Positions 1-64,000 of a DNA stretch of 64,000 nt are shown here, one piece after another. The stretch lies in assembly GCF_963668385.1 (NCBI RefSeq), contig NZ_OY764327.1, forward strand, positions 4,932,501 through 4,996,500. The letters run 5' to 3'. Each line of letters starts with the position of its first letter. The stretch's first letter is position 1. The notes beneath the pieces are model-generated. The model was not told the DNA's origin and searched no databases. It worked only from the letters and a program-made list of their open reading frames with translations. The DNA is from an uncultured Carboxylicivirga sp. (lineage in GTDB: Bacteria; Bacteroidota; Bacteroidia; Bacteroidales; Marinilabiliaceae). A program made the position numbers and the translations under genes.

Positions 1-378
1 ATCTCCGGCAGCAATACCCACTTTTTCGGATGGACCACCAATTAAAGGTGTCACTACCATTAGAGTATCATCCAAAATATTAAACTGAATACCGATACCA
101 TCAAAACTTCCATCCAATGGTTCATTCATAGCAGCAACTTCATCGGCAGATATATAAACTGAATGCGGATCTAAACTTTTAAGCATTGCGCCAATTGCCT
201 CTTCTGTCAGTCGAGAATCATCAACTGTATCAACATACAATGAATTAATTAACTGATAGGTCAATTGCAGTTTCTGAAGATTTTTATCCAATGTTTGTGC
301 TTGCGCATTGATTGAGGCAGCCATTGCCATTACAATCAAACCAAGCACTACCTTATTTATTCTGGTTTTTAATCTCAT
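1..378 (-). CDS. S41 carboxy-terminal processing protease, N-terminal part (cut by window edge)
   Basis: The reading frame starts at ATG 378-376 and stays open for 126 codons to the left edge. Residues 1-26 form a Sec signal peptide (hydrophobic VVLGLIVMAMA, then INAQAQ). Residues 69-77 read LDPHSVYIS, and 88-126 (DGSFDGIGIQF onward) match the start of the PDZ domain of CtpA-type proteases. In that family the protein is an exported Ser/Lys protease that cuts C-termini; the catalytic residues would lie outside the window. It follows guaA on the same strand, but a terminator separates them, so it probably has its own promoter in 379-440. The family call is firm; the substrate is unknown. Confidence 0.85.
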   Translation of the reverse strand, partial: MRLKTRINKVVLGLIVMAMAASINAQAQTLDKNLQKLQLTYQLINSLYVDTVDDSRLTEEAIGAMLKSLDPHSVYISADEVAAMNEPLDGSFDGIGIQFNILDDTLMVVTPLIGGPSEKVGIAAGD

Positions 379-442
379 GTTGTTTTGCTTAAAAAATTTC
401 ACCTACTCTCCCCTACGAAAATATAAATACGAATGTTATAGA

Positions 443-478
443 GAAAACAAAAGCCGGAAGCAAAAGTTTCTTCCGGCC
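443..478 (-). terminator. Intrinsic terminator of guaA
   Basis: The 8-bp perfect stem GCCGGAAG/CTTCCGGC (453-460 with 470-477) has a 9-nt loop. Read on the minus strand it is followed by TTTTGTTTT, and it lies 25 bases past the guaA stop. Confidence 0.85.
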
Positions 479-501
479 TGAATTATGTTTTGAGCCAATG
501 C

Positions 502-2034
502 CTACTCCCATTCAATGGTTGCTGGTGGCTTTGAACTGATATCGTAAACTACGCGGTTAACTCCTTTAACTTTATTTATGATTTCGTTTGAAATGCGAGC
601 CAAGAAATCGTAAGGTAAGTGTACCCAGTCAGCTGTCATACCATCGGTAGATGTTACAGCACGTAAAGCAACTACACGCTCATAAGTACGTTCATCGCCC
701 ATTACACCTACAGATTGAATAGGTAATAACATAGCACCAGCCTGCCATACCTGATCGTATAAACCGCTATCTTTTAGTCCTTGAATAAAGATATAATCTA
801 CCTCTTGAAGCAATGCTACTTTTTCGGCAGTGATATCACCTAAAATACGAATAGCCAAACCTGGTCCAGGAAATGGGTGACGTCCTAATAAAGAATCATC
901 AATACCTAAAGCTTTACCTACACGGCGAACCTCATCCTTAAATAATAAGTTAAGAGGCTCAACAATTTTAAGGTTCATTTTCTCAGGAAGACCTCCTACA
1001 TTGTGATGCGACTTAATGGTTGCCGATGGTCCGTTAACCGAAACCGATTCGATTACGTCAGGATAAATAGTTCCCTGAGCCAACCATTTTACATCTTGTA
1101 TTTTGTGTGCTTCAACATCGAAAGTTTCGATGAAAACACGACCAATGATTTTACGTTTTGTTTCAGGATCAGAAACTCCGTCTAACTCACCCAAAAACTC
1201 TTTTTTGGCATCTACACCAATTACATTCAAACCCATGTGTTTGTATGAATCCAACACAGCTTCGAACTCGTTCTTACGAAGTAATCCGTTATCAACGAAA
1301 ATACAGGTTAGATTTTCGCCAATGGCTTTATGTAAAAGAACACCTGCAACAGTACTGTCAACACCCCCGGATAAGCCTAAAACAACTTTATCGTTACCTA
1401 ACTTCTCTTTTAAGCCAGCAACTGTTGAATCAACAAACGAATCTGGTGTCCAGTCCTGAGCGCATCCACAAACACTAACCACAAAATTTTTCAAAATTTG
1501 TGTTCCTTCAGTACTGTGGTATACCTCGGGGTGAAATTGCAAACCAAATGTTGTTTCACCTTCAATTTTGTAGGCTGCAACTTTTACATCTTTGGTACTT
1601 GCAATGATTTTATAATTTTCGGGAAGCTTAGCAATTGTATCGCCATGCGACATCCACACTTGTGAATGAGAGCTTACTTCCTTCATCATAATATTTTCAG
1701 AATCTACAAACTCAAGGTTAGCTCTTCCGTACTCGCGTGTTGCCGATGGTAACACCTCGCCACCGTAGTTGTGCGATAAGAACTGAGCTCCATAACACAC
1801 TCCCAACAAAGGCATTTTACCTTTGATTTTCGACAAATCGGGAACCGGAGCATCCTCATCTCTTACACTGTAAGGACTACCACTTAAAATAACTCCTTTA
1901 ACGGTATCGTCAAATTCGGGACAGTTATTGTACGGATGAATTTCGCAATACACATTTATCTCTCTTACACGACGGGCAATCAACTGCGTGTACTGAGATC
2001 CAAAATCCAGAATGATGATTTTTTCTTGCATCAA
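502..2034 (-). CDS. guaA: GMP synthase (glutamine-hydrolysing)
   Basis: This enzyme converts XMP, ATP and glutamine to GMP in the cytoplasm, the last step of guanine nucleotide synthesis. The N-terminal class I amidotransferase domain shows the triad C80 (GVCYGAQ), H168 and E170 (QFHPE). The ATP-pyrophosphatase domain has the P-loop SGGVDS at 222-227, and the C-terminal dimerisation domain follows (GRHPFPGPG, then a C-terminal [13 protein letters not shown]). The 510 residues match the usual full length. Two Met codons are adjacent at the start and the first is used here. It is monocistronic, with a promoter-like TATATTTG upstream and a strong terminator downstream. Nothing is unusual, and this is a good core-genome anchor. 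Confidence 0.98.
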
Positions 2035-2126
2035 CCTTAACCTTTAAATAGTTTTTAGTTTTTAGCCACCAGACTTAGTTTACACCTTAACCTGTAATGA
2101 CTAATTTCAAATTCTAAAATGTGGCG

Positions 2127-2134
2127 CAAATATA
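2127..2134 (-). promoter_or_regulatory. Bacteroidota -7 promoter element for guaA
   Basis: On the minus strand the bases read TATATTTG, a full match to TAnnTTTG, about 95 bases before the guaA start. No clean TTG is seen at -33. The rest of 2035-2336 is AT-rich and shows no gene; it also holds the start region of the divergent gene at 2337. Confidence 0.5.
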
Positions 2135-2336
2135 AGGATTTAAAAAAGGATAAAGGGTAAAGTAGAGGGTAAAAAGGAAAATAAAACGCTTTTAGATACA
2201 TGTACTACTATCTTAAACAAGCTTTTGATTTATAATCTACTTTTTAAAACTGCTAATTATAATGATTGGTTGTTCCTAAAATCTCTTATCTCAAATATTT
2301 TTCATATTTTTACTTATCAACCCAACCATTAATTAC

Positions 2337-3032
2337 ATGACAACTAACAAACACTACCCGTTTTCACTGTTATTTTTATTGTTTACATCATCTGTATTTG
2401 CACAATTTGAAAACAATTTAAAACTTCGGCTCGATTTTCAACCTATAGAATTAGAACTAAGCCCTATATTGGACTTTAACATAGGTGCGTTGGAATTAAC
2501 AAAGCCACTGGTATTTAATAAAGCAAACGATACTTTGAATGTATTTCCAGATATAGACCTGGAAAGTCGCCAATACATTAAAGAACTTGGATTATATAAA
2601 CGACAATTAGTAAGGACCTTTGTGACACTTGGAGGATATGAATGGGTTAATGCAGAAAAAACGCATGACTTTTGGGATAACACAAAGGTAACTTATGGAT
2701 TAGGATTGCTAAAAAGCTATACATATGTTGACCCAACATCCACTCAATACCAAATTACCGCAAACCTCGAAATAGAACAACCCATCAATAGTTGGTTAAC
2801 GGCATCGGGAAAGGCAATGTTTGTAAGTAATCCCATTTACAAGTTTAACAAAAACAATGGTACTATATTTAAAGGTAATCCCTTATTTATGCAAAACGAA
2901 GCAGAAGTTAATCTCAATGCTCATTACAACAATGTGATGGTTGATATTGGGCTTCGTTCGATCTTCAATGGCTTATCAGGAGGAGGTAAAAACTTCAACA
3001 TGATCAACACCCGGATGACAATTGGTTTTTAA
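2337..3032 (+). CDS. Exported protein of unknown function, beta-rich
   Basis: A 231-residue protein with a clear Sec signal peptide (hydrophobic core FSLLFLLFTSSVF, cleavage after FAQ, about residue 22). The mature part alternates polar and hydrophobic residues (for example QITANLEIEQPI, VNLNAHYNNVMVDIGL) and ends in the aromatic-terminated strand TRMTIGF, as small Bacteroidota outer-membrane barrels often do. I do not recognise a named family. It is divergent from guaA and convergent with the lipoprotein at 3134, with no operon partner. An outer-membrane or periplasmic location is inferred; no function can be given. Confidence 0.7.
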   Translation: MTTNKHYPFSLLFLLFTSSVFAQFENNLKLRLDFQPIELELSPILDFNIGALELTKPLVFNKANDTLNVFPDIDLESRQYIKELGLYKRQLVRTFVTLGGYEWVNAEKTHDFWDNTKVTYGLGLLKSYTYVDPTSTQYQITANLEIEQPINSWLTASGKAMFVSNPIYKFNKNNGTIFKGNPLFMQNEAEVNLNAHYNNVMVDIGLRSIFNGLSGGGKNFNMINTRMTIGF

Positions 3033-3133
3033 GCCATTACAACAACTTTAGTATATTAAGAATGCCATAACTTCACTTATAATTACATCCATTCGCATAC
3101 TTTCATCTAATTTGCTTTGCAATTATAATAAGG

Positions 3134-4294
3134 CTATTCAGTAAGACGCTGAATAGGTACTTTTGTATATTCAACCCGTTCTTTATTGGTTGTGTAGGAT
3201 GTGTATAAAAAACCATCAGCAACCATCGACTTGGGATAATGATAGCCTTGACGTTTGTATTTACCATCATAGTTCATTACCGGACAATCATTAGCTGTCC
3301 GTAACACAAATGCTTTATCAAAAAAACGTCCATCCCTACTTAAAGTAACCACCAATGGCATACGACTTTTATTATTTAATGGATTACCAACAAAATACGC
3401 CGATCCATCGGGTAAATTACCTGCACTTTGCTTGGTTCTGGCATCGGGCATATTGGTTATAACAGGGGTACTCCAGCTTCGTGCTTCATCTAAGCTTACG
3501 GATGCTAATTTGCAGAATGAGCTTTTCTGATCGCGAAAAACCATTACCAAGGCTCCGTCTTTTCGCTGATAAGTGCTGGGTTCAATTTCGCGGGTAACAT
3601 CACCACTATATTCCATATTAATCATGTCGCCTTTTTGCCAGCCACTTATTGCATAGACATCATCAGTAAATACAGGGGTAACATGTAATCCAGGAGAAAG
3701 ATGTACTGCATTAATAATACGGCCTGATGCCAAAGAGTGTGGATCTTGCTCGAAGGCTCCGATCATCTCACTTCCATCAGCCCAGATAACAGGTTTGAGA
3801 TCTGACCATGAATCACCATTGGTAGATAGCTTATACTTTACTTTGCAGTAACGAGGCGATTCTTCATAGCTCCATTCGTTGATAAAAGCAACAATTGTAT
3901 CGCCCTTAACCCACCAACCTCCAGAAGTACAGTATGCATCATCAGGGCTACTCTGTAATACTTTGGGTTGAGTCCAATCCCTTCCATCAGAACTACTGCT
4001 GTAAGCCACCCAGGTATCGTTTGAATCTTCATCTTTTAGAGAACTTTGCCACATACAAAACAGTTTTCCCTTAAAAGAAGTCATTACTGCACCATTCACA
4101 TATTTATCTGTTGTATCTGTTGCGGCATAAATGGTAAAAGTTTCAGCTTCAGTTGGCTCGGGCAAGCCTAAATCATCGGTTTGGCTTTGATCAAATAAAT
4201 TTTCTTCAACCGATAAATTAGGTTGAGGCAAGCATGACGAAAAAATAAAGGCAAGCACTAGCATGCTCCAAAAATTTCTTTTTTTAGTATTCAT
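3134..4294 (-). CDS. BNR/Asp-box (sialidase-like) lipoprotein
   Basis: A 386-residue protein with the lipobox FSSC (Cys21), so it is probably anchored to the outer or inner membrane. Four Asp-box-like turns mark a six-bladed propeller: SSDGRDW near 102-108, STNGDSW at 157-163, DEARSW near 269-274 and SRDGRFF near 319-325. The C-terminal stretch YHYPKSMV...LYTSYTTNKERVEYTKVPI resembles the end of BNR_2 sialidase-like proteins. I cannot place the full arginine triad and Tyr/Glu pair of true GH33 sialidases, so glycan hydrolysis is only a possibility. It stands alone on the minus strand. Confidence 0.75.
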   Translation of the reverse strand: MNTKKRNFWSMLVLAFIFSSCLPQPNLSVEENLFDQSQTDDLGLPEPTEAETFTIYAATDTTDKYVNGAVMTSFKGKLFCMWQSSLKDEDSNDTWVAYSSSSDGRDWTQPKVLQSSPDDAYCTSGGWWVKGDTIVAFINEWSYEESPRYCKVKYKLSTNGDSWSDLKPVIWADGSEMIGAFEQDPHSLASGRIINAVHLSPGLHVTPVFTDDVYAISGWQKGDMINMEYSGDVTREIEPSTYQRKDGALVMVFRDQKSSFCKLASVSLDEARSWSTPVITNMPDARTKQSAGNLPDGSAYFVGNPLNNKSRMPLVVTLSRDGRFFDKAFVLRTANDCPVMNYDGKYKRQGYHYPKSMVADGFLYTSYTTNKERVEYTKVPIQRLTE

Positions 4295-4482
4295 AAGTTA
4301 AAGCAAGGACTATTTTATTTAAATACGCTATCTAGTGTGCAATATACACAGAAAACCATTCAGTGAATCACATCGCTTAGAAATCCTCAAAACTTATTTA
4401 TCATTAAAAACATCCATTATCATCATTATATGATAAATTATTTAATTACATTTATTATGCTAACCTAAGAAACAAGTTTGAT

Positions 4483-5712
4483 ATGGCTAAAAACAAGAAG
4501 CGTAAAAAACCTCAACATCATCAGGGAGGTGGCATTAAAACTTTTTTAAGAGAACTTAATGAATGTTGCATTTATGAAGAGTTGGCAGAAGAATATGATT
4601 TTACCAATGCTGAAAAAAGAAAAATGTATGATCGTAGATTTCAGATACGACATCCGCAGGCAGTAAACCAATACGTATCAAACAAAGAACTCAGATTAAT
4701 TCAAAGTTATGCTAAAACAGAATTTAGAAAATTTAAAAACGAAGTAAGAAGCAAAAGAATTTCAACCCACGAAATAATGTTAATAAGCTGTATGCTTTAT
4801 ACAAGAGCCGACCAAATTGAAAAAGAAGTAGGGAATGATCATTTATCTTACCAAGATTTTAAGAAAGCAAGTGATAATTTTAACAAACTTTTCTTCACCA
4901 ATTGTATTCTGGATTTTTCAAATTCGGTAATTCGTCTGAGTAATCCTCTAACAAAGCAATTCGGATCACGCATACGAATAGGTACCATTGTTAAAGATGA
5001 TCCGCGTCTTGAATTTGTTTCAGAAATATCGGGTCATCCGGCTGAGAAAAAATATTTTAAAATTATGAATCATTTTCGGCCTGCTTACCGATTAGGAGGG
5101 GTACATTGCAGCTTGGGCTTTCATTGGAAAACCATTTCGAAAGAAAATATTCAATATTGCTCTGATACCTTATATGATAATTATAATTTTTACATTCAAA
5201 GTCATGCCATAAACAGGTTAAAAGAGCGATTAGATTTACTTGAACAAGAGAGTTTAAACTATACCCTTTGGGATAACACCAATCAAAACCTTACAATTAC
5301 TAAATACCACAACCGTTATCTTTCGGAGGTTAAATTGTTTGATATTAAAATTGGCTACTTTGTTTATGAAATAATTGAAGATAACCTGGTGATTAAAACC
5401 TTTTTATTTATAACACACAACTCCACCCCCGAAGGCGATAAGCTGCAACAAATTACCGGATTAGGTAAACACGATATTAGTTATTGGAAAATTGATCGGC
5501 TAAGTACTTTTATTAACCTGGATGAGAATCAGTTTCCGCGATTAATGAACCTTTTTGATGAAGCCGGAATGGGTGACCTGGCACAATTAAAGGAGAAAGA
5601 ATTTGATATTGAGAGCATTCAAACCTATGGATTTGAAGGATTAAGGGAGTACCTACTGGGAGGAAATGCTTATAAAAAACAGCTGGATATTGCTGAATGC
5701 GATATGTATTAA
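4483..5712 (+). CDS. Conserved-looking protein of unknown function
   Basis: A 409-residue soluble protein with no signal peptide or membrane segment. It starts with a basic tail (MAKNKKRKKPQHHQGGG), continues through helical, charged segments (residues 18-130), and has a central SHAINRLKERLDLLEQE stretch near 245-261. That stretch recalls the His..Arg..Arg pattern of some small nuclease or toxin folds, but I cannot assign it. The basic tail suggests nucleic-acid or ribosome contact (inference). It has its own terminator and no operon partner, and it borders the repeat-rich island. Coding is well supported by length and composition. Confidence 0.7.
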   Translation: MAKNKKRKKPQHHQGGGIKTFLRELNECCIYEELAEEYDFTNAEKRKMYDRRFQIRHPQAVNQYVSNKELRLIQSYAKTEFRKFKNEVRSKRISTHEIMLISCMLYTRADQIEKEVGNDHLSYQDFKKASDNFNKLFFTNCILDFSNSVIRLSNPLTKQFGSRIRIGTIVKDDPRLEFVSEISGHPAEKKYFKIMNHFRPAYRLGGVHCSLGFHWKTISKENIQYCSDTLYDNYNFYIQSHAINRLKERLDLLEQESLNYTLWDNTNQNLTITKYHNRYLSEVKLFDIKIGYFVYEIIEDNLVIKTFLFITHNSTPEGDKLQQITGLGKHDISYWKIDRLSTFINLDENQFPRLMNLFDEAGMGDLAQLKEKEFDIESIQTYGFEGLREYLLGGNAYKKQLDIAECDMY

Positions 5713-5748
5713 ATATTGAGGTTTTGACATTGCCTGCTGCTACGGTAG

Positions 5749-5770
5749 AGTAGTCTGAGACTACTTTTTA
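5749..5770 (+). terminator. Intrinsic terminator after the 409-residue gene
   Basis: The stem AGTAGT/ACTACT (5749-5754 with 5760-5765; the loop bases extend the palindrome) is followed by TTTTT. It is also the first member of the hairpin array that follows. Confidence 0.6.
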
Positions 5771-5830
5771 AATACGACGAAGTTACAAACTTGGCCAAGC
5801 GGGGACTTCTGCTTAGACGTCAATTATTCA

Positions 5831-5883
5831 TAGCACTTAGGTACTATGCTGTTACAAACAAACGTCACTACTTGACTGGCTGC
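5831..5883. repeat. Dispersed repeat C, copy 1
   Basis: First of five copies of a roughly 50-bp element with core TTACAAAC, preceded by a CATAGCAC..GTACTATG inverted repeat and followed by GTCAC..TGAC and GGCTGCA. This copy carries a small insertion (AACAAACG) and a weakened second hairpin. Confidence 0.8.
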
Positions 5884-6025
5884 ACCCCGCTAAGCTTAAT
5901 ATGAATCAAACAGCTCGGCGTAGATTGCCATCTACACCGAACTTAAAAGGTAGTTTTTAACTACCAATGCTTAAATTCATAAAGTTTGCTTTTGTAGTCA
6001 AATACTACAAAAGCTAGTGCGCGAT

Positions 6026-6534
6026 TGCATTTATATTGCAAGTAAAACTTAGCTTGCTAACTGCAGCAGGCATTTAACCAGCAGCACAAATATTAAATAA
6101 TTAAGCCACATACTTTTGGGTAAACGAAACAACATATTTCTGACACAAAAACATACGAAAGCTAAGAGTAAATAAATACTCATGCAGAACAGAAGGTAAC
6201 TAACCATTGTGCATGCTGTCTTTTTACATCTAAAAATGAGACTTACCCTTAGCAATAATGCTTTTTTACAACAGAAAACGGTTATTACCGTTGGCAACAC
6301 TCTGTTTTTGCCAATAAATAAGGTACTATCCATTGGTTACACAGTAAAAAAGATAAAAACAGAGTTGAAACCCTTGGATGATATGTTTTTTTAGTTACAC
6401 GGTAAACAGGATACTGACAGCAATAGTAGTTTTTGCAATCGTGCAATGGACATAACCGGGAGTATAGCCTGACCCAATTAGCCATACGAAGTATTTGCTA
6501 GGGAGCATTGGAAATACTGGTAGCTCTAACCTTG
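6026..6534. other. Non-coding stretch before composite repeat 1
   Basis: I see no supported gene here. Three overlapping open frames of 61-94 codons on both strands are Cys- and Leu-rich without family features. The sequence is low in information and passes into the repeat units on its right. Confidence 0.5.
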
Positions 6535-7250
6535 CAATTTACGGACTGCGGACTCTGTGCTTCGGACTTATTAAAAGCTGATGGCTAATGGCTGATAGCT
6601 TGTTTTAGCACAATTATTATTCGATAATTTTTAATCGTGAGTTGAAAATTAGAAATTAGATGCTAGAGGTTAGAAGATAGAAAAAGACAATAGCTCTATT
6701 CGTTTAATTTACGGACTTCGGACTCTGTGCTTCGGACTTATTAAAAGCTGATGGCTAATGGCTGATAGCTTGTTTTAGCACAAATAGAAATCCATAATCA
6801 TTTAATTGGTAAAATAGAAATTAGAAAAGCTGATAGTTATCCTGATCTACCAATTGCCGGACTTCGGACTCTTTGCTTCGGGCTTGGTAAAAGCTTCGAA
6901 CAACTTTTGTTGTCGCCGCAGGTAATTATACAACCTCAATAACTTTAATATGTGCGGCAATTAATAGAACCTTATACTCCCCGGGTTCTTTCGATCCTTC
7001 GTCAAGCTCAGGTCTCATTCACCCCGGGCTATCAATATTGAACTCTTATGGAGTTCTCAGTGGACTAAGAATAGCTATTGTTCCAAGCATGCTAATTGCG
7101 GACTTTGCGCTTAGGACTTAGGGCTTATATAATCGGAAATTGATAAATCAATAATTGGCCAATTGGAAATCGAATAATTGATCATCTTTTATGTTACATA
7201 GCACTTACGTACTACGCTGTTACAAACGACACTGCGTGACTGGCTGCAAA
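6535..7250. repeat. Composite repeat A-A-B-C, copy 1
   Basis: Unit A occurs twice: a near-identical block of about 76 bp at about 6535-6612 and 6707-6783, with one mismatch seen, a period of 171 and words such as GGACTTCGGACTCTGTGC and GCTGATGGCTAATGG. Unit B follows (about 6870-7196), with GCCGCAGGTAATTATAC, CCCCGGG, GATCCTTCGTCAAGCTCAG and the hairpin GAACTC-ttatg-GAGTTC. Unit C ends it (7197-7248). About 380 bp of B-C matches 12618-13000 with only around ten differences. It lies downstream of the operon ending at 7447. Confidence 0.85.
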
Positions 7251-7446
7251 AAAGCTACTAGAAGCTAGAGGTTAGAGGTTAGAGTAAAGCTGATAACGTT
7301 ATATGCCTAATCTACGGACTTTGGGCTTATACAATCGCGAATTGATAAATCAACAATTGCCGGACTACGGACTTTTTAAAAGCTGATACCTAAAACTTAC
7401 TTTCATGCAATCAGAAATTGATAATCACCAATCGGAAATTGATTGA
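7251..7446. repeat. Word-like repeats abutting the 3' end of module 1
   Basis: Quasi-periodic words (GAAGCTAGAGGTTAGAGG, CTACGGACTTTGGGC, AATTGATAATCACC) run up to the stop codon at 7447. Closely similar text follows the stops at 14411 and 25391, and a weaker form follows 13137. No gene is seen. Confidence 0.6.
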
Positions 7447-8739
7447 TTAATAATCGATAATCCTCAAATAATTTAATGCCTCGTTTAAAACAACATCATT
7501 ACCCTCCAGAATATTTTCGATGGTAGGCTCCAAAATCAAATCGGGATGAATATAAGTATATTGCTCTCCATTACTAAACAGCTTTTGAACTGCAATACTT
7601 GCGTATGCATTTAATGGCAACCTAATTTTCAAAGGATAGGTCGCACTACCTTGTGATGGTTTGCCTATTATATATGGATTGCAAACTGACTTCAAACACA
7701 CAATAAATGTTTCGGCTTCAGATATCGTACTTTCGTTTACTAAAACTACAACTGGAAGATCTATAAATTTATTGTTATCCTTTACAAATTTTGCAGTGTC
7801 TGATTTAAATGCCGAATTATTAAAAAACTCACTATTCGTTGAATTAAATTGCCCATTTGCTCTTTTATAGCCGTTATTGATTCTTACCATAACAGAATAA
7901 GGATATATGACACTATCCTTAGAAAAGTACTTAGATACATCGGATCGAATACAAATGCCTCCCCGACAACCCCGTAAATCAAAAATAACTCCCTTAGTGG
8001 TCTTAATGCTATCTATTACACTTTCAAAGCTTTTTAATGGATTTGGATTAAAGTTATTTCCAAAATTCACATATGATATGTTATCCATTATTTCGTAATG
8101 GAAGTTGTTAAAACTCTTTCGAGGAAACTTTATCTCATTCCAATCATAGGAGTCTGTTTTGTTTACCATCAAATTCAAATTTTTCACTTCCCCCTTTAGT
8201 GTTTTTATTTGAAGTGAATATTTGGTTCCGTCCTCTTCATAAAATATTTCTCTCAGCAGATGATGATATTTTGCATGAGTTGGATAATAGTGATCATTAA
8301 ACATTTTATCCATAAGTTCAAATACATCCGTATCGTTAACTTTTAATATTTGGCTACCCAATGGAATTAATTCACGTAACTGTTTACCAACACCAATTAC
8401 ATACAGCTTGTTATGTGTATAGAAAGGCCAAATCTTTAATCCAACTTTCTGATGAATTTCCTTTGGTATATATACATATGTGTGCCCCTCATGAAACACA
8501 GCCAAAAAACGTGATAGCATTTTAAAATACTCTTTGTCCGACTTTAAACTATCCACCTTCTGTAAATTTACATAATACAAGCTATCCCATGCTACATTTT
8601 GCGAATCGAAATATGGATAATTATACTCTACTTCTTTCCATATTTGAGATAAACCTTCTATCTTTTGTTCTTTAGTAAGTTGTTGCGAGACCCCACATAT
8701 ACTGATGAAACTAAAAATTACAAGAATATTGATTCTCAT
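7447..8739 (-). CDS. S41-family peptidase, exported (module 1)
   Basis: A 430-residue protein with a signal peptide (about 1-19). An N-terminal helical region carries FHEGHTYV at 82-89, a typical S41 element before the PDZ-like part. The catalytic-domain strand VIFDLRGCRGG is at 251-261, the likely nucleophile Ser340 is in TISEAET, and IIGKPSQG is at 358-364. The usual TxGKG lysine motif is changed (PSQGSAT), so the base residue is uncertain. It is the last gene of its operon: its start overlaps the end of the C39 gene by 29 bases, which implies translational coupling. Cleavage of the leader-bearing protein of the same operon is inferred from context only. Confidence 0.85.
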   Translation of the reverse strand: MRINILVIFSFISICGVSQQLTKEQKIEGLSQIWKEVEYNYPYFDSQNVAWDSLYYVNLQKVDSLKSDKEYFKMLSRFLAVFHEGHTYVYIPKEIHQKVGLKIWPFYTHNKLYVIGVGKQLRELIPLGSQILKVNDTDVFELMDKMFNDHYYPTHAKYHHLLREIFYEEDGTKYSLQIKTLKGEVKNLNLMVNKTDSYDWNEIKFPRKSFNNFHYEIMDNISYVNFGNNFNPNPLKSFESVIDSIKTTKGVIFDLRGCRGGICIRSDVSKYFSKDSVIYPYSVMVRINNGYKRANGQFNSTNSEFFNNSAFKSDTAKFVKDNNKFIDLPVVVLVNESTISEAETFIVCLKSVCNPYIIGKPSQGSATYPLKIRLPLNAYASIAVQKLFSNGEQYTYIHPDLILEPTIENILEGNDVVLNEALNYLRIIDY

Positions 8740-9436
8740 TAAGCAATTTTTTAAATTTATTTATTACATAATCCTCAATCTTAAATTCAGCTTGCAATTT
8801 AAAAGTTACATATATATTCTTTTTATTTGCTTTCTTTAAATCATCGAGGATTTCTGATATATTTTTTAATGTTTTATTGTCATAATTTATACGAACTACC
8901 ACCTCTGAAAATTGGGAAATATCAATTATATTTTTCAAAATCTGTACATAAGTTCCTTTTCCATTTTGATTACGAACCTTAAATGGCTCATCTTCTCTAT
9001 TGTAAAATTCTGGTGTAGGTTCTAACAATAAACAAACACCTACATCCTCATCTTCTTGTTTGGTAGAAGCCCAGCTTGTTATAAATTCGTTATGGGTATA
9101 AGTTACTTTACCATGCGCTGGATCTGCCACCCAAACTTTATCCCCCTCTATTTTATAAACAACTACAAAATGCTGCTGATTCCAATGAGCAATAAATGGA
9201 ACCGGATGTTCCTTAACTAACTTATCAAAACCAACATTTACTCCCATGGTTCTGAAACCTATAGCTTCAGCCGCATCACTAATTCCCAACATCGAAACAC
9301 CTTCCCGGGTAATATAGCTATGTTTTCGCAGTGTGTCTAAAGAATGATAACGACCATAATATTTGGATATCATTTGTAGACAAGTTGGACCACAATCCAT
9401 CGTATCTGGTTGGATAATTAATGTAATCTCACTCAT
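8711..9436 (-). CDS. Stand-alone C39 (double-glycine leader) peptidase domain with a novel C-terminal tail
   Basis: Residues 1-145 read like the N-terminal peptidase domain of Bacteroidota C39 ABC exporters: oxyanion Gln9, nucleophile Cys15 (DCGPTCL), His89 (HWNQQHFVVVY) and Asp105 (ADPAHG) are all present, and the segment ends in LLLEPTPEFY. In the usual 700-plus-residue exporter, membrane and ATPase domains follow. Here there is instead an approximately 90-residue charged tail (VVVRINYDNKTLK...YSCNF) with no membrane segment. The family cuts leaders after Gly-Gly in the cytoplasm. The gene overlaps both neighbouring S41 genes (8 bases upstream, 29 downstream). It could be a truncated exporter, but an intact active site and tight coupling argue for function. 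Confidence 0.88.
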   Translation of the reverse strand: MSEITLIIQPDTMDCGPTCLQMISKYYGRYHSLDTLRKHSYITREGVSMLGISDAAEAIGFRTMGVNVGFDKLVKEHPVPFIAHWNQQHFVVVYKIEGDKVWVADPAHGKVTYTHNEFITSWASTKQEDEDVGVCLLLEPTPEFYNREDEPFKVRNQNGKGTYVQILKNIIDISQFSEVVVRINYDNKTLKNISEILDDLKKANKKNIYVTFKLQAEFKIEDYVINKFKKLLNENQYSCNF

Positions 9437-10790
9437 TACCCAACGATTTACTTCTTTGATTTATTAAATCAACTACAAAATTAAACGCATCTTTTTCATT
9501 CACTTGAAAATCTGGCTTAACTCCAGAATTTTCAAATTCTCCAACATCATAAAATTCTTTACAAGAAACATCAAGATATGCATTCATTTTAGGAATCCGA
9601 AGCTGAATAATTTCTCCAAAATCAATTCCCTTACCTCCAGTCTCTTCTCCGATTATTGTTCCTAATTTATAATTCTGAAAAATTCTTACAAACATATCTG
9701 CACTTGAGTAGGTTTGATGGCTGGTTAACAAATAGGTATTACCCTTAAATCCATGCTTTTGAGGCTGTATATCTCCTCCATTAATCTCCTGTATCTCTCC
9801 ATCTTCTAGTTTTAAGTATGGAATTAAAGCCTTGATGAAAAAATAGCTGAATTTACCAAAATAGTCTTTATAAAAAGCTTCCATTTCTGCACTTTTTTTG
9901 ACACTTATTTTCTTATAAGATTTTAATGGTTTATCACTTATATAACTAAGTATATCATCCCCCAGATTCGAATTACCTCCGTCAGCATTTCTAAAATCAA
10001 TTATTAGATCAGATACTCCTTTCTTTTGCATTTGTCTAAAAGAACTTTTCAAAAGTTTTTTAAATGGAATTCCCTTATCATACATAACATACATAGTTAA
10101 AACACCCATTCCATCCTTAATTTCAAAGGTGTAATTATCCTGATCATTATTCATTGTTTGCAAATACTTTATTGAATGAATTTTTTCGTTACGTATTACC
10201 CCATCTCTTAAATACTTTACATTATATACTGAATCCCTCAAGTTATACTTGCTCCATAAAATATGAGGTAAACTACTGAACAAACATTGTAACTGGTATA
10301 TTTCACTTTCGGCACTTACATATTGCTGTTCTTCTTTAATAATTCTTTCAAAAGTCAAACCGTTTACTTCAAGTAGTTCATCACCAAATTTAAGAGGTGA
10401 AGAACTACTATAATTTTTCTTAACAATTACTTTTTCATTTTGATTAACTTCCAATTCAATTGGAAATATTTCTCCATTATTCTGTAAGTGTTTATCCCAA
10501 GCTTCATCAAAAAGGAAGAGTTGCGTATGCCCATCTTTTAATAGTGCAATATTCTTTTGCAGAAGCATACATAGCTTTTGCTCAGTTATCGAATCTGAAA
10601 TTTCTTCTTTTAATAAGTTAATATTTGAATAAAAAGTATCTTTCGGACAATATTTAAAAGCATTAACATGCACTCTTTCTAATGATTGTGTAACAAAATC
10701 AATTGTTTCAATGGCTTGATGTCGATCAACTTTTTGAGCAGAGATGGTAAAAATGTTCATCACTATCAATAACTGTACTATAAATCTCAT
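9429..10790 (-). CDS. S41-family peptidase, exported (module 1)
   Basis: A 453-residue protein with a signal peptide (cleavage near ISAQ, about residue 19). S41 landmarks are DGHTQL at 86-91, a PDZ-like segment (LKFGDELLEVNG, 133-144), IIDFRNADGGNS at 263-274, the nucleophile region QTYSSADMF at 359-367 (Ser362 or Ser363) and GEETGGKG at 381-388. This motif is closer to the classical TxGKG than in its neighbour. It lies 82 bases downstream of the leader-bearing DUF6624-like gene, and its stop overlaps the start of the C39 gene. Two S41 peptidases around a C39 peptidase in one operon is unusual. The substrate is unknown. Confidence 0.87.
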   Translation of the reverse strand: MRFIVQLLIVMNIFTISAQKVDRHQAIETIDFVTQSLERVHVNAFKYCPKDTFYSNINLLKEEISDSITEQKLCMLLQKNIALLKDGHTQLFLFDEAWDKHLQNNGEIFPIELEVNQNEKVIVKKNYSSSSPLKFGDELLEVNGLTFERIIKEEQQYVSAESEIYQLQCLFSSLPHILWSKYNLRDSVYNVKYLRDGVIRNEKIHSIKYLQTMNNDQDNYTFEIKDGMGVLTMYVMYDKGIPFKKLLKSSFRQMQKKGVSDLIIDFRNADGGNSNLGDDILSYISDKPLKSYKKISVKKSAEMEAFYKDYFGKFSYFFIKALIPYLKLEDGEIQEINGGDIQPQKHGFKGNTYLLTSHQTYSSADMFVRIFQNYKLGTIIGEETGGKGIDFGEIIQLRIPKMNAYLDVSCKEFYDVGEFENSGVKPDFQVNEKDAFNFVVDLINQRSKSLGNE

Positions 10791-10872
10791 TGCAATAATA
10801 TTAGTTTGGGATCAAAATATATTAGTTGTTAAACAATACGTAATACAAACCAATACTAATATTTGAAATACG

Positions 10873-11910
10873 TTAATATTTTTCATAACTAACTGTTATT
10901 GAATTACCTTTTCTTTTAATTTGTAAATCTTGTATACTACACATCCCTATATTCTTCCGATTTTTATTATAATATTCCAAGTCTTCCTTTTTAAGGTTTG
11001 ATCCCAAGTAAGGTATTGTATAATATTTTTGCTTCTTATTATAGAAAAACAAATGTCTATCAATTATAGAGGCATAGATATATGGATTAATTCCTCCCGA
11101 TTCTAGAGCTTCAAATAAAATATCACCCATTTCTACGTTTAATGAATCATTATCATTATGAAGCAAAATAAATGTAGCGTTACTAGCTGTTTGTTTGCCT
11201 ACAAGCTTTTCATGGGGAAATCCTACTTCATTTATAATTTCTTTAAGCAGCTTAATATTTAAGCTATCAACATGCTGCCACTCTCCAAAAAGTTGTTTCG
11301 CTTTATCATAGTCTTTTCCCTCATTTAAATTAGGATTATCATGGTAACATTTTTGTAAATATTTTTTGGCACTCATATATTTACTTCCCCTAACTCTTTG
11401 ATCTTCCTTATATATACTATCTATTTGGATCGCTACTTTATTTTTGTTTATCAATTTATATGCTCTTATTATTGAATCACAAACAGATATAAATTTCTTG
11501 TCTCTACCTTTTTTTGCACTACTTCTTGCATTTTTTGCAATATCAATATGAACATAATCAACCTTCTCAAAAGCCTTCTTATAGTAATATACACAACTAT
11601 CAATATTTTTTACCTTTCTGTAATCCTTAGCCTTTGCAATATCTCTGTAATACGACAAATAATTAGATTGTCCGAACCCTTGTTCGCATATCATTAAGAA
11701 TACTATAACACATAAATTTTTCAACAACACCATTTTAACTTTTTTTGTCCACCAATGAAATGTTTTAACATCGCCAGAATAACACGTACAAGTATCACCA
11801 TTTCCAAATTTACCTGATCCAGTTTCCTCTTTCTTTCCTGCCCTAATGCTATTTAAATCTGATATTTGATTCTTTTGAAACTTCTCAATTTTCAATCTTT
11901 CTAATTTCAT
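10873..11910 (-). CDS. Leader-peptide/Sec-signal/DUF6624-like fusion protein (module 1)
   Basis: A 345-residue frame with three parts. Residues 1-25 (MKLERLKIEKFQ...LNSIRAG) resemble the leader of Bacteroidota double-glycine RiPP precursors, with AG in place of GG, and 38-48 (NGDTCTCYSGD) look like a core peptide. An internal Met60 (codon at 11733) begins a full Sec signal (LLKNLCVIVFLMICEQGFGQ). The mature part has TPR-like helices (YYKKAFEK) and then a DUF6624-like domain (EDQRVR at 169-174, LLKEIINEVGFP 221-232, His251, DRHLF 284-288). No stop separates the leader part from the rest. Either one long product is made or two nested products arise from two starts; the same layout recurs at 22655-23626. 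The domain name is from memory of the family pattern. Confidence 0.7.
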   Translation of the reverse strand: MKLERLKIEKFQKNQISDLNSIRAGKKEETGSGKFGNGDTCTCYSGDVKTFHWWTKKVKMVLLKNLCVIVFLMICEQGFGQSNYLSYYRDIAKAKDYRKVKNIDSCVYYYKKAFEKVDYVHIDIAKNARSSAKKGRDKKFISVCDSIIRAYKLINKNKVAIQIDSIYKEDQRVRGSKYMSAKKYLQKCYHDNPNLNEGKDYDKAKQLFGEWQHVDSLNIKLLKEIINEVGFPHEKLVGKQTASNATFILLHNDNDSLNVEMGDILFEALESGGINPYIYASIIDRHLFFYNKKQKYYTIPYLGSNLKKEDLEYYNKNRKNIGMCSIQDLQIKRKGNSITVSYEKY

Positions 11911-11921
11911 TTTATTAGATT

Positions 11922-12038
11922 TTAATCACAACCGCAATTCAACGAATTATCAAAAATTACATTTTTATACTTTACACTACCATCAAACTTAAATACATCC
12001 TTTGAATAATGTATTATTTCATCACCATTACAAATCGT
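11922..12038 (-). pseudogene. C-terminal remnant of a RiPP-like precursor peptide
   Basis: Between two stops the minus strand encodes 38 residues ending NCGCD. The start TICNGDEIIHYSKDVFKF lines up with GNGDTCTCYSGDVKTF of the neighbouring leader-bearing protein (shared N-G-D....Y-S-x-D-V..F). There is no start codon, because the frame opens directly after the TGA that ends the broken HTH gene. It is best read as a peptide-precursor 3' end left after a deletion. It is short and weakly supported on its own; the match to its neighbour is the main argument. Confidence 0.4.
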
Positions 12039-12316
12039 TCAACTTCCTGTTCTTTGCCTCTTTACTCCTTTGACAAAAGCCAGCTCAGAATGACATGACC
12101 TGTCCACTCTATCAAAAGTAGATACTAAATAATAAGACTGATAAGTTTCGGAGTAATAAAATCAGCACCTCTTTCCTTTGGTGCTTTTAGGTAATCGTAA
12201 AGAGTTCTTTCGCTAATTTGTAATTTTTCGGATAACTGACAAGGTGTACCAGTCGCTCTCAGTTTCATTAAAGCAATAATGCGCTCAAAGCGCTCAAGTT
12301 GTTCTATAAACTTCAT
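12039..12316 (-). pseudogene. HTH DNA-binding protein, frameshifted
   Basis: Residues 1-52 (MKFIEQLERFERI... SERTLYDYLKAPKERGADF) match the intact HTH protein at 23697-24023 almost residue for residue. One A is missing relative to that copy in the run near 12159-12162, so the frame leaves after GADF and stops at 12125 (63 codons). Restoring the base gives FYYSETYQSYYLVSTF, as in the intact copy, and then an unrelated tail to TGA at 12039-12041. In the intact form this is a winged/HTH_11-type regulator. Both the shift and the foreign tail suggest decay. Confidence 0.75.
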
Positions 12317-12480
12317 TAAAATTATAAGTTAAGGTTGTATTTAGCATTGCTACCTTTTATAAATAAAAATGATAACAGATACATCTGTTAATTGCAAAAA
12401 CGTTAAAACGTAACATGTATTTTCAAAAAAAATTTACCATAATAAAGTATTAAACTAGTTAAGAGAAGTTTGAGTAGTAA
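12317..12480 (-). promoter_or_regulatory. Module promoter region conserved with 24024-24180
   Basis: The 5' flanks of the two HTH genes are clearly related: both contain TTAATTGCAAAAAC, TTAAAACGTAACATGTATTT, TCAAAAAAAATTTA and AATAAAGTATT in the same order and spacing. The modules therefore share a duplicated control region as well as genes. No exact TAnnTTTG was found. Confidence 0.55.
12374..12389. promoter_or_regulatory. Perfect 16-bp palindrome upstream of the HTH gene (candidate operator)
   Basis: AACAGAT-AC-ATCTGTT lies about 58 bases before the HTH start. Next to it on the minus strand upstream is TTTTTGC, a possible -33 element, so a factor bound here would cover the spacer. The matching site before the second HTH copy (24074-24090) is imperfect. 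A role as autoregulatory operator is inferred. Confidence 0.4.
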
Positions 12481-12488
12481 AAAATAAA

Positions 12489-12996
12489 AGCTGATTGCTG
12501 TTGGCTTATGGATAATAGCTTATTTTAGCTTAATTATTATTCGATAATTTTTAATCGTGAGTTGAAAATTAGAAAAAGACCAACAGTTCTACTCGTTTAA
12601 TTTACGGACTTCGGACTCTTTGCTTCGGGCTTGGTAAAAGCTTCGAACAACCTTTGTTATTGCCGCAGGTAATTATACAATCTCAATAACTTTAATATGT
12701 GCGGCAATGAATAGAACCTTATATTCCCCGGGTTCTTTCGATCCTTCGTCAAGCTCAGGTCTCATTCACACCGGGCTATCAATATTGAACTCTTATGGAG
12801 TTCTCAGTGGACTAAGAATAGCTATTGTTCCAAGCATGCTAATTGCGGACTTTGCGCTTAGGACTTAGGGCTTATATAATCGGAAATTGATAAATCAATA
12901 ATTGGCCAATTGGAAATCGAATAATTGATCATCTTTTATGTTACATAGCACTTACGTACTACGCTGTTACAAACGTCACTCCGTGACGGGCTGCAA
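12489..12996. repeat. Composite repeat A-B-C, copy 2
   Basis: Unit A is here shortened by an internal deletion; ATTCGATAATTTTTAATCGT is shared with 6620-6640. Units B and C (12618-12996) are nearly identical to 6870-7250. It sits downstream of the gene ending at 13137. The remaining bases to 13136 are the same word-like text with no gene. Confidence 0.85.
12945..12994. repeat. Dispersed repeat C, copy 2
   Basis: Core TTACAAAC flanked by AGCACTTACGTACTACGCT and a GTCAC-tcc-GTGAC hairpin. Copy 3 of the same unit closes composite repeat 1 at 7197-7248. Confidence 0.8.
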
Positions 12997-13136
12997 TTAG
13001 CGACTAGAAGCTAGAGGTTAGAATATAGCTGATAGTTTTCCTAATATACCAATTGCCGGACTACGGGCTCTGTGCTTCGGACTTATTAAAAGCTGATGGC
13101 TGCCGGCTTATCGATAAATTAAAAGTTGGTAATCGA

Positions 13137-14111
13137 TTAATCATTATTACCTAACACCAGATAAGCTCCTTTATTAGAATAGGATACTACAAAAGTGGAA
13201 TCAGTGATTATAAATGATGTAATAGGTAAACCTTTTATAGATTCATCTGTATTCTTAATTTTCTTATTAACCGCTAATGATATTATTTCCCAATTATTAG
13301 CGCCTTCTTTCTGATACATTTGCCAAAATGCACTGACATATAGTTTGTCATCGTTACAAAGCAAATGATTGATAAATGTAGTTTGTATTCCTTGTGTAAT
13401 ATCAATCCATTCTTTGTTGCAAGGTAGTTTTTGATGATAGATTCGTTTACCCAACAGATATACGTCATCATTATTTATCACTATTTGATTTATACTCTCT
13501 TTTGCAATACCATTTTTACATGGGTTCCAGTTTTGACCACCATTTTTTGAGTAGTAAACGCCATAGCGCCCTCCTACAAACAAAATACTATCGTTGCCTG
13601 CCATGCAAAATGTTTTATTGGCAGAAGGTAATCCGCTATTACACTTTTGCCATGACGAGCCCCAATTAAGCGAGCGAAAAACTCCATAGCCTGTGCAGGA
13701 GAAAAGTGTATCGTTCTTTAAGTAAATCCGGTTGACTGTTGTTGATCCAAATACTCCACTACCACATATCTGCCAATTGTCGCCATTATCAAACGATCGA
13801 TAAATGTGGGCTTCATCATCAAAATCTTTTATTTGAGTTCCTACCAGAATAACCGAATCATTGGCACAAATAGATGATAATACTTCTGTTTTATTGATTG
13901 GAATATATTTTTTCTTGTCCCAGCTCAAACCATTATCACAAGAAATATATAATTGATTATTCCCCAAAGCAAATAGCTCTTTGGGGGTATTACAAAACGA
14001 TCCATTTATTTCTTTTCGATATTTACCTAAGCAAGGCTTAATTTGTTGGCCATTGCTTGTTGCTACAAATGTGATTAGCAGAAGGGTTAGTATTATTGTT
14101 TTGAAATTCAT
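13137..14111 (-). CDS. Secreted BNR/YCF48-type propeller protein
   Basis: A 324-residue protein with a signal peptide (cleavage after SNGQ, about residue 21). Four Asp-box turns are spaced as propeller blades: CDNGLSWDKK, SFDNGDNWQIC, RSLNWGSSWQKC and SKNGGQNWNPC. Each follows a hydrophobic strand of the type LYISC or VYYS. Such proteins are usually extracellular binding or scaffold proteins; no catalytic set is visible. It is flanked on both sides by composite repeats, so it forms its own transcription unit between module 1 and the OmpA operon. The many Cys residues after the boxes are uncommon. A frame from 13471 to 13283 inside it is a shadow. Confidence 0.78.
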   Translation of the reverse strand: MNFKTIILTLLLITFVATSNGQQIKPCLGKYRKEINGSFCNTPKELFALGNNQLYISCDNGLSWDKKKYIPINKTEVLSSICANDSVILVGTQIKDFDDEAHIYRSFDNGDNWQICGSGVFGSTTVNRIYLKNDTLFSCTGYGVFRSLNWGSSWQKCNSGLPSANKTFCMAGNDSILFVGGRYGVYYSKNGGQNWNPCKNGIAKESINQIVINNDDVYLLGKRIYHQKLPCNKEWIDITQGIQTTFINHLLCNDDKLYVSAFWQMYQKEGANNWEIISLAVNKKIKNTDESIKGLPITSFIITDSTFVVSYSNKGAYLVLGNND

Positions 14112-14410
14112 CAGGGTTCTTTTTATTATGTAAATATATCTTTTTATTGATGATTGTGTTTATTTTTCGAAGGCGTTTTAATCAGACGTCAATAAATCAT
14201 AGCACTTACGTACTATGCTGTTACAAACGTTACTACGTGACTGGCTGCAAGAAGCTACTAGAAGCTAGAGGTTAGAATATAGCTGATAGTTTTCCTGATA
14301 TACTAACTGCCGGACTGCGGACTCTGTGCTTCGGGCTGTAAAAAGCTGATAGCCTGCTTCTGCTCAATACTCAATCAAAAATTGATAATAGCCAATGGGT
14401 AATCGATTAA
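14112..14410. repeat. Repeat C with A-type words, between two transcription units
   Basis: Repeat C lies at 14199-14250 with a preceding CAGACGTCAATAAAT (compare 5814-5828). It is followed by GAAGCTAGAGGTTAG, GCCGGACTGCGGACTC and CAATCAAAAATTGATAATAG up to the stop codon at 14411. No gene is seen. Confidence 0.75.
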
Positions 14411-15109
14411 TTAGTGTATAGCTTTAAATGCAGGATCATATACAACTAACTCCGTCCATTCAATAACATCAGCCAATTTAAAAGTGATGATACTTCCATC
14501 TCTATTATTATAAATCATTTTAATAAAGCCTAGCTTCTCATTAAAATATCCTGTAAATGCTGATTGTGTTTTTCCATTTGTACTTTCAGCTTTAACTAGA
14601 AAGCACATTTGGTTTCCGTATGGAAGAAATGTAAATTCCTTTACATTATTGGTAATTTGAAATTGATATTCTAATACATCGTCTTCGCCCACTCCAAGCT
14701 CTTTTGAAATCCAATTACTACCGGGAGTAAGCGACCAATTCCATTTTGTACCCACCTTAAACGGATACTTGATTTGTGGAAAGGGAGAATATTCCAATAC
14801 TGAAAACTCTTTCATTCGTGGTGGATGAAGCCATACTCTGTTTTTGTTTTCAATAATGCCAGTATTTTTAATCTGTGGATTTAATTCATTTTTATCCTTT
14901 GTCCACATTACAGCATATTGCCATTCTGACGGTGTTTGAAACTCCTTACCTAAACAACCTAAATATAACTTTCCATTGATAGTTGAGCCTTCTTTTTCAA
15001 TGCAGTAATCAAACTCATAAATGAGTTCTTTCTTATAAATCTGGGCTTGTAGAGGTAATGAGCCTAACACCGCAATTATAACCACTAAAAATCCAATTAA
15101 CTTATTCAT
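14411..15109 (-). CDS. Exported protein of unknown function, last gene of the OmpA operon
   Basis: A 232-residue protein with a Sec signal (LIGFLVVIIAVLGSLPLQAQ, cleavage near residue 23). The mature part is beta-rich with an ordered set of Trp/Tyr strands (VGTKWNWSLTPGSNW) and a C-terminal YFNEKLGFIKMIYNNRDG stretch. That stretch resembles the end of DUF3108-like periplasmic proteins, but the match is not enough to assign. It lies 25 bases after the DUF6624-like lipoprotein on the same strand and ends the four-gene operon 18502-14411. Periplasmic location is inferred from the signal alone. Confidence 0.7.
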   Translation of the reverse strand: MNKLIGFLVVIIAVLGSLPLQAQIYKKELIYEFDYCIEKEGSTINGKLYLGCLGKEFQTPSEWQYAVMWTKDKNELNPQIKNTGIIENKNRVWLHPPRMKEFSVLEYSPFPQIKYPFKVGTKWNWSLTPGSNWISKELGVGEDDVLEYQFQITNNVKEFTFLPYGNQMCFLVKAESTNGKTQSAFTGYFNEKLGFIKMIYNNRDGSIITFKLADVIEWTELVVYDPAFKAIH

Positions 15110-15134
15110 CTGTTTTTAATTTATTATGAAAACA

Positions 15135-16064
15135 CTATTCCCATGGCCTAATTTTATCATCATATTTAAGTCCGGTTATATCCAAATGTTCTTTCCAGTT
15201 TCTAAGACCTATTTCTGCCCTCGACGAATCAATCTGATCAATATTAATTAATGGAAAGGCATAACTCCCATCGATATAAGCAAACGAGCATGATCCGTAC
15301 ATCTGTTCCCACTTACCCGATTTAATGCAATCATAATCAACTATACTTGCATACTTATCGGGGTATAAATCACCATTCATTACAGCCTGCTTTAGAATAT
15401 CATAAAAATATACCTTATTGGTATCTGGGTCCATATGACGAAAGAAAACGTCGTTAAAGTTATCTTCATTATCTCCCCACAATAAATCCTCTCCAATAAC
15501 GGAATAGCCAAAGTACCCTTTTTCGTTAATCAATTGCTTTAGTTTCTCAAGTATACGATAATCATTGGTTTTACGTATACTGTCCAAATTTTCAACCTCA
15601 CTTTCTAATAAGCTTCGGTACTTTTGATCTTCTTGTATTAATTCTACAATTTGCTTACGATAAACCGTATCAATACTGGCAAAATATTCCAGTCGTTGAC
15701 TATCATACTTTGGAAAATATTCATCCCAATTATCTCGATATTCCGAATTAATAAGAGAATCGCAACACAGATATTTTTTACTGGCACCAAGCTTTATAGC
15801 CAACTCCATTGTTTCATTAATATCTATCGTATCAAACGATTTAATTTTTATGGAAATCAGTGTTCTCAAATCTCTTAAAAATGGTCGTTCAACCATCTTA
15901 GTGGCTTTCTCATATTGAGCTATAGCCTGCAAAGTATCTCCTTCAAACAAAGAATATTCAGCATTATTTATCATTCTATAATACGATAAATAAATCTGCT
16001 TATCGGGTGAAGAACATTGAATCAAAAACAGAGTTATACATATTATTAAAATACTGTTTTTCAT
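15135..16064 (-). CDS. DUF6624-like lipoprotein without RiPP leader
   Basis: A 309-residue protein with lipobox LIQC (Cys17). It is a paralogue of the two leader-bearing proteins: it shares YLSYYR near the start of the mature chain, TPR-like helices (AIAQYEKATKM), EDQKYR, KLKQLINEKGYFGYSVIG and the C-terminal SSRAEIGL motif (compare SCRATIGM at 22.7 kb). Here the protein begins directly with the lipoprotein signal, which makes it a useful control for the fused architecture. It sits 55 bases downstream of the OmpA-type gene. DUF6624 itself has no defined biochemical role that I know of. Confidence 0.7.
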   Translation of the reverse strand: MKNSILIICITLFLIQCSSPDKQIYLSYYRMINNAEYSLFEGDTLQAIAQYEKATKMVERPFLRDLRTLISIKIKSFDTIDINETMELAIKLGASKKYLCCDSLINSEYRDNWDEYFPKYDSQRLEYFASIDTVYRKQIVELIQEDQKYRSLLESEVENLDSIRKTNDYRILEKLKQLINEKGYFGYSVIGEDLLWGDNEDNFNDVFFRHMDPDTNKVYFYDILKQAVMNGDLYPDKYASIVDYDCIKSGKWEQMYGSCSFAYIDGSYAFPLINIDQIDSSRAEIGLRNWKEHLDITGLKYDDKIRPWE

Positions 16065-16119
16065 TATTATTTTTTTACTTGATATGCTACATTGAATTGA
16101 TACTCTAATCTATTAAACC

Positions 16120-17328
16120 CTATTTTTGATTCAAGGTAAACTCAACTCTGCGATTTTGTGCCCGCCCTTTATTAGTGTTATTATCAGTCACCGGCTTGGT
16201 GCTTCCATAACCTATAAACTGCATACGACTTACATCAATGCCGTTTATTTGCAAATAACTAACAATGGCTTTGGCCCTGTTTTCTGACAATAGTTGATTA
16301 TTGGTTTCGTTTCCTGTATTATCGGTATGTCCGGCTACGGTTAAAAATAAGTCATTGTTCTGCTTCATATAGGTAAGTAACAATTTAAGTGTTGAATAAG
16401 AAGCAGCTTGCAGACTTGCTTTACCGGTATCAAAAAAGATATTATCTAATTTTATTGCTTGCCCTACTTTTACTGCTGAAGCAAATTGATGATATGATCG
16501 CGACTCGTTAAATGGTATTTTACCTACATAAACATCATCGATATAATAAAATGTGTTATTGTAATATGAATAATTAAAATCTCCTTCCAAATATCCTAGT
16601 CCATCCTTGATATAAGTTTGCTCTTCGGGCTCAATATTGTTATCATACAAGCCACGGTTACCAATATCAAAATTGCCAATTGTAATATACTGCTCTCCTC
16701 CTTTGGCTGTATATTCCCCCTTAACCTGAATCCAATTATTCCGGTCGTTTAATTTGGATGTATTGCTATATAGCCGAACAGTATCTTTATCGAAATTAAG
16801 AGATACTCTGTTAAGTGTTTCATATCGATAAGTATCGTTGTAGCGACTATAAAAAGTAAGCGTTTGTTTTTTCGAAATCTCATATTTATCAACTGAGAAG
16901 TAAGTCCCAATATAATCGATATATTTCCAAACATTCCCAAGACGCACCATCATCTCTACCTCATAAATTGAATCTTTCATTAATGGTTCATTCAATTTAC
17001 ACATTAGATAATCGTGATATTTTGGAGCCCAGATGACAGACATATAAATACCTACATACCCTTCACCGGCATAAGCTATTACAGGCTTTTCATTATAAGG
17101 TTTTTGCCCGGGTGGCACTATGCGCCGATAGTTGGTTTGGTAATTATTACAGGCATGAAAATATACAGGCTTACCCCATGGGCTCCACCAATCTTTAACA
17201 AGATCCAGATTACCTGATGAATCCGGACAATCAATATTTTGCTCAAAACCGGGGTTTGGCACCAGATTTTGGCCATCTATGTGCATAGTAACCAAAGCAA
17301 ATATAAATAGCAACTTACATCTCATCAT
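16120..17328 (-). CDS. OmpA-family outer-membrane/peptidoglycan-binding protein
   Basis: I choose the start ATG at 17328 (MMRCKLLFIFALVTM, a signal peptide) because it lies one base after the stop of the upstream gene; a longer frame to 17451 would run through that gene. The product is 402 residues. The N-terminal domain (NLVPNPGFEQNIDCPD...WWSPWGKPVYFHAC) is the jelly-roll type found before OmpA domains in Bacteroidota. The C-terminal OmpA domain shows IFFDTGKASL, GHTDNTG, LSENRAKAIVSYL and GRAQNRRVEF, the residues that hold diaminopimelate of peptidoglycan. It probably anchors surface components made by the same operon to the wall (inference). Confidence 0.88.
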   Translation of the reverse strand: MMRCKLLFIFALVTMHIDGQNLVPNPGFEQNIDCPDSSGNLDLVKDWWSPWGKPVYFHACNNYQTNYRRIVPPGQKPYNEKPVIAYAGEGYVGIYMSVIWAPKYHDYLMCKLNEPLMKDSIYEVEMMVRLGNVWKYIDYIGTYFSVDKYEISKKQTLTFYSRYNDTYRYETLNRVSLNFDKDTVRLYSNTSKLNDRNNWIQVKGEYTAKGGEQYITIGNFDIGNRGLYDNNIEPEEQTYIKDGLGYLEGDFNYSYYNNTFYYIDDVYVGKIPFNESRSYHQFASAVKVGQAIKLDNIFFDTGKASLQAASYSTLKLLLTYMKQNNDLFLTVAGHTDNTGNETNNQLLSENRAKAIVSYLQINGIDVSRMQFIGYGSTKPVTDNNTNKGRAQNRRVEFTLNQK

Positions 17329-17329
17329 G

Positions 17330-18502
17330 TTAGTCTTTTTGCAATACCAAAGGCAACGCATACTGATAGGTATTTCCATCGGGATGTGTCCACGAAAAAC
17401 AAGCTTTACCATTAATGATATTAACCAAACGCATTCCTTCCAAAGGCGCAATTTTAATCACAGGCTTCAATACAGGATAAGGATTTAATAAACACTGATA
17501 AATAATGTATTGATCGTTGGCATGCGAATAATAGTATGATTGATTACTAACCACATCCACAAAAAAACGATTACTACAAGCAGGCACTTCGTTAGTTACA
17601 GTAACGGTTTGTTGCTCGGCCAAAGTATTGATATCGTATACACTTACCTTGTTGTATTTCGATGATAGCACATAAAAATGAAAGAAGTCGGTAGTGATGG
17701 CCGGAAAATTGAAAAATCCTCCCTTCTGAGCATATACTTTCGCTACCCTATGTCCATCATCAACAAATAAAACTTGTTGGGTATCTCTACTTTTCCCACT
17801 AAATAGCGAGAACCAATAGCATTCGTAATTATCAACAACAGTATAATACTTCAGAAACAATTTAATATAGTAGGGATCTGTATTACTAAATTGATCGGGA
17901 ATTGGGAAACGACTAATATCAAACGATTTTAAAACGGGCACTAATTTTTGCTGCGCATTTATATTTAAGCATAATATTTTAATGTCATTCTGCTGATCAA
18001 CTACACCTACAAAAAACGAGGTATCATTTATTTGTTTCAATCCAATTTCGAGCTTGGTCCGGGGGCTCACATTATTGTATGCTTTAAGCTGATGCTTGCG
18101 GGCAAATGGTTTAAACAAAAATGTATCAACTATCAGGTTATTATCTTTATTCAATAAATAAAACGAGTACTCACTTTGGTCGCACAACAGCACCCCTTTT
18201 GAAGATAAAAACAGGTTATTAATATGCATTTTATCATGCCCATATAATAACGAAAAATCTGATTGATTGGGTTTGATAACATCAATAATAGTTGAATCGA
18301 TAAACTGTGTTGTACCATCGTTTTGAGCCTGTACATTAATGCTTACAAAACCAAGTAGTAGCAAATAAAGCAACAGTATCCTCTTGATTTTTAGTATTTG
18401 TATTGAGAAGTTAACACAAGCTTTACGTTGGGTGATGTGAGGGTGTTTTAAATCTTTCATTAGGTTGATTATGTATATTAGATATTTAAATAACGATAGC
18501 AT
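17330..18502 (-). CDS. Exported propeller-like protein of unknown function, first gene of the OmpA operon
   Basis: The frame is 390 residues. The hydrophobic export segment (RILLLYLLLLGFVSINVQAQ) ends near residue 60, so 40 residues precede it if Met1 is used, or 26 if the start is MKDLKHPH at 18460; I favour the latter. The mature part has repeated beta strands (LLYGHDKMHINNLFL, FFHFYVLSSKYNKVSVYD, YYYSHANDQYIIYQCLL) typical of a seven-bladed propeller such as 6-bladed/NHL-like regions, but no named family. It is translationally linked to the OmpA-type gene (one base apart). The long N-terminal extension before the signal is the third such case in this island. Confidence 0.65.
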   Translation of the reverse strand: MLSLFKYLIYIINLMKDLKHPHITQRKACVNFSIQILKIKRILLLYLLLLGFVSINVQAQNDGTTQFIDSTIIDVIKPNQSDFSLLYGHDKMHINNLFLSSKGVLLCDQSEYSFYLLNKDNNLIVDTFLFKPFARKHQLKAYNNVSPRTKLEIGLKQINDTSFFVGVVDQQNDIKILCLNINAQQKLVPVLKSFDISRFPIPDQFSNTDPYYIKLFLKYYTVVDNYECYWFSLFSGKSRDTQQVLFVDDGHRVAKVYAQKGGFFNFPAITTDFFHFYVLSSKYNKVSVYDINTLAEQQTVTVTNEVPACSNRFFVDVVSNQSYYYSHANDQYIIYQCLLNPYPVLKPVIKIAPLEGMRLVNIINGKACFSWTHPDGNTYQYALPLVLQKD

Positions 18503-18587
18503 TGTTTTGTTTAGTGTATAGGAAGAGAAAAAAAGTATCTCTAGATGTTAGAGATTAGCCTTTAGATAAGCTGTGTCCTATGGGTGT

Positions 18588-18960
18588 AATTTACGGACTT
18601 CGGACTTGTTAAAAGCTGCTGGCTAATGGATGATAGCTTGTTTTAGCACAATTATTATTCGATAATTTTTAATCGTGAGTTGAAAATTAGAAATTAGATG
18701 CTAGAGGTTAGAAGATAGAAAAAGACAATAGCTCTACTCGTTTAATTTACGGACTTCGGACTCTTTGCTTCGGGCTTGTTAAAAGCTTCGAGCAACCGTT
18801 GTTATTGCCGCAGGTAATTATACAATCTCAATAACTTTAATATGTGCGGCAATGAATAGGACCTTATATTCCCAGGGTTCTTTCGATCCTTCGTCAAGCT
18901 CAGGTCTCATTCACCCCGGGCTATCAATATTGAACTCCTATGGAGTTCTCTGTGGATTAA
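18588..18960. repeat. Composite repeat A-B, copy 3 (unit C lost)
   Basis: Unit A at 18636-18761 is almost identical to 6600-6725. Unit B is cut after TGGAGTTCTCTGTGGATTAAG, and unit C is missing. It lies just downstream of the peptidase fusion ending at 19019 and upstream of the gene starting at 18502. Bases 18961-19018 and 18503-18587 show nothing else. Confidence 0.85.
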
Positions 18961-19018
18961 GAATTGAACTTATACATGTTTAGTTTATTAGGATTGAATA
19001 GTTAAATATTTCGAATTT

Positions 19019-22000
19019 CTAATTAAGATGAGCTATAATAAAGGAGATAATAAAGGCTTCTTCCCTCACATAATCATAATAGCTGGCATTTCCTCCATGG
19101 CCTCCTCCATCTTTTGTTATTAGTAATATATCACTATCTGATTGATTGTTTTCTCTTAATCGTGCCACACACTTGGCACTCTCCCAACAATAACATCTAT
19201 CATCGGTTAACGAAGTTACATAGAGCATATTTGGATATTTCCGAGCTTTAATATTATCGTAAGGATTGTATTTTAGTACATTGTTAAAATCTTTTGCATT
19301 GCCTTTAACATCTCCATACTCGTTATATAAAACTTCAACACCCTCTTGGTAAGCACTCGAAATTAAATCTACTGTAGGATAATCCAAAATTACTGTATTA
19401 AAAAGTTCCGGTGATTGATTTGCTACAACACCCATTAATAATCCCCCTGCACTACCTCCACGAGCAACGATTTTATCTTTGGCTGCCCACTTATTATCTA
19501 TTATATACTTTACAGCTGCAATAAAATCATTATATGTATTTTGCTTATTTAATCTTCGTGCCGCCTTCCACCAGTTAATTCCTAAATCATTACCTCCTCT
19601 AACATGCGGATATACTATTAAAATACCGTTATCTAACAAATACCTGTCACTTACCGAAAGATATGGTTCTACAGACGCTCCGTTTGATCCATATGCTTTT
19701 ACAACAGCCGGATTGGTTCCGTTACGCTTAATTCTATGGGTATAAACAATTGAAACAGGTATTTGAACACCATCATCAGAGGTTGCATAAACCAATTGAT
19801 GTTTGTATTTACCTTCGTAGTTGTCAGCTTTTTGTTCACTTAATTTTAATTGGTTTAAATCGTACTGGTATTTTACTCCATGCTTTGTAAATGATTCATA
19901 AGAAAAATTCAAATACCGTTGATCTTCCGATTGATTAATGTTCTTTAGTTGATATACATCTTCTTTAAAACCAATCTTATCCAACTCTTTCAAATCACTC
20001 TTGCGTAATATTATTATGTATTCTTTTAGATTTTCACTGGTTTTTATAGCTATATACTTATCAAACAAAATATAGGATAGAAAAAGTGCCTCTGGTTTTT
20101 CAAAAATGGTTTGTAATGTATTACTTGAATCATTTCGATAATAGAGCCCATAATTGGGAATAAACTCATTACTCATCATCCAAAATCCTCCATTAAAATG
20201 CGTTACATTCACATCAACGCTATCTTTAAATGGATAAACTTCGTTTACACTTCCTTTTAACGATGCATTTATATAATAACAATGGTTGGCTTCCATACTT
20301 GACTCTGAGATCACAAAGAAAGTATTATCAATAGATTTACCAATAGTTAACCAATTCTTCCTATTTTTTATCTCAAACAAGGTATCTGTTCTGGCAGGAT
20401 CCTCAACTGAAGAAGCAATAATTTTATCACTCCCCTGACCTTCCAGTCCGTTGCGGTACACAATCTTCTTTGCATCATTTGACCAATAAATTTGTTCCGA
20501 AGCATCTATGATACCTGTATGTATTACTTTGTTATTCTGTAAGTCTTTCACAAAAACAGTGTGAATAATATCTCCCGTAAAATCAACTAAATAGAATATG
20601 TATTTATTATCAAGACTGGGCTGCGCTAAATTAATCTCGTAATAATCATGGCCGATCGATAATTCATTTACATCAAGTAAAGTCTCCTTTTTTTGTGTAA
20701 TTACATTTCTTCTATAATAATTGTATACCATGGAGCCTTTTAATCGTTGCCAGTAATACACATAATTACCTACCAAGGTACTATCCTGTTCTTCGGCACT
20801 GGTTCTTTGTCTTTTAATTAGTTCGCGATAAACATTATCAATTAACGATTTATATAGTATTTGCTTATTCGCTGAATAATCATTTTCAGCATTCAAATAC
20901 TCCTGTTGTCTGCCATCGCTATAATTTTCCATCCAATGGTAAGGATCATACCTTTTTACACCAAATAATGTATCACATACTATTTCTTTTATAGCCACAG
21001 GAGGTCGCAGCGTATCGTTATAAACATTATTTTCCGAAAACTGCTTTTTTAATGAATCATACCTCTCCAGATTATTTCTAATACTATCCTGAAGTTGAGT
21101 ATAAGGCGGAATATTTTGTTTTACCCAAAAATCAGAATCAAAACCATTTTCAAAATCATAGAAAATATTGTTGTACTGGTTCTCAAATAATTTATTAGAA
21201 TCCAGTCTTTGTATGGTATCGGGTATTACTTCTGTAATAAATAACTCTCTATTGGATGTATACAAGAACGATTTCTTTTCTTCGCTGAAATATAAGCGAA
21301 CTGGCCATGTTTTTTTACAGTGCTTCAAATACCATTTATCTCCGTTTTCTTCATACTCAATATTTGTTTGCGAGCCGTAAAATGTATTACTCACTTTACG
21401 AATAGTTTTCTTTTTACCAAAACCTATTTGATGCTTAGAGGTATATCCTCCTGGCTTTTTAATTACAACATTGTAATTGATAGATGCAATAGCATATGAA
21501 TGAGTATCGATATAAATTAGTCCTGTAAAATAAGCTTGTGTAGAGGGTATCGCTGCTTTTGTATCTTTGTTGGGATACATCCCTATTTTAAATAATCGAT
21601 GAGACCCTTTCTGAACAATATCCAGTAATTTAAAGTGATGACGTTTAAACCATATCTTATCAAAAAAATGCACGTCATAACTTCCATACTTTACTTTATC
21701 CTTCGCAATTACAGATAGTGGGCCTCCAAATAAACTTACTTCTCGGGTTCCCTGCCTCATGTCTAAACTTGAACGGGCTCCTAAAATTTCAACCTTATCT
21801 CCCTTGGGAGTACAAATATTGTCATAAGCACCATCTCCTTCCAGTCCTATGGGTCGGGTATATTTAAAAACAGAAGACTGATTGGAATTAATATGCCACA
21901 TAATAGCCTCGATACTTGCTTCATCGCTTCTGAATTCATTAGTATAAGGAGTTAATTGAAACTTACAAATTGCTTCGCTCATTTTTATGTAACTACTATC

Positions 22001-22447
22001 CTCTTTAATTAACTCGCGATAAAAACCTTTTAATTGATAAAACTCTTGTGGGTAGTTTTCCGGAATCTTACTAATGGCTTTATGCAAAATCTCCAACGGA
22101 TCATTTTTTCGAACTTCAACTTCAGACAGTTGATAAATGGATGGTTCTAATAACACTTTATTACATTTCTGCAACTTAGCAACAGACATAACCACTTCGT
22201 TATAACCTATTGCAGAAAAAGCAAGACTATCAGTTTCTTTTAGGTATGGATAAACAAAAGAAAACTGGCCATCACTATTGGAGGCCGTTCCCATAAAAGT
22301 ACCCACTAATTGAATTGACACATATGGAATAGCATCTCCTGTTTCTGCATCTATTATTACGCCTGTAAGTTCACCTATATTACTACTATAAGCTTGCAAC
22401 AATATAAGTAAATTCAATGCTGTACAAAGAATCTTTTTGATCATCAT
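19019..22447 (-). CDS. Fusion: carboxypeptidase-regulatory-domain protein + oligopeptidase B-like S9 peptidase (module 2)
   Basis: This 1142-residue protein has a signal peptide (1-22). Residues 24-112 are a CarboxypepD_reg-like beta-sandwich (GVIIDAETGDAIPYVSIQL). Residues 113-470 match the body usually attached to it in stand-alone Bacteroidota proteins. Residues 482-1142 are a complete oligopeptidase-B/prolyl-oligopeptidase unit: opening motif RYDPYHWMENY at 499-509, propeller, and catalytic Ser999 (GGSAGG), Asp1082 (LTDDR) and His1117 (GGGHGG). The fused halves normally occur as separate genes of about 460 and 680 residues. It lies 207 bases downstream of the leader-bearing gene of module 2, in the position held by S41/C39 genes in module 1. 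The specificity is unknown; the family cuts after basic residues or proline. Confidence 0.88.
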   Translation of the reverse strand: MMIKKILCTALNLLILLQAYSSNIGELTGVIIDAETGDAIPYVSIQLVGTFMGTASNSDGQFSFVYPYLKETDSLAFSAIGYNEVVMSVAKLQKCNKVLLEPSIYQLSEVEVRKNDPLEILHKAISKIPENYPQEFYQLKGFYRELIKEDSSYIKMSEAICKFQLTPYTNEFRSDEASIEAIMWHINSNQSSVFKYTRPIGLEGDGAYDNICTPKGDKVEILGARSSLDMRQGTREVSLFGGPLSVIAKDKVKYGSYDVHFFDKIWFKRHHFKLLDIVQKGSHRLFKIGMYPNKDTKAAIPSTQAYFTGLIYIDTHSYAIASINYNVVIKKPGGYTSKHQIGFGKKKTIRKVSNTFYGSQTNIEYEENGDKWYLKHCKKTWPVRLYFSEEKKSFLYTSNRELFITEVIPDTIQRLDSNKLFENQYNNIFYDFENGFDSDFWVKQNIPPYTQLQDSIRNNLERYDSLKKQFSENNVYNDTLRPPVAIKEIVCDTLFGVKRYDPYHWMENYSDGRQQEYLNAENDYSANKQILYKSLIDNVYRELIKRQRTSAEEQDSTLVGNYVYYWQRLKGSMVYNYYRRNVITQKKETLLDVNELSIGHDYYEINLAQPSLDNKYIFYLVDFTGDIIHTVFVKDLQNNKVIHTGIIDASEQIYWSNDAKKIVYRNGLEGQGSDKIIASSVEDPARTDTLFEIKNRKNWLTIGKSIDNTFFVISESSMEANHCYYINASLKGSVNEVYPFKDSVDVNVTHFNGGFWMMSNEFIPNYGLYYRNDSSNTLQTIFEKPEALFLSYILFDKYIAIKTSENLKEYIIILRKSDLKELDKIGFKEDVYQLKNINQSEDQRYLNFSYESFTKHGVKYQYDLNQLKLSEQKADNYEGKYKHQLVYATSDDGVQIPVSIVYTHRIKRNGTNPAVVKAYGSNGASVEPYLSVSDRYLLDNGILIVYPHVRGGNDLGINWWKAARRLNKQNTYNDFIAAVKYIIDNKWAAKDKIVARGGSAGGLLMGVVANQSPELFNTVILDYPTVDLISSAYQEGVEVLYNEYGDVKGNAKDFNNVLKYNPYDNIKARKYPNMLYVTSLTDDRCYCWESAKCVARLRENNQSDSDILLITKDGGGHGGNASYYDYVREEAFIISFIIAHLN

Positions 22448-22654
22448 TAATTACATAGGTTAAGATTGGTTATAAAAGAACAGACGTAAATAATGTAAAC
22501 TTATTGTATTATTAGATTAAATAGATTTTAGAAATAATTAGTTGATTACGAGCTGATAGATTTACTATAGCCAAGGACTTTGAGCATCAGTCTTACTAAA
22601 GGCATCTTCCATCATTTAATCGTAATAGTTGGCATTACTTCCATTACAAGTATA

Positions 22655-23626
22655 TTAATAACCTTTAGGGAGTTCTGCATTAATAGTTTTTGCTCTAAAA
22701 AATAAAGGAGCCATACCAATTGTTGCCCTACAACTATCCACTCCATTAATATCTTTAAATGGAATAAACTCCTTCCCTGAAGATGTTAGCATTATCAGAA
22801 GCCCATACGTTTGCCATCCTTCATAAGCGTAGGTATACCTATCAGCAATAAATGCATAATCGCTATACTTAATGTTACCTTTTGCTGCTTCTGCGAGTAA
22901 AAGTTCTTTAAAATAATTATCCCAAGCGTACTTAGTACTGTTATTTGTTGTAATATGCATTATCAGAGCAAGTACTTTATTGGTATGAAAACCTACATTA
23001 TTAAAGCCCGGAAAACCATATTCTTCAATTAGAGCTCTTAATTTTACATAGTTTATAGAGTCGGCTAAACTCATTTGATGTGCCATCGAGGTTTCTTGTA
23101 AGGGTTGCCTAACAAACTGATCAACACCAAACATCTCAAGTATTTCTTCTAACCCTTGATACTGCTCATAAAGGTTAGTTTTAGAATTCAAGTGATAACT
23201 ACCTATACCCAAATCATCGATAAACTCTTTATTAAAACCATTATCAAACAATGTCTGAAGACACTTCTCAATCATAGCTGTATCACCAACTTGATGGTAA
23301 ATGTCAGAAGCTAATATATTATCAAAACATATAAATTTATTAGCGCATTCATATGCCTTATTTAAATAGATCAATGATGAATCAATAAAATTTTGGCTCT
23401 TATAATATTCTGCTTTTTCTATATTATAATTATACAGTTTAAAGTCCTGAGAATATGTACTCAAACACATCGTAATAAATAAGACGAAAATTAAATATCT
23501 CATAAAAACAAATTTATTAGAGGAGGATGTTGTATTAATTTCTTTTCCTCCTCGTAAATTTAAAAGTTGCTTTTTAGCTAATTGTTCTTCTTTACTAAAC
23601 TCTTCAAGATTAAATTTCATAATCAT
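22655..23626 (-). CDS. Leader-peptide/Sec-signal/DUF6624-like fusion protein (module 2)
   Basis: A 323-residue frame. Residues 3-27 (MKFNLEEFSKEE...LLNLRGG) have the LxxEFxxxxL...GG form of double-glycine leaders, followed by KEINTTSSSNKFVF. Met42 (codon at 23503) starts a typical Sec signal (RYLIFVLFITMCLSTYSQ). TPR-like helices (SLIYLNKAYE) and a DUF6624-like domain follow (KLRALIEEYGFPGFNNVG, ADRYTY, SCRATIGMAP). It aligns in architecture and spacing with 10873-11910, and the leaders share the pattern E-x-F-x-K...(I/L)-R-(A/G)-G-K. It follows the HTH gene by 70 bases. The start could also be the third residue (ATG at 23620). Whether the leader is cleaved, and by what, is unknown; the C39 gene of module 1 is the only candidate nearby. 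Confidence 0.7.
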   Translation of the reverse strand: MIMKFNLEEFSKEEQLAKKQLLNLRGGKEINTTSSSNKFVFMRYLIFVLFITMCLSTYSQDFKLYNYNIEKAEYYKSQNFIDSSLIYLNKAYECANKFICFDNILASDIYHQVGDTAMIEKCLQTLFDNGFNKEFIDDLGIGSYHLNSKTNLYEQYQGLEEILEMFGVDQFVRQPLQETSMAHQMSLADSINYVKLRALIEEYGFPGFNNVGFHTNKVLALIMHITTNNSTKYAWDNYFKELLLAEAAKGNIKYSDYAFIADRYTYAYEGWQTYGLLIMLTSSGKEFIPFKDINGVDSCRATIGMAPLFFRAKTINAELPKGY

Positions 23627-23696
23627 ATTTTATTATACCTACTCATTACACTATTGACCCTTTTCGGCATCCGGGGTGCTTTCTCTTCTGGCCAGT

Positions 23697-24023
23697 TTAG
23701 TTAAACACATAACAATTATAAGGCCTTTCACTGCGAAATTTTTGCAGTGATATAAAAAAACGTTTTCCTCCCCTTGTTTGCGATAATTCTAATTTACTGC
23801 AACAACCAAAGTTTATTTCAAAAGGAGTAAGTAAATAATAGGATTGATAAGTATCGGAGTAATAAAAATCAGCACCTCTTTCCTTTAGTGCTTTTAGGTA
23901 ATCGTAAAGAGTTCTTTCGCTAATTTGCAATTTTTCGGCTAACTGATTAAGTGTACCAGTTGCCCGCAGGCTCATTAAGGTAATAATACGCTCAAAGCGT
24001 TCAAGCTGTTCTATAAACTTCAT
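23697..24023 (-). CDS. Small HTH_11-type DNA-binding regulator (module 2)
   Basis: A 108-residue protein. Residues 1-52 form a helical HTH (RATGTLNQLAEKLQISERTLYDYLKALKERG, recognition helix SERTLYDYLKALKE), followed by a wing-like strand pair (DFYYSDTYQSYYLLTPFEINFG). The tail after FGCC (KLELSQTRGGKRFF...) is not typical of the family, which usually ends shortly after the wing, so the 3' end may have been remodelled. It is first in the module 2 operon and shares its promoter region with the broken copy at 12.3 kb. A role as regulator of the peptide/peptidase genes is inferred from position. Confidence 0.8.
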   Translation of the reverse strand: MKFIEQLERFERIITLMSLRATGTLNQLAEKLQISERTLYDYLKALKERGADFYYSDTYQSYYLLTPFEINFGCCSKLELSQTRGGKRFFISLQKFRSERPYNCYVFN

Positions 24024-24180
24024 TAAATTTTAAGTTAAGGTTATTCATTAACATTGCTATCTTAAAAAAATGATCTCAGATGCCTCTGTTAATTGCAAAA
24101 ACATTAAAACGTAACATGTATTTTCAAAAAAAATTTATCAACAATAAAGTATTGAACTAGCTAAGAGAACTTTGTGTAGT
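24024..24180 (-). promoter_or_regulatory. Module 2 promoter region, conserved with 12317-12480
   Basis: It carries the same ordered words as the module 1 promoter (TTAATTGCAAAAAC, AAAACGTAACATGTATTTTC, AATAAAGTATTGAACTAG). The palindrome found in module 1 is degenerate here (CTCAGATGCCTCTGTT, 24075-24090). Confidence 0.5.
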
Positions 24181-24189
24181 GAAAAAAAA

Positions 24190-24450
24190 ATGATAGAAAT
24201 TAGAGGTTAGAAGATAGAATAATGCTGGTAACCTTATATGTGTAATCTACGGACTTTAGGCTTCTACAATCGCAAATTGATAAATAGAAATTAGATGCTA
24301 GTGGTTAGAGGTTAGAAAAAGACCAACAGTTCTACTCGTGTAATCTGCGGACTTCGGGCTTTGCGCTTCGGACTTGTTAAGGCTTCAACCAACCTTTATT
24401 GTTGCCGCAGGTAATTATGCAATCTAAATAACATTGATATGTACATCACT
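24190..24450. repeat. Partial composite repeat (A words and the start of B)
   Basis: AGAGGTTAGAAGATAGA, CTACGGACTTTAGGC, ACCAACAGTTCTACTCGTG, CGGACTTCGGGCTTTGCGC and then GTTGCCGCAGGTAATTATGC, after which unit B is lost. It lies upstream of module 2 rather than downstream. Confidence 0.7.
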
Positions 24451-24460
24451 ACAAAAGCAG

Positions 24461-24603
24461 GAACTCCCCACTCGAAAGGGAGTTCCAAATTCTGATTGTC
24501 TGGGCTAGTTGCGAACATGGCAGAATGGTGGCTTTGAGGAACAAAAAGTTGTACCTGAAGCCTTTGGTTCATCAACGGTACGAAGCAAGCCCCTCAATCA
24601 GAA
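24461..24603. repeat. Hairpin plus closed self-complementary element
   Basis: GAACTCCC-9 nt-GGGAGTTC forms a hairpin at 24461-24485. Directly after it, TTCTGATTG (24490-24498) pairs with CAATCAGAA (24595-24603), GGGCT (24502-24506) with AGCCC (24588-24592), and inside GGCTT..AGG (24530-24539) with CCT.AAGCC (24554-24562). No convincing reading frame was found. Confidence 0.55.
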
Positions 24604-24653
24604 GTTCTATTCATGGCTCGTTTCATTTTACAATGTATACCATTATTTATATA

Positions 24654-24799
24654 CAACTCCGCTGGAGTTGTGCTGAGGATTCTTAATTCTTAATATTCTA
24701 TAGATATGCAACTTCTCTGAAGTTGTTAAACTATCCCCAGAGGGGATAAATATTTATAGACCTATTAATTAGTTTTGATTTACAACTCCAGAGGAGTTG
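24654..24799. repeat. Four mini-hairpins of identical geometry
   Basis: Each has a 7-bp perfect stem and a 3-nt loop: CAACTCC-gct-GGAGTTG (24654-24670), CAACTTC-tct-GAAGTTG (24709-24725), TATCCCC-aga-GGGGATA (24732-24748) and CAACTCC-aga-GGAGTTG (24783-24799). The stems differ but always pair. Confidence 0.75.
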
Positions 24800-25127
24800 A
24801 ATATTTTTAAATTCTTTCATTTGACCGGACAATAATGATTTGCAATAAACTAACCAAGGCGATCACCATTTGGCTACGCAGATGGGGTACCCGCTGAATG
24901 AATGAAGGGAAAAGAGAAATTTGGCTTTGAGCTGTCAATCTTTAAATTTCTCCCGTAATGAATTCGTAGCGGGTCATCGAGGAGCCATGGCGGCTTTCTT
25001 TGGTCCTTTCTCTAGCTGAAGACAGAAAGGACGTAATAAAAAAATAACGATACCAGACCGTCGCAGAAGAATAGTAGAAAAACGAGGTTACTTCGCACAA
25101 CGGTTCTATAGCTTGTTCAATCTCTAA
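24800..25127. other. Intergenic stretch without a supported gene
   Basis: A hairpin GTCCTTTCT...AGAAAGGAC (about 25000-25033) stands beside GCGGCTTTCTTTGG, of the kind common in Bacteroidota intergenic repeats. No open frame with family features was found on either strand. Confidence 0.5.
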
Positions 25128-25390
25128 AGATAATCGGAAATCGAATAATTGATCATCGTTTACATTACATAGTACTTACGTACTATGCTGTTAAAAACGT
25201 CACTACGTGACTGCCTGCTAATAGCTAATAGAAGCTAGATATTAGAAAAAAACAATAGCTCTACTCGTGTAATTTACGGACTCCGGACTCTGTGCTACGG
25301 GCTTATATAATCAGAAATTGATAATTGCCTAATCGAAAATCGAATAATTGGTAATCACTTTTGACTTTTGACTTTTATTTTTGCCTTATT
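25128..25390. repeat. Repeat C copy 5 with flanking A/B words
   Basis: GGAAATCGAATAATTGATCA leads into repeat C (25169-25219). It is followed by CAATAGCTCTACTCGTG, CGGACTCCGGACTCTGTGC and TAATCAGAAATTGATAATTG up to the stop of the PCMD gene at 25391. This is the right border of the repeat-marked island; no further copy was found to 64 kb. Confidence 0.75.
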
Positions 25391-26467
25391 TTATTCCTCC
25401 TCGTACAGCATTTCAATATCATCGATAATTAGAAGGCTACCAACAGCGCCCTCGAACTTATCGCCACCAAAGCTCGACGTAGCTACCAACGAAATATGAG
25501 TGGGCAATGCATAGGCTGCCGAGTCGGCGCCTACAAAATCATGATCGTCGGGGATCATATAATCCGGGAAACTACTATCTAATTTGCCATAGGTAAACGG
25601 AACCTCTACGGTGATCATTTCTTCCTGATCATCTGGACTCCGAAACCATGCTGTTGCCAGACGTTCTTTGCGTCCATCCATTCTTATTTCGAGCAAAGCA
25701 TAAATATCGCAAGCATCCGGGTAATCCAACACATTACCTTTACGATCTTTATTTTTTTCACCACCTTTATAACTATATGTAAAACGCATCGCCAAAGGTC
25801 GTCCCGAGAATGGAGTACCAAATATGGTTGCTGCAGCAGGGTTGGTAGGATCAATTTTATCCGTATCGAAATACCCGGTAAAAATAGCACCAGCCGATAT
25901 TGGTGTATTTAATGGTATACCGGCAATACCATTATCCAGTGTTTCCATTCGGGCACCGTAATTATCACTTCCAAAATCTTCAGGTACTGTGGCATATTTT
26001 CCTACCAAAGCCGATCCCGGGTTACCTGTTCCCCAAACAGTGGTGGCGGCATCAGCTCCAGGTTCATAATACCCCCTTGACGTTTGATACCAATCGTTTA
26101 GTTGCCAGTTATTAATTTGCGGAGTTGCCGAAGCCACATACGATTCAATGGTCCATGTATACTCTTTTCCACTTTCTGATACTACTTTAATTTGTTGGTC
26201 GGTACTTAAATCAAGAATATCTCCAACTTTTTTATCAGCCTCGGCAAAAGATGATAATGTCAACTCTTGGATGGTAATGGTTGATAAATCGATACCACCA
26301 GGTATTTCAAGCGTAATATGATAGCTATTATTATCGATTACCGCGTTACTAGCCTGATTACTTACTACAATACTTTTAATATTTCCATAGTCAGACAAAC
26401 CAAAAAAATCTTCTTCAACACAAGAAGTAATCAGTAAAATGATGATGATATATATATACTTTTTCAT
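25391..26467 (-). CDS. PCMD-domain lipoprotein (putative carbohydrate-binding/metabolism)
   Basis: A 358-residue protein with lipobox ITSC (Cys16). Residues 20-115 form an N-terminal Ig-like sandwich (SIVVSNQASNAVIDNN...EYTWTIES). The PCMD domain fills residues 120-358, recognised by WGTGNPGSALVG, ARMETLDN, AGAIFTGYF, GTPFSGRPLAMRFTYSY and DACDIYALLEI. The family (putative carbohydrate metabolism domain) is frequent in gut and marine Bacteroidota surface lipoproteins. It is 17 bases downstream of an outer-membrane barrel gene, so the pair probably acts together at the surface. No enzymatic role is proven for the family. Confidence 0.85.
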   Translation of the reverse strand: MKKYIYIIIILLITSCVEEDFFGLSDYGNIKSIVVSNQASNAVIDNNSYHITLEIPGGIDLSTITIQELTLSSFAEADKKVGDILDLSTDQQIKVVSESGKEYTWTIESYVASATPQINNWQLNDWYQTSRGYYEPGADAATTVWGTGNPGSALVGKYATVPEDFGSDNYGARMETLDNGIAGIPLNTPISAGAIFTGYFDTDKIDPTNPAAATIFGTPFSGRPLAMRFTYSYKGGEKNKDRKGNVLDYPDACDIYALLEIRMDGRKERLATAWFRSPDDQEEMITVEVPFTYGKLDSSFPDYMIPDDHDFVGADSAAYALPTHISLVATSSFGGDKFEGAVGSLLIIDDIEMLYEEE

Positions 26468-26484
26468 TTTCTAATGCCTTTCAA

Positions 26485-27264
26485 TTATTTACCCCTTCCA
26501 ATGTAATACGATAAGCCCAGGTTTAATGAAAGCAGATCGATATTAAAGTTTACATTCTGCCTAACAACCCGCGATTCATCTTCCCCATCAACTGTTCGGT
26601 CTCTTACCTTCATCTCGTATCCTAACACGTCTAATTGTACTTCGAAAGCAAAATTTTCCATCACAAAAAAGGTCATACCCGGACTAATCCCAATTCTGAA
26701 ATTATAATCGGTTGTATAAGTCTTACTCACTTCATCAAATCGGGTAATATCACGTTTCAATGTATTTGCCACACCTGCCGTTATACCAAATTGTGTATAA
26801 AAACTTAATCGTTCGTTGCGGGTTAATGGAACTGAAGACCGAATATTAGGCGTAAATTCATAGCCTCGGCTTATAGAATTAGACATAATTGTATCAGGTT
26901 CGCGATATATCTGTCCTTTAAATTTCTCTTGATAATATTTAAAGTTTAATCCCACCATAGCATAATCTCCAATGTAATATCCCCCCTTAAACTGAACGCT
27001 AAAATCGAGTTGTTGTCCATCAACAACCCTTTGTAAAATCTGATCGACATTGGTTTGCTGTCTGTCTTTTACCGAAAAATCCAAACCTATATAAATATTC
27101 TTTTTCTTAAATGGTCGGAAATCATTGGTATAATAATTCGACATTAAATCATATGGTGTCAATTTTGTACTATCACTTAATGCTAGATTAATCTCCTGAG
27201 ATTTGGTAACAAAACCCAACATACTCATCACACCCACTAACAGGTAGAATTTATATTTATTCAT
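26485..27264 (-). CDS. Outer-membrane beta-barrel protein, partner of the PCMD lipoprotein
   Basis: A 259-residue protein with a signal peptide (cleavage after TKSQ, about residue 23). Amphipathic strands run through the mature chain (NIYIGLDFSVKD, DYAMVGLNFKYYQEKF, RLSFYTQFGITAGVA, FAFEVQLDVLGYEM) and it ends LSLNLGLSYYIGRGK, as an outer-membrane barrel would. It is first of a two-gene operon with the PCMD lipoprotein. The pairing of a small barrel with a PCMD lipoprotein suggests a surface binding complex; the ligand is unknown. Confidence 0.78.
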   Translation of the reverse strand: MNKYKFYLLVGVMSMLGFVTKSQEINLALSDSTKLTPYDLMSNYYTNDFRPFKKKNIYIGLDFSVKDRQQTNVDQILQRVVDGQQLDFSVQFKGGYYIGDYAMVGLNFKYYQEKFKGQIYREPDTIMSNSISRGYEFTPNIRSSVPLTRNERLSFYTQFGITAGVANTLKRDITRFDEVSKTYTTDYNFRIGISPGMTFFVMENFAFEVQLDVLGYEMKVRDRTVDGEDESRVVRQNVNFNIDLLSLNLGLSYYIGRGK

Positions 27265-27768
27265 ATCAGTTAATCTGATTTTTTCAATTTTTTTTCTGAT
27301 GCAGAAAGTTATTATATAAAGGCGAACTAAACAATATCAATGCCACTTTTATAAAATATACTAATTTAATAATATTTTACATAAGGTAATATCTTCTATT
27401 AAATTGATAAATATATTACTACCTCCAGTTTTTTATATCTATTATTTATAATACTTACAACCAATACCTCGTAACACCATGCTAAGTTCTGTTGCTTCTA
27501 TTGGTAAACGCTCAATGAACCAGCATTACATCTTTTAACAGAATATTGCCTTCTTTTTCCATGAAATTTTAAAAAGACAAAATGAGAGACTTCTCCTCGA
27601 TTCACTTAATAAATAACTTATCCTCAATACTAATTATATATTTATCTAACCTGAGGTGAATTATAAACAATTTGTTTTGATTACTTAATGCAGGTTAAAA
27701 TAAAACATGACAAATATCAACGGCACTATTCTTGTTTTCTTGGTCGACCAATTAGTTGGGATTAAAAG
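27265..27768. other. AT-rich intergenic region between divergent genes
   Basis: It holds the promoters of the barrel gene (minus) and of the gene at 27769 (plus). A TATTCTTG at about 27728-27735 is one base off the -7 consensus. I see no gene, repeat or strong hairpin. Confidence 0.5.
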
Positions 27769-28362
27769 ATGAGATATTTATTAACTGTTTTTTTAAGTAT
27801 GGCTACTATATGTGCAAGTGCACAAGATATGGAAGTAGCAGAAAACAACCCATACATTTTGGGTACAACCGATACTGAAAAGTTCAGTATTCAAAATCTG
27901 GGAGTTCAGTTTTACAACTCTGTTGGTTACACCGATTTAGAAGCTAGTTTTTGGATGGGAGTTGGTAAAGATGGCCGCCACAATCTTAACCTTCGTCTCT
28001 CGCATGAGCGTTTCGAAGGAGAGAATTTTGGTATTGGTTTAGGATATGGTTATGAACTATACTCTAACAACCATTTATTTTTACCATACACCACTTATAA
28101 TCATGACGTTCAATCGTGGAAAAACAAAGCGTTAGTTAATGGTTTATACTACTCTTACAGTGGTCGTTTTGATTTTGCTTTGGGTACAACAACCAATTTC
28201 GATCAGCATGGTTACACTAACAACTCGGTTTGGGTAAATGCTTATTATAATATTAATGCTTGGGGAGGAGCACAAATAGCAGTTGAATATGGTATGGTTG
28301 CTAATACGGGTGATGATTTCTGGGGTATTATGATTCAGAAAACACTATTCAGACGTAAGTAA
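27769..28362 (+). CDS. Small exported outer-membrane-type protein
   Basis: A 197-residue protein with a signal peptide (LLTVFLSMATICASAQ, about 1-18). The mature part is a series of amphipathic strands (LGVQFYNSVGYTDLEASFWMGVG, FGIGLGYGYELYSNN, WGGAQIAVEYGMVAN) and ends in IQKTLFRRK. It looks like an eight-stranded barrel, but the last strand lacks a terminal aromatic residue. The family is not recognised. It is monocistronic with a strong terminator. Function unknown. Confidence 0.7.
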   Translation: MRYLLTVFLSMATICASAQDMEVAENNPYILGTTDTEKFSIQNLGVQFYNSVGYTDLEASFWMGVGKDGRHNLNLRLSHERFEGENFGIGLGYGYELYSNNHLFLPYTTYNHDVQSWKNKALVNGLYYSYSGRFDFALGTTTNFDQHGYTNNSVWVNAYYNINAWGGAQIAVEYGMVANTGDDFWGIMIQKTLFRRK

Positions 28363-28387
28363 ATACATTTGCTTTTTAAGAATAATC

Positions 28388-28424
28388 AAAGGATCGTCAG
28401 TAGTGTCGATCCTTTTCTTTTTGT
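28388..28424 (+). terminator. Intrinsic terminator
   Basis: The 9-bp stem AAAGGATCG/CGATCCTTT (28388-28396 with 28407-28415) is followed by TCTTTTTG. Confidence 0.85.
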
Positions 28425-28431
28425 TTCATAC

Positions 28432-28463
28432 AAAAATAAGGCTGCCCGTAAACAGACAGCCTC
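28432..28463 (-). terminator. Intrinsic terminator of the GH35 gene
   Basis: On the minus strand AGGCTG pairs with CAGCCT (28439-28444 with 28457-28462) and TATTTTTG follows. Confidence 0.8.
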
Positions 28464-28484
28464 ATCACCTTGTGTAAATATAAT

Positions 28485-30833
28485 TTACTTCTTAACCAAG
28501 TCGTTGCTAATAAAAATCTGATAATCTTTTATACGTCCGGGAGCCTTGTCATCCATACGCGGAACATAGACAAAGCCAGAAACTTCAGTTTCTGCTCCTA
28601 AATCAATTACCAATTGATGAGGATACTCAGTTTTTGTAGTACTCCACGACGAATGCCAGAAGTTAAAGGTTTGTCCGTCAATAGCATTTTCAGCAATTCC
28701 ATTTTCTCCAGCCGATTCTTCACTACTTACATAAGCAATAGTCCAGTTTTCGTGGCTGATAGCATTGCCTTTAGCATCCAAGATATCCATTTCGGCTATA
28801 GCAGCATGCGAACCATTATTCATCGCACTTAATGCCTCAATACAGAAGAAACGTCCTTTTACTGTTTTGCCAAACTTAACTGTTTGAGCTTCGCCACCTT
28901 TTTTAAACGTTGCTTTTACTACTGGTTTCTTATTTTTGATATGAAGTTTACCTTGACTTCTGCGTGTACCTGAAAAATCATTTTCTGGTTTTAGCTGATC
29001 TAAAATAGGATGCTCCAATCCTTCGACGGTAGTAGCTGAAGGTCCAACAATATCTAAAATTAAAATATTATTCTCTCCTTCTTTCAACCAGGGAGCCGGA
29101 ATATACATAGTTTGTGTTGGACCAATGTTCCAGTAACGACCCAATGCATGACCATTTACCCAAACAACACCCTTACCCCATGTTGAAACATCAAGATAAG
29201 TGTCTCCAACTTTTTCAACATTAAAAGTACCTTTCCAAATTCCAGGTTTTGTATTTGGCTCTTTGCGTTCGGCATATTTTAAACCAGTCAAATACTCATC
29301 GTTGTAATCCAGGTTGAACACTTCCCATTGCCCACTTTTAATTTCATTTCCGTTAGCTTCAAATTTAACAGGAGCATTTAAACCTTTGCGGTCATGCACC
29401 TCTTTACCGAAGTTAATACGCCCCATAGCATGTACAAAAATATCGATGGTACTTTCCTTTGTTCTGGCAGGGATGGTAACCGTATAATTTCGTTTACGAC
29501 GGTCCATTAATCCTACTTCTTCACCATCGACATAAATCCAGGCAAAATCGTTGGCAGCACCTACACTAAAAGTAAAAGCCGGCCCTGCAGGTAATGTGGT
29601 GCGATACAACATACTTCCACGAGCCTGATCGTAATACTCCATATTCTTAGGCTCAGCACCCACAACCGGTTTTGGCAAATTTTGAAATAATGGGGCAAAC
29701 TGCGATAAGGTAACCTTGCTAAATGTTGTTGAAGGCATTGGTGCCGGAGGTTCGGGTAATGCTTCTTCTCCAGGCATCAAATATTTTGAGATTAACTCAC
29801 GTGTTTCGAAAAACTTAGGGGTTGTTAAACCTGCCTCGCTGATAGGAGCTCCATAATCGTAACTTGAGCAATCGGGTTTAAACGGACGATCGGCACCACC
29901 CCAAAAACCAAATGAAGTACCTCCATGAGCCATATATATGCTAAACGAAGCACCTTCTTTTAGCATATATTCCATATCGCGCAAGTAAGCATCTGTATCT
30001 CCAAATGTATGTGGAGTTCCCCAGGTATCGAACCAACCCGAATAAAACTCACCACACATCAATGGTCCTTCAGGTAATACTTCGCGAAGCTTGGCAAATC
30101 CGTCAGCAGGATCGGCTCCAAAGTTAACTACAGGAAATAAATCATCGCGATAGCCTCTTTTTAATGTATGTTTTGGATTACATGAGAATAATGGCACATC
30201 AAAACCAGCATCAAGTACAGCCTGACGCATAATTCCCATATATTCGGCATCATCAGAATAAAAACCATATTCATTTTCGACCTGCACCATCAAAATAGGT
30301 CCCCCATTGGTAATTTGCAATGGCCCTAATACTCTTCCTACTTCTTTCAAATATCGCTTTGATGCTTCAATGTAACGAGGATCGGTTGAACGCAATGCAA
30401 TATCATCGTTCTTTAACAACCACCAGGGTAATCCACCCATTTCCCATTCGGCACAAGCATATGGACCAGGTCGAAGAATCACCCAAAGACCTTCTTCCTG
30501 AGCCATTTTACAAAACTCAGCCACATCAGCCTGACCTTCCCATGTAAATTCTCCAGGTGTACGTTCGTGATAATTCCAAAACAAATAGGCACAAATAGTA
30601 TTCATTCCTAAAGCTTTGGTCATCTGTAAGCGATGACGCCAATATTCTTTTGGAACTCTCGCAAAGTGCATTTCTCCGCAACGAATCTCGAATGGCTTAC
30701 CATCAATCAAAAAATCATCTTTCCCAATTTCAAAAGTGTGTTTTGGCTGTGGCGCCTGACACGATGTTAAGCCCATCGAAACAAACACAGCTAAAAATAA
30801 TACTAGGCTAAAAACCTGTTTCTTTGTTTTCAT
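28485..30833 (-). CDS. GH35 beta-galactosidase, lipoprotein, with C-terminal discoidin-type domain
   Basis: A 782-residue protein with lipobox LTSC (Cys25), so it is exported and membrane anchored. The catalytic barrel (residues 33-355) carries the GH35 signature GGPILMVQVENEYG at 177-190, with acid/base Glu188, and nucleophile Glu262 in CGEFYSGWFDTWG. Two beta-sandwich domains follow (ending near WVNGHALGRYWNIGP), and the last 140 residues form an F5/8 type C-like carbohydrate-binding domain (AIDGQTFNFWHSSWS...PHQLVIDLG). It hydrolyses terminal beta-galactosides, probably from algal or host glycans. There is no SusC/D pair next to it, so it is not in an obvious polysaccharide locus. Confidence 0.95.
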   Translation of the reverse strand: MKTKKQVFSLVLFLAVFVSMGLTSCQAPQPKHTFEIGKDDFLIDGKPFEIRCGEMHFARVPKEYWRHRLQMTKALGMNTICAYLFWNYHERTPGEFTWEGQADVAEFCKMAQEEGLWVILRPGPYACAEWEMGGLPWWLLKNDDIALRSTDPRYIEASKRYLKEVGRVLGPLQITNGGPILMVQVENEYGFYSDDAEYMGIMRQAVLDAGFDVPLFSCNPKHTLKRGYRDDLFPVVNFGADPADGFAKLREVLPEGPLMCGEFYSGWFDTWGTPHTFGDTDAYLRDMEYMLKEGASFSIYMAHGGTSFGFWGGADRPFKPDCSSYDYGAPISEAGLTTPKFFETRELISKYLMPGEEALPEPPAPMPSTTFSKVTLSQFAPLFQNLPKPVVGAEPKNMEYYDQARGSMLYRTTLPAGPAFTFSVGAANDFAWIYVDGEEVGLMDRRKRNYTVTIPARTKESTIDIFVHAMGRINFGKEVHDRKGLNAPVKFEANGNEIKSGQWEVFNLDYNDEYLTGLKYAERKEPNTKPGIWKGTFNVEKVGDTYLDVSTWGKGVVWVNGHALGRYWNIGPTQTMYIPAPWLKEGENNILILDIVGPSATTVEGLEHPILDQLKPENDFSGTRRSQGKLHIKNKKPVVKATFKKGGEAQTVKFGKTVKGRFFCIEALSAMNNGSHAAIAEMDILDAKGNAISHENWTIAYVSSEESAGENGIAENAIDGQTFNFWHSSWSTTKTEYPHQLVIDLGAETEVSGFVYVPRMDDKAPGRIKDYQIFISNDLVKK

Positions 30834-31077
30834 TCTATAATATGAATTATTAAAATAATCGTAAAAAAGTCACAATGATGACTTGTTCTATTGTAAGCAA
30901 AAGAATAAAAATCTCGTAAAAAAGCGTGTCATATATTCATCGTAAAATATCAGTAAATTGATATTTGTGTAAGGTTGTTGTCGATTTCCTACATTTATTG
31001 TGTAAAATCAACTCTTCATTCAAACTTGGTGCTTCCATTAAGTTTTCGGACTTTTGCACTCTAATAATAGTTGAAGA

Positions 31078-32790
31078 TTGATGACATTAACGGAGGAGCA
31101 AAAGAGTATTATTGAAACAGAAGGTAACTTAAAAGTGAATGCAGTTGCCGGATCGGGAAAAACAACTACCATACTTGAGTATGCAAAACAACGACGACAC
31201 AACACTATTTTATATATTGCTTTTAACAAATCGGTACGATTAGAAGCCGAACAAAAGTTGCAGCAAATGGGCCTGAATAATGTGCAGGTCGAAACAGCCC
31301 ATTCGTTGGCTTATAAGTATATAATTCCGGGCTCGTTTTTTAAGATACGTTTTGGGTATCAACCTCACGAATTAGTTCAAATCTTACGATTACCCGTTAA
31401 AGCAGGCGATTTACAGCATTTAAAACTAGCCAATCATATTTATCAGTTTGCTGTTTACTTTTGTAATAGTGCTGCCACCAAAGTGGCTGATCTGGATTAT
31501 TTACAAACCATTCACGAAACCGAAAGTCTTGATTTTGTTCAAAAATACTACGATGCTATCTTATATTATACACGTTTGTTTTTGGCAAAAATGTACAATG
31601 GGCAAATCGAAATTATTCATGATTTTTACCTGAAGCAGTTTCAGCTTTCCAATGTTCAGCTTCCTCATCAATATATTTTGTTTGACGAAGGCCAGGATGC
31701 ATCACCAGCTATGCTTCAAACCTTTTTAAATCAAAAAGCCAATAAGGTAATAATAGGCGATCAGCACCAGCAGATTTACTCGTGGCGTTATGCCATTAAT
31801 GCACTTCAGAATGTTGATTTCAAAACCCAACATTTAAGCCAGAGTTTTCGATTTAACCACGAAGTTGCCACGTTAGCTTCATCAATTTTAAATTTGAAAA
31901 AATTGATTAACAAACCGGGCACTTCTAATGTAAAAGGCTGTGGAAATAATAAGAGTATTCAAACACGCGCCACACTGGCTCGATCAAATAGTAGTTTATT
32001 ATCGCGTGCCATCGAATTATTAATTCAACAACGTGAACTCACAAAAATTTACTTCGAAGGGCAATTAAATTCCTACACTTTTGCCGATGAAGGAGGTTCC
32101 ATTTTTGATATTCTAAATCTTTACCGAGGCGAACGCCATATGATAAAAGATGCGCAAATGGCAGCCATGCCCGGATTTGATGAGTTAAAAGATTATGTTG
32201 CCGAAACAGGAAACAATAACTTAAAACCATTAATTGATTTAGTGGAGAAATACCATAAAGACCTCCCCTTCTATATGAAACGTATTAAAGATTCGGTGGT
32301 TGACAACACTCAAAAACACGAAGCTGAAATGATCTTTTCAACCGTTCATAAAAGTAAGGGAATGGAATACGATGAAGTGTTTTTACAAGACGACTTTATC
32401 AACGAGCAAAGTTTAATTGATGCCAAAGGCGGCATTAAAGCCGGAGAGATTAAACCATCGGTGCTCGAAGAAGAAATTAATCTGCTATATGTAGCGGCAA
32501 CACGAACAAAAACCAAATTACATATCCCCATCAAACTTTTGCCTACAGGTTTTTATATTCAAGATATGAAAACAATTACGACCGGAACAGCCTTAAAGCT
32601 AAAACAGAATTTCTCAAGACAATCGTTACCCAATAAAAATGCAAAATGGTCCCGAAGTGAAGAAATTCAGTTAAGTCAATTATTCTTATCAGGTAAACCT
32701 ATTGCACATATAGCTAAATTATTAGGAAGAAGTCAGACTGCTGTTAAAAGTCGAATCGACAAACTTGATCTTTGGGAAAAGTTCTATTAA
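31078..32790 (+). CDS. UvrD/Rep-type superfamily 1 helicase with a Myb-like C-terminal domain
   Basis: A 570-residue cytoplasmic protein. Helicase motifs appear in order: Q-like TEEQKSII, I AGSGKTT (24-30), II LFDEGQD (201-207), III GDQHQQIYSWR (227-237), IV QSFRF (255-259), V HKSKGMEYDEVFL and VI LLYVAATRTK. It is shorter than UvrD (about 720) and close to the compact FBH1-like group. The last 50 residues (KWSRSEEIQLSQLFLSGKPI...RSQTAVKSRIDKL) look like a Myb/SANT-type HTH, an uncommon addition. It probably unwinds DNA during recombination or repair; the tail would bind DNA. A conserved hairpin element follows directly. Confidence 0.9.
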   Translation: MMTLTEEQKSIIETEGNLKVNAVAGSGKTTTILEYAKQRRHNTILYIAFNKSVRLEAEQKLQQMGLNNVQVETAHSLAYKYIIPGSFFKIRFGYQPHELVQILRLPVKAGDLQHLKLANHIYQFAVYFCNSAATKVADLDYLQTIHETESLDFVQKYYDAILYYTRLFLAKMYNGQIEIIHDFYLKQFQLSNVQLPHQYILFDEGQDASPAMLQTFLNQKANKVIIGDQHQQIYSWRYAINALQNVDFKTQHLSQSFRFNHEVATLASSILNLKKLINKPGTSNVKGCGNNKSIQTRATLARSNSSLLSRAIELLIQQRELTKIYFEGQLNSYTFADEGGSIFDILNLYRGERHMIKDAQMAAMPGFDELKDYVAETGNNNLKPLIDLVEKYHKDLPFYMKRIKDSVVDNTQKHEAEMIFSTVHKSKGMEYDEVFLQDDFINEQSLIDAKGGIKAGEIKPSVLEEEINLLYVAATRTKTKLHIPIKLLPTGFYIQDMKTITTGTALKLKQNFSRQSLPNKNAKWSRSEEIQLSQLFLSGKPIAHIAKLLGRSQTAVKSRIDKLDLWEKFY

Positions 32791-32795
32791 AAAAA

Positions 32796-32925
32796 GAAAG
32801 AGTTCGATGCCTTTGCAAAGAACTCTTTCACTAACCTAACCCAAATCTATGAAAAAAAATCTGATAACAATTAAACAAGTTCCATGCCATAAATAAGCTA
32901 GAGTATGTTATCATATGTTAATAAT
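32796..32925 (+). ncRNA. Paired-hairpin element, copy 1 (candidate structured RNA)
   Basis: Hairpin 1 is GAAAGAGTTC/GAACTCTTTC (32796-32805 with 32820-32829). The linker is CTAACCTAACCCAAATCTAT followed by GAAAAAAA. Hairpin 2 is TGATAAC/GTTATCA (32862-32868 with 32907-32913), with CAAGTT and ATGCCATAAA in its loop. The linker and loop words recur in copy 2 while the stems change and remain paired. It begins five bases after the helicase stop. The linker ATG could also open a 15-codon leader (MKKNLITIKQVPCHK). Confidence 0.55.
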
Positions 32926-33088
32926 AATGATTAATTGCATTCAGTTATATCATATTAAATCATCCTTAACCAAAGCACCTAAAGACAACATTTAGCAAAT
33001 TCAACTGTTTCCTTACTAATAATAAGATTAAGAGCTACTTTATTTAATCAAGTAAAATAATTACATTTAATCTTCCAATAAAAAAATT

Positions 33089-33646
33089 TTGACCATGACA
33101 CACGTTGCTCTATTTCTAGCCGATGGTTTTGAAGAAATTGAGGCTCTCACTCCTGTTGATGTATTACGAAGAGCAGATATAAAGGTAACTACTGTTTCAA
33201 TTAGCAATTCATTAGAAGTAACCGGGGCTCATCAAATTATAGTAAAAGCCGACACGCTTATTACAGATATTAGACCTGACAACTATAGCTGCGCGGTTCT
33301 ACCCGGAGGTATGCCCGGAGCTTTAAACCTAAAAAACAATCAGAAACTAAATGATTTAATTCTTGCATTTGCAAAAGAAGATAAATTGATTGGTGCAATT
33401 TGTGCTGCACCCATTGTACCAGCAGCTCTAGGCATTACAAAAAACAAAAAAGTAACTTGTTATCCTGGTTTCGAGGATCAATTAACTGATGCCGATTACA
33501 CAGGAAATTTAATTGAAGTAGATGGACATTTAATTACAGGGAAAGCAGCAGGAGCTGCTATGCAGTTTGCACTTCAACTTGTTGAAACCATCAAAAACAA
33601 AGAAACAGCAAAAGATGTTGCTGATAAAATGTTTGTTAAATATTAA
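33089..33646 (+). CDS. DJ-1/PfpI family protein
   Basis: A 185-residue cytoplasmic protein of the usual DJ-1 length. The nucleophile elbow is GAICAAP with Cys105, the conserved acidic helix is ADGFEEIEAL (11-20), LPGGMPGALNL is at 71-81, and the conserved C-terminal TGKAAGAAMQFALQLVE is present. YajL/DJ-1 homologues act in glyoxal or protein deglycation and oxidative stress; which one applies here cannot be told from sequence. The start could be either of two close Met codons. It is flanked on both sides by the hairpin element. Confidence 0.93.
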   Translation: MTMTHVALFLADGFEEIEALTPVDVLRRADIKVTTVSISNSLEVTGAHQIIVKADTLITDIRPDNYSCAVLPGGMPGALNLKNNQKLNDLILAFAKEDKLIGAICAAPIVPAALGITKNKKVTCYPGFEDQLTDADYTGNLIEVDGHLITGKAAGAAMQFALQLVETIKNKETAKDVADKMFVKY

Positions 33647-33652
33647 AATACA

Positions 33653-33780
33653 AAAAGGGTTTTATACCGTTGCATAAAACCCTTTTATAACCTAACCCAA
33701 ATCTATGAAAAAAATCACTTATAACTTTTCAAGTTTTATGCCATAAAACAAACTTAAAAGTTATCATTTGTTAAAAAAAA
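33653..33780 (+). ncRNA. Paired-hairpin element, copy 2 (candidate structured RNA)
   Basis: Hairpin 1 is a 13-bp perfect stem AAAAGGGTTTTAT/ATAAAACCCTTTT (33653-33665 with 33674-33686). The linker is TAACCTAACCCAAATCTATG then AAAAAAATC. Hairpin 2 is ATAACTTTT/AAAAGTTAT (33721-33729 with 33756-33764) with the loop words CAAGTT and ATGCCATAAA. It begins six bases after the DJ-1 stop. Both stems differ from copy 1 by paired changes. Confidence 0.55.
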
Positions 33781-33893
33781 CAGCATTGATTTGAACCTAT
33801 TAAAAACTGAACTACAATAGATTCATCAACTTTTTTAATAGTATTTATAGAGTTACTCAAAAACATATTACAGTAACATATTATGTAATTTAA

Positions 33894-33901
33894 TACATTT
33901 G
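33894..33901 (+). promoter_or_regulatory. -7 promoter element of the 160-residue barrel gene
   Basis: TACATTTG is a full match to TAnnTTTG, 44 bases before the start codon. The -33 box is weak (TTA instead of TTG). Confidence 0.5.
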
Positions 33902-33945
33902 TAATTAGGTTCTATCACGAACCCTCACTTTAATCAATTTATATC

Positions 33946-34428
33946 ATGAAGAAGCAGGTTTTAATCGCTATTATGGCGATATTCAGCATCGGCGCATTTG
34001 CGCAAGTAAATGACAATGCAATCGGATTAAGATTTGGAGGTGGAAATTTTTTTGGAGGTGAAATCTCATACCAAAAAGGATTATCAAACATTAATCGTTT
34101 GGAAGCCGACCTTGGATTATACTCATATTCTGATGGTAGTGGATTCAATATTGCTGGTATCTATCAATGGGTTTGGAACATCGACGGTGGCTTTAACTGG
34201 TATGCAGGACCTGGTGCTGAGTTAGGTAGCTGGAGCTATAAAAACAGTGTAACCGATGATGGAAATTCTGGTTTTTACTTGGGTATTGGAGGCCAGATTG
34301 GTGTTGAATACAATTTTGCTGAAATTCCTTTAAACTTAAGTGTGGATACACGTCCAATGATTGGATTAGCCAATTCTTATAACAGTTTTAACTTTGGATT
34401 ATCGTTAGGTATTAGATATGTATTCTAA
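33946..34428 (+). CDS. Small outer-membrane beta-barrel protein
   Basis: A 160-residue protein with a signal peptide (VLIAIMAIFSIGAFAQ, cleavage after residue 20). Eight or so amphipathic strands (IGLRFGGGNFFGGEISYQKGL, RLEADLGLYSYS, FNIAGIYQWVWN, FGLSLGIRYVF) end in a C-terminal Phe, the outer-membrane insertion signal. It is of the OmpW/porin-like small barrel class common in Bacteroidota, with no known ligand. It is monocistronic with a good promoter and terminator, which suggests strong expression. Confidence 0.82.
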   Translation: MKKQVLIAIMAIFSIGAFAQVNDNAIGLRFGGGNFFGGEISYQKGLSNINRLEADLGLYSYSDGSGFNIAGIYQWVWNIDGGFNWYAGPGAELGSWSYKNSVTDDGNSGFYLGIGGQIGVEYNFAEIPLNLSVDTRPMIGLANSYNSFNFGLSLGIRYVF

Positions 34429-34448
34429 TATCCAGATACAAAAAATCT

Positions 34449-34481
34449 AAAAGCTGGATATTTTATATCCGGCTTTTTTTC
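34449..34481 (+). terminator. Intrinsic terminator
   Basis: The stem AAGCTGGATA/TATCCGGCTT (34451-34460 with 34466-34475 by position, one G-U pair) is followed by TTTTT. Confidence 0.85.
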
Positions 34482-34571
34482 AGTTATTTTCCAACTATAC
34501 CGTCAAATAGTTCGCTTAAATACTTCAACAAATTTGAATTAAAGAAATTCAAATAAACTCAGTTTATTAAA

Positions 34572-34606
34572 CGTAAAAAAGGCCCTCCAATTCAGGAAGA
34601 CCTTTG
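34572..34606 (-). terminator. Intrinsic terminator of the 221-residue lipoprotein gene
   Basis: On the minus strand AAAGGTCTTCC pairs with GGAGGGCCTTT (34578-34588 with 34595-34605, G-U pairs allowed) and TTTACG follows. Confidence 0.8.
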
Positions 34607-34625
34607 ATGTAGATTATTTGCTTCA

Positions 34626-35291
34626 TTAAAACTCAAACTCAGTTTCAATTTCTTTTTCTTCACCATCAATGTCAGTATAAGCGATAATCAAAGATGTTCC
34701 AGCTTCGATTTCTGCTTCTAAAGTAGCTAAGCTAAACTGTGCTACTGACGAGAAAGTTTGAGTTCCTTTATCACTGTTCAAGTTGTATGAGAAAGACAAT
34801 ACCAAAGTACCCTCTTCTTCGTTGTAGTTAGCAACGTCATAAATTAATTCAGCAGTATGTGCTTTTTTACCACCAACATAATCTAATACTAAAGTAATAA
34901 TATCGCCTTCGATGGATACTTGCGATACATCAACTCCATCATTGGTATTTTCAGCATCTTCAATGTCAATAATAGCTTTAACTTGATCGTACTCAATAGC
35001 TGCTAAGTTAACGTTGATTCCTAATCCAACTTCTGGTGTTTGAGTGTATTCTAATGTATACCATGCATAATCCGCCATTAATCCAGCATCTTGAGCATTA
35101 TTTTGAACGATATCATAAACTACACCATCTAATCCAACAATAGAAGTACCATCGTATTTTGCAGTCTCAGCCATAATAACAACACCCACTAAGTCCTCCT
35201 CTTCTTCAATTGGAGTCTTGTCATCATCACTACAGGCAACCATAAACATACCTACCATCACAGCTAAAAAACCATACTTTAAAAAATTCAT
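34626..35291 (-). CDS. Lipoprotein of unknown function
   Basis: A 221-residue protein with lipobox MVAC (Cys20) followed by the acidic SDDDKTPIEEEED, the Asp-rich start typical of surface-exposed lipoproteins in Bacteroidota. The remainder is very acidic and beta-rich (LVGVVIMAETAKYDG, ITLVLDYVGGKKAHTAELIYD, TLVLSFSYNLN), with no recognised domain. It is monocistronic. The strongly acidic composition and short length suggest a binding or structural role rather than an enzyme; this is inference. Confidence 0.75.
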   Translation of the reverse strand: MNFLKYGFLAVMVGMFMVACSDDDKTPIEEEEDLVGVVIMAETAKYDGTSIVGLDGVVYDIVQNNAQDAGLMADYAWYTLEYTQTPEVGLGINVNLAAIEYDQVKAIIDIEDAENTNDGVDVSQVSIEGDIITLVLDYVGGKKAHTAELIYDVANYNEEEGTLVLSFSYNLNSDKGTQTFSSVAQFSLATLEAEIEAGTSLIIAYTDIDGEEKEIETEFEF

Positions 35292-35567
35292 TGCAATAAA
35301 TTTAAATAGTTAATAAAATTCCTGTTTATACATTTTCGATTCCATGATTTGAGGTAGATATACTGCTAAGATGTATCTAACGTTTAAGGGTTGCTTCTCT
35401 TTTGGTATTTTTTTTACTTCCATTTAACATGCATTTATATCTCCCTATAATTCAACATTATTACCAGATTATTTTTTTTTCAAAAAAGATATTGCCTCAT
35501 TTTTGGCGACAATACTGAACGAAACACAAGGTTATTTGTTTAATAATTTCATCAAAACAATAAACAA

Positions 35568-36800
35568 ATGCAGCCTATTATTTATTGGTTTCGAAACGAC
35601 CTAAGATTATACGATAACATAGCCCTTTGGAAAGCAACTGAATCTAATCACCCTATATTATTTATCTATATTTTAAACGAAGATTGGTTTAAAACAAGCA
35701 AATTAGGTTTTAACAGAATTAGTAATTACAGATTACAGCACCTTTACTCAAGCCTCAATCGATTAAAGAAGGAATTAAGTAGCAAAGAGGCTGTATTGCA
35801 TATTTACAAAGGTAAACCGACATCTATCATTGCTGATTTAGCAAAAAACATAAATGCAAAAGCAGTATTTAGCCATCACGAGTATGCAGCTGATGAACTG
35901 ATGGAAGAACAAGCTATCAACAATATACTTCCTTTACAATTATTTTGGGGTAATATGGTGTATCCTCCTACTCATGTTCCGTTTAGTGCCGAGGTAAGTC
36001 CTTATTACTATACCAAATTCATGAAAAAGGTAATAGAACTCTCCCCGGCTCTTATTATTCCCAAAATTGAAGAATTAAAATCAGCGCAGACAAATGCCAT
36101 TAAACAATACGAACTTCTAGAAACGCCAATAACAGAAGCACCATTGGATTTGATGAACAATTATTTGAATAGCTACCAATTTGAAGAATACTCTTATTCG
36201 AGAGAATTGTTTGAAGGAGATCATTATTCAAGTTTTCTATCACCTTTTTTGGCCGATGGAAGTTTATCAGCAAATATTGTGTTTCAGAAACTAACTGATA
36301 AACTAAAAGAAAAGCCAATACTTGAACCATCTATTACTAAATTCCAACAACAATTGATCTGGCGTGATTATTATCGATTTTTGTTTTTAAGATATGGTAG
36401 TAAATTGTTCTATCGTCATGGCATAAGAAATAAAAACCGCGACAGATATGATGATTTAGACGCTTTTAAAACGTGGATGAATGGAACAACCGACCATCCA
36501 CTAATAAACGCTTTTATGAATGAAATACGCACTACCGGTTTTTTATCAAATAGAGGGCGTATGCTGGTATCGTATTATTTATCAAAAGTGATGCAAGTCA
36601 ACTGGCTTTGGGGTGCTCAATGGTTCGAACATCTATTAATTGATTACGATGTATGCAATAATTATGGCAATTGGGCATATCAATCAGGAGTTGGCACTGA
36701 TAGCCGATTCAACCGAAGTTTTAACCTTGACAAACAAATAGAAAAGTTTGATCCTCGAAGAGTTTATCTTGCCAAATGGGCCAATAAAAGTGCGACTTAA
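35568..36800 (+). CDS. DASH-type cryptochrome/DNA photolyase
   Basis: A 410-residue flavoprotein. The N-terminal Rossmann-like photolyase domain starts IIYWFRNDLRLYDN. The FAD-binding helical domain shows QQLIWRDYYRFLF, FMNEIRTTGFLSNRGRMLVSYYL, WGAQWFEHLLIDYDVCNNYGNW and GVGTDSRFNRSFNLDKQIEKFDP, the DASH pattern. The usual TG(Y/F)P before the active-site helix is TTDHP here. DASH proteins repair cyclobutane dimers in single-stranded DNA using blue light. It is slightly shorter than most (430-500). Its stop shares bases with the convergent Omp85-like gene. Confidence 0.93.
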   Translation: MQPIIYWFRNDLRLYDNIALWKATESNHPILFIYILNEDWFKTSKLGFNRISNYRLQHLYSSLNRLKKELSSKEAVLHIYKGKPTSIIADLAKNINAKAVFSHHEYAADELMEEQAINNILPLQLFWGNMVYPPTHVPFSAEVSPYYYTKFMKKVIELSPALIIPKIEELKSAQTNAIKQYELLETPITEAPLDLMNNYLNSYQFEEYSYSRELFEGDHYSSFLSPFLADGSLSANIVFQKLTDKLKEKPILEPSITKFQQQLIWRDYYRFLFLRYGSKLFYRHGIRNKNRDRYDDLDAFKTWMNGTTDHPLINAFMNEIRTTGFLSNRGRMLVSYYLSKVMQVNWLWGAQWFEHLLIDYDVCNNYGNWAYQSGVGTDSRFNRSFNLDKQIEKFDPRRVYLAKWANKSAT

Positions 36801-37960
36801 AATGCCTCGGTCATGTTAAAATAAAATAATGTTTGATTATTGAGTGGATCGCGGCCCACATCAACCCTGAAATTCATTCGGGGTTGTACTTCTATACGCA
36901 ATCCTGCACCAAAATTGGGTAATAAATTGTTTACATCAACAAATTTGTCGCTTACGGAACCAATTCCACCCCATGTTGCAAAACCAAATCGCGACAGTAA
37001 CTTTCGCATTTTGGTTTCGTCTCCCAAATTAAACATATGGCGATATTCCGCCAAAGCATACATCGCATTTCTATCGCGGTAATGCCCAAGATAATACCCC
37101 CGTAAATCAAAAGGTGATCCCACCATCGACATATCGTTAATAGGAACATCTCCTGAAGTAAAGCGCCCGTTAACATTCCAGGCTAAAACCCTACGATCGC
37201 CTAAAAACTTTAATTCCTGAAACTGCCGGTAATCAAAATTATACACGCCAAAATTAGAAGTACTTCCTAAGGCTTTAAAATAATTGGTTGTACTAAATTC
37301 AAAAAAAACGCCTGAGTATGAATTTGCCGGCAAATCGCGTGTATCATAATTAAAATTTATTCCCAAACCCACATTGGTATTTTTTAGTCCATTTTCATCA
37401 CCTCCCTGAGCAATGTAATTTACATCATTCAACACACCTTCGCTCACATCTTTCATTTTTGAATGCATTAAATCGACTGATCCCCCAATGAAAATATCTG
37501 TTTTTTTATACCTAAACAAAAAGGTTGGGTTAAACCGAAAACTCTCCATCCTGTATTGAGTTGTCTCCTCACCTCTTTCTATAGATGAATTATCATCGTA
37601 ACCGATACCGTAATAGTTTTCAAGAACATTTTTATAAATGATTGTGCCGAATACTCGAAACCTATCTTGATTAAAAAACAACTGAGGACGAAGCATTACC
37701 GTACCTCCTCCATTTGTCATATAAGCAAATGCAAATGGTAATACCGAACGTTTTAAAAGTGTATCCTGAGGATTTGTGGATAAAGTAACCAACGCACTTC
37801 CACCTATAACAACACCAAAATCAGGTGTATAACCTGGTCCTCCTAAAATGCTAAATTGAACATTTTTTTCGACGGATAGAGTATCCTTTTCTTGTCCTGT
37901 TGCAACCTGACTCAATATAATTGCACCTATCAGCAATAATAATCTTGTTATTTCCTTCAT
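36797..37960 (-). CDS. Omp85/BamA-type outer-membrane barrel without POTRA domains
   Basis: A 387-residue protein with a signal peptide (cleavage after ATGQ, residue 23). The chain is a barrel with the Omp85 loop-6 motif LRGYYLGHYRD (compare VRGF/Y) near 298-308, and it ends in an aromatic residue (FYFNMTEAF). BamA and TamA carry N-terminal POTRA domains; here barrel strands (FSILGGPGYTPDFGVVIGGSALV) begin directly after the signal. Such short D15-like proteins are common in Bacteroidota and their role is unknown; FplA/patatin partners are not present. It overlaps the photolyase stop by four bases. Confidence 0.85.
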   Translation of the reverse strand: MKEITRLLLLIGAIILSQVATGQEKDTLSVEKNVQFSILGGPGYTPDFGVVIGGSALVTLSTNPQDTLLKRSVLPFAFAYMTNGGGTVMLRPQLFFNQDRFRVFGTIIYKNVLENYYGIGYDDNSSIERGEETTQYRMESFRFNPTFLFRYKKTDIFIGGSVDLMHSKMKDVSEGVLNDVNYIAQGGDENGLKNTNVGLGINFNYDTRDLPANSYSGVFFEFSTTNYFKALGSTSNFGVYNFDYRQFQELKFLGDRRVLAWNVNGRFTSGDVPINDMSMVGSPFDLRGYYLGHYRDRNAMYALAEYRHMFNLGDETKMRKLLSRFGFATWGGIGSVSDKFVDVNNLLPNFGAGLRIEVQPRMNFRVDVGRDPLNNQTLFYFNMTEAF

Positions 37961-38257
37961 TATTTATTTAGTTGAAACTTGTTTGGTAATGCATCCTCTC
38001 TATATTCTACTTCAGATATAAATCTGTATAACACAGTAATTATATTTCTTAAAAATCAATGAATCAATGCAAAAAGATCTTTATAAATTTAACTATTTAT
38101 AAATCTTAATTCACCTTATCAAGATAATAGAGATTAATTACAATAGCATCATATCATTTACCTTCTCCTGCTGATAACAATAAAAACTATGCCATTTTTT
38201 TCTTCACAATTATCATCCGTTTTTTGGGGGTATTAGACAAAGCAAGTATTTGTCATT

Positions 38258-38288
38258 TGTACATCAAAGTAACTCTATCTATTTTCGT
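38258..38288 (+). promoter_or_regulatory. Promoter of the DUF418 gene
   Basis: TTG (38258-38260), a 20-base spacer and TATTTTCG (38281-38288, one base off TAnnTTTG) lie 20 bases before the start codon. The rest of 37961-38308 is AT-rich with no gene. Confidence 0.5.
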
Positions 38289-38308
38289 GCCCCGATAAAA
38301 AAGAGATT

Positions 38309-39487
38309 ATGCAGAAAAAAGGAAGAATTGAATTGGTTGATGCTTTAAGAGGTTTTGCAGTAATGGCAATTATGCTACTACATTGTCTCGAACGATTTAA
38401 TCTTTATATTTTTCCGTCTAAAGAATCGCTTCCATCCTGGATGATTAGCTCTGATCAAACAATTTGGGATACTTCTTTTTTTCTATTTGGAGGCAAGGCT
38501 TATGCTATTTTTGCTTTGCTGTTTGGATTCACTTTTTTTCTGCAAAATTCTAAGAGCAAAAGTAAAAACCTTGATTTTGGAAAAACGTTTGTTTGGCGAA
38601 TGTTCCTTTTAGTTGGATTTGCGTTCTTTAACGCAGCCTTTTTCCCAGGTGATGTTTTATTACTGTTTTCGGTGATGGGTATTTTCTTGGTTTTGGTTAG
38701 AAAATCATCCCCAAAGATGATTTTAACCATTTCGATATTTTTACTATTACAACCCTTAGAAATAGGACAATACCTAATTAGTAAATTCAATCCGGAATTA
38801 ACTACGATACACGAAGTTGCAACATCAATTGTTCGCACTCATATGGGAGTTTTAAAAAGTCAGGTTCGCGACGCAGGTATTTTACAATCTATTTGGAACA
38901 ACTTTTATCACGGCCAGATATTTAGCTTTATGTGGGCTGTTGGTAATGGCCGTTGGATTCAAACATTAGGTTTGTTCATGATGGGCATGTATTTGGGCGA
39001 AACTCAGCTTTTTGCTAATGCCAGTCATCACTTAAAAACATGGTTTACTATTTTAATAATTTCCATTATGTGCTTCATCCCTCTATATTATATTGATATC
39101 TATACAAGTACAAGTTTCAATACAATTACAGTGCGTACACTTGGAAACGCGATTTCCATGTGGAAGAATTTGTCATTCACCTCTGCGTTGGTTTCTATAT
39201 TTGTTTTGCTGTATCAATCTCCTTTTCAAAAAATACAGAAACAATTACAAAACTATGGTCGCATGAGTCTTACCAATTACATTGTTCAATCCATCTTTGG
39301 TTTTATTCTTTTCTTTCCGGCAGTATTAAATATCTCACCAATCGTTTCCAACACCTATGCGTTACTTTTAGGTATTGTTCTATTTATTTTACAGCTTTTA
39401 TGGTGTAACTATTGGCTAAAAAATCACAAACAAGGACCTCTTGAGTCTATATGGCATAAAGGCACTTGGATGTTTAATCGTAAATAA
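38309..39487 (+). CDS. DUF418-family membrane protein
   Basis: A 392-residue polytopic inner-membrane protein with about ten hydrophobic segments. The N-terminus GRIELVDALRGFAVMAIMLLH and the motifs GKAYAIFALLFGFTFF, RMFLLVGFAFFNAAFFPGDVLLLFSVMG and the C-terminal YGRMSLTNYIVQSIFGFILFF are those of the DUF418/YeiB group, related to acyltransferase-3 type proteins. Their biochemical role is unknown. It is a single gene with its own promoter. The family assignment is good; function is open. Confidence 0.88.
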   Translation: MQKKGRIELVDALRGFAVMAIMLLHCLERFNLYIFPSKESLPSWMISSDQTIWDTSFFLFGGKAYAIFALLFGFTFFLQNSKSKSKNLDFGKTFVWRMFLLVGFAFFNAAFFPGDVLLLFSVMGIFLVLVRKSSPKMILTISIFLLLQPLEIGQYLISKFNPELTTIHEVATSIVRTHMGVLKSQVRDAGILQSIWNNFYHGQIFSFMWAVGNGRWIQTLGLFMMGMYLGETQLFANASHHLKTWFTILIISIMCFIPLYYIDIYTSTSFNTITVRTLGNAISMWKNLSFTSALVSIFVLLYQSPFQKIQKQLQNYGRMSLTNYIVQSIFGFILFFPAVLNISPIVSNTYALLLGIVLFILQLLWCNYWLKNHKQGPLESIWHKGTWMFNRK

Positions 39488-39793
39488 CACCAAATTAATT
39501 AAACCTGTACTCATTTATTTAGTGAGTCATCTATATTTGCATTGCTATTTTTTTATAAATTGCGCCATGCTATTTCAAATACATGGGACGATTATTAAAA
39601 AATAACATTTTATTAGAATACAAGGTTGCTTTTACACACCCTTGTGTTCACAATTTCTTTTTTTCAAAGTCTCAAACACCAACTCTACTATACGGCCATT
39701 GCAAAGGGCTTTACGAATGCTGGATATATTAGAAAAAGGCCATCTTTCTAACTTATCCAACACTCCTATTTTCTAACACGAATCAAAATATCA
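39488..39793. promoter_or_regulatory. Intergenic region with the probable operon promoter
   Basis: TATATTTG at 39532-39539 is a full -7 match, which would give the S9 peptidase operon a leader of about 250 bases. A hairpin ACAAGG...CCTTGT lies near 39621-39646. A 12-codon open frame at 39567 is too short to claim. Confidence 0.4.
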
Positions 39794-42055
39794 ATGAAAT
39801 ACATTATTACATTAGTACTAACTGTACTTATATGGCAAGTTGCAAGTGCACAAATTGACACTACTGACTATCAACGAGCTGAACAATTTTTATCATCTAA
39901 CCTTTCAAAAAAATATTATAATTCGTGGGTATCACCTCATTGGAACAAAGTGAATAATTTGTTTTGGTACACCAACAATTCGAAACATGGAATTGAATAC
40001 AACCAAATAAATATTAAAACTTTACAAAAAAAACCGCTTTTTAATCAAATTGAATTTGCAAAACAACTTTCTGAACTCACTAAAGAAGAAATAGTTCCAT
40101 ATGCTTTACCTGTTCGAATAAAGAGGCTAAATCCAGAAAATAACCTAATAGAATTCTCGTACAAAAGCAATAATTACACATTTGATAATTCGTCTTATAA
40201 AATAACTCAGGTAGAAAAAAGTAAAGACCGCCCTACTAACTATGTATCGTCGCCAAATAAAGAATACACCTTAGTTATTGTCGACTATAATTTATGGTTA
40301 AAAACAAGTGATAACGATTCGATACAAATAACAACTGATGGTTCAAAACTAAATGGTTATGGTGTAACTCCTTCATGGATGTCGGTTAAAAATATAGAAT
40401 CAAAAGAAGATTATATTATGGATGCTGATATCAATTGGAGTCCTAACAATCGTTACGCTATTGTTGGTCGTTACGACAGAACCAATGCCCATAATTTATA
40501 CTTATACAAAACACTTCCCGACAATGGTAATCGTGCCGAAGTATATAGCTATGAACGTGCTTTAGCCGGCGATTCATTAACGGCAACCATCGAATATTAT
40601 TTGTTTGATGCTGAACAAAAAAACATTTCGAGATTAGACTTTGATCCCATTGCATCATTTTTAACCTATGGTTTTACATGGAATAAAATTGGTGATAAAG
40701 CTTACTTAAAAAAGTATTACCGAGGCTATCAAAAAATGGATATTTCTGAAGTAAATGCTTCTGACAATAGCATCAGAAAAATATATGAAGAAACGGCTGA
40801 TACATATGTTGATCCACTTACTAGCGATTTTCGCTTATTAGATGATGGAACCTTTTTGATTATTTCCGAAAAAGATGGTTGGAATCATATTTATCGCTAT
40901 AGCACAAAAAACGGGGAACTAATCAATCAAATCACAAAAGGAGATTATGTAATCCGAAGCATCGAACATGTTGACACGAAAGCAAAAACCATCTATTTCT
41001 CTGCCGGAGGAAAAGAAAAAGGTGTCGATCCCTACTTTCCATTTTTATATAGTATAAAGTTCAATGGACAATCATTAAAACTACTTACCCCCGAAGTTGC
41101 AGAACACAGTGTTTCGATCTGGGCCGATAAAAATGTATTTATTGATAATTTCTCAACAGTACAGCAACCCAATATTGCCGTGCTTCGCAGCCTGAAAGAT
41201 GGCAAGGTTTTAAAAACGCTGGAACAAGGTGATATTTCTGAAATTTTAAAAATGGGATGGCAAGCTCCGGAACCTTTCAAAGCCAAAGGACGAGATGGTA
41301 AAACCGATATTTATGGAGTTTTGTATAAGCCAGCTAATTTCGACCCAACTAAAAAATATGCAATTATCGAAGGCACATACAGCGGCCCTCAAACCATTAG
41401 AGCACCTAAAACATTCCGCAGAGGATTATTAAACGATGATACTCCTTTGGCACAGCTTGGATTTATTCTTATCAATATTGATGGAATGGGATCAGCTTAT
41501 CGAAGTAAAGCCTTTCATGATGTATCATACAAAAATCTTGGCGACATTGGCGGCCCCGATAAAATGGCTGTAGTTAAAAAACTGGCGCAAAAATACAATT
41601 GGTTAGATACTACACGCATTGGTATTTTTGGACATTCTGCCGGAGGTTATGATGCTGCAAGAGCCTTATTGGCATATCCCGATTTTTATAAAGTTGGAGT
41701 AGCCGCAGCCGGTAATCACGATCATAGAATAGCCAAAGCCTGGTGGCCCGAATTATACATGGGATATCCAGCCGGACCGCATTACGATGAACAATCGAAC
41801 ATTTTGCATGCCGACAAATTACAAGGTCACCTGATGCTTATTCATGGAGACATGGATCAGAATGTGAATACGGCTTCGTCGATGCGCTTTGCAGCCGAAC
41901 TTATCAAAGCCAATAAAGATTTTGAATTGTTGATTATTCCTGGGAAAGATCATAGTTCTACCTATTTTGATAAATATGTAATTCGTAAAAGATGGGATTA
42001 TTTTGTACGTTACCTAATGGAAGTTGAACCTCCCAAAAACTATAAAATAAAGTAA
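39794..42055 (+). CDS. DPP-IV-like S9 prolyl oligopeptidase, exported
   Basis: A 753-residue protein with a signal peptide (cleavage after ASAQ, residue 20). The N-terminal propeller is of the DPPIV_N type (WSPNNRYAIVGRYDR, NHIYRYSTKNGELINQIT). The catalytic alpha/beta-hydrolase domain carries Ser615 (FGHSAGGYDA), Asp688 (HGDMDQNV) and His720 (GKDHSS), with spacing normal for S9. These enzymes remove dipeptides with Pro or Ala at position two in the periplasm. It is the first gene of a run with PepP, an OCD-family enzyme and a VIT transporter. GHSAGG in place of GWSYGG sets it apart from classical DPP-IV. Confidence 0.92.
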   Translation: MKYIITLVLTVLIWQVASAQIDTTDYQRAEQFLSSNLSKKYYNSWVSPHWNKVNNLFWYTNNSKHGIEYNQINIKTLQKKPLFNQIEFAKQLSELTKEEIVPYALPVRIKRLNPENNLIEFSYKSNNYTFDNSSYKITQVEKSKDRPTNYVSSPNKEYTLVIVDYNLWLKTSDNDSIQITTDGSKLNGYGVTPSWMSVKNIESKEDYIMDADINWSPNNRYAIVGRYDRTNAHNLYLYKTLPDNGNRAEVYSYERALAGDSLTATIEYYLFDAEQKNISRLDFDPIASFLTYGFTWNKIGDKAYLKKYYRGYQKMDISEVNASDNSIRKIYEETADTYVDPLTSDFRLLDDGTFLIISEKDGWNHIYRYSTKNGELINQITKGDYVIRSIEHVDTKAKTIYFSAGGKEKGVDPYFPFLYSIKFNGQSLKLLTPEVAEHSVSIWADKNVFIDNFSTVQQPNIAVLRSLKDGKVLKTLEQGDISEILKMGWQAPEPFKAKGRDGKTDIYGVLYKPANFDPTKKYAIIEGTYSGPQTIRAPKTFRRGLLNDDTPLAQLGFILINIDGMGSAYRSKAFHDVSYKNLGDIGGPDKMAVVKKLAQKYNWLDTTRIGIFGHSAGGYDAARALLAYPDFYKVGVAAAGNHDHRIAKAWWPELYMGYPAGPHYDEQSNILHADKLQGHLMLIHGDMDQNVNTASSMRFAAELIKANKDFELLIIPGKDHSSTYFDKYVIRKRWDYFVRYLMEVEPPKNYKIK

Positions 42056-42105
42056 GCATATACTGATGTTGCAGAATATCATTCATCTATCAAATTGTAA
42101 AAAGC

Positions 42106-43497
42106 ATGTTCAAAAAAGAAACTTATATAAACAGACGCCAGCAACTGGCAAAAGATGTTGACAAAGGAATTATCCTATTTATTGGAAACTCTGAAAGTCC
42201 GATGAATTATGTTGATAATCCTTACCACTTCCGTCAGGATAGTAGCTTTTTGTATTTCTTTGGGATTGATCATCCCGACTTAGCTGCTATTATTGATACC
42301 GAAAGTAGCGAAGCAACCATTTATGGTAACGATTACACAATAGATGACATTGTTTGGATGGGTAATCAACCAACCATTGCCAATCGTGCAGCAGAATCCG
42401 GTGTTTCAAAAAGTGCTTCAATCGATCAGTTAAAAACCGATTTACAAAAAGCTAAGAGTCAAGGACGAACAATTCACTTTTTACCTTTATATCGACCTGA
42501 GTGTCAGATTAAATTATTTCAGTGGATAGGTGTTTTGCCCGATGAAGTAAAAGAAAAAGCTTCGTTAGAATTGATACAAGCAGTTATCAAGCAGCGTAAT
42601 TATAAATCGGATGAAGAAATTGAAGAAATTGAAAAAGCTGTAGATACAACAGTTGATATGCATTTGGCCGCCATGAGGATGGCTCGCCCAGGAATGAAAG
42701 AAGCAGAAATTGCAGGTGAAATGGAACGCATTGCTACAGCCGCTGGTGGGCACATCTCTTTTCCGGTTATTGGAACCATCAACGGTCAAACTCTTCATAA
42801 CCATTATCATGGCAACATTTTAAAAGAAGGCCGAATGTTTCTTCTTGATGCAGGTGCCGAAACAGCCATGGGTTATGCTGGCGACATGTCAAGTACGTTT
42901 CCGGTAAATAAAACTTTTACGAGCGAACAAAAAGACATTTACCAGGTATCACTCAATGCCCATAACAGAGCAATTGAATTACTCAAACCGGGAGTTCCTT
43001 TTAAAGACGTCTACTTTGAGTCGGCCCGAGAAATTATGAAAGGGATGAAAGATCTTGGTTTTGTTACAGGCGATATTGACGAAGGGATTGCTGAAGGTGC
43101 CCATGCCATGTTTTTTCCTTGTGGCCTAGGTCATATGATGGGATTAGATGTTCATGATATGGAAAACCTTGGAGAACAATACGTAGGCTACGATAACGAA
43201 GAAAAAAGCACTCAATTTGGATTGAAATCGTTACGATTGGCTCGCAAACTCGAACCAGGATTCGTATTAACCATTGAACCAGGCATTTACTTCATCCCTC
43301 AATTAATTGACCTATGGAAAAATGAAAAACGTTTTCAAAAGTATCTTAACTTCATTAAATTAGAGCAGTTTAAAAACTTTGGTGGATGCCGTAACGAAGA
43401 GGATTTTCTGATTACAGAAACAGGAGCACGACTATTGGGCAAACCTCTTCCTAAATCCATCCAAGATGTAGAAAAAGAACGATTAAAAGCATTTTAA
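42106..43497 (+). CDS. pepP: Xaa-Pro aminopeptidase (M24B)
   Basis: A 463-residue cytoplasmic enzyme that releases the N-terminal residue before proline. The N-terminal aminopeptidase-P domain (residues 1-135) is followed by the pita-bread fold with metal ligands Asp248 (LLDAG), Asp260 (AGDMSSTFPV), His343 (GLGHMMGLDVHD), Glu391 (TIEPGIYF) and Glu431 (RNEEDFLIT). The length matches the family. It lies 50 bases after the S9 peptidase and 10 bases before the OCD-family gene, so co-transcription is likely and completes the breakdown of Pro-containing peptides. Confidence 0.93.
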   Translation: MFKKETYINRRQQLAKDVDKGIILFIGNSESPMNYVDNPYHFRQDSSFLYFFGIDHPDLAAIIDTESSEATIYGNDYTIDDIVWMGNQPTIANRAAESGVSKSASIDQLKTDLQKAKSQGRTIHFLPLYRPECQIKLFQWIGVLPDEVKEKASLELIQAVIKQRNYKSDEEIEEIEKAVDTTVDMHLAAMRMARPGMKEAEIAGEMERIATAAGGHISFPVIGTINGQTLHNHYHGNILKEGRMFLLDAGAETAMGYAGDMSSTFPVNKTFTSEQKDIYQVSLNAHNRAIELLKPGVPFKDVYFESAREIMKGMKDLGFVTGDIDEGIAEGAHAMFFPCGLGHMMGLDVHDMENLGEQYVGYDNEEKSTQFGLKSLRLARKLEPGFVLTIEPGIYFIPQLIDLWKNEKRFQKYLNFIKLEQFKNFGGCRNEEDFLITETGARLLGKPLPKSIQDVEKERLKAF

Positions 43498-43507
43498 CCG
43501 GTTCATC

Positions 43508-44470
43508 ATGAAAATAATTTCAGGGGATATCATTGAAACAGCTGCAGAGCCACATCTATGGATTGATGCCATGGAAATAGCACTGCAAACATTTAAAACT
43601 GCCGATTACCATACGCCAGATCGTTTACACGTTGATATGGCAGATAATACACTATTGGTAATGCCTTCGGTTGGCCCCGATTTATTTTCAACCAAATTGG
43701 CATCTATATTCCCATCTAATAAAGACAAGAATTTACCAGCTATTCAGGGCACATTACTTTTGAACGATGGCGCTACAGGTGAAGCTCTAGCTTTATTTAA
43801 CGGGGCTAAGTTAACAGCGATGAGAACTGCTGCAGTGGCGTGTGTTGGCATACGCCATTTATCCGATCCAATGACTCAATTCATGGGCGTTATTGGAGCA
43901 GGTGTGCAGGGACAGCATCTGGCCTGGATGGCTAGTCACGAGCGTGATTTGGAACGAATTTATTTTTATGATCCATCGCATCAGAAAGTAGTTGAATTTA
44001 TGCAGTTTATGCATAAACATGCTCCGCATGTTGAAGTTGCTCCTTGCGAAGACGAACAGCAGGTTATTACCAATTCCGAGATTGTGTGTACTGCAACTAC
44101 TTCCAAATTACCTGTTATTCCAAACCTGGAAGATCTCTTATTAGGAAAAACCTTTATTTGTATTGGATCATACAAGCCCGACATGAGAGAAATTCCTGAA
44201 TCGGTATACCGATTAATTGATACGGTGTGGATTGATGCAGATCAAGCCCGGTTGGAAAGCGGTGATTTGATCGAACCCATTGAAAATGCATGGATCAAGC
44301 CAGAACAAATAAAGCATATCTCAAGCCTGATTCAAACTCCAAATGAACTTGGATTTAAAGAAACACGACTATTCAAAAGCGTGGGGCACGGAGTTTTCGA
44401 CCTTTTTGCTGCCAAACTTATTTATCAAATGGCCGAAGAAAAAGGATTAGGGGAAAACATAAATCTATAA
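43508..44470 (+). CDS. Ornithine cyclodeaminase/mu-crystallin family reductase
   Basis: A 320-residue protein with the family's substrate domain (VMPSVGPDLFSTKLASIFP, LTAMRTAAVACVGIRHL) and NAD(P)-binding fingerprint GVIGAGVQG at 127-135. Members include ornithine cyclodeaminase (makes proline), alanine dehydrogenase and delta1-pyrroline-2-carboxylate reductase. Placed after two proline-peptide peptidases, a link to proline or hydroxyproline metabolism is reasonable, but the sequence alone does not settle the substrate. It is 10 bases after pepP. Confidence 0.87.
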   Translation: MKIISGDIIETAAEPHLWIDAMEIALQTFKTADYHTPDRLHVDMADNTLLVMPSVGPDLFSTKLASIFPSNKDKNLPAIQGTLLLNDGATGEALALFNGAKLTAMRTAAVACVGIRHLSDPMTQFMGVIGAGVQGQHLAWMASHERDLERIYFYDPSHQKVVEFMQFMHKHAPHVEVAPCEDEQQVITNSEIVCTATTSKLPVIPNLEDLLLGKTFICIGSYKPDMREIPESVYRLIDTVWIDADQARLESGDLIEPIENAWIKPEQIKHISSLIQTPNELGFKETRLFKSVGHGVFDLFAAKLIYQMAEEKGLGENINL

Positions 44471-44488
44471 AGAAGGATTAAATTCAGA

Positions 44489-45190
44489 ATGGTTACAATT
44501 GACAATTATTTAGACAATCACTACATCAATCGAAGTAACTGGTTGAGGGCGGTTGTGCTAGGAGCTAATGATGGTATTATATCTGTTTCGAGTATATCAA
44601 TAGGTGTAGCAACAGCAAGCACCTCTCGCGAAACAGTTCTTTTAGCCACTGTGGCCGGCTTGGTTGCTGGCGCTTTATCTATGGCAGCTGGCGAATATGT
44701 ATCGGTTAGTTCGCAAACCGATATCGAACAAGCCGATATTAAAAGAGAAGCTCAGGAATTAAAAGATTATCCTGATAATGAATTAAAAATTTTATCGCAA
44801 ATCTATGAGCGAAGAGGTTTAAGAAAGGAAACTGCATTACAGGTTGCCAAAGAATTAACTGAACACGACGCTTTAGGAGCTCACATTAGAGACGAACTGG
44901 GAATTAATGAAATAACTCAAGCCAATCCTATACAAGCAGCCCTTGCCTCTTGTGCAGCATTTACAGCAGGTGGAATTCTTCCGCTTATTGTTGCTCTATT
45001 GGCCCCGGTTAAGCAAATGGAGTACTTTTTGTATGCCTTTACCATTATTTCTTTGATTTTATTAGGAGGAATATCCGCTAAAACAGGGGGATCAAGCATC
45101 AAAAAAGCTATTATTCGCATTGTTGTTTGGGGAACCATTGCAATGGGTTTATCTGCCTTTGTTGGTTATTTATTTGGAGTAAATGTTTAA
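44489..45190 (+). CDS. VIT1/CCC1-family iron/manganese transporter
   Basis: A 233-residue membrane protein with five hydrophobic segments. The first has the family hallmark RAVVLGANDGIISVSSISIGVA, followed by LSMAAGEYVSVSSQTDIEQAD, where the Glu/Met pair lies in the ion path. A cytoplasmic acidic helix region follows (KREAQELKDYPDNELKIL), with the Glu-rich metal site expected in CCC1 proteins. It exports or sequesters Fe2+ or Mn2+ with proton exchange. It is 18 bases downstream of the OCD-family gene; its link with the peptidases is unclear. The operon ends at the terminator just after it. Confidence 0.92.
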   Translation: MVTIDNYLDNHYINRSNWLRAVVLGANDGIISVSSISIGVATASTSRETVLLATVAGLVAGALSMAAGEYVSVSSQTDIEQADIKREAQELKDYPDNELKILSQIYERRGLRKETALQVAKELTEHDALGAHIRDELGINEITQANPIQAALASCAAFTAGGILPLIVALLAPVKQMEYFLYAFTIISLILLGGISAKTGGSSIKKAIIRIVVWGTIAMGLSAFVGYLFGVNV

Positions 45191-45201
45191 CTATAATAAA
45201 G

Positions 45202-45244
45202 CTACTCATCAATAAAAATAAATTGATGAGTAGTTGTTTTTTAT
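45202..45244 (+). terminator. Intrinsic terminator of the peptidase/VIT operon
   Basis: The 12-bp stem CTACTCATCAAT/ATTGATGAGTAG (45202-45213 with 45222-45233) is followed by TTGTTTTTTA. Confidence 0.9.
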
Positions 45245-45313
45245 AACCTGTGATACCTTCTTTCTGCCACAAGTCCCCCATTTATAGGGATAGATAGATT
45301 TCCATCTATTTTA

Positions 45314-45327
45314 AGAATAATCATTCT
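45314..45327. promoter_or_regulatory. Possible Fur box upstream of the TonB-receptor operon
   Basis: AGAAT-AATC-ATTCT contains ATAATCATT, the centre of the classical Fur palindrome. It lies 237 bases before the receptor start. The remaining bases of 45191-45564 show no gene. Confidence 0.3.
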
Positions 45328-45564
45328 ATTTCTAAACATACTTTTTTAAAAATCCAATTGTAATCATCTTATTAATAAACACTCACACATCACTTCCATT
45401 TATGACTAAAAAGGTATGATTTTCCTTATAATTCTTTACAAAACCTTTTAAAATCTTCCAAAAGCATAAAAACTGCCTTGTTTTATACTTTCAAAACCAC
45501 AATTAATTGGGATTGATTGATGCGCGGTTCTTCTCTTTTTTTGCAATCACAAAACAAAAACGGA

Positions 45565-48015
45565 ATGAAGAACAGTATTTCTCTCTTACTTTATTTATTA
45601 ATCTCTCAATTTACTTTGGCCAACGATTTAAATCATGCCATTATAGGCAAAGTGGTTGATCAAAGTAATAATCCCATTCCTTTTGCAAATATTTATATCG
45701 AAAACTCAACCATCGGAACCAACAGTTCGGTTGATGGTAAATTTCAATTAAGCAACTTATCCTATTCAAAAGCCACTGTGGTTATAAAAAGTATTGGATA
45801 TGTTGAAAAGAAAATAACCGTTGATTTCTCAAAATCACGAACCGTTGAACTACATATAAAACTCGAAGAAGAAAAAATTGGGTTAAATGAAGTAGTCATC
45901 AAAGCAGATAGCAAAGCTTCACAAATCAATAAAAGTGGTTTTGCTGTCACATCTGTTGATGTTGGAGTGCTCGAAGCTCGTCCTTTGGAATTAAACGATG
46001 TACTGGAACAAACTCCGGGATTAAAAGTACGACGAGATGGTGGATTAGGTTCTCGAACTAGCTTTAACCTAAATGGCATGACTGGTCGTGCAGTCCGAAT
46101 TTTTATCGACGGTGTACCCATGGAAAGTTTTGGTTCGTCTTATTCGGTTAATTCCATCCCTGTATCGTTGATCGAACGTGTTGATGTTTACAAAGGTGTT
46201 GTTCCTGTTGAATTGGGTAACGATGCACTTGGTGGTGCCATTAATATCATAACCAAACAAATGCGTGATACTGAAAATAAAAACACTGTTAATGGAAATG
46301 CATCGTATCAATTGGGTTCATTTAACACACACCGGGGTGATGTGATTGCTAACTTAAGAAATGGAAAAACAGGGTTTACAGGCCGCGTTTCAATGTTCTA
46401 TAACTATTCTGATAATGACTACAAAGTTTGGAGCGATGATATTAAAATACGCGATTACAACCAGTATTTACCTGATGGCAGTCGTAACCCCAATTACCTA
46501 AAAATAATACAACAAGGAGTTAAAGTTCGCCGCTTTCATGATGCTTACGAAAGCAAAGGTGTCAAAATAGATTTAGGTATTACCGGAAAAAGTTGGGCCG
46601 ATCAACTATTGTATTCCATTAATTTATCCGACGATTATAAAGAGCTTCAACATGGCCCCAAAATGATCAAACCATACGGCGAACGTTTTACCGAAAGTCA
46701 AACCATTGCTCATAGCATTAAATACTTAAAGAAGGATTTAATTATTGATAATCTTACTTTTACGATAGATGGACAATATTCTAAATCGAAAAGTAGTTTG
46801 GTGGATACAACAACTAATACCTACGATTGGCTGGGTCAAATCATCCCTCCTGTTGAAGGAGTTCCAATCATACCTGGAGAAGCAGGTAATGCCACATTAA
46901 ATATCAATGATAATAAGAACTACATAGTAAGATCCTCGGTAAATTACCATTTTAATCAACAACATAGCTTTGGTATCAATTACTCATACAACGAATATAT
47001 AAGATCTTCTGATGATGAGTTACAAGCTTCAGAAATACGTAATCATGGATCGACCAATAGTATTACCAAGCAAATAGCTGGTGTCACCTATCAGCAAGTA
47101 TTACTCGAAGAAAGATTAAGAAATTCGTTCTTTATCAAATATTACAATAATTTGTTAGAGCAGAACCTGATTTCACAAAATGGTACTGAATTTGACACTT
47201 TAGACTTCAGACGTCCAGATGATAATTGGGGATACGGTGCAGCTTCGTCCTTCGAACTCAATCCAAAAGTTCGTATCAATTTTAGTATCGAAAAAGCAGT
47301 ACGTTTAGTTAGTACCAACGAAGTATTTGGAAATCCATCTGATGAGATTGATCCATCAACCGACCTTAAACCAGAAAAAAGCTTGAATATTAATTTAGGT
47401 GGAATTATAAAACTGTTTGAAGACGGCTTAACCAACTTAACACTTACATCTAACTTCTTTTTGCGAGATACCTACGACCGAATACGACGAAATACAATAG
47501 AAGGCCGGGAGAAAAACAGCATCTTATTTACCAATGTTGGTCACGTAAATTCAAAAGGTATTGAAGCTCAACTAGATTATCAAATTGCGCAGAAATGGCA
47601 ATTTATGATTCAGGCTTATTACCTCGATTCGAGGCTGATGGAAAAAAAAGCTATGGACGGAGGTCCTAATCTGAACTATAAAAGCCGGGAACCAAACATG
47701 CCATATCTTACATCTAATGCTAGTGCAAGCTACAATATTGGTGATATTATCAAACAAGGTGATATTATCAATGTTGCTTGGTATGCCTCTTACATTTATA
47801 AATTCGATTACGATTGGAGTAATATTGGTAGTCAAAACAAACCCGTAGTTCCTACTCAATTCATTAATGACCTTAGCCTTAGTTATCGCTTTGCCAACAG
47901 ACGAACTACCTTAGCATTAGATGCCCGTAACATATTTAACACAATGGCATTCGACAACTTTGCTGTTCAAAAACCGGGTGCTTCTATTGCCGCCAAGTTT
48001 TCATATCGTTTTTAA
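45565..48015 (+). CDS. TonB-dependent receptor, probably for ferric chelates
   Basis: I take ATG at 45565 (MKNSISLLLYLLISQ, a signal peptide) over the frame's first Met at 45517, which would put 16 polar residues before the signal. The product is 816 residues. In order: a CarboxypepD_reg sandwich (IIGKVVDQSNNPIPFANIYIEN), a plug (LNDVLEQTPGLKVRR, GRAVRIFIDGVPM, LIERVDVYKGVVPVELGNDALGGAINI) and a 22-strand-type barrel ending AAKFSYRF. The DUF4374 and PepSY genes follow within 18 and 55 bases, a gene set typical of Bacteroidota siderophore or heme uptake. There is no SusD partner, so a polysaccharide role is unlikely. Confidence 0.93.
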   Translation: MKNSISLLLYLLISQFTLANDLNHAIIGKVVDQSNNPIPFANIYIENSTIGTNSSVDGKFQLSNLSYSKATVVIKSIGYVEKKITVDFSKSRTVELHIKLEEEKIGLNEVVIKADSKASQINKSGFAVTSVDVGVLEARPLELNDVLEQTPGLKVRRDGGLGSRTSFNLNGMTGRAVRIFIDGVPMESFGSSYSVNSIPVSLIERVDVYKGVVPVELGNDALGGAINIITKQMRDTENKNTVNGNASYQLGSFNTHRGDVIANLRNGKTGFTGRVSMFYNYSDNDYKVWSDDIKIRDYNQYLPDGSRNPNYLKIIQQGVKVRRFHDAYESKGVKIDLGITGKSWADQLLYSINLSDDYKELQHGPKMIKPYGERFTESQTIAHSIKYLKKDLIIDNLTFTIDGQYSKSKSSLVDTTTNTYDWLGQIIPPVEGVPIIPGEAGNATLNINDNKNYIVRSSVNYHFNQQHSFGINYSYNEYIRSSDDELQASEIRNHGSTNSITKQIAGVTYQQVLLEERLRNSFFIKYYNNLLEQNLISQNGTEFDTLDFRRPDDNWGYGAASSFELNPKVRINFSIEKAVRLVSTNEVFGNPSDEIDPSTDLKPEKSLNINLGGIIKLFEDGLTNLTLTSNFFLRDTYDRIRRNTIEGREKNSILFTNVGHVNSKGIEAQLDYQIAQKWQFMIQAYYLDSRLMEKKAMDGGPNLNYKSREPNMPYLTSNASASYNIGDIIKQGDIINVAWYASYIYKFDYDWSNIGSQNKPVVPTQFINDLSLSYRFANRRTTLALDARNIFNTMAFDNFAVQKPGASIAAKFSYRF

Positions 48016-48033
48016 TAATTAAATAAATATACC

Positions 48034-49290
48034 ATGTTTAAATCAAAATTATTCTCTTCAATATTTTTGTTATCAGCAGTAGTTGGTTTTACTGCCTGCG
48101 ACGATGATTCAGACAACACAACACCTGATACAGACACAGAAAAAGTGTATCATATAGGTGCCCGATTTGATGGCGACGATAGTCAGGTATTTTTAGCACC
48201 AACTACTAATTTAGAAGAAGGTTCGCTAACTTTTATCAATAATGGTTATCACTTAAATCCAGTTCGTTCAGCTCGTGTTTTTACCGATGAAGAACAAAAC
48301 ATTTTCGTTTTTAACTACGGTGGTGGTTTGCTTGAAAGATTAACCTATGCTAACGGCCTTTACAGCAAACAAGATGAAATTGATATTGCTCCGGTTATGG
48401 GTGGCAAAACAACTGTTCGTCCGCGCAAAATAAATGAGCAAACAATCATGTTTCATGATATTATCACAGAAGATATTGACGATGCGGGTAATGGTGTTAT
48501 CAAAAAACCATTCATGTATGCAGCTAATATTGCCATACCAGGTTTAAATATTGCTTCTACCATGGAACCATGGGAAATAGAGCCAGCTGAATGGGACATC
48601 GAAAATCAGGCTTATCCTTTTAGAGTGGATGCACCGGCTATTCTAGACAATAAAATATATTACGGTGTAGGTCGTCGATTATTTAATAGAGAGGCTGATA
48701 TTAAACTTACCGGAATGCATACCATTGTTCTTGATTATCCTGATTTAAGTAATCCTAAGTACATTCGTTCTGATAAAGGTAATGGCGACACTTATGGTTA
48801 CCGTGGATTAAACATGCATGCTGTTGATGGATTCGTATATCAGGCAAACCATTCGGCAAGTGCAGAAGATCCAACTATGATCTTACGATTAGTTGATGGA
48901 GAATACGATGACACCTGGGAATTTAACGTTAGTGAAGCTTTGGGAGAGTCAATCAGTACCAATAACTGGTATCATGCAGCTAACGGTATTTGTTACATGA
49001 GTGCACAGTTTTTTAATGCTACAGACGAAAATAACGAATGGGGTGTGGTTCGTATCGACCTTCATCAAAAAACAGCTATTAAGATGAATGTTCCGATGAG
49101 TAACTTATTTGGTTATCAGAGCGGTAAAGTTGAAGGTGATAAATTTTATATGGCTATCTGCCCGGTTGGTGCTTCTGGCGAAAGCGAACCAGCTATTTAT
49201 GTGTTCAACATCAACTCTGATGATCCTAATGCTGTTTCACAAGGTATGACCTTAGATAAGGGAAATATCTTTGTTGAAGGTATTTATTAA
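48034..49290 (+). CDS. DUF4374 lipoprotein of an iron-uptake operon
   Basis: A 418-residue protein with lipobox FTAC (Cys22) followed by an acidic Asp/Thr-rich linker. The DUF4374 propeller-like body fits from YHIGARFDGDD through LTFINNGYHLNPVRSARVF and FNYGGGLLERLTY to the C-terminal VSQGMTLDKGNIFVEG. These lipoproteins are regularly encoded between a TonB receptor and a PepSY protein and are thought to bind the imported chelate at the surface. The stop is 55 bases before the PepSY gene. Confidence 0.88.
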   Translation: MFKSKLFSSIFLLSAVVGFTACDDDSDNTTPDTDTEKVYHIGARFDGDDSQVFLAPTTNLEEGSLTFINNGYHLNPVRSARVFTDEEQNIFVFNYGGGLLERLTYANGLYSKQDEIDIAPVMGGKTTVRPRKINEQTIMFHDIITEDIDDAGNGVIKKPFMYAANIAIPGLNIASTMEPWEIEPAEWDIENQAYPFRVDAPAILDNKIYYGVGRRLFNREADIKLTGMHTIVLDYPDLSNPKYIRSDKGNGDTYGYRGLNMHAVDGFVYQANHSASAEDPTMILRLVDGEYDDTWEFNVSEALGESISTNNWYHAANGICYMSAQFFNATDENNEWGVVRIDLHQKTAIKMNVPMSNLFGYQSGKVEGDKFYMAICPVGASGESEPAIYVFNINSDDPNAVSQGMTLDKGNIFVEGIY

Positions 49291-49345
49291 TCATTTACCA
49301 ATTGATAGTCTTATTTCATTAAGATCAAATTTTTAATTACAACGA

Positions 49346-50557
49346 ATGAATATTTTACGTTCGCTTTTCAGAAAGCGTAGAAAAAAAGAAAATATCATCA
49401 AGTACATCTTATTCCTCCTCCATATATGGGGAGGAATTTGTGTTGGTGTACTTATTTCATTTATTGCCATAACGGGTGCTATCTATGTTTTTAAATCAGA
49501 GATAGAAGATTTAAGTGCACGTCACTACATCAACCGAAATGCGGATGCTAAAGATTGTGTTTCGCTAAGGTTAGTAGCTAGCAATTTTATGGATGAATTT
49601 GATACAAAACCAGCCCGAATTGTAATTCCTGAAGAAGCAGATAAGAATATCAGAGTTAGTGGTGGTGGCCGAGGTTCTGATCAGATCATTGCTTTTGCAG
49701 ATAAACAAACAGGCGAAATACTTGGAACGGTATCTCCTGCAGTCAGCAATTTTTTCTGGACTATCTTTCGCTTACATCGCTGGTTCAATACAGATAATCC
49801 TAGAGTCTTCCGTCAAATTGTTGCCGGTGCTACCGTCGCTTTTATGTTTTTTATTCTTTCTGGTATTGTTTTGTGGTGGCCTGTAAGAGGTAAGAAAAAG
49901 CCTTTTAAGAATAAATTTAATGCCCGCCTAAAATATGGTTTTCATGTATTTAACCGCGATTTTCATATCAATTTTGGAGCCATGGCATCAGTATTTCTTC
50001 TACTAATCACCTGGACCGGAATCTATTTTACTTATCCAAACGTGCGAGAAATTACAATTGGTATGTTTCAGACTAAGGCTGAAAAAGAAGAAGCAAAGCA
50101 ACAGAAGATCAAGCGAGAAAAAATGGCTAAAAACAATCCTCGTTCGCATCAACGACGCCCCGAAAAATCGATTAATGATAGCATTTATACCACTATCAAT
50201 TACGAAGCTATGATAAGTGAAGCTCAAGAAAAACTTAATTACAAAGGTGATGTGAGTTTTATTTTTCCTGGGCATCATTTTTCGAATATTACCATACGTA
50301 AAACTAATACAAACAACTTTTTAGGGGCTGTCTTGCATGATGATATCACTTTTGATGAGACAGGAAAACAATTGAAAACTCAATTTTGGTCAGACAAAAC
50401 AACCTCGTTGAAAATAAGATCACTAATTAAAAGTCTGCATACCGGAGAAATTTTAGGATTGAAATCAAAAATTCTATATTTCTTAATTGCTCTTTTTGCA
50501 GCCTATCTGCCCATTAGCGGATACATCATGTGGTTTAAAAAGCTCCGTGTTAGTTAG
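49346..50557 (+). CDS. PepSY-associated membrane protein (iron reductase-like)
   Basis: A 403-residue inner-membrane protein with four transmembrane segments: residues 22-47 (LLHIWGGICVGVLISFIAITGAIYVF), about 151-175, 210-235 and 375-395. Conserved His residues in LLHIWGG, RLHRWFN and DFHINFG could bind heme, as proposed for PepSY_TM proteins that reduce ferric siderophores. A charged insert (KAEKEEAKQQKIKREK) lies between segments 3 and 4. It is the last gene of the receptor operon, and a terminator follows. Confidence 0.9.
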   Translation: MNILRSLFRKRRKKENIIKYILFLLHIWGGICVGVLISFIAITGAIYVFKSEIEDLSARHYINRNADAKDCVSLRLVASNFMDEFDTKPARIVIPEEADKNIRVSGGGRGSDQIIAFADKQTGEILGTVSPAVSNFFWTIFRLHRWFNTDNPRVFRQIVAGATVAFMFFILSGIVLWWPVRGKKKPFKNKFNARLKYGFHVFNRDFHINFGAMASVFLLLITWTGIYFTYPNVREITIGMFQTKAEKEEAKQQKIKREKMAKNNPRSHQRRPEKSINDSIYTTINYEAMISEAQEKLNYKGDVSFIFPGHHFSNITIRKTNTNNFLGAVLHDDITFDETGKQLKTQFWSDKTTSLKIRSLIKSLHTGEILGLKSKILYFLIALFAAYLPISGYIMWFKKLRVS

Positions 50558-50589
50558 CAATTTTCCATCCAATTATTACATATGTATTT

Positions 50590-50621
50590 TTAAGCCGTCT
50601 CATTTTCAGGCGGCTTTTTTA
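50590..50621 (+). terminator. Intrinsic terminator of the iron-uptake operon
   Basis: The stem AAGCCGTCT/AGGCGGCTT (50592-50600 with 50608-50616) is followed by TTTT. Confidence 0.85.
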
Positions 50622-50741
50622 TTCTTCAAAAAAACTTGATTTCTTACTATATATTACTGATTATGCAGGGTTCCAATAAAGAATATAGAATCATTTACCA
50701 ATAATCAGAGTTTTGAATCACCAGAATATAAATTGTAAATA

Positions 50742-50771
50742 TTGGTTATCAGATTAATTAATGTACCTTTG
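50742..50771 (+). promoter_or_regulatory. Consensus promoter of the cold-shock-domain gene, with long leader
   Basis: TTG (50742-50744), a 19-base spacer and TACCTTTG (50764-50771) form the best promoter match in the window. The start codon lies 288 bases on, so the mRNA would carry a leader of about 280 bases. It ends with the palindrome GGAAGT-ac-ACTTCC (about 51014-51027). Confidence 0.65.
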
Positions 50772-51058
50772 CACTAGATTTGATTAAGGAACTGTACAAT
50801 TTATACTTCCTTGTTTAATTTAATAAATATAACTTTTACAACATTGATTATTTGTTCGCCGAAAAAGTTAATATTAAATTATTCCTTCTCTAGTAAACTG
50901 CACAGTCAAATTAGGCTTATTGCTTTTACAACATATAGTTAAGCCACCTTGCTTTAGAAGAAAATTGACAAAGAACAACAGACTTTAACCAATTAAATTG
51001 AAGTAAAATTGTGGGAAGTACACTTCCTTAACAAAATATAATATTAAAAATTGTTTGA

Positions 51059-51511
51059 ATGGCAAGATCAAAAGAAACTTTTGGTAAAAAAGAAGTAAGA
51101 AACAAAAAAGACAAAAAAAGAAAAGAAAAAGAGCAGCGAAAGCTTGAAAAGAAAGAGCAAGGCAAAAAAGACTTTGATGATATGATTGCCTGGGTCGATG
51201 AAAATGGTATGATTACCGATACTCCACCTGATTTAACTCAAAAAACTGAAATTAAAGCGGAAAATATCGAAGTTAGTATTCCCAAAGCCGAATTCCGCGA
51301 AACTGCCAGTAATATCAGAACAGGAAGACTTAAAAATTTTGATGAATCAAAAGGTTTTGGTTTCATTACTGATTCCGATACAAGAGATTCTCTTTTTGTA
51401 CACATTAACGATTGCCTTGAACCAATTGCTATTGGCGACCGTGTTGAATTTGAAACAGAGAAAGGTCTTAAAGGTCTAAAAGCTGTTAATGTAAAAAAAG
51501 CCCAACAATAG
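51059..51511 (+). CDS. Cold-shock-domain RNA-binding protein with basic N-terminus
   Basis: A 150-residue protein. Residues 1-40 are a Lys/Arg/Glu-rich charged tail (KEVRNKKDKKRKEKEQRK). Residues 86-148 form the cold-shock OB fold with GRLKNFDESKGFGFIT (RNP1) and SLFVHIND (RNP2). Canonical CspA has only the 70-residue fold; the extended form is common in Bacteroidota and may act as an RNA chaperone on ribosomes (inference). The long leader and strong promoter fit cold-inducible control. Confidence 0.9.
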   Translation: MARSKETFGKKEVRNKKDKKRKEKEQRKLEKKEQGKKDFDDMIAWVDENGMITDTPPDLTQKTEIKAENIEVSIPKAEFRETASNIRTGRLKNFDESKGFGFITDSDTRDSLFVHINDCLEPIAIGDRVEFETEKGLKGLKAVNVKKAQQ

Positions 51512-51534
51512 CAGCTTTATAATCTGACTCAGTG

Positions 51535-51596
51535 CGGATCACTTGATCCGTGCTAAAATTACATTCATTAATACGTTCGGATAAATACGAACGTAT
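51535..51596. repeat. Two hairpins between the cold-shock and RNase H genes
   Basis: CGGATC-actt-GATCCG (51535-51550) may end the cold-shock transcript, although no U-run follows. ATACGTTCG-8 nt-CGAACGTAT (51571-51596) is a perfect 9-bp stem 42 bases before the RNase H start. Confidence 0.5.
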
Positions 51597-51637
51597 TTCC
51601 TTCATTTCTTCCCCAAAACTTTACGATGTAATTTAAG

Positions 51638-52426
51638 TTGAAACCCATAAAAATCATAGTATGCATACAAGCCTTAACCGATAATACTATTGCCGGGTGC
51701 GTAAATGATGAACAATACAATGTTATTTTCAACTATCATCTGATAAACAAGAAGCTTACTCTACTAAATGAAAATCAGCTCAAAGTTACTTTAAGAAACT
51801 TTCAGTTTCAATTTGAAAAAGTTCTCTTATCAGCATCAAAGCGTAGTCTAAGAAAAGGCCAACAAATCAAATGCGTATTTATTGACGGTTTTAACTTCTT
51901 AAACGAAGAAGCATATAATAACCTTATTACTTTGGACATGAGACTGAACGAAACAAGGATTTTCAGCACAATAAATCCCTGTCTCAAAATTACACGCTTA
52001 TATACCGATGGATCTTATAATCCAGAGACCCAAACTGCAGGATTTGGTGGAATGATAGAATTAGAAAATGGTGAAAAGCAAATCTTCCATCGTTCATTTT
52101 CAGGAGGAGGAAGCAACCTTATGGAATTACAGGCTGTACTCGAAGGTTTAAAACAATTACAACACCTCGATAAGATCCAAATTAACACCGATAGTCGATA
52201 TGTTATTCGAGGAATAGCACAGTGGATGCATTTTTGGAAACACAACGAATGGCAAACTGCCTATGGTACACCTGTAAAATCCGCTGATTATTGGCAACAA
52301 TTATATGCTATTTGTGAAGGTAAATATATTGAGTTGAATTGGATAAAAGGCCACTTTGGACACATACAACAAGATTTTGTTCATAAACTAGCTAAATTAA
52401 ATACGCAAAACCCAACAAAAGCATAA
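51638..52426 (+). CDS. RNase H-type protein with an extra N-terminal domain
   Basis: A 262-residue protein. Residues 1-115 form an N-terminal domain that I do not recognise (not the hybrid-binding domain of eukaryotic RNase H1). Residues 118-258 are an RNase HI fold with Asp124 (LYTDGSYN), Glu163 (MELQAVLEGL) and Asp185 (INTDSRYV). The fourth carboxylate, Asp134 of E. coli, is replaced by His249 (GHFGHIQQDFVHKLA). The general-acid His (GHFG) is kept. The start must be TTG at 51638: an in-frame stop lies at 51629 and no ATG precedes the catalytic domain in frame. It would cut RNA in RNA-DNA hybrids. Confidence 0.85.
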   Translation: MKPIKIIVCIQALTDNTIAGCVNDEQYNVIFNYHLINKKLTLLNENQLKVTLRNFQFQFEKVLLSASKRSLRKGQQIKCVFIDGFNFLNEEAYNNLITLDMRLNETRIFSTINPCLKITRLYTDGSYNPETQTAGFGGMIELENGEKQIFHRSFSGGGSNLMELQAVLEGLKQLQHLDKIQINTDSRYVIRGIAQWMHFWKHNEWQTAYGTPVKSADYWQQLYAICEGKYIELNWIKGHFGHIQQDFVHKLAKLNTQNPTKA

Positions 52427-52555
52427 CTTCCCTTTTCTGTTCAATCTCAAATTCATCCTCATAAGTAATATTTCATTTTTTTACTTTTCCATCATCTAGT
52501 ATTTTCTTAGATTGTACTTATATTTAACTACACTTAACCTAAATTATAAAAAGTA

Positions 52556-53749
52556 ATGTATGAAAATTTTGCAATTCTTTGCGTAACCATTCTTGTTTAC
52601 GGCCTTATCGCAGGAAAAGTAGAAAAGAAGCCGATTAGTAGTGCTATGTTTTTTCTAGTGATTGGTCTTATTCTCGGTCCTTTCAAATTTGATTTCCTAA
52701 ATGTAAAGTTCAATGCTGAAGCATATAAAACACTTGCAGAATGTGCCTTGGCCCTTGTCCTTTTTACTGATGCATCAAAAGCAAGCTTAAAAATATTAAA
52801 AGGTCATATTACAATACCTTATCATTTATTATTAATTGGCTTGCCTATAACAATTATTGTTGGAGTTTTGCTTGGCAAACTTGTATTTCCCGAAATGAGT
52901 TGGCTTGAATTAGGTGTATTATCTACCGTATTAGCACCAACAGATGCTGCTCTTGGCGAACCTGTTGTTAATAATAAAAATGTACCAGCCAATGTGCGTG
53001 AAGGAATTAATGTTGAAAGCGGTTTAAACGATGGTATTTGCGTTCCTATTTTACTACTATTAATGGCCATGTACCAATTTGATGCCAACGAGCATATCAC
53101 TCTTGGATTTACACTAGGCTTATTCTTAAAAGAGATTGGAATTGGTATTATTGTAGGTGTTTTAATTGCCTACTTAGGAAGTGCTGTTATCAAATACGGT
53201 TTGCCCAAGGATTGGATTGAGTCATCGTGGAAACAATCCCTTATAATAGTAATGGCACTTGCTTGTTTTTCGTTAGCTCAAGCATTAGACGGCAGCGGTT
53301 TTATAGCTTGTTTTGTTGGAGGATTAATTTTTAACCACACAGCAAAAACATACAAACTAGAAATGTTAAATGGGGCTTTGGGAGTTGGAAAAATATTAAA
53401 TGCCAGTGTATGGATTATCTTTGGTAGTGTGATAACTGCAAAAATTCTCCCTTTACTCACCCTTCCTATTGTTTTGTATTCATTACTTAGCTTAACGATT
53501 ATAAGAATCTTACCCGTTTTAATTTGTTTGATAAAAAATAAAATTTCAGGGTATAGTAAATTCTTTATTGCCTGGTTTGGACCACGAGGATTAGCCAGTA
53601 TTGTGTTTGCTGCAATGGTTTTTGAAGAAGATTTTACTTTTGGAAACACAATTGTTCTTACAGCTTGCTGCACTATCTTACTCAGTGTTTTTCTTCATGG
53701 AATTTCGGCTGAACCAATGACAAGGCTATTCAAATCAAAAGCTAATTAG
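52556..53749 (+). CDS. Na+/H+ antiporter of the CPA1 (NhaP) type
   Basis: A 397-residue inner-membrane protein with about 12 hydrophobic segments. The ion-binding region reads STVLAPTDAALGEPVVNN (residues about 122-139) and VESGLNDGICVPILLL (about 152-167), with the Asp pair of CPA1 exchangers. The C-terminal WFGPRGLASIVFA motif is also typical. It exchanges Na+ or K+ for protons, important in a saline habitat. It is a single gene between RNase H and a bidirectional terminator. Confidence 0.92.
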   Translation: MYENFAILCVTILVYGLIAGKVEKKPISSAMFFLVIGLILGPFKFDFLNVKFNAEAYKTLAECALALVLFTDASKASLKILKGHITIPYHLLLIGLPITIIVGVLLGKLVFPEMSWLELGVLSTVLAPTDAALGEPVVNNKNVPANVREGINVESGLNDGICVPILLLLMAMYQFDANEHITLGFTLGLFLKEIGIGIIVGVLIAYLGSAVIKYGLPKDWIESSWKQSLIIVMALACFSLAQALDGSGFIACFVGGLIFNHTAKTYKLEMLNGALGVGKILNASVWIIFGSVITAKILPLLTLPIVLYSLLSLTIIRILPVLICLIKNKISGYSKFFIAWFGPRGLASIVFAAMVFEEDFTFGNTIVLTACCTILLSVFLHGISAEPMTRLFKSKAN

Positions 53750-53759
53750 CGTATTAAAA

Positions 53760-53793
53760 TAAAGAAGGATGACTAACGCCATCCTTCTTATAC
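53760..53793. terminator. Bidirectional terminator between convergent genes
   Basis: The 10-bp stem AAGAAGGATG/CATCCTTCTT (53762-53771 with 53780-53789) lies between the antiporter and the M3 peptidase. T-rich tails are weak on both sides. Confidence 0.7.
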
Positions 53794-53801
53794 ACTATCT
53801 C

Positions 53802-55823
53802 TTATTTTACTAGACCACTTCGTTTTAAAAGAGGTTCAATAGAAGGCTCTTTACCTTTAAAGTTTTTATATAAAGTCATTGGATGCTGGGTGCCTCCCTT
53901 TTCCAATATTTCTTTTCTAAACCGGTTGGCTGTTTCCTGATCGTAAATACCATTTTCAAGAAACGAGTCAAAGGCATCGGCATCTAAAACTTCAGCCAAT
54001 TTGTAACCATAATAACCAGCTGCGTATCCACCATCAAAAATATGAGAGAAACCAGTTGAGAAAGCGGTTCCTTCCACCTCTGGAAACAACTCAGTAACTT
54101 GCATTGCTTCTTTTTCAAATTCAACCACATCTCCATCAAAAGGTGCAGTTAAAGAATGCCAAGACATATCCACTAATCCAAAACTCAACTGACGTACAGT
54201 TGCATAACCACTTTGGTAATTATCACTATCAATAATTTTCTGAATCAATTCCTGTGGAATAACTTCTCCTGTTAGATAATGCACTCCTACTTCTTCGAGC
54301 CATTCTTTTTGAGTAGCCCAGTTTTCCATAATTTGAGAGGGTAGCTCTACAAAATCGCGATATACATTTGTTCCTGATAAACTTTGATATTTTACATTAC
54401 TTAACATACCATGTAACGCATGACCAAATTCGTGTAAAAATGTCTTTACTTCATTAAAAGTTAATAATGAAGGCTTATCACCTGTTGGACGAGTAAAATT
54501 ACATACAATTGAAATCTGTGGACGAACATCTTTGTATTGATCGCGGAAAGATGTCATCCAGGCACCACCTTGTTTTGATGGACGCGGAAAATAATCAACA
54601 TAAAAAACACTCAGAAAACTTCCATCTTCATCATATACTTCAAATACTTTAACCTCTGGATTATATTTTGATATTTCCTTGGTTTCTTCAAAACGAAGTC
54701 CATACAAACGTGAAGCAAGCCCTAAAACACCTTCTTCAACCTTATCTAATTTAAAATAAGGACGTGTTGCTTCATCATCCAAACCATATTTTTCGGCTTT
54801 TAATTTTTCAGCATAGTATGCATAATCCCATCGCTCAAGAGGAGCTTCAAAACCATTTTTAACAGCATAGGCTTCAACTTCTTGAACATCCTTATTTCCC
54901 ACCTCATATGAAGCATCTAAAAGTTCCTGCAAAAAAGCGTTTACTTTATCCGGATGTAAAGCCATATGCTCTTCGAGCACATAATGAGCATGCGTTTCAA
55001 AACCCAAAAGCTTCGCTTTCTCAACACGTAACGAAACTAATTTTCGAATTATCTCTTTATTATCGTGGCTATTGTTATTGTGTCCACGCGTTGAATAAGC
55101 CATATACATTTTATGTCGTAAATCGCGACGTGACGAATACTTCATAAAAGGGACATAACTAGGAAAATGAAGGGTAAAGATCCATCCATCCTTATTTTGC
55201 GATTGAGCAAGTTCACGAGCCGCCGAACGCAATCCGTCTGGTAAGCCTTCTAACTCATCTCCCGAAGTTAAATGCAACTGAAAACCATTGGTCTCAGCCA
55301 ATAGGTTTTCGCCAAACTGCAAGCTTAATTGCGATAATTGGGTGGTTATTTCGCGGTATTTCTTACGATCGTCACCTTTTAATAAAGCACCTTTTCGCAC
55401 AAAAGCTTTGTAAGTATCGTCTAATAACTTTTCTTCTTCGATTGTATAATTAACTGACGACTTATTATCATACACTTTTTTTACTCTTTCGAATAATGCT
55501 TCGTTCAACCATATATCGTTTGAATAATCAGTTAGCAAAGGAGAAACCTCACGTGCTATTCCCTGTATATTAGAGCTTGTTTCAGCATGATTTAAATTAA
55601 AAAACAAACTACTTACAATGCCAAGCTGACGCCCCGCCTCTTCCATTGCTTCAATGGTATTAGCAAAGCTGGGCTCTTGAGTATTTTCTATAATTGCCTT
55701 AAATTGCTGTTTACCCTCAACCATTAAGGTTTTAAATGCAGGTAAATAAAACTCATCCTTAATCTGATTGAAAGGAGGTGTGTTATGTCTGGTCTCAAAT
55801 GTTTGTAATAACGGATTTATCAT
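53802..55823 (-). CDS. M3-family oligopeptidase (Dcp/oligopeptidase A type)
   Basis: A 673-residue protein without a signal peptide, so cytoplasmic. The zinc site HEFGH is at 464-468 with the third ligand Glu493 (FVELPSQIMENW). The N-terminal helical lid (PPFNQIKDEFYLPAFKTLM) and the C-terminal TAFSTGFSHIFDGGYAAGYYGYKLAEVL are those of the Dcp/OpdA branch. It cleaves short peptides or removes C-terminal dipeptides, late in protein turnover. Two Dcp-like subtypes cannot be separated by eye. It is monocistronic. Confidence 0.94.
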   Translation of the reverse strand: MINPLLQTFETRHNTPPFNQIKDEFYLPAFKTLMVEGKQQFKAIIENTQEPSFANTIEAMEEAGRQLGIVSSLFFNLNHAETSSNIQGIAREVSPLLTDYSNDIWLNEALFERVKKVYDNKSSVNYTIEEEKLLDDTYKAFVRKGALLKGDDRKKYREITTQLSQLSLQFGENLLAETNGFQLHLTSGDELEGLPDGLRSAARELAQSQNKDGWIFTLHFPSYVPFMKYSSRRDLRHKMYMAYSTRGHNNNSHDNKEIIRKLVSLRVEKAKLLGFETHAHYVLEEHMALHPDKVNAFLQELLDASYEVGNKDVQEVEAYAVKNGFEAPLERWDYAYYAEKLKAEKYGLDDEATRPYFKLDKVEEGVLGLASRLYGLRFEETKEISKYNPEVKVFEVYDEDGSFLSVFYVDYFPRPSKQGGAWMTSFRDQYKDVRPQISIVCNFTRPTGDKPSLLTFNEVKTFLHEFGHALHGMLSNVKYQSLSGTNVYRDFVELPSQIMENWATQKEWLEEVGVHYLTGEVIPQELIQKIIDSDNYQSGYATVRQLSFGLVDMSWHSLTAPFDGDVVEFEKEAMQVTELFPEVEGTAFSTGFSHIFDGGYAAGYYGYKLAEVLDADAFDSFLENGIYDQETANRFRKEILEKGGTQHPMTLYKNFKGKEPSIEPLLKRSGLVK

Positions 55824-55982
55824 GATTGATTATTTTATCAATTGTGTAATTTGATACAAATGTAATGAAGTACAAAGTCTTTTAAATACTTTAAAGAACA
55901 AACCTTTTCAATTATCGTTCGTTAAAAAGTGTGAAGTATGTTTAAATTAAGCATCTATTAAACAACACCACAAACTATTAAA

Positions 55983-57023
55983 ATGTTACAAGGACTCGTT
56001 AAAAGTGTCATTGTTTTATTAATTCTTGCATACCCATTTTATGGCAATGCCCAAACGACCGAATTAAAAAAACATCTGAACAATAAAGAAATTAAAAAAT
56101 TAGCATCGTCTGAAAAGCTGATCAAAAAAGGAGATCAGATAATGGACGATGTTAAAGATCTACAAACAGAAGTGGACGCATTAAAAAATGCTGATGGCAG
56201 AATTAAAACCCGCAAAATAAATAAGCTCAACCAAAAAATTGCAGAAACGAAGCAACGTGCAGCTATTTTCTTTAATGATGGATATGCAAAGCATATTAAT
56301 GTACTTGACAAACGTATTAAAACGCTTGAAAAACAAGGCAACTCCAAAGCTAATAATATTGCAGGTGAAGTAAAAACACTTGAGAAAAAGGCTAAAAAGC
56401 AATACAAAAAATCTGAACGTTTAAATTCTCCTGATGATATTATCGAAATGCTAAATCTGGCAAAAGAGAATCAAAACAAGGCCATTCAAACTCAAGAGAA
56501 ATTTCTTTTATCCGTATATAGTACTGATTTTAATAAACCTCAAGAAATTGAAGAAGCTACTCCTGTTATCGCTGAAGAACAATCTATTGATAGTGTAGCT
56601 AAAGTAACAAAACCTGAGATTGCTACAATTACAGAAGCTACTAGTGAACCATCAACAACTATCACTGAAACAGAAGCCATTGTAGCTCCGGTAGCAGTTG
56701 CCCAGGTTGAAGAAGCAGTTCATGAACCAGCACCTGTAGTAGAAGAAAAACCTGTAAATAAAGATGTATTTCTAACTATCCAGTTTTTGGCAGATAAAGT
56801 AAAAGCTTCTGATGCTCAATTAAAAAGTGCCTATAGTGGTAGTATGAAGATAATTGAAAAGCAAGGTAGTGGATGGTATCGTTACTCTGTAGGCCAGTTT
56901 ACGAATACAACAGAGGCAAAAGAAACAATGCAGAAAGAAGGAATTAAAGGTTTTATTGTTGCTTATAATAAAGATGTACGTATCTCGGTTAAAGAAGCTC
57001 TGGATATTATCAATAATCAATAA
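55983..57023 (+). CDS. Exported coiled-coil protein with SPOR-like C-terminus
   Basis: A 346-residue protein. The signal peptide ends after GNAQ (24). Residues 25-165 are Lys/Glu-rich and strongly helical (coiled coil). Residues 175-255 are a Pro/Val/Glu/Thr linker of low complexity (EATPVIAEEQ, EEAVHEPAPVVEEKP). Residues 262-340 (FLTIQFLADKVKASD...WYRYSVGQFTNTTEAKETM...GFIVAYNKDVRISV) match a SPOR-type peptidoglycan-binding domain. It probably spans from the outer membrane or periplasm to septal murein. It is 25 bases upstream of the outer-membrane gene and likely co-transcribed. Confidence 0.8.
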   Translation: MLQGLVKSVIVLLILAYPFYGNAQTTELKKHLNNKEIKKLASSEKLIKKGDQIMDDVKDLQTEVDALKNADGRIKTRKINKLNQKIAETKQRAAIFFNDGYAKHINVLDKRIKTLEKQGNSKANNIAGEVKTLEKKAKKQYKKSERLNSPDDIIEMLNLAKENQNKAIQTQEKFLLSVYSTDFNKPQEIEEATPVIAEEQSIDSVAKVTKPEIATITEATSEPSTTITETEAIVAPVAVAQVEEAVHEPAPVVEEKPVNKDVFLTIQFLADKVKASDAQLKSAYSGSMKIIEKQGSGWYRYSVGQFTNTTEAKETMQKEGIKGFIVAYNKDVRISVKEALDIINNQ

Positions 57024-57048
57024 TTGAACCACCTCAATCGAAAACAAC

Positions 57049-58044
57049 ATGAAAAAGAATCTAATATATTCAACACTCGCTCTTTTATTATTTTCGGGTA
57101 TAGCTAATGCTCAAAAAAACTTTCCTCTTGATATTTTAAAAGCGGGAACCCATGATGCTAATTTAATTGCTCAGGAGTACCTACGTCCATATGGCGAAAT
57201 GTTAGGAGTTAATCTTAACAGCGGCTGGTATAATTCGGCCAAAGTGCATAAGATTGGTGGCTTTGACATTACCATTTCTGGAACATACACCACTGCTCCT
57301 GATTCAAAAAAGAGTTTTGATCTTACGGCCTTGGCTCTTAGAGAACTTTATGAGATAAATGGTAAAGAGATCGCACCTACCATGGCTGGTGATAAAAACC
57401 AAAGTGTGTTATTTGGTTTACAAAGCGAGCAACAAGTTGGTACCGAATATACGCAAATAGAACTTCAAGGATCTGATCTCGGTACTTTTATCACTCCAAT
57501 GGTTCAGGGTGCTGTTGGCTTACCGTTCCACACCGAAATTATGGGACGATTTATGCCACGGGTTGAGTATGGCGATTATGGTCAGGCATATATGTGGGGT
57601 TTAGGGGTAAAACATTCTTTAAAAGAGCATATACCTTTTGTTAAACGATTACCATTTATTGAATTATCAGCCTTAGGAGCCTATACACATTTCGAATCAA
57701 AACTTGGAATGACAGGAACTGTTGGTAGTGGAAATTTCGAAACCTTGTCAAACGCCTACACGGGTCGTATTTTAATTGGAGCTAATCTCCCTATCGTTGC
57801 ATTCTATTCGGGTATTGGATATGGTAACACCCGCAGTAATTTTGACTTAAAAGGTGAATTTACTGTAGGTAGTGGTGGAAATCAAACCAACGATAGCAAT
57901 CCTATTTCAATGGAATTTGTTTCTGGTAATTTTGATTTTAATGTAGGTATGAGAATTCGTTTGGCCATATTCTCTCTTCATGCCGATTATTCTGTTGGAG
58001 AATATTCAGTTATAACAGGCGGTGTAGGTGTTAATTTCAGATAA
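57049..58044 (+). CDS. DUF6588-like outer-membrane protein
   Basis: A 331-residue protein with a signal peptide (ALLLFSGIANAQ, cleavage after residue 22). The opening DILKAGTHDANLIAQEYLRPYGEMLGVNLNSGWYN and the later FDITISGTYTTAPDSKKSF fit the DUF6588 pattern. Barrel-type strands follow (RFMPRVEYGDYGQAYMWGLGVKH, FDFNVGMRIRLAIFSLHADYSVGEYS) and it ends GGVGVNFR. It is second gene after the SPOR-like protein; the pair may tie the outer membrane to murein (inference). The family name is from memory. Confidence 0.75.
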   Translation: MKKNLIYSTLALLLFSGIANAQKNFPLDILKAGTHDANLIAQEYLRPYGEMLGVNLNSGWYNSAKVHKIGGFDITISGTYTTAPDSKKSFDLTALALRELYEINGKEIAPTMAGDKNQSVLFGLQSEQQVGTEYTQIELQGSDLGTFITPMVQGAVGLPFHTEIMGRFMPRVEYGDYGQAYMWGLGVKHSLKEHIPFVKRLPFIELSALGAYTHFESKLGMTGTVGSGNFETLSNAYTGRILIGANLPIVAFYSGIGYGNTRSNFDLKGEFTVGSGGNQTNDSNPISMEFVSGNFDFNVGMRIRLAIFSLHADYSVGEYSVITGGVGVNFR

Positions 58045-58045
58045 A

Positions 58046-58092
58046 AAAATAGCAGTCTGGTTCGTTTATTAAACCAGACTGCCTTTAATAAA
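58046..58092. terminator. Terminator between convergent genes
   Basis: The 11-bp stem GCAGTCTGGTT/AACCAGACTGC (58052-58062 with 58072-58082) has A/T-rich flanks on both sides and could serve both genes. Confidence 0.75.
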
Positions 58093-58106
58093 TATTTAAA
58101 TAACTT

Positions 58107-58640
58107 TTATTTATTGAAAGCTTGTCCAAACTTTTCTTCAAAAGCAATTTCTTCCAAATCTTTGCGTATTTTATATGGTGGCTTGTTTTCGAGAGGATAA
58201 CCAATAGGTAGCAAAGCTATTGGCTCAATACCTTCGGGCAATTGCAATAGTTCTTTTACCATCTCCGGATCGAAATGACAAACCCAACAGGTACCTAATC
58301 CTAATTCCGATGCTCTAATTGTCATATGATCAACCGCTATTGCAATATCAATATCGCAATGATCTTTTCCATCGTATGATCTTTTCCACGACTGATTATG
58401 ATCACCACAAATTACAATTACCTGCGGTACTTTTTTAAACCACTCTCTGTTATATGCCTCCTTTAATTTATTCAGATTCTCTTCCTGCGAAACCAAAACA
58501 AACTTCCATGGCTGTTTATTTGCTGCAGATGGTGCCAACCTACCTGCTTCTAAAACTTCGGTTAACAATGCTTTGGAAACCTTCTGTGATTTAAACTCTC
58601 TAATTGAGTATCGTTCGCGAAGTAGCTGATTAAAATGCAT
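58107..58640 (-). CDS. Nitroreductase-family flavoprotein
   Basis: A 177-residue protein with the FMN-binding pattern RERYSIREFKSQKVS near the start, then LEAGRLAPSAANKQPWKFVLV and GLGTCWVCHFDPEMVKELLQLPEGIEPIALLPIGYPLE at the NAD(P)H/FMN end. Members reduce nitro compounds, quinones or enones with NAD(P)H. The Cys-rich TCWVCHF is an individual feature. It is monocistronic and divergent from YdcF. Confidence 0.92.
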   Translation of the reverse strand: MHFNQLLRERYSIREFKSQKVSKALLTEVLEAGRLAPSAANKQPWKFVLVSQEENLNKLKEAYNREWFKKVPQVIVICGDHNQSWKRSYDGKDHCDIDIAIAVDHMTIRASELGLGTCWVCHFDPEMVKELLQLPEGIEPIALLPIGYPLENKPPYKIRKDLEEIAFEEKFGQAFNK

Positions 58641-58732
58641 AATGTTGTTTTTTCAAAGTGGTTAATGTATTACTTTTGGCTTATTACAAAATTAAATTTA
58701 TAACGAAAACCTACAAATTTTACTCCACACAA

Positions 58733-59497
58733 ATGTTTTTTATCCTTTCTAAAATATTATCATTTCTAATGATCCCTTTTAATTGGGCGTTAATTTTATT
58801 TATAATAGCTCAAGTATTAAAAAACAGAAGAATAAAAAAATATCTTCGTATAAGTGCTTTCTCAATTCTATTATTATTCTCAAATACAGCTTTTTTTCAA
58901 TACGTATGTTCCGCATGGGAAGAGCAATTCCCAATTCCTTCGCTTAATTCTGATCAACCATACAATATTGTTGTTTTAGGTGGATATTCAAGTATGAATG
59001 AAGAGAGCCAACAAATTAGTTTTAATCATGCTGCCGATAGATTATTAAATGCCTTACCCATCTTATTCCTGAACCCTGATAATAAAATTGTACTCAGTGG
59101 AGGATCAGCCAATATTTATTTTGATGAAACGCCCGAATCGGCATATATTATCAATTACCTTAAATCTATTAATATATCAAAAGATAAAATTCTGGTTGAA
59201 GATAAATCACGGAATACATATGAAAATGCTCTATTTACAACAAAGTTGCTTCAAGATAGTCACTTAGAACAGCCAATTATTTTGGTAACATCAGCCTTTC
59301 ATATGTACAGGGCCAATGCTTGTTTCAATAAACAGGGAATGAAAGTCATCCCCTATCCGACTCAACCTTTACGAAGCCTTACTCCATTAAAACCTTTAGA
59401 TTATTTTACCCCTTCGTTAAACACCTTAAACACCTGGCCTACATTAATCAAAGAATGGGTTGGGATAATAATCTACAAAATACGTTCGTATGTTTAA
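58733..59497 (+). CDS. YdcF/ElyC (DUF218) family membrane protein
   Basis: I prefer ATG at 58733 (MFFILSKILSFLMIPFNW) because it starts with the first membrane segment; a longer frame from 58658 adds 25 residues that overlap the nitroreductase promoter. The product is 254 residues with two N-terminal transmembrane helices. The DUF218 domain follows: NIVVLGGY, AADRLLNALPIL, KIVLSGGSAN, EDKSRNTYENALFT and ILVTSAFHMYRANACF. ElyC/SanA relatives act in envelope polymer or lipid-carrier metabolism. Its stop shares TTAA with the convergent gene. Confidence 0.86.
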   Translation: MFFILSKILSFLMIPFNWALILFIIAQVLKNRRIKKYLRISAFSILLLFSNTAFFQYVCSAWEEQFPIPSLNSDQPYNIVVLGGYSSMNEESQQISFNHAADRLLNALPILFLNPDNKIVLSGGSANIYFDETPESAYIINYLKSINISKDKILVEDKSRNTYENALFTTKLLQDSHLEQPIILVTSAFHMYRANACFNKQGMKVIPYPTQPLRSLTPLKPLDYFTPSLNTLNTWPTLIKEWVGIIIYKIRSYV

Positions 59498-60015
59498 ATT
59501 CCTATTCCAAAACCAATATTAAATACTGGATCCCACGCTTTATAAGGCGAGTTTTTATGCTGAAGCACATCAAACAAAACGCGGAATGAAACAAAACTTC
59601 TTTCACTTATATACTGGCGATACCCTCCACCCACAAATAAAAAAGGTACAAAATTACGTTCTTTCTGGGCAAAATAATTATAGCGTTCCATGCTTAATCC
59701 TGAAAATTCAGCATGGGCAAACAAAGACGGTAATAGATTATATTGAGTAAAAATTCTTCCTCCATATTGATTATAGGTACGCGAAGGCGATATTGTTTTA
59801 TCCTTTGTGTATTGATATTCAAACCCCACACCTGCATAAACCCGATCATTAAGCCGAGCCCCTAGCATCGGACTAATCATTACATTAGTATAGCTTCCAA
59901 ACGTAAGTCCAACCTGTCCTCCCGTATAAAGCTTATCTTTAAACGAATTCGATTCCTGTGCAAAAATATTACAAACAAATAGCAAGCCAACTAACAGTAA
60001 ACTTAACTTCTTCAT
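59494..60015 (-). CDS. Small outer-membrane beta-barrel protein
   Basis: A 173-residue protein with a signal peptide (LLLVGLLFVCNIFAQ, cleavage after residue 20). The mature chain has regular barrel strands (YTGGQVGLTFGSYT, VYAGVGFEYQYTK, QYGGRIFTQYNLLPSLFAHAEFSG, FVGGGYRQYISERSFVSFRVLFDVL) and ends FNIGFGIGI. The family is of the general outer-membrane-protein barrel class. It is monocistronic; function unknown. Confidence 0.82.
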   Translation of the reverse strand: MKKLSLLLVGLLFVCNIFAQESNSFKDKLYTGGQVGLTFGSYTNVMISPMLGARLNDRVYAGVGFEYQYTKDKTISPSRTYNQYGGRIFTQYNLLPSLFAHAEFSGLSMERYNYFAQKERNFVPFLFVGGGYRQYISERSFVSFRVLFDVLQHKNSPYKAWDPVFNIGFGIGI

Positions 60016-60206
60016 TTCCTATAGGATTAAAGGTTTAACTAATTCATCTAATGGCATATATACTATCCAAAAATCAAGATCAACACTTATTATATACTCT
60101 TCACTTTCTACAACAATGACCAGTAAAATTTACCTTACTATAGTTAGTTATCAGAAGATATAACTGATTTATCATATATAAAGCATTCATCTATGCTTGA
60201 AACATC

Positions 60207-60238
60207 TTGATTCTTTGGCATATATTTTGATATCTTTA
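60207..60238 (+). promoter_or_regulatory. Promoter of the DUF4251 gene
   Basis: TTG (60207-60209), a 21-base spacer and TATCTTTA (60231-60238, one base off consensus) lie 22 bases before the start codon. Confidence 0.4.
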
Positions 60239-60260
60239 TGTAAAAATAAACCATTTTGTC

Positions 60261-60779
60261 ATGAAAACAATTCTTTCCCTATTGATTATTGGATTTGTTG
60301 GATTTATCCAACCTCAATACATTAATTCTCAAAATAAAAAAAGTAAGCAAGAAAAACGTTTAGAAGAATTTGCTGAAACTTTAAAATTGGTTGAAAGTGG
60401 TAATTTTATCTTTGTCCCAGATCGTGCTTTCCCTCAAGGTGGACGTTCTATTGACTTAACAACTAATTACGGCTTTTTAAAAATCATATCTGAAACAGCC
60501 GACTCTGACATGCCTTATTTTGGCCGTGCTTTTCAGGCTAATTATGGTTCAAATGATGGCGGAATGAAATTTAAAGGCGATATGATTGATAAAAAAATGG
60601 AAATTAACGATAAGAAAAAATCCATACAATTTACCTTTGAAGTGAAGGATAAAGATTCCTATAAGATACGTATGGATATTAGTTATGGAGGATCGACTTC
60701 GGTTGGTATAACTAGTAATAACCGCAGTTTTATAAGTTACAATGGTAAAATTAGTGAATTAGAGGAAGAAGAAGAATAG
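60261..60779 (+). CDS. DUF4251 exported protein
   Basis: A 172-residue protein with a signal peptide (LSLLIIGFVGFIQPQYINSQ, about 1-24). The DUF4251 domain follows: LVESGNFIFVPDRAFPQGGRSIDLTTNYGFLKI, DMPYFGRAFQANYGSNDGGMKFKG and the C-terminal GITSNNRSFISYNGKISEL. It is a compact periplasmic beta fold of unknown role, common in Bacteroidota. The tail is a short Glu run (EEEEE). It has its own terminator. Confidence 0.87.
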   Translation: MKTILSLLIIGFVGFIQPQYINSQNKKSKQEKRLEEFAETLKLVESGNFIFVPDRAFPQGGRSIDLTTNYGFLKIISETADSDMPYFGRAFQANYGSNDGGMKFKGDMIDKKMEINDKKKSIQFTFEVKDKDSYKIRMDISYGGSTSVGITSNNRSFISYNGKISELEEEEE

Positions 60780-60804
60780 GTATAATATATACATCCATTG
60801 GAAT

Positions 60805-60837
60805 AGGCTCATTGTTTCGGCAATGAGCTTTTTTGTT
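60805..60837 (+). terminator. Intrinsic terminator
   Basis: The 8-bp stem GCTCATTG/CAATGAGC (60807-60814 with 60821-60828) is followed by TTTTTTGTTTTT. Confidence 0.9.
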
Positions 60838-60901
60838 TTTGATGCAACCCTTCCCATTTATTGCTGTCATTAAAAAAAAATAATAACACAACTATACGGC
60901 A

Positions 60902-62197
60902 ATGAAAAGACAAGTACTCTCCATTTTATTAGCAAGTTTATATGCAATTAGCTTTGCTCAAACAGATAGTCTTCAGCAAAAAGACTTTCAGTTTTCATTT
61001 ATCTATCCGTTAGGAACAGACGGACATAACTCTATCAATAACAGCTATAATGTTTCGCTGAACCTGTTTATGGGGCAAACCGGTGCAACCGAAAGTTTTG
61101 AAGCGGGTAGTTTTCTGAATATCAATAAACATTATACAAACGGAGCCCAGTTATCTGGTTTTATAAATATTACCGGAACAAAAAATCTTCAAAATGATTA
61201 TACTTCAAAAGGTTTTCAGGGAGCCGGATTTGTTAACGTTAATAACACATCGGTTGACGGGGCCCAGATTGCCGGATTTGTAAATACAGCAAACAAAACC
61301 TTAACAAGTGCTCAAATAGGTGGTTTTACCAACTATACTACTCAAAGTATGAATGGCGTTCAGGTAGCAGGGTTTGTAAATGTTGATGCCAAAGGTAGCT
61401 CAAGAGCACAGGTTGCAGGTTTTGTTAACCACACACCACATAATAATGGAGCACAAATAGCAGGATTTATCAATAATACGGGCGTCACTAAAAAAGGCGC
61501 ACAAATCGCCGGCTTTGTCAATACTTCAGCCCAAACCGATACAGCGACACAAGTAGCCGGTTTTGTTAATGTTGCAGCCAGAGGAACAAGTAACGCTCAA
61601 ATAGCCGGATTTATTAATGTGGCTGATAAAGTTGAAGGTCTGCAATTAGCAGGTTTTATTAATGTGTGTGATTCAATTGACGGTGTGCCCATTGCATTGA
61701 TTAGTATTGTTCGAAAAAACGGATTCAGAGCCTTTGAAGTATCAGCCTCAGACTGGAGCATTGCTCAGGCAAGCTTTAAATTAGGCGTTCAGCATTTTTA
61801 TTCGGTATACATACTTTCTAAACTACCGGATGAATCTTCTCGCTGGGCTATTGGTGCAGGATTTGGACATCAGAGCAACTTAAAAAATAATTGGAAGGTA
61901 AATCTGGAAGCCACTGTTCATCAGGAGTTATGGATTGATGATGACCGAGCTGATAAATTCTTGTATATGGATAGAACCAACCTGGTGAATCAGTTAAAAT
62001 TCGGAATCGGTATTCCGATTGGGACTTTTGCGACTCTTAATATTGCACCAACTTTTAACGTGGGTGTAGCTAAACGTACATCAGAACCATTGGGAGATAA
62101 CCTGCAACCTCATTGGAATTCAACCTTATCCTCTCATAATGTTGGAAATAAAAGACTCAGCACCTGGTTTGGATTCAGTACAGGTATTCAGTTTTAA
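60902..62197 (+). CDS. Surface-repeat protein with about twelve AQ(I/V)AGF(V/I)N repeats
   Basis: A 431-residue protein. A signal peptide (LLASLYAISFAQ, cleavage after 20) is followed by residues 65-280 with about twelve repeats of roughly 17-22 residues built on the core xAQIAGFVNxx (for example NGAQLSGFIN, DGAQIAGFVN, NGVQVAGFVN, TATQVAGFVN, EGLQLAGFIN). This matches the LA_2272-type surface repeat first named in Leptospira. Residues 285-431 form an outer-membrane barrel-like end (LGVQHFYSVYIL...STWFGFSTGIQF) with terminal Phe. The repeats probably stack into a beta-solenoid at the surface. The DNA repeats are imperfect, so copy number could vary by recombination. Confidence 0.8.
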   Translation: MKRQVLSILLASLYAISFAQTDSLQQKDFQFSFIYPLGTDGHNSINNSYNVSLNLFMGQTGATESFEAGSFLNINKHYTNGAQLSGFINITGTKNLQNDYTSKGFQGAGFVNVNNTSVDGAQIAGFVNTANKTLTSAQIGGFTNYTTQSMNGVQVAGFVNVDAKGSSRAQVAGFVNHTPHNNGAQIAGFINNTGVTKKGAQIAGFVNTSAQTDTATQVAGFVNVAARGTSNAQIAGFINVADKVEGLQLAGFINVCDSIDGVPIALISIVRKNGFRAFEVSASDWSIAQASFKLGVQHFYSVYILSKLPDESSRWAIGAGFGHQSNLKNNWKVNLEATVHQELWIDDDRADKFLYMDRTNLVNQLKFGIGIPIGTFATLNIAPTFNVGVAKRTSEPLGDNLQPHWNSTLSSHNVGNKRLSTWFGFSTGIQF

Positions 62198-62203
62198 TAA
62201 TTT

Positions 62204-62229
62204 AAAAGGGAGCTATATGTTCCCTTTTT
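62204..62229. terminator. Terminator between convergent genes
   Basis: AAAAGGGA pairs with TCCCTTTT (62204-62211 with 62221-62228), T-rich on the plus side. It overlaps the PhzF stop codon. Confidence 0.7.
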
Positions 62230-63016
62230 ATATCTGAATACTTCCTTCTAAATACAAACAAGCCTGACCACCAATTAGCACCCTATCTCCTTGATAAATA
62301 CACTTTATGACGCCTCCTCGTTGCGAAAGCTGAAGTGCATTTAATTCTTTCTTTTCTAAGGCTTTTGACCAATAGGGAGTTAATGAGGTATGAGCAGAAC
62401 CGGTTACCGGATCTTCATCAACACCAATCTGTGGCGCAAAAAAACGAGAAACAAAATCAACACTATCCCCTTTTGAAGTCACGATAACTCCACGTGCATT
62501 AACCTTAGCCAGCTTTTGTAAATCAGGCATTGCCTCTTCCACTTGTTTTTGCAAACTATAAACCAATACGTAATCTGTTTTCCCCTTCAAAACAGAATCC
62601 GGTCTTAATGGAAAAGCAGCTTTTAACTCATCGGTAATTTCAGCCGTTTGAATATCATCAGCCGGAAAATCCATCCATAACCAATCATCCTCTTTTTGAA
62701 CCGTTAAGATTCCACTGTAAAGCGTATTAAACAACACTTTTTCTTTTTGATACTCCAATTTATCGAATAAAATAAAAGCACTTGCCAAAGTTGCATGCCC
62801 GCATAATTCCACCTCGGAAACAGGCGTAAACCAACGAATAAAAAACTGATCTTCGTTTACTTTTTTTACAAAAGCTGTTTCTGCCAGATTATTCTCAGTG
62901 GCAATCTTCTGCATAATATTATCTTCAGGATATTCATCCACAAAGCAGACACCTGCTGGATTACCTTTAAATAGTTCATTGGTAAAAGCATCAACCTGAT
63001 AAAAGGGAATTCTCAT
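62228..63016 (-). CDS. PhzF-family isomerase
   Basis: I use ATG at 63016 (MRIPFYQVDAFTNELFKGNP); a longer frame to 63079 runs through the terminator of the next gene and is rejected. The product is 262 residues. The diaminopimelate-epimerase-like double fold shows GNPAGVCFVDE, active-site Glu46 (NLAETAFV), ELCGHATLASA and the second-half motif GVDEDPVTGSAHTSL. PhzF isomerises a phenazine precursor; most homologues outside phenazine clusters have unknown substrates, and no phenazine genes are near. Confidence 0.92.
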   Translation of the reverse strand: MRIPFYQVDAFTNELFKGNPAGVCFVDEYPEDNIMQKIATENNLAETAFVKKVNEDQFFIRWFTPVSEVELCGHATLASAFILFDKLEYQKEKVLFNTLYSGILTVQKEDDWLWMDFPADDIQTAEITDELKAAFPLRPDSVLKGKTDYVLVYSLQKQVEEAMPDLQKLAKVNARGVIVTSKGDSVDFVSRFFAPQIGVDEDPVTGSAHTSLTPYWSKALEKKELNALQLSQRGGVIKCIYQGDRVLIGGQACLYLEGSIQI

Positions 63017-63039
63017 AGCATTGTTTTTGATCTTTTGAA

Positions 63040-63069
63040 GATAAAAAAAATCCGGGACTAGCCCGGATT
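63040..63069 (-). terminator. Intrinsic terminator of the alpha-amylase gene
   Basis: On the minus strand ATCCGGG pairs with CCCGGAT (63050-63056 with 63062-63068), followed by TTTTTTTATC. Confidence 0.9.
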
Positions 63070-63093
63070 CATAAACCACACAAAAACAATAAT

Positions 63094-64000
63094 CTATCTT
63101 GATAATAACACTATAGAAAATTCTGTATTTAATTCTACTACCCCATTCTTTACTTTTACCTGAGTGCCCGAATACGAATCGGTTAATTGATCACCATCAT
63201 TAAAAACACCCGCTACAGGTACTTCTTTCTTTCCTTTTTGCAAATCAAGCCCAACAATTACCTTATCAGAATAATCTCCTTTTGTGTATTCTCTTTTAAA
63301 ATAATAAGGGGATGACTTAAGTATTGTATGAACACCCGCTCCAATTGATGGATGCTCAGCCCGAAATTTTCCTAATTTTTGATAATGATGCAGAATATCT
63401 TTTACTGGTACTCCATTAACTGATGTGTTGTCTTTAAGATCATCCCAATTCATTAGTGAGCGAAGATTAGCATCTCCTACTGCTCCGTCAACAATCAAAC
63501 TTCGTGCTGATTCATCACCATAATATACTTGTGAAGACCCCGGACAAAGTAAAAGCTTGGTTCCCGCCTCAATGACTTTGGTTCTTTCTTTATCGAAAGG
63601 ATAACCATCATCATGCGAAGTGATGTAATTCAATACACTCAATCCTGCTAATGGTCCATTTAATTTATTGCTGTAATACGAAAATAGTTCTTCGTATGGC
63701 TTATTGGCATCACCTTTAAAATCGAAATTAATCAGGCTTTTCATTCCATAATTGAAATAATCAACCTGCTTATCTCCAAAATTATATATGCGATCGCCGG
63801 AAATACCATAACCATAGACCTCGCCTACCATAAAAAAGTCATTATCATCCAATACTTTATTCGGATTCGCTTCTTTCCATTCAGCAAAAGCTTTGACCGC
63901 TTCCTTCCATAAATCGCCCCAAACACCTTCTTCGGTATGTTTGGTTGTGTCCAAACGGTAACCGTCAATTCCGTATTTTCTGATAAAGTCGGTTAACCAT
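63094..64000 (-). CDS. GH13 alpha-amylase, C-terminal part (cut by window edge)
   Basis: The frame is open to the right edge; its first visible residues are WLTDFIRKYGIDGYRLDTTKH, so the apparent start at 63954 is only an internal Leu codon. All three GH13 catalytic residues are visible: the nucleophile Asp in DGYRLDTTKH, the acid/base Glu in FFMVGEVYGYG and the third Asp in NYITSHDDGYPF. A C-terminal beta-sandwich ends VELNTEFSIVLLSR. It hydrolyses alpha-1,4-glucans such as starch or glycogen. Export cannot be judged because the N-terminus is missing. Confidence 0.93.
   Translation of the reverse strand, partial: WLTDFIRKYGIDGYRLDTTKHTEEGVWGDLWKEAVKAFAEWKEANPNKVLDDNDFFMVGEVYGYGISGDRIYNFGDKQVDYFNYGMKSLINFDFKGDANKPYEELFSYYSNKLNGPLAGLSVLNYITSHDDGYPFDKERTKVIEAGTKLLLCPGSSQVYYGDESARSLIVDGAVGDANLRSLMNWDDLKDNTSVNGVPVKDILHHYQKLGKFRAEHPSIGAGVHTILKSSPYYFKREYTKGDYSDKVIVGLDLQKGKKEVPVAGVFNDGDQLTDSYSGTQVKVKNGVVELNTEFSIVLLSR

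Follow-up and report, generated by a model that had tools for sequence, protein, structure and literature searches.

In the window, by which we mean the whole stretch of 64,000 nucleotides analysed here, two DUF6624-like proteins are each preceded, in the same uninterrupted frame, by the leader of a RiPP precursor, and sequence comparison indicates that in both copies this leader is real and stands in frame with a Sec-type protein. We consider it slightly better than an even chance that both are RiPP precursors joined in frame to an adjacent secreted companion, with nested products likely and the leader partly vestigial. The joined unit was probably a whole precursor, leader and core together, and not a bare leader, because a CTC stretch follows the leader in one of the window proteins and CSCSC follows it in a separate fusion from Bacteroides pyogenes. 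This reading draws on the frame itself, the likeness of the leaders to those of other genomes, the unfused state of relatives, the independent B. pyogenes case and the start-like context at both starts of each window protein.

Anatomy of the fused proteins

The earlier note had described a leader at residues 3-27 of P0001, followed without a stop by a Sec signal at Met42 and a DUF6624-like body, and the same order behind a diverged leader at 10873-11910; both descriptions hold, the first as a single uninterrupted frame of 323 residues. The parts of the two proteins, and a third relative in the window, are as follows.

22655..23626, minus strand: P0001, fused open reading frame of 323 amino acids with GG leader, short stretch, Sec signal, middle region and DUF6624 in that order (frame; PF20329, 27.7 bits)
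23546..23620, minus strand: leader of P0001, residues 3-27, ending LRGG (leader HMM rank 2 of 583 ORFs)
23504..23545, minus strand: residues 28-41 of P0001, a short polar stretch from the GG to Met42, putative core or linker (sequence)
23447..23503, minus strand: internal start Met42 of P0001 with its Sec signal, residues 42-60 (sequence; start context)
22703..23146, minus strand: DUF6624 domain of P0001, residues 161-308 (PF20329 profile)
10873..11910, minus strand: paralogue, fused open reading frame of 345 amino acids in the same order as P0001 (PF20329, 24.7 bits)
11836..11910, minus strand: residues 1-25 of the paralogue, its leader, with IRAG at the end (first of 583 ORFs with the leader HMM)
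11734..11835, minus strand: residues 26-59 of the paralogue with the likely core GDTCTCYSG (likeness to the C-x-C cores of other precursors)
11668..11733, minus strand: internal start Met60 of the paralogue with its Sec signal (sequence; start context)
15135..16064, minus strand: third DUF6624-like protein with a lipoprotein-type start and no leader (PF20329, 18.0 bits, below the cut-off of 27)

From Met42 onward P0001 reads MRYLIFVLFITMCLSTYSQ, a Sec-type signal (such signals were assigned by inspection and with a crude rule of our own), and continues into the middle region and DUF6624. In the paralogue, 34 residues that include CTC lie between the IRAG leader and the Sec-type signal at Met60. 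The PF20329 score of P0001 is above the gathering cut-off of 27 and that of the paralogue is under it; apart from these two and the protein at 15135-16064, the 6.27-Mb genome has no match at E 1.

The middle region of P0001 is TPR-like solely through its family profile: a Pfam scan of P0001 itself found no TPR, and when solved structures were compared with the DUF6624 profile the region matched designed and natural TPR repeats. For the DUF6624 part the solved structures gave nothing convincing (ExbD, E 0.37 and worse), and the structure model of P0001, built from three sequences, is poor (mean pLDDT 41.4). The genome-contig collection held no close homologue of the whole protein, and a whole-protein search of 149 genomes, its own included, returned outside its own genome just partial matches, in two genomes.

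Likeness of the leaders to RiPP precursor leaders

The earlier note had pointed to RiPP-precursor profiles as a check on the leader, and the outcome depends on the profile. With TIGR04149, P0001 scores only 11.5 bits against a curated cut-off of 25 and so stays below the level of a precursor call, and the paralogue gives no match; P0001 has the GG-ending N-terminal leader that characterises this family (LRGG), and the paralogue ends in AG instead. In its own 6.27-Mb genome TIGR04149 has three matches, the best of which is the leader of P0001, with an E of 0.27 that is weak alone. We also built a leader HMM from 45 leaders, all from other genomes and with no window sequence among them (59 loci gave 47 candidate precursors, to which five were added and from which seven wrong or doubtful ones were dropped by hand). 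Over the 583 ORFs of the window this model gave its best score to the paralogue (11.1 bits) and its second best to P0001 (8.3 bits); shuffled sequences scored as high in 0 of 20,000 cases for the paralogue and 15 of 20,000 for P0001.

The same model was run over 963 ORFs from 1.34 Mb of fetched DNA, comprising distinct ORFs of at least 180 residues and some that run off the end of a locus. A B. pyogenes protein came first (21.9 bits), followed by the paralogue (12.0) and P0001 (10.8), an ordinary lipoprotein signal (10.6) and two long ordinary precursors (10.6 and 7.0), a result to be taken as a ranking and not as an unbiased rate, since the loci were partly picked by leader searches and one of the leaders in the model comes from an unfused sibling in B. 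pyogenes. That the likeness is due to chance could be argued from the score of P0001 under the TIGR04149 cut-off, its genome-wide E of 0.27 and the lipoprotein signal that almost equals it. We nevertheless give chance hardly any credence, as the two rankings speak against it: ranks 1 and 2 of 583, and 2 and 3 of 963, fall exactly on the two window DUF6624 proteins with an extra N-terminus.

An independent fusion in Bacteroides pyogenes

A TIGR04149 search through 393 genomes of the order at E 0.02 listed 75 matches. Five of those listed lie in frames of at least 150 residues: one is a fusion, two are precursors roughly 200 residues long, and in two the match falls within an unrelated frame. 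In 395 genomes of the phylum the corresponding search gave a list of 73 matches, the same B. pyogenes fusion among them, and seven further loci from the phylum, including the six longest other frames, contained no second fusion on reading. The fusion is present in two strains, DSM 19673 and DSM 20611, which differ at 7 of 981 nucleotides; none of the seven differences falls in the first 165 nucleotides, and 7 per 981 are too few for rates.

In this frame both halves pass their thresholds, the precursor with 29.2 bits for TIGR04149 (cut-off 25) and the GLPGLI-family Sec protein with 184.4 bits (cut-off 50), and the precursor core is Cys-rich, with CSCSC. Units of an unfused precursor and a GLPGLI-like sibling stand in the same array, and the distance from the GG to the next start is about 25 nt shorter in the fused unit than in one unfused sibling. 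At E 1e-20, relatives of the fused protein occur in 44 of the 151 genomes of its family; among the relatives listed, the match begins at residue 1 only in the two B. pyogenes strains, and a relative from genome G898, listed from residue 15, lacks the leader on reading. Viral contigs searched with the B. pyogenes protein gave no match.

The DSM 19673 genome (99% complete) has no C39 match at E 1e-5, a search in which 8 of 14 control genomes do match. It holds TIGR04149 precursors over the cut-off (locus L122) yet no C39 match, and leader removal and export may there differ from the transporter route. Two unusually long precursor-like proteins of 197 and 207 amino acids, in which a GG leader but no Sec signal was seen, were encountered at L123 6661-7254 and L124 6287-6910.

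Unfused relatives and gene neighbourhoods

DUF6624 is present in 39 of the 393 genomes of the order, the window's own included. Thirty DUF6624 loci were fetched, of which two (L069 and L091) were dropped for a wrong ORF; some of the remaining 28 show no clear signal (for example L064, L072, L080 and L086), and in none of the 28 readable loci does a leader precede the DUF6624 protein. In the tree the sister of P0001, with support 98/97, is a protein of genome G417 that is unfused and has a stop directly before its start. This sister scores 22.6 bits for DUF6624, below the cut-off, and adjoins both grasp-with-spasm maturases. For the paralogue the nearest row, weakly, is that of genome G044, with a tree placement of 44/33.

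Because no DUF6624 locus among the 28 has a leader and the G417 sister is unfused, the sequences point to a recent join in the window. The two window joins look independent, as the sister of P0001 is unfused; the placement of the paralogue being weak, a single older join may instead lie behind both proteins. The earlier note had treated homologues without conserved upstream coding as evidence against the fusion: such homologues are largely what was found, and they do not undo the join. The same fusion, for which it proposed a search in related genomes, was absent with DUF6624 from the 28 loci, and the TIGR04149 search yielded the analogous GLPGLI join in B. pyogenes.

A precursor followed by a secreted protein is a common arrangement, since 21 of 42 precursors have a Sec-like ORF within 400 nt downstream under our crude rule, at least two of whose calls (L119 and L166) look wrong; only precursors with at least 450 nt of downstream sequence were counted, which left out 5 of 47. 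DUF6624 relatives adjoin grasp-with-spasm maturases scoring over the cut-off in three genomes, on four contigs. One study reports that DUF6624 is highly frequent in graspetide groups 18, 20, 23 and 42 (PMC13097080), and another describes signal-bearing companions of unknown role in grasp-with-spasm clusters, which may or may not belong to the DUF6624 family (PMC8939145).

The RiPP locus of the window

Around the two fused genes lie the following features.

8711..9436, minus strand: C39 peptidase domain (residues 6-123) without a transporter and with a radical SAM maturase-like end (about residues 155-220) (PF03412, 125.9 bits; NCBIfam matches)
9429..10790, minus strand: S41 peptidase-family protein (PF03572, 70.2 bits)
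7447..8739, minus strand: S41 peptidase-family protein (PF03572, 54.3 bits)
23697..24023, minus strand: small HTH regulator, encoded upstream of P0001, that has a GG motif close to the C-terminus (PF08279, 29.8 bits)
12125..12316, minus strand: frame-broken HTH copy upstream of the paralogue (86% DNA identity)
11922..12038, minus strand: open stretch with NCGCD at its end, perhaps left over from the core of another precursor (three-frame reading)

Downstream of the paralogue come, in order, an S41 protein, the C39 domain protein and the other S41 protein. The C39 domain is complete (positions 4-122 of the 133 of PF03412) in a protein of just 241 amino acids that has neither the membrane nor the ATPase domain of a PCAT. 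A relative in genome G007, of the same genus (locus L042), has 730 amino acids, matches transporter models from end to end and shares 78% identity with the window protein over residues 8-154. Its cluster runs HTH, precursor, S41, precursor, radical SAM, transporter, HlyD; since the maturase gene there lies upstream of the transporter, the order of C39 domain and inner maturase piece at 8711-9436 is unlike a simple deletion product of such a cluster. The window C39 domain has its Cys, His and Asp motifs. With silent sites near saturation, which makes the test weak, the window C39 branch carries 20 silent and 24 replacing changes against 27 and 19 on the G007 branch, and the domain seems not clearly relaxed or decaying. 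Another C39 transporter, of 717 residues, is encoded elsewhere in the genome.

The grasp-with-spasm ATP-grasp TIGR04192 had no match in the window's genome at E 1e-5, a search in which the control genomes were likewise silent, and an NCBIfam scan of 16 window proteins found no such ATP-grasp; of a radical SAM maturase, just the maturase-like piece was found near the locus. From its gene content the RiPP island of the window looks decayed. The suggestion of the earlier note that the leader marks the protein for modification or leader-peptidase cleavage finds no support here, where the transporter part is missing, only a maturase-like piece is left and a C39 domain remains.

A promoter and HTH block is duplicated (11850-12500 and 23600-24200) with 86% DNA identity over 329 of 381 columns, and each copy precedes a different leader-DUF6624 gene. 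A GG motif with leader-like spacing near the C-terminus occurs in 8 of the 17 HTH proteins compared, the broken window copy being one of the 17: at 23697-24023 of the window, L042 11166-11489, L045 4644-4988, 13211-13555 and 17291-17635, L046 5377-5748, L043 11180-11536 and L131 7513-7869. The leader HMM gives these motifs weak scores, none above 5.7 bits and a negative one for the regulator of the window; if an HTH regulator did carry a C39 site and shed a peptide from its C-terminus, that would be odd. No fused leader was seen on reading three further loci of the genome that have an HTH match. At another place in the genome (L226, C1:215000-225000) an HTH gene is followed by an array of GLPGLI-like proteins in which no precursor was recognised. 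The window also encodes, at 19019-22447, a protein of 1142 amino acids with a CarboxypepD_reg-like N-terminus and a C-terminal prolyl oligopeptidase (S9).

Start sites

The score of each start context was compared with those of 301 Sec-type starts and of 5,945 internal Met codons. In P0001 the context of Met3 is better than that of Met1, which corrects the assumed start; Met3 stands at percentile 98.6 of the internal Met codons and Met42 at 94.6, and in the paralogue Met1 reaches 99.8 and Met60 93.5. Among real starts Met42 lies at the 29th and Met60 at the 26th percentile. The internal start of the B. pyogenes fusion is at percentile 75.7 of internal Met codons and at the 8th among real starts. 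An ATG is found exactly at the Sec start in all three fusions. Out-of-frame stops just before Met42 and Met60, considered as a sign of indels, were set aside as probably too common in AT-rich DNA.

Origin and possible products of the fusions

How the join arose, the use of both starts and the partly vestigial state of the leader are what we infer. A small RiPP precursor gene would have stood just upstream of a gene for a Sec protein, as it often does in Bacteroidota, and loss of the stop codon and spacer between precursor and companion would have placed the two in one frame. The internal ATG and the Sec signal are still present, so that a secreted DUF6624 protein is most probably made from Met42 or Met60, and initiation at the upstream Met would give a longer chimera with leader and core ahead of the signal. 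Nested products are suggested by the start-like context at upstream and internal starts; of the two options in the earlier note, nested products and a leader that marks the protein for modification or cleavage, the anatomy favours the former, with Met3 and Met42, and Met1 and Met60, all scoring like starts. Since the search turned up no intact maturase or transporter next to the leader, we regard it as partly vestigial. Against this reading stand the low percentiles of the internal starts among real starts (lowest in B. pyogenes), and two apparently independent joins in one genome are more than rare neutral loss would lead one to expect.

The join may be real and yet a relic of gene-cluster decay, not a working device. 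In its extreme form both joins would be chance events of no consequence in a RiPP island on its way out: the upstream start would not be used, and the Sec protein would be the sole product, if anything is made at all. The truncated C39 protein with its radical SAM piece, the broken HTH copy, the possible precursor remnant and the unfused homologues all fit such a history; the good start context at Met3 and Met1, the leaders that still score as leaders and the open DUF6624 frames do not, and we think mere decay rather unlikely. An artefact is far less probable still. The earlier note had allowed for a sequencing error that removed a stop in both copies, and the one-base length difference that breaks one HTH copy indicates that small indels, real or not, do occur here; two separate sites would nonetheless need hitting, the genome is a single contig, 100% complete, whose long neighbouring frames are open, and the B. 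pyogenes fusion is present in two assemblies, all of which weighs heavily against a deleted stop.

At the other extreme the chimera would work as such: a cytoplasmic C39 peptidase cuts after the GG, Sec exports the rest in place of the lost ABC transporter, and the core stays ahead of the signal until signal peptidase acts. The transporter-less C39 protein is the second gene downstream of the paralogue, has its Cys, His and Asp motifs and shows no clear decay (20/24 against 27/19 silent/replacing, silent sites near saturation); in the window a peptidase would have lost its transporter as its substrate gained a Sec signal, and all three fusions keep the frame open across leader, core and signal. 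Signal peptidase, however, would take the core off with the signal, so that it would not be kept on the exported protein, and in the window proteins a cut after the GG would still have the signal preceded by 14 to 34 residues. Because B. pyogenes DSM 19673 has no C39 match, C39 followed by Sec cannot be the general meaning of such fusions. We therefore find a working chimera distinctly unlikely. A two-step export, in which the freed C39 trims the leader and Sec takes over the export of the core joined to its partner, so that the fusion swaps ABC for Sec, would need a different peptidase in B. pyogenes, and we hold it to be more doubtful again.

If both starts are used in the joined precursor and companion, one gene would yield a RiPP precursor chimera and a secreted companion tied by nested starts; if the chimera works, a double-glycine leader can stand before a Sec signal. 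Either way, DUF6624 and GLPGLI proteins are indicated as close partners of RiPP precursors.

Comparison with known systems

In the open-licence literature we found no report of a GG precursor fused before a Sec signal, and the window proteins resemble several known systems in part. With TIGR04149 precursors they share the form of the leader, its GG or AG end and, in the paralogue, the C-x-C stretch; they differ in scoring below the cut-off and in running in frame into a Sec protein. The link to grasp-with-spasm graspetide clusters with DUF6624 or signal-bearing companions (PMC8939145, PMC13097080) lies in the sister of P0001 that adjoins both maturases, whereas separate genes encode the precursor and the companion in the loci seen, and no such ATP-grasp was found in the window's genome (with a silent control). 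The C39 domains of PCAT peptide exporters likewise occur beside GG leaders, but the one in the window has no part of the transporter and is followed, at the end of the protein, by a radical SAM-like piece. The MNIO RiPP-lipoprotein hybrids and large TPR precursors are also RiPP precursors with a Sec or lipoprotein signal; in those systems the signal is as a rule N-terminal and the modified motif C-terminal (PMC12636315), whereas in the window proteins the GG leader comes before the Sec signal.
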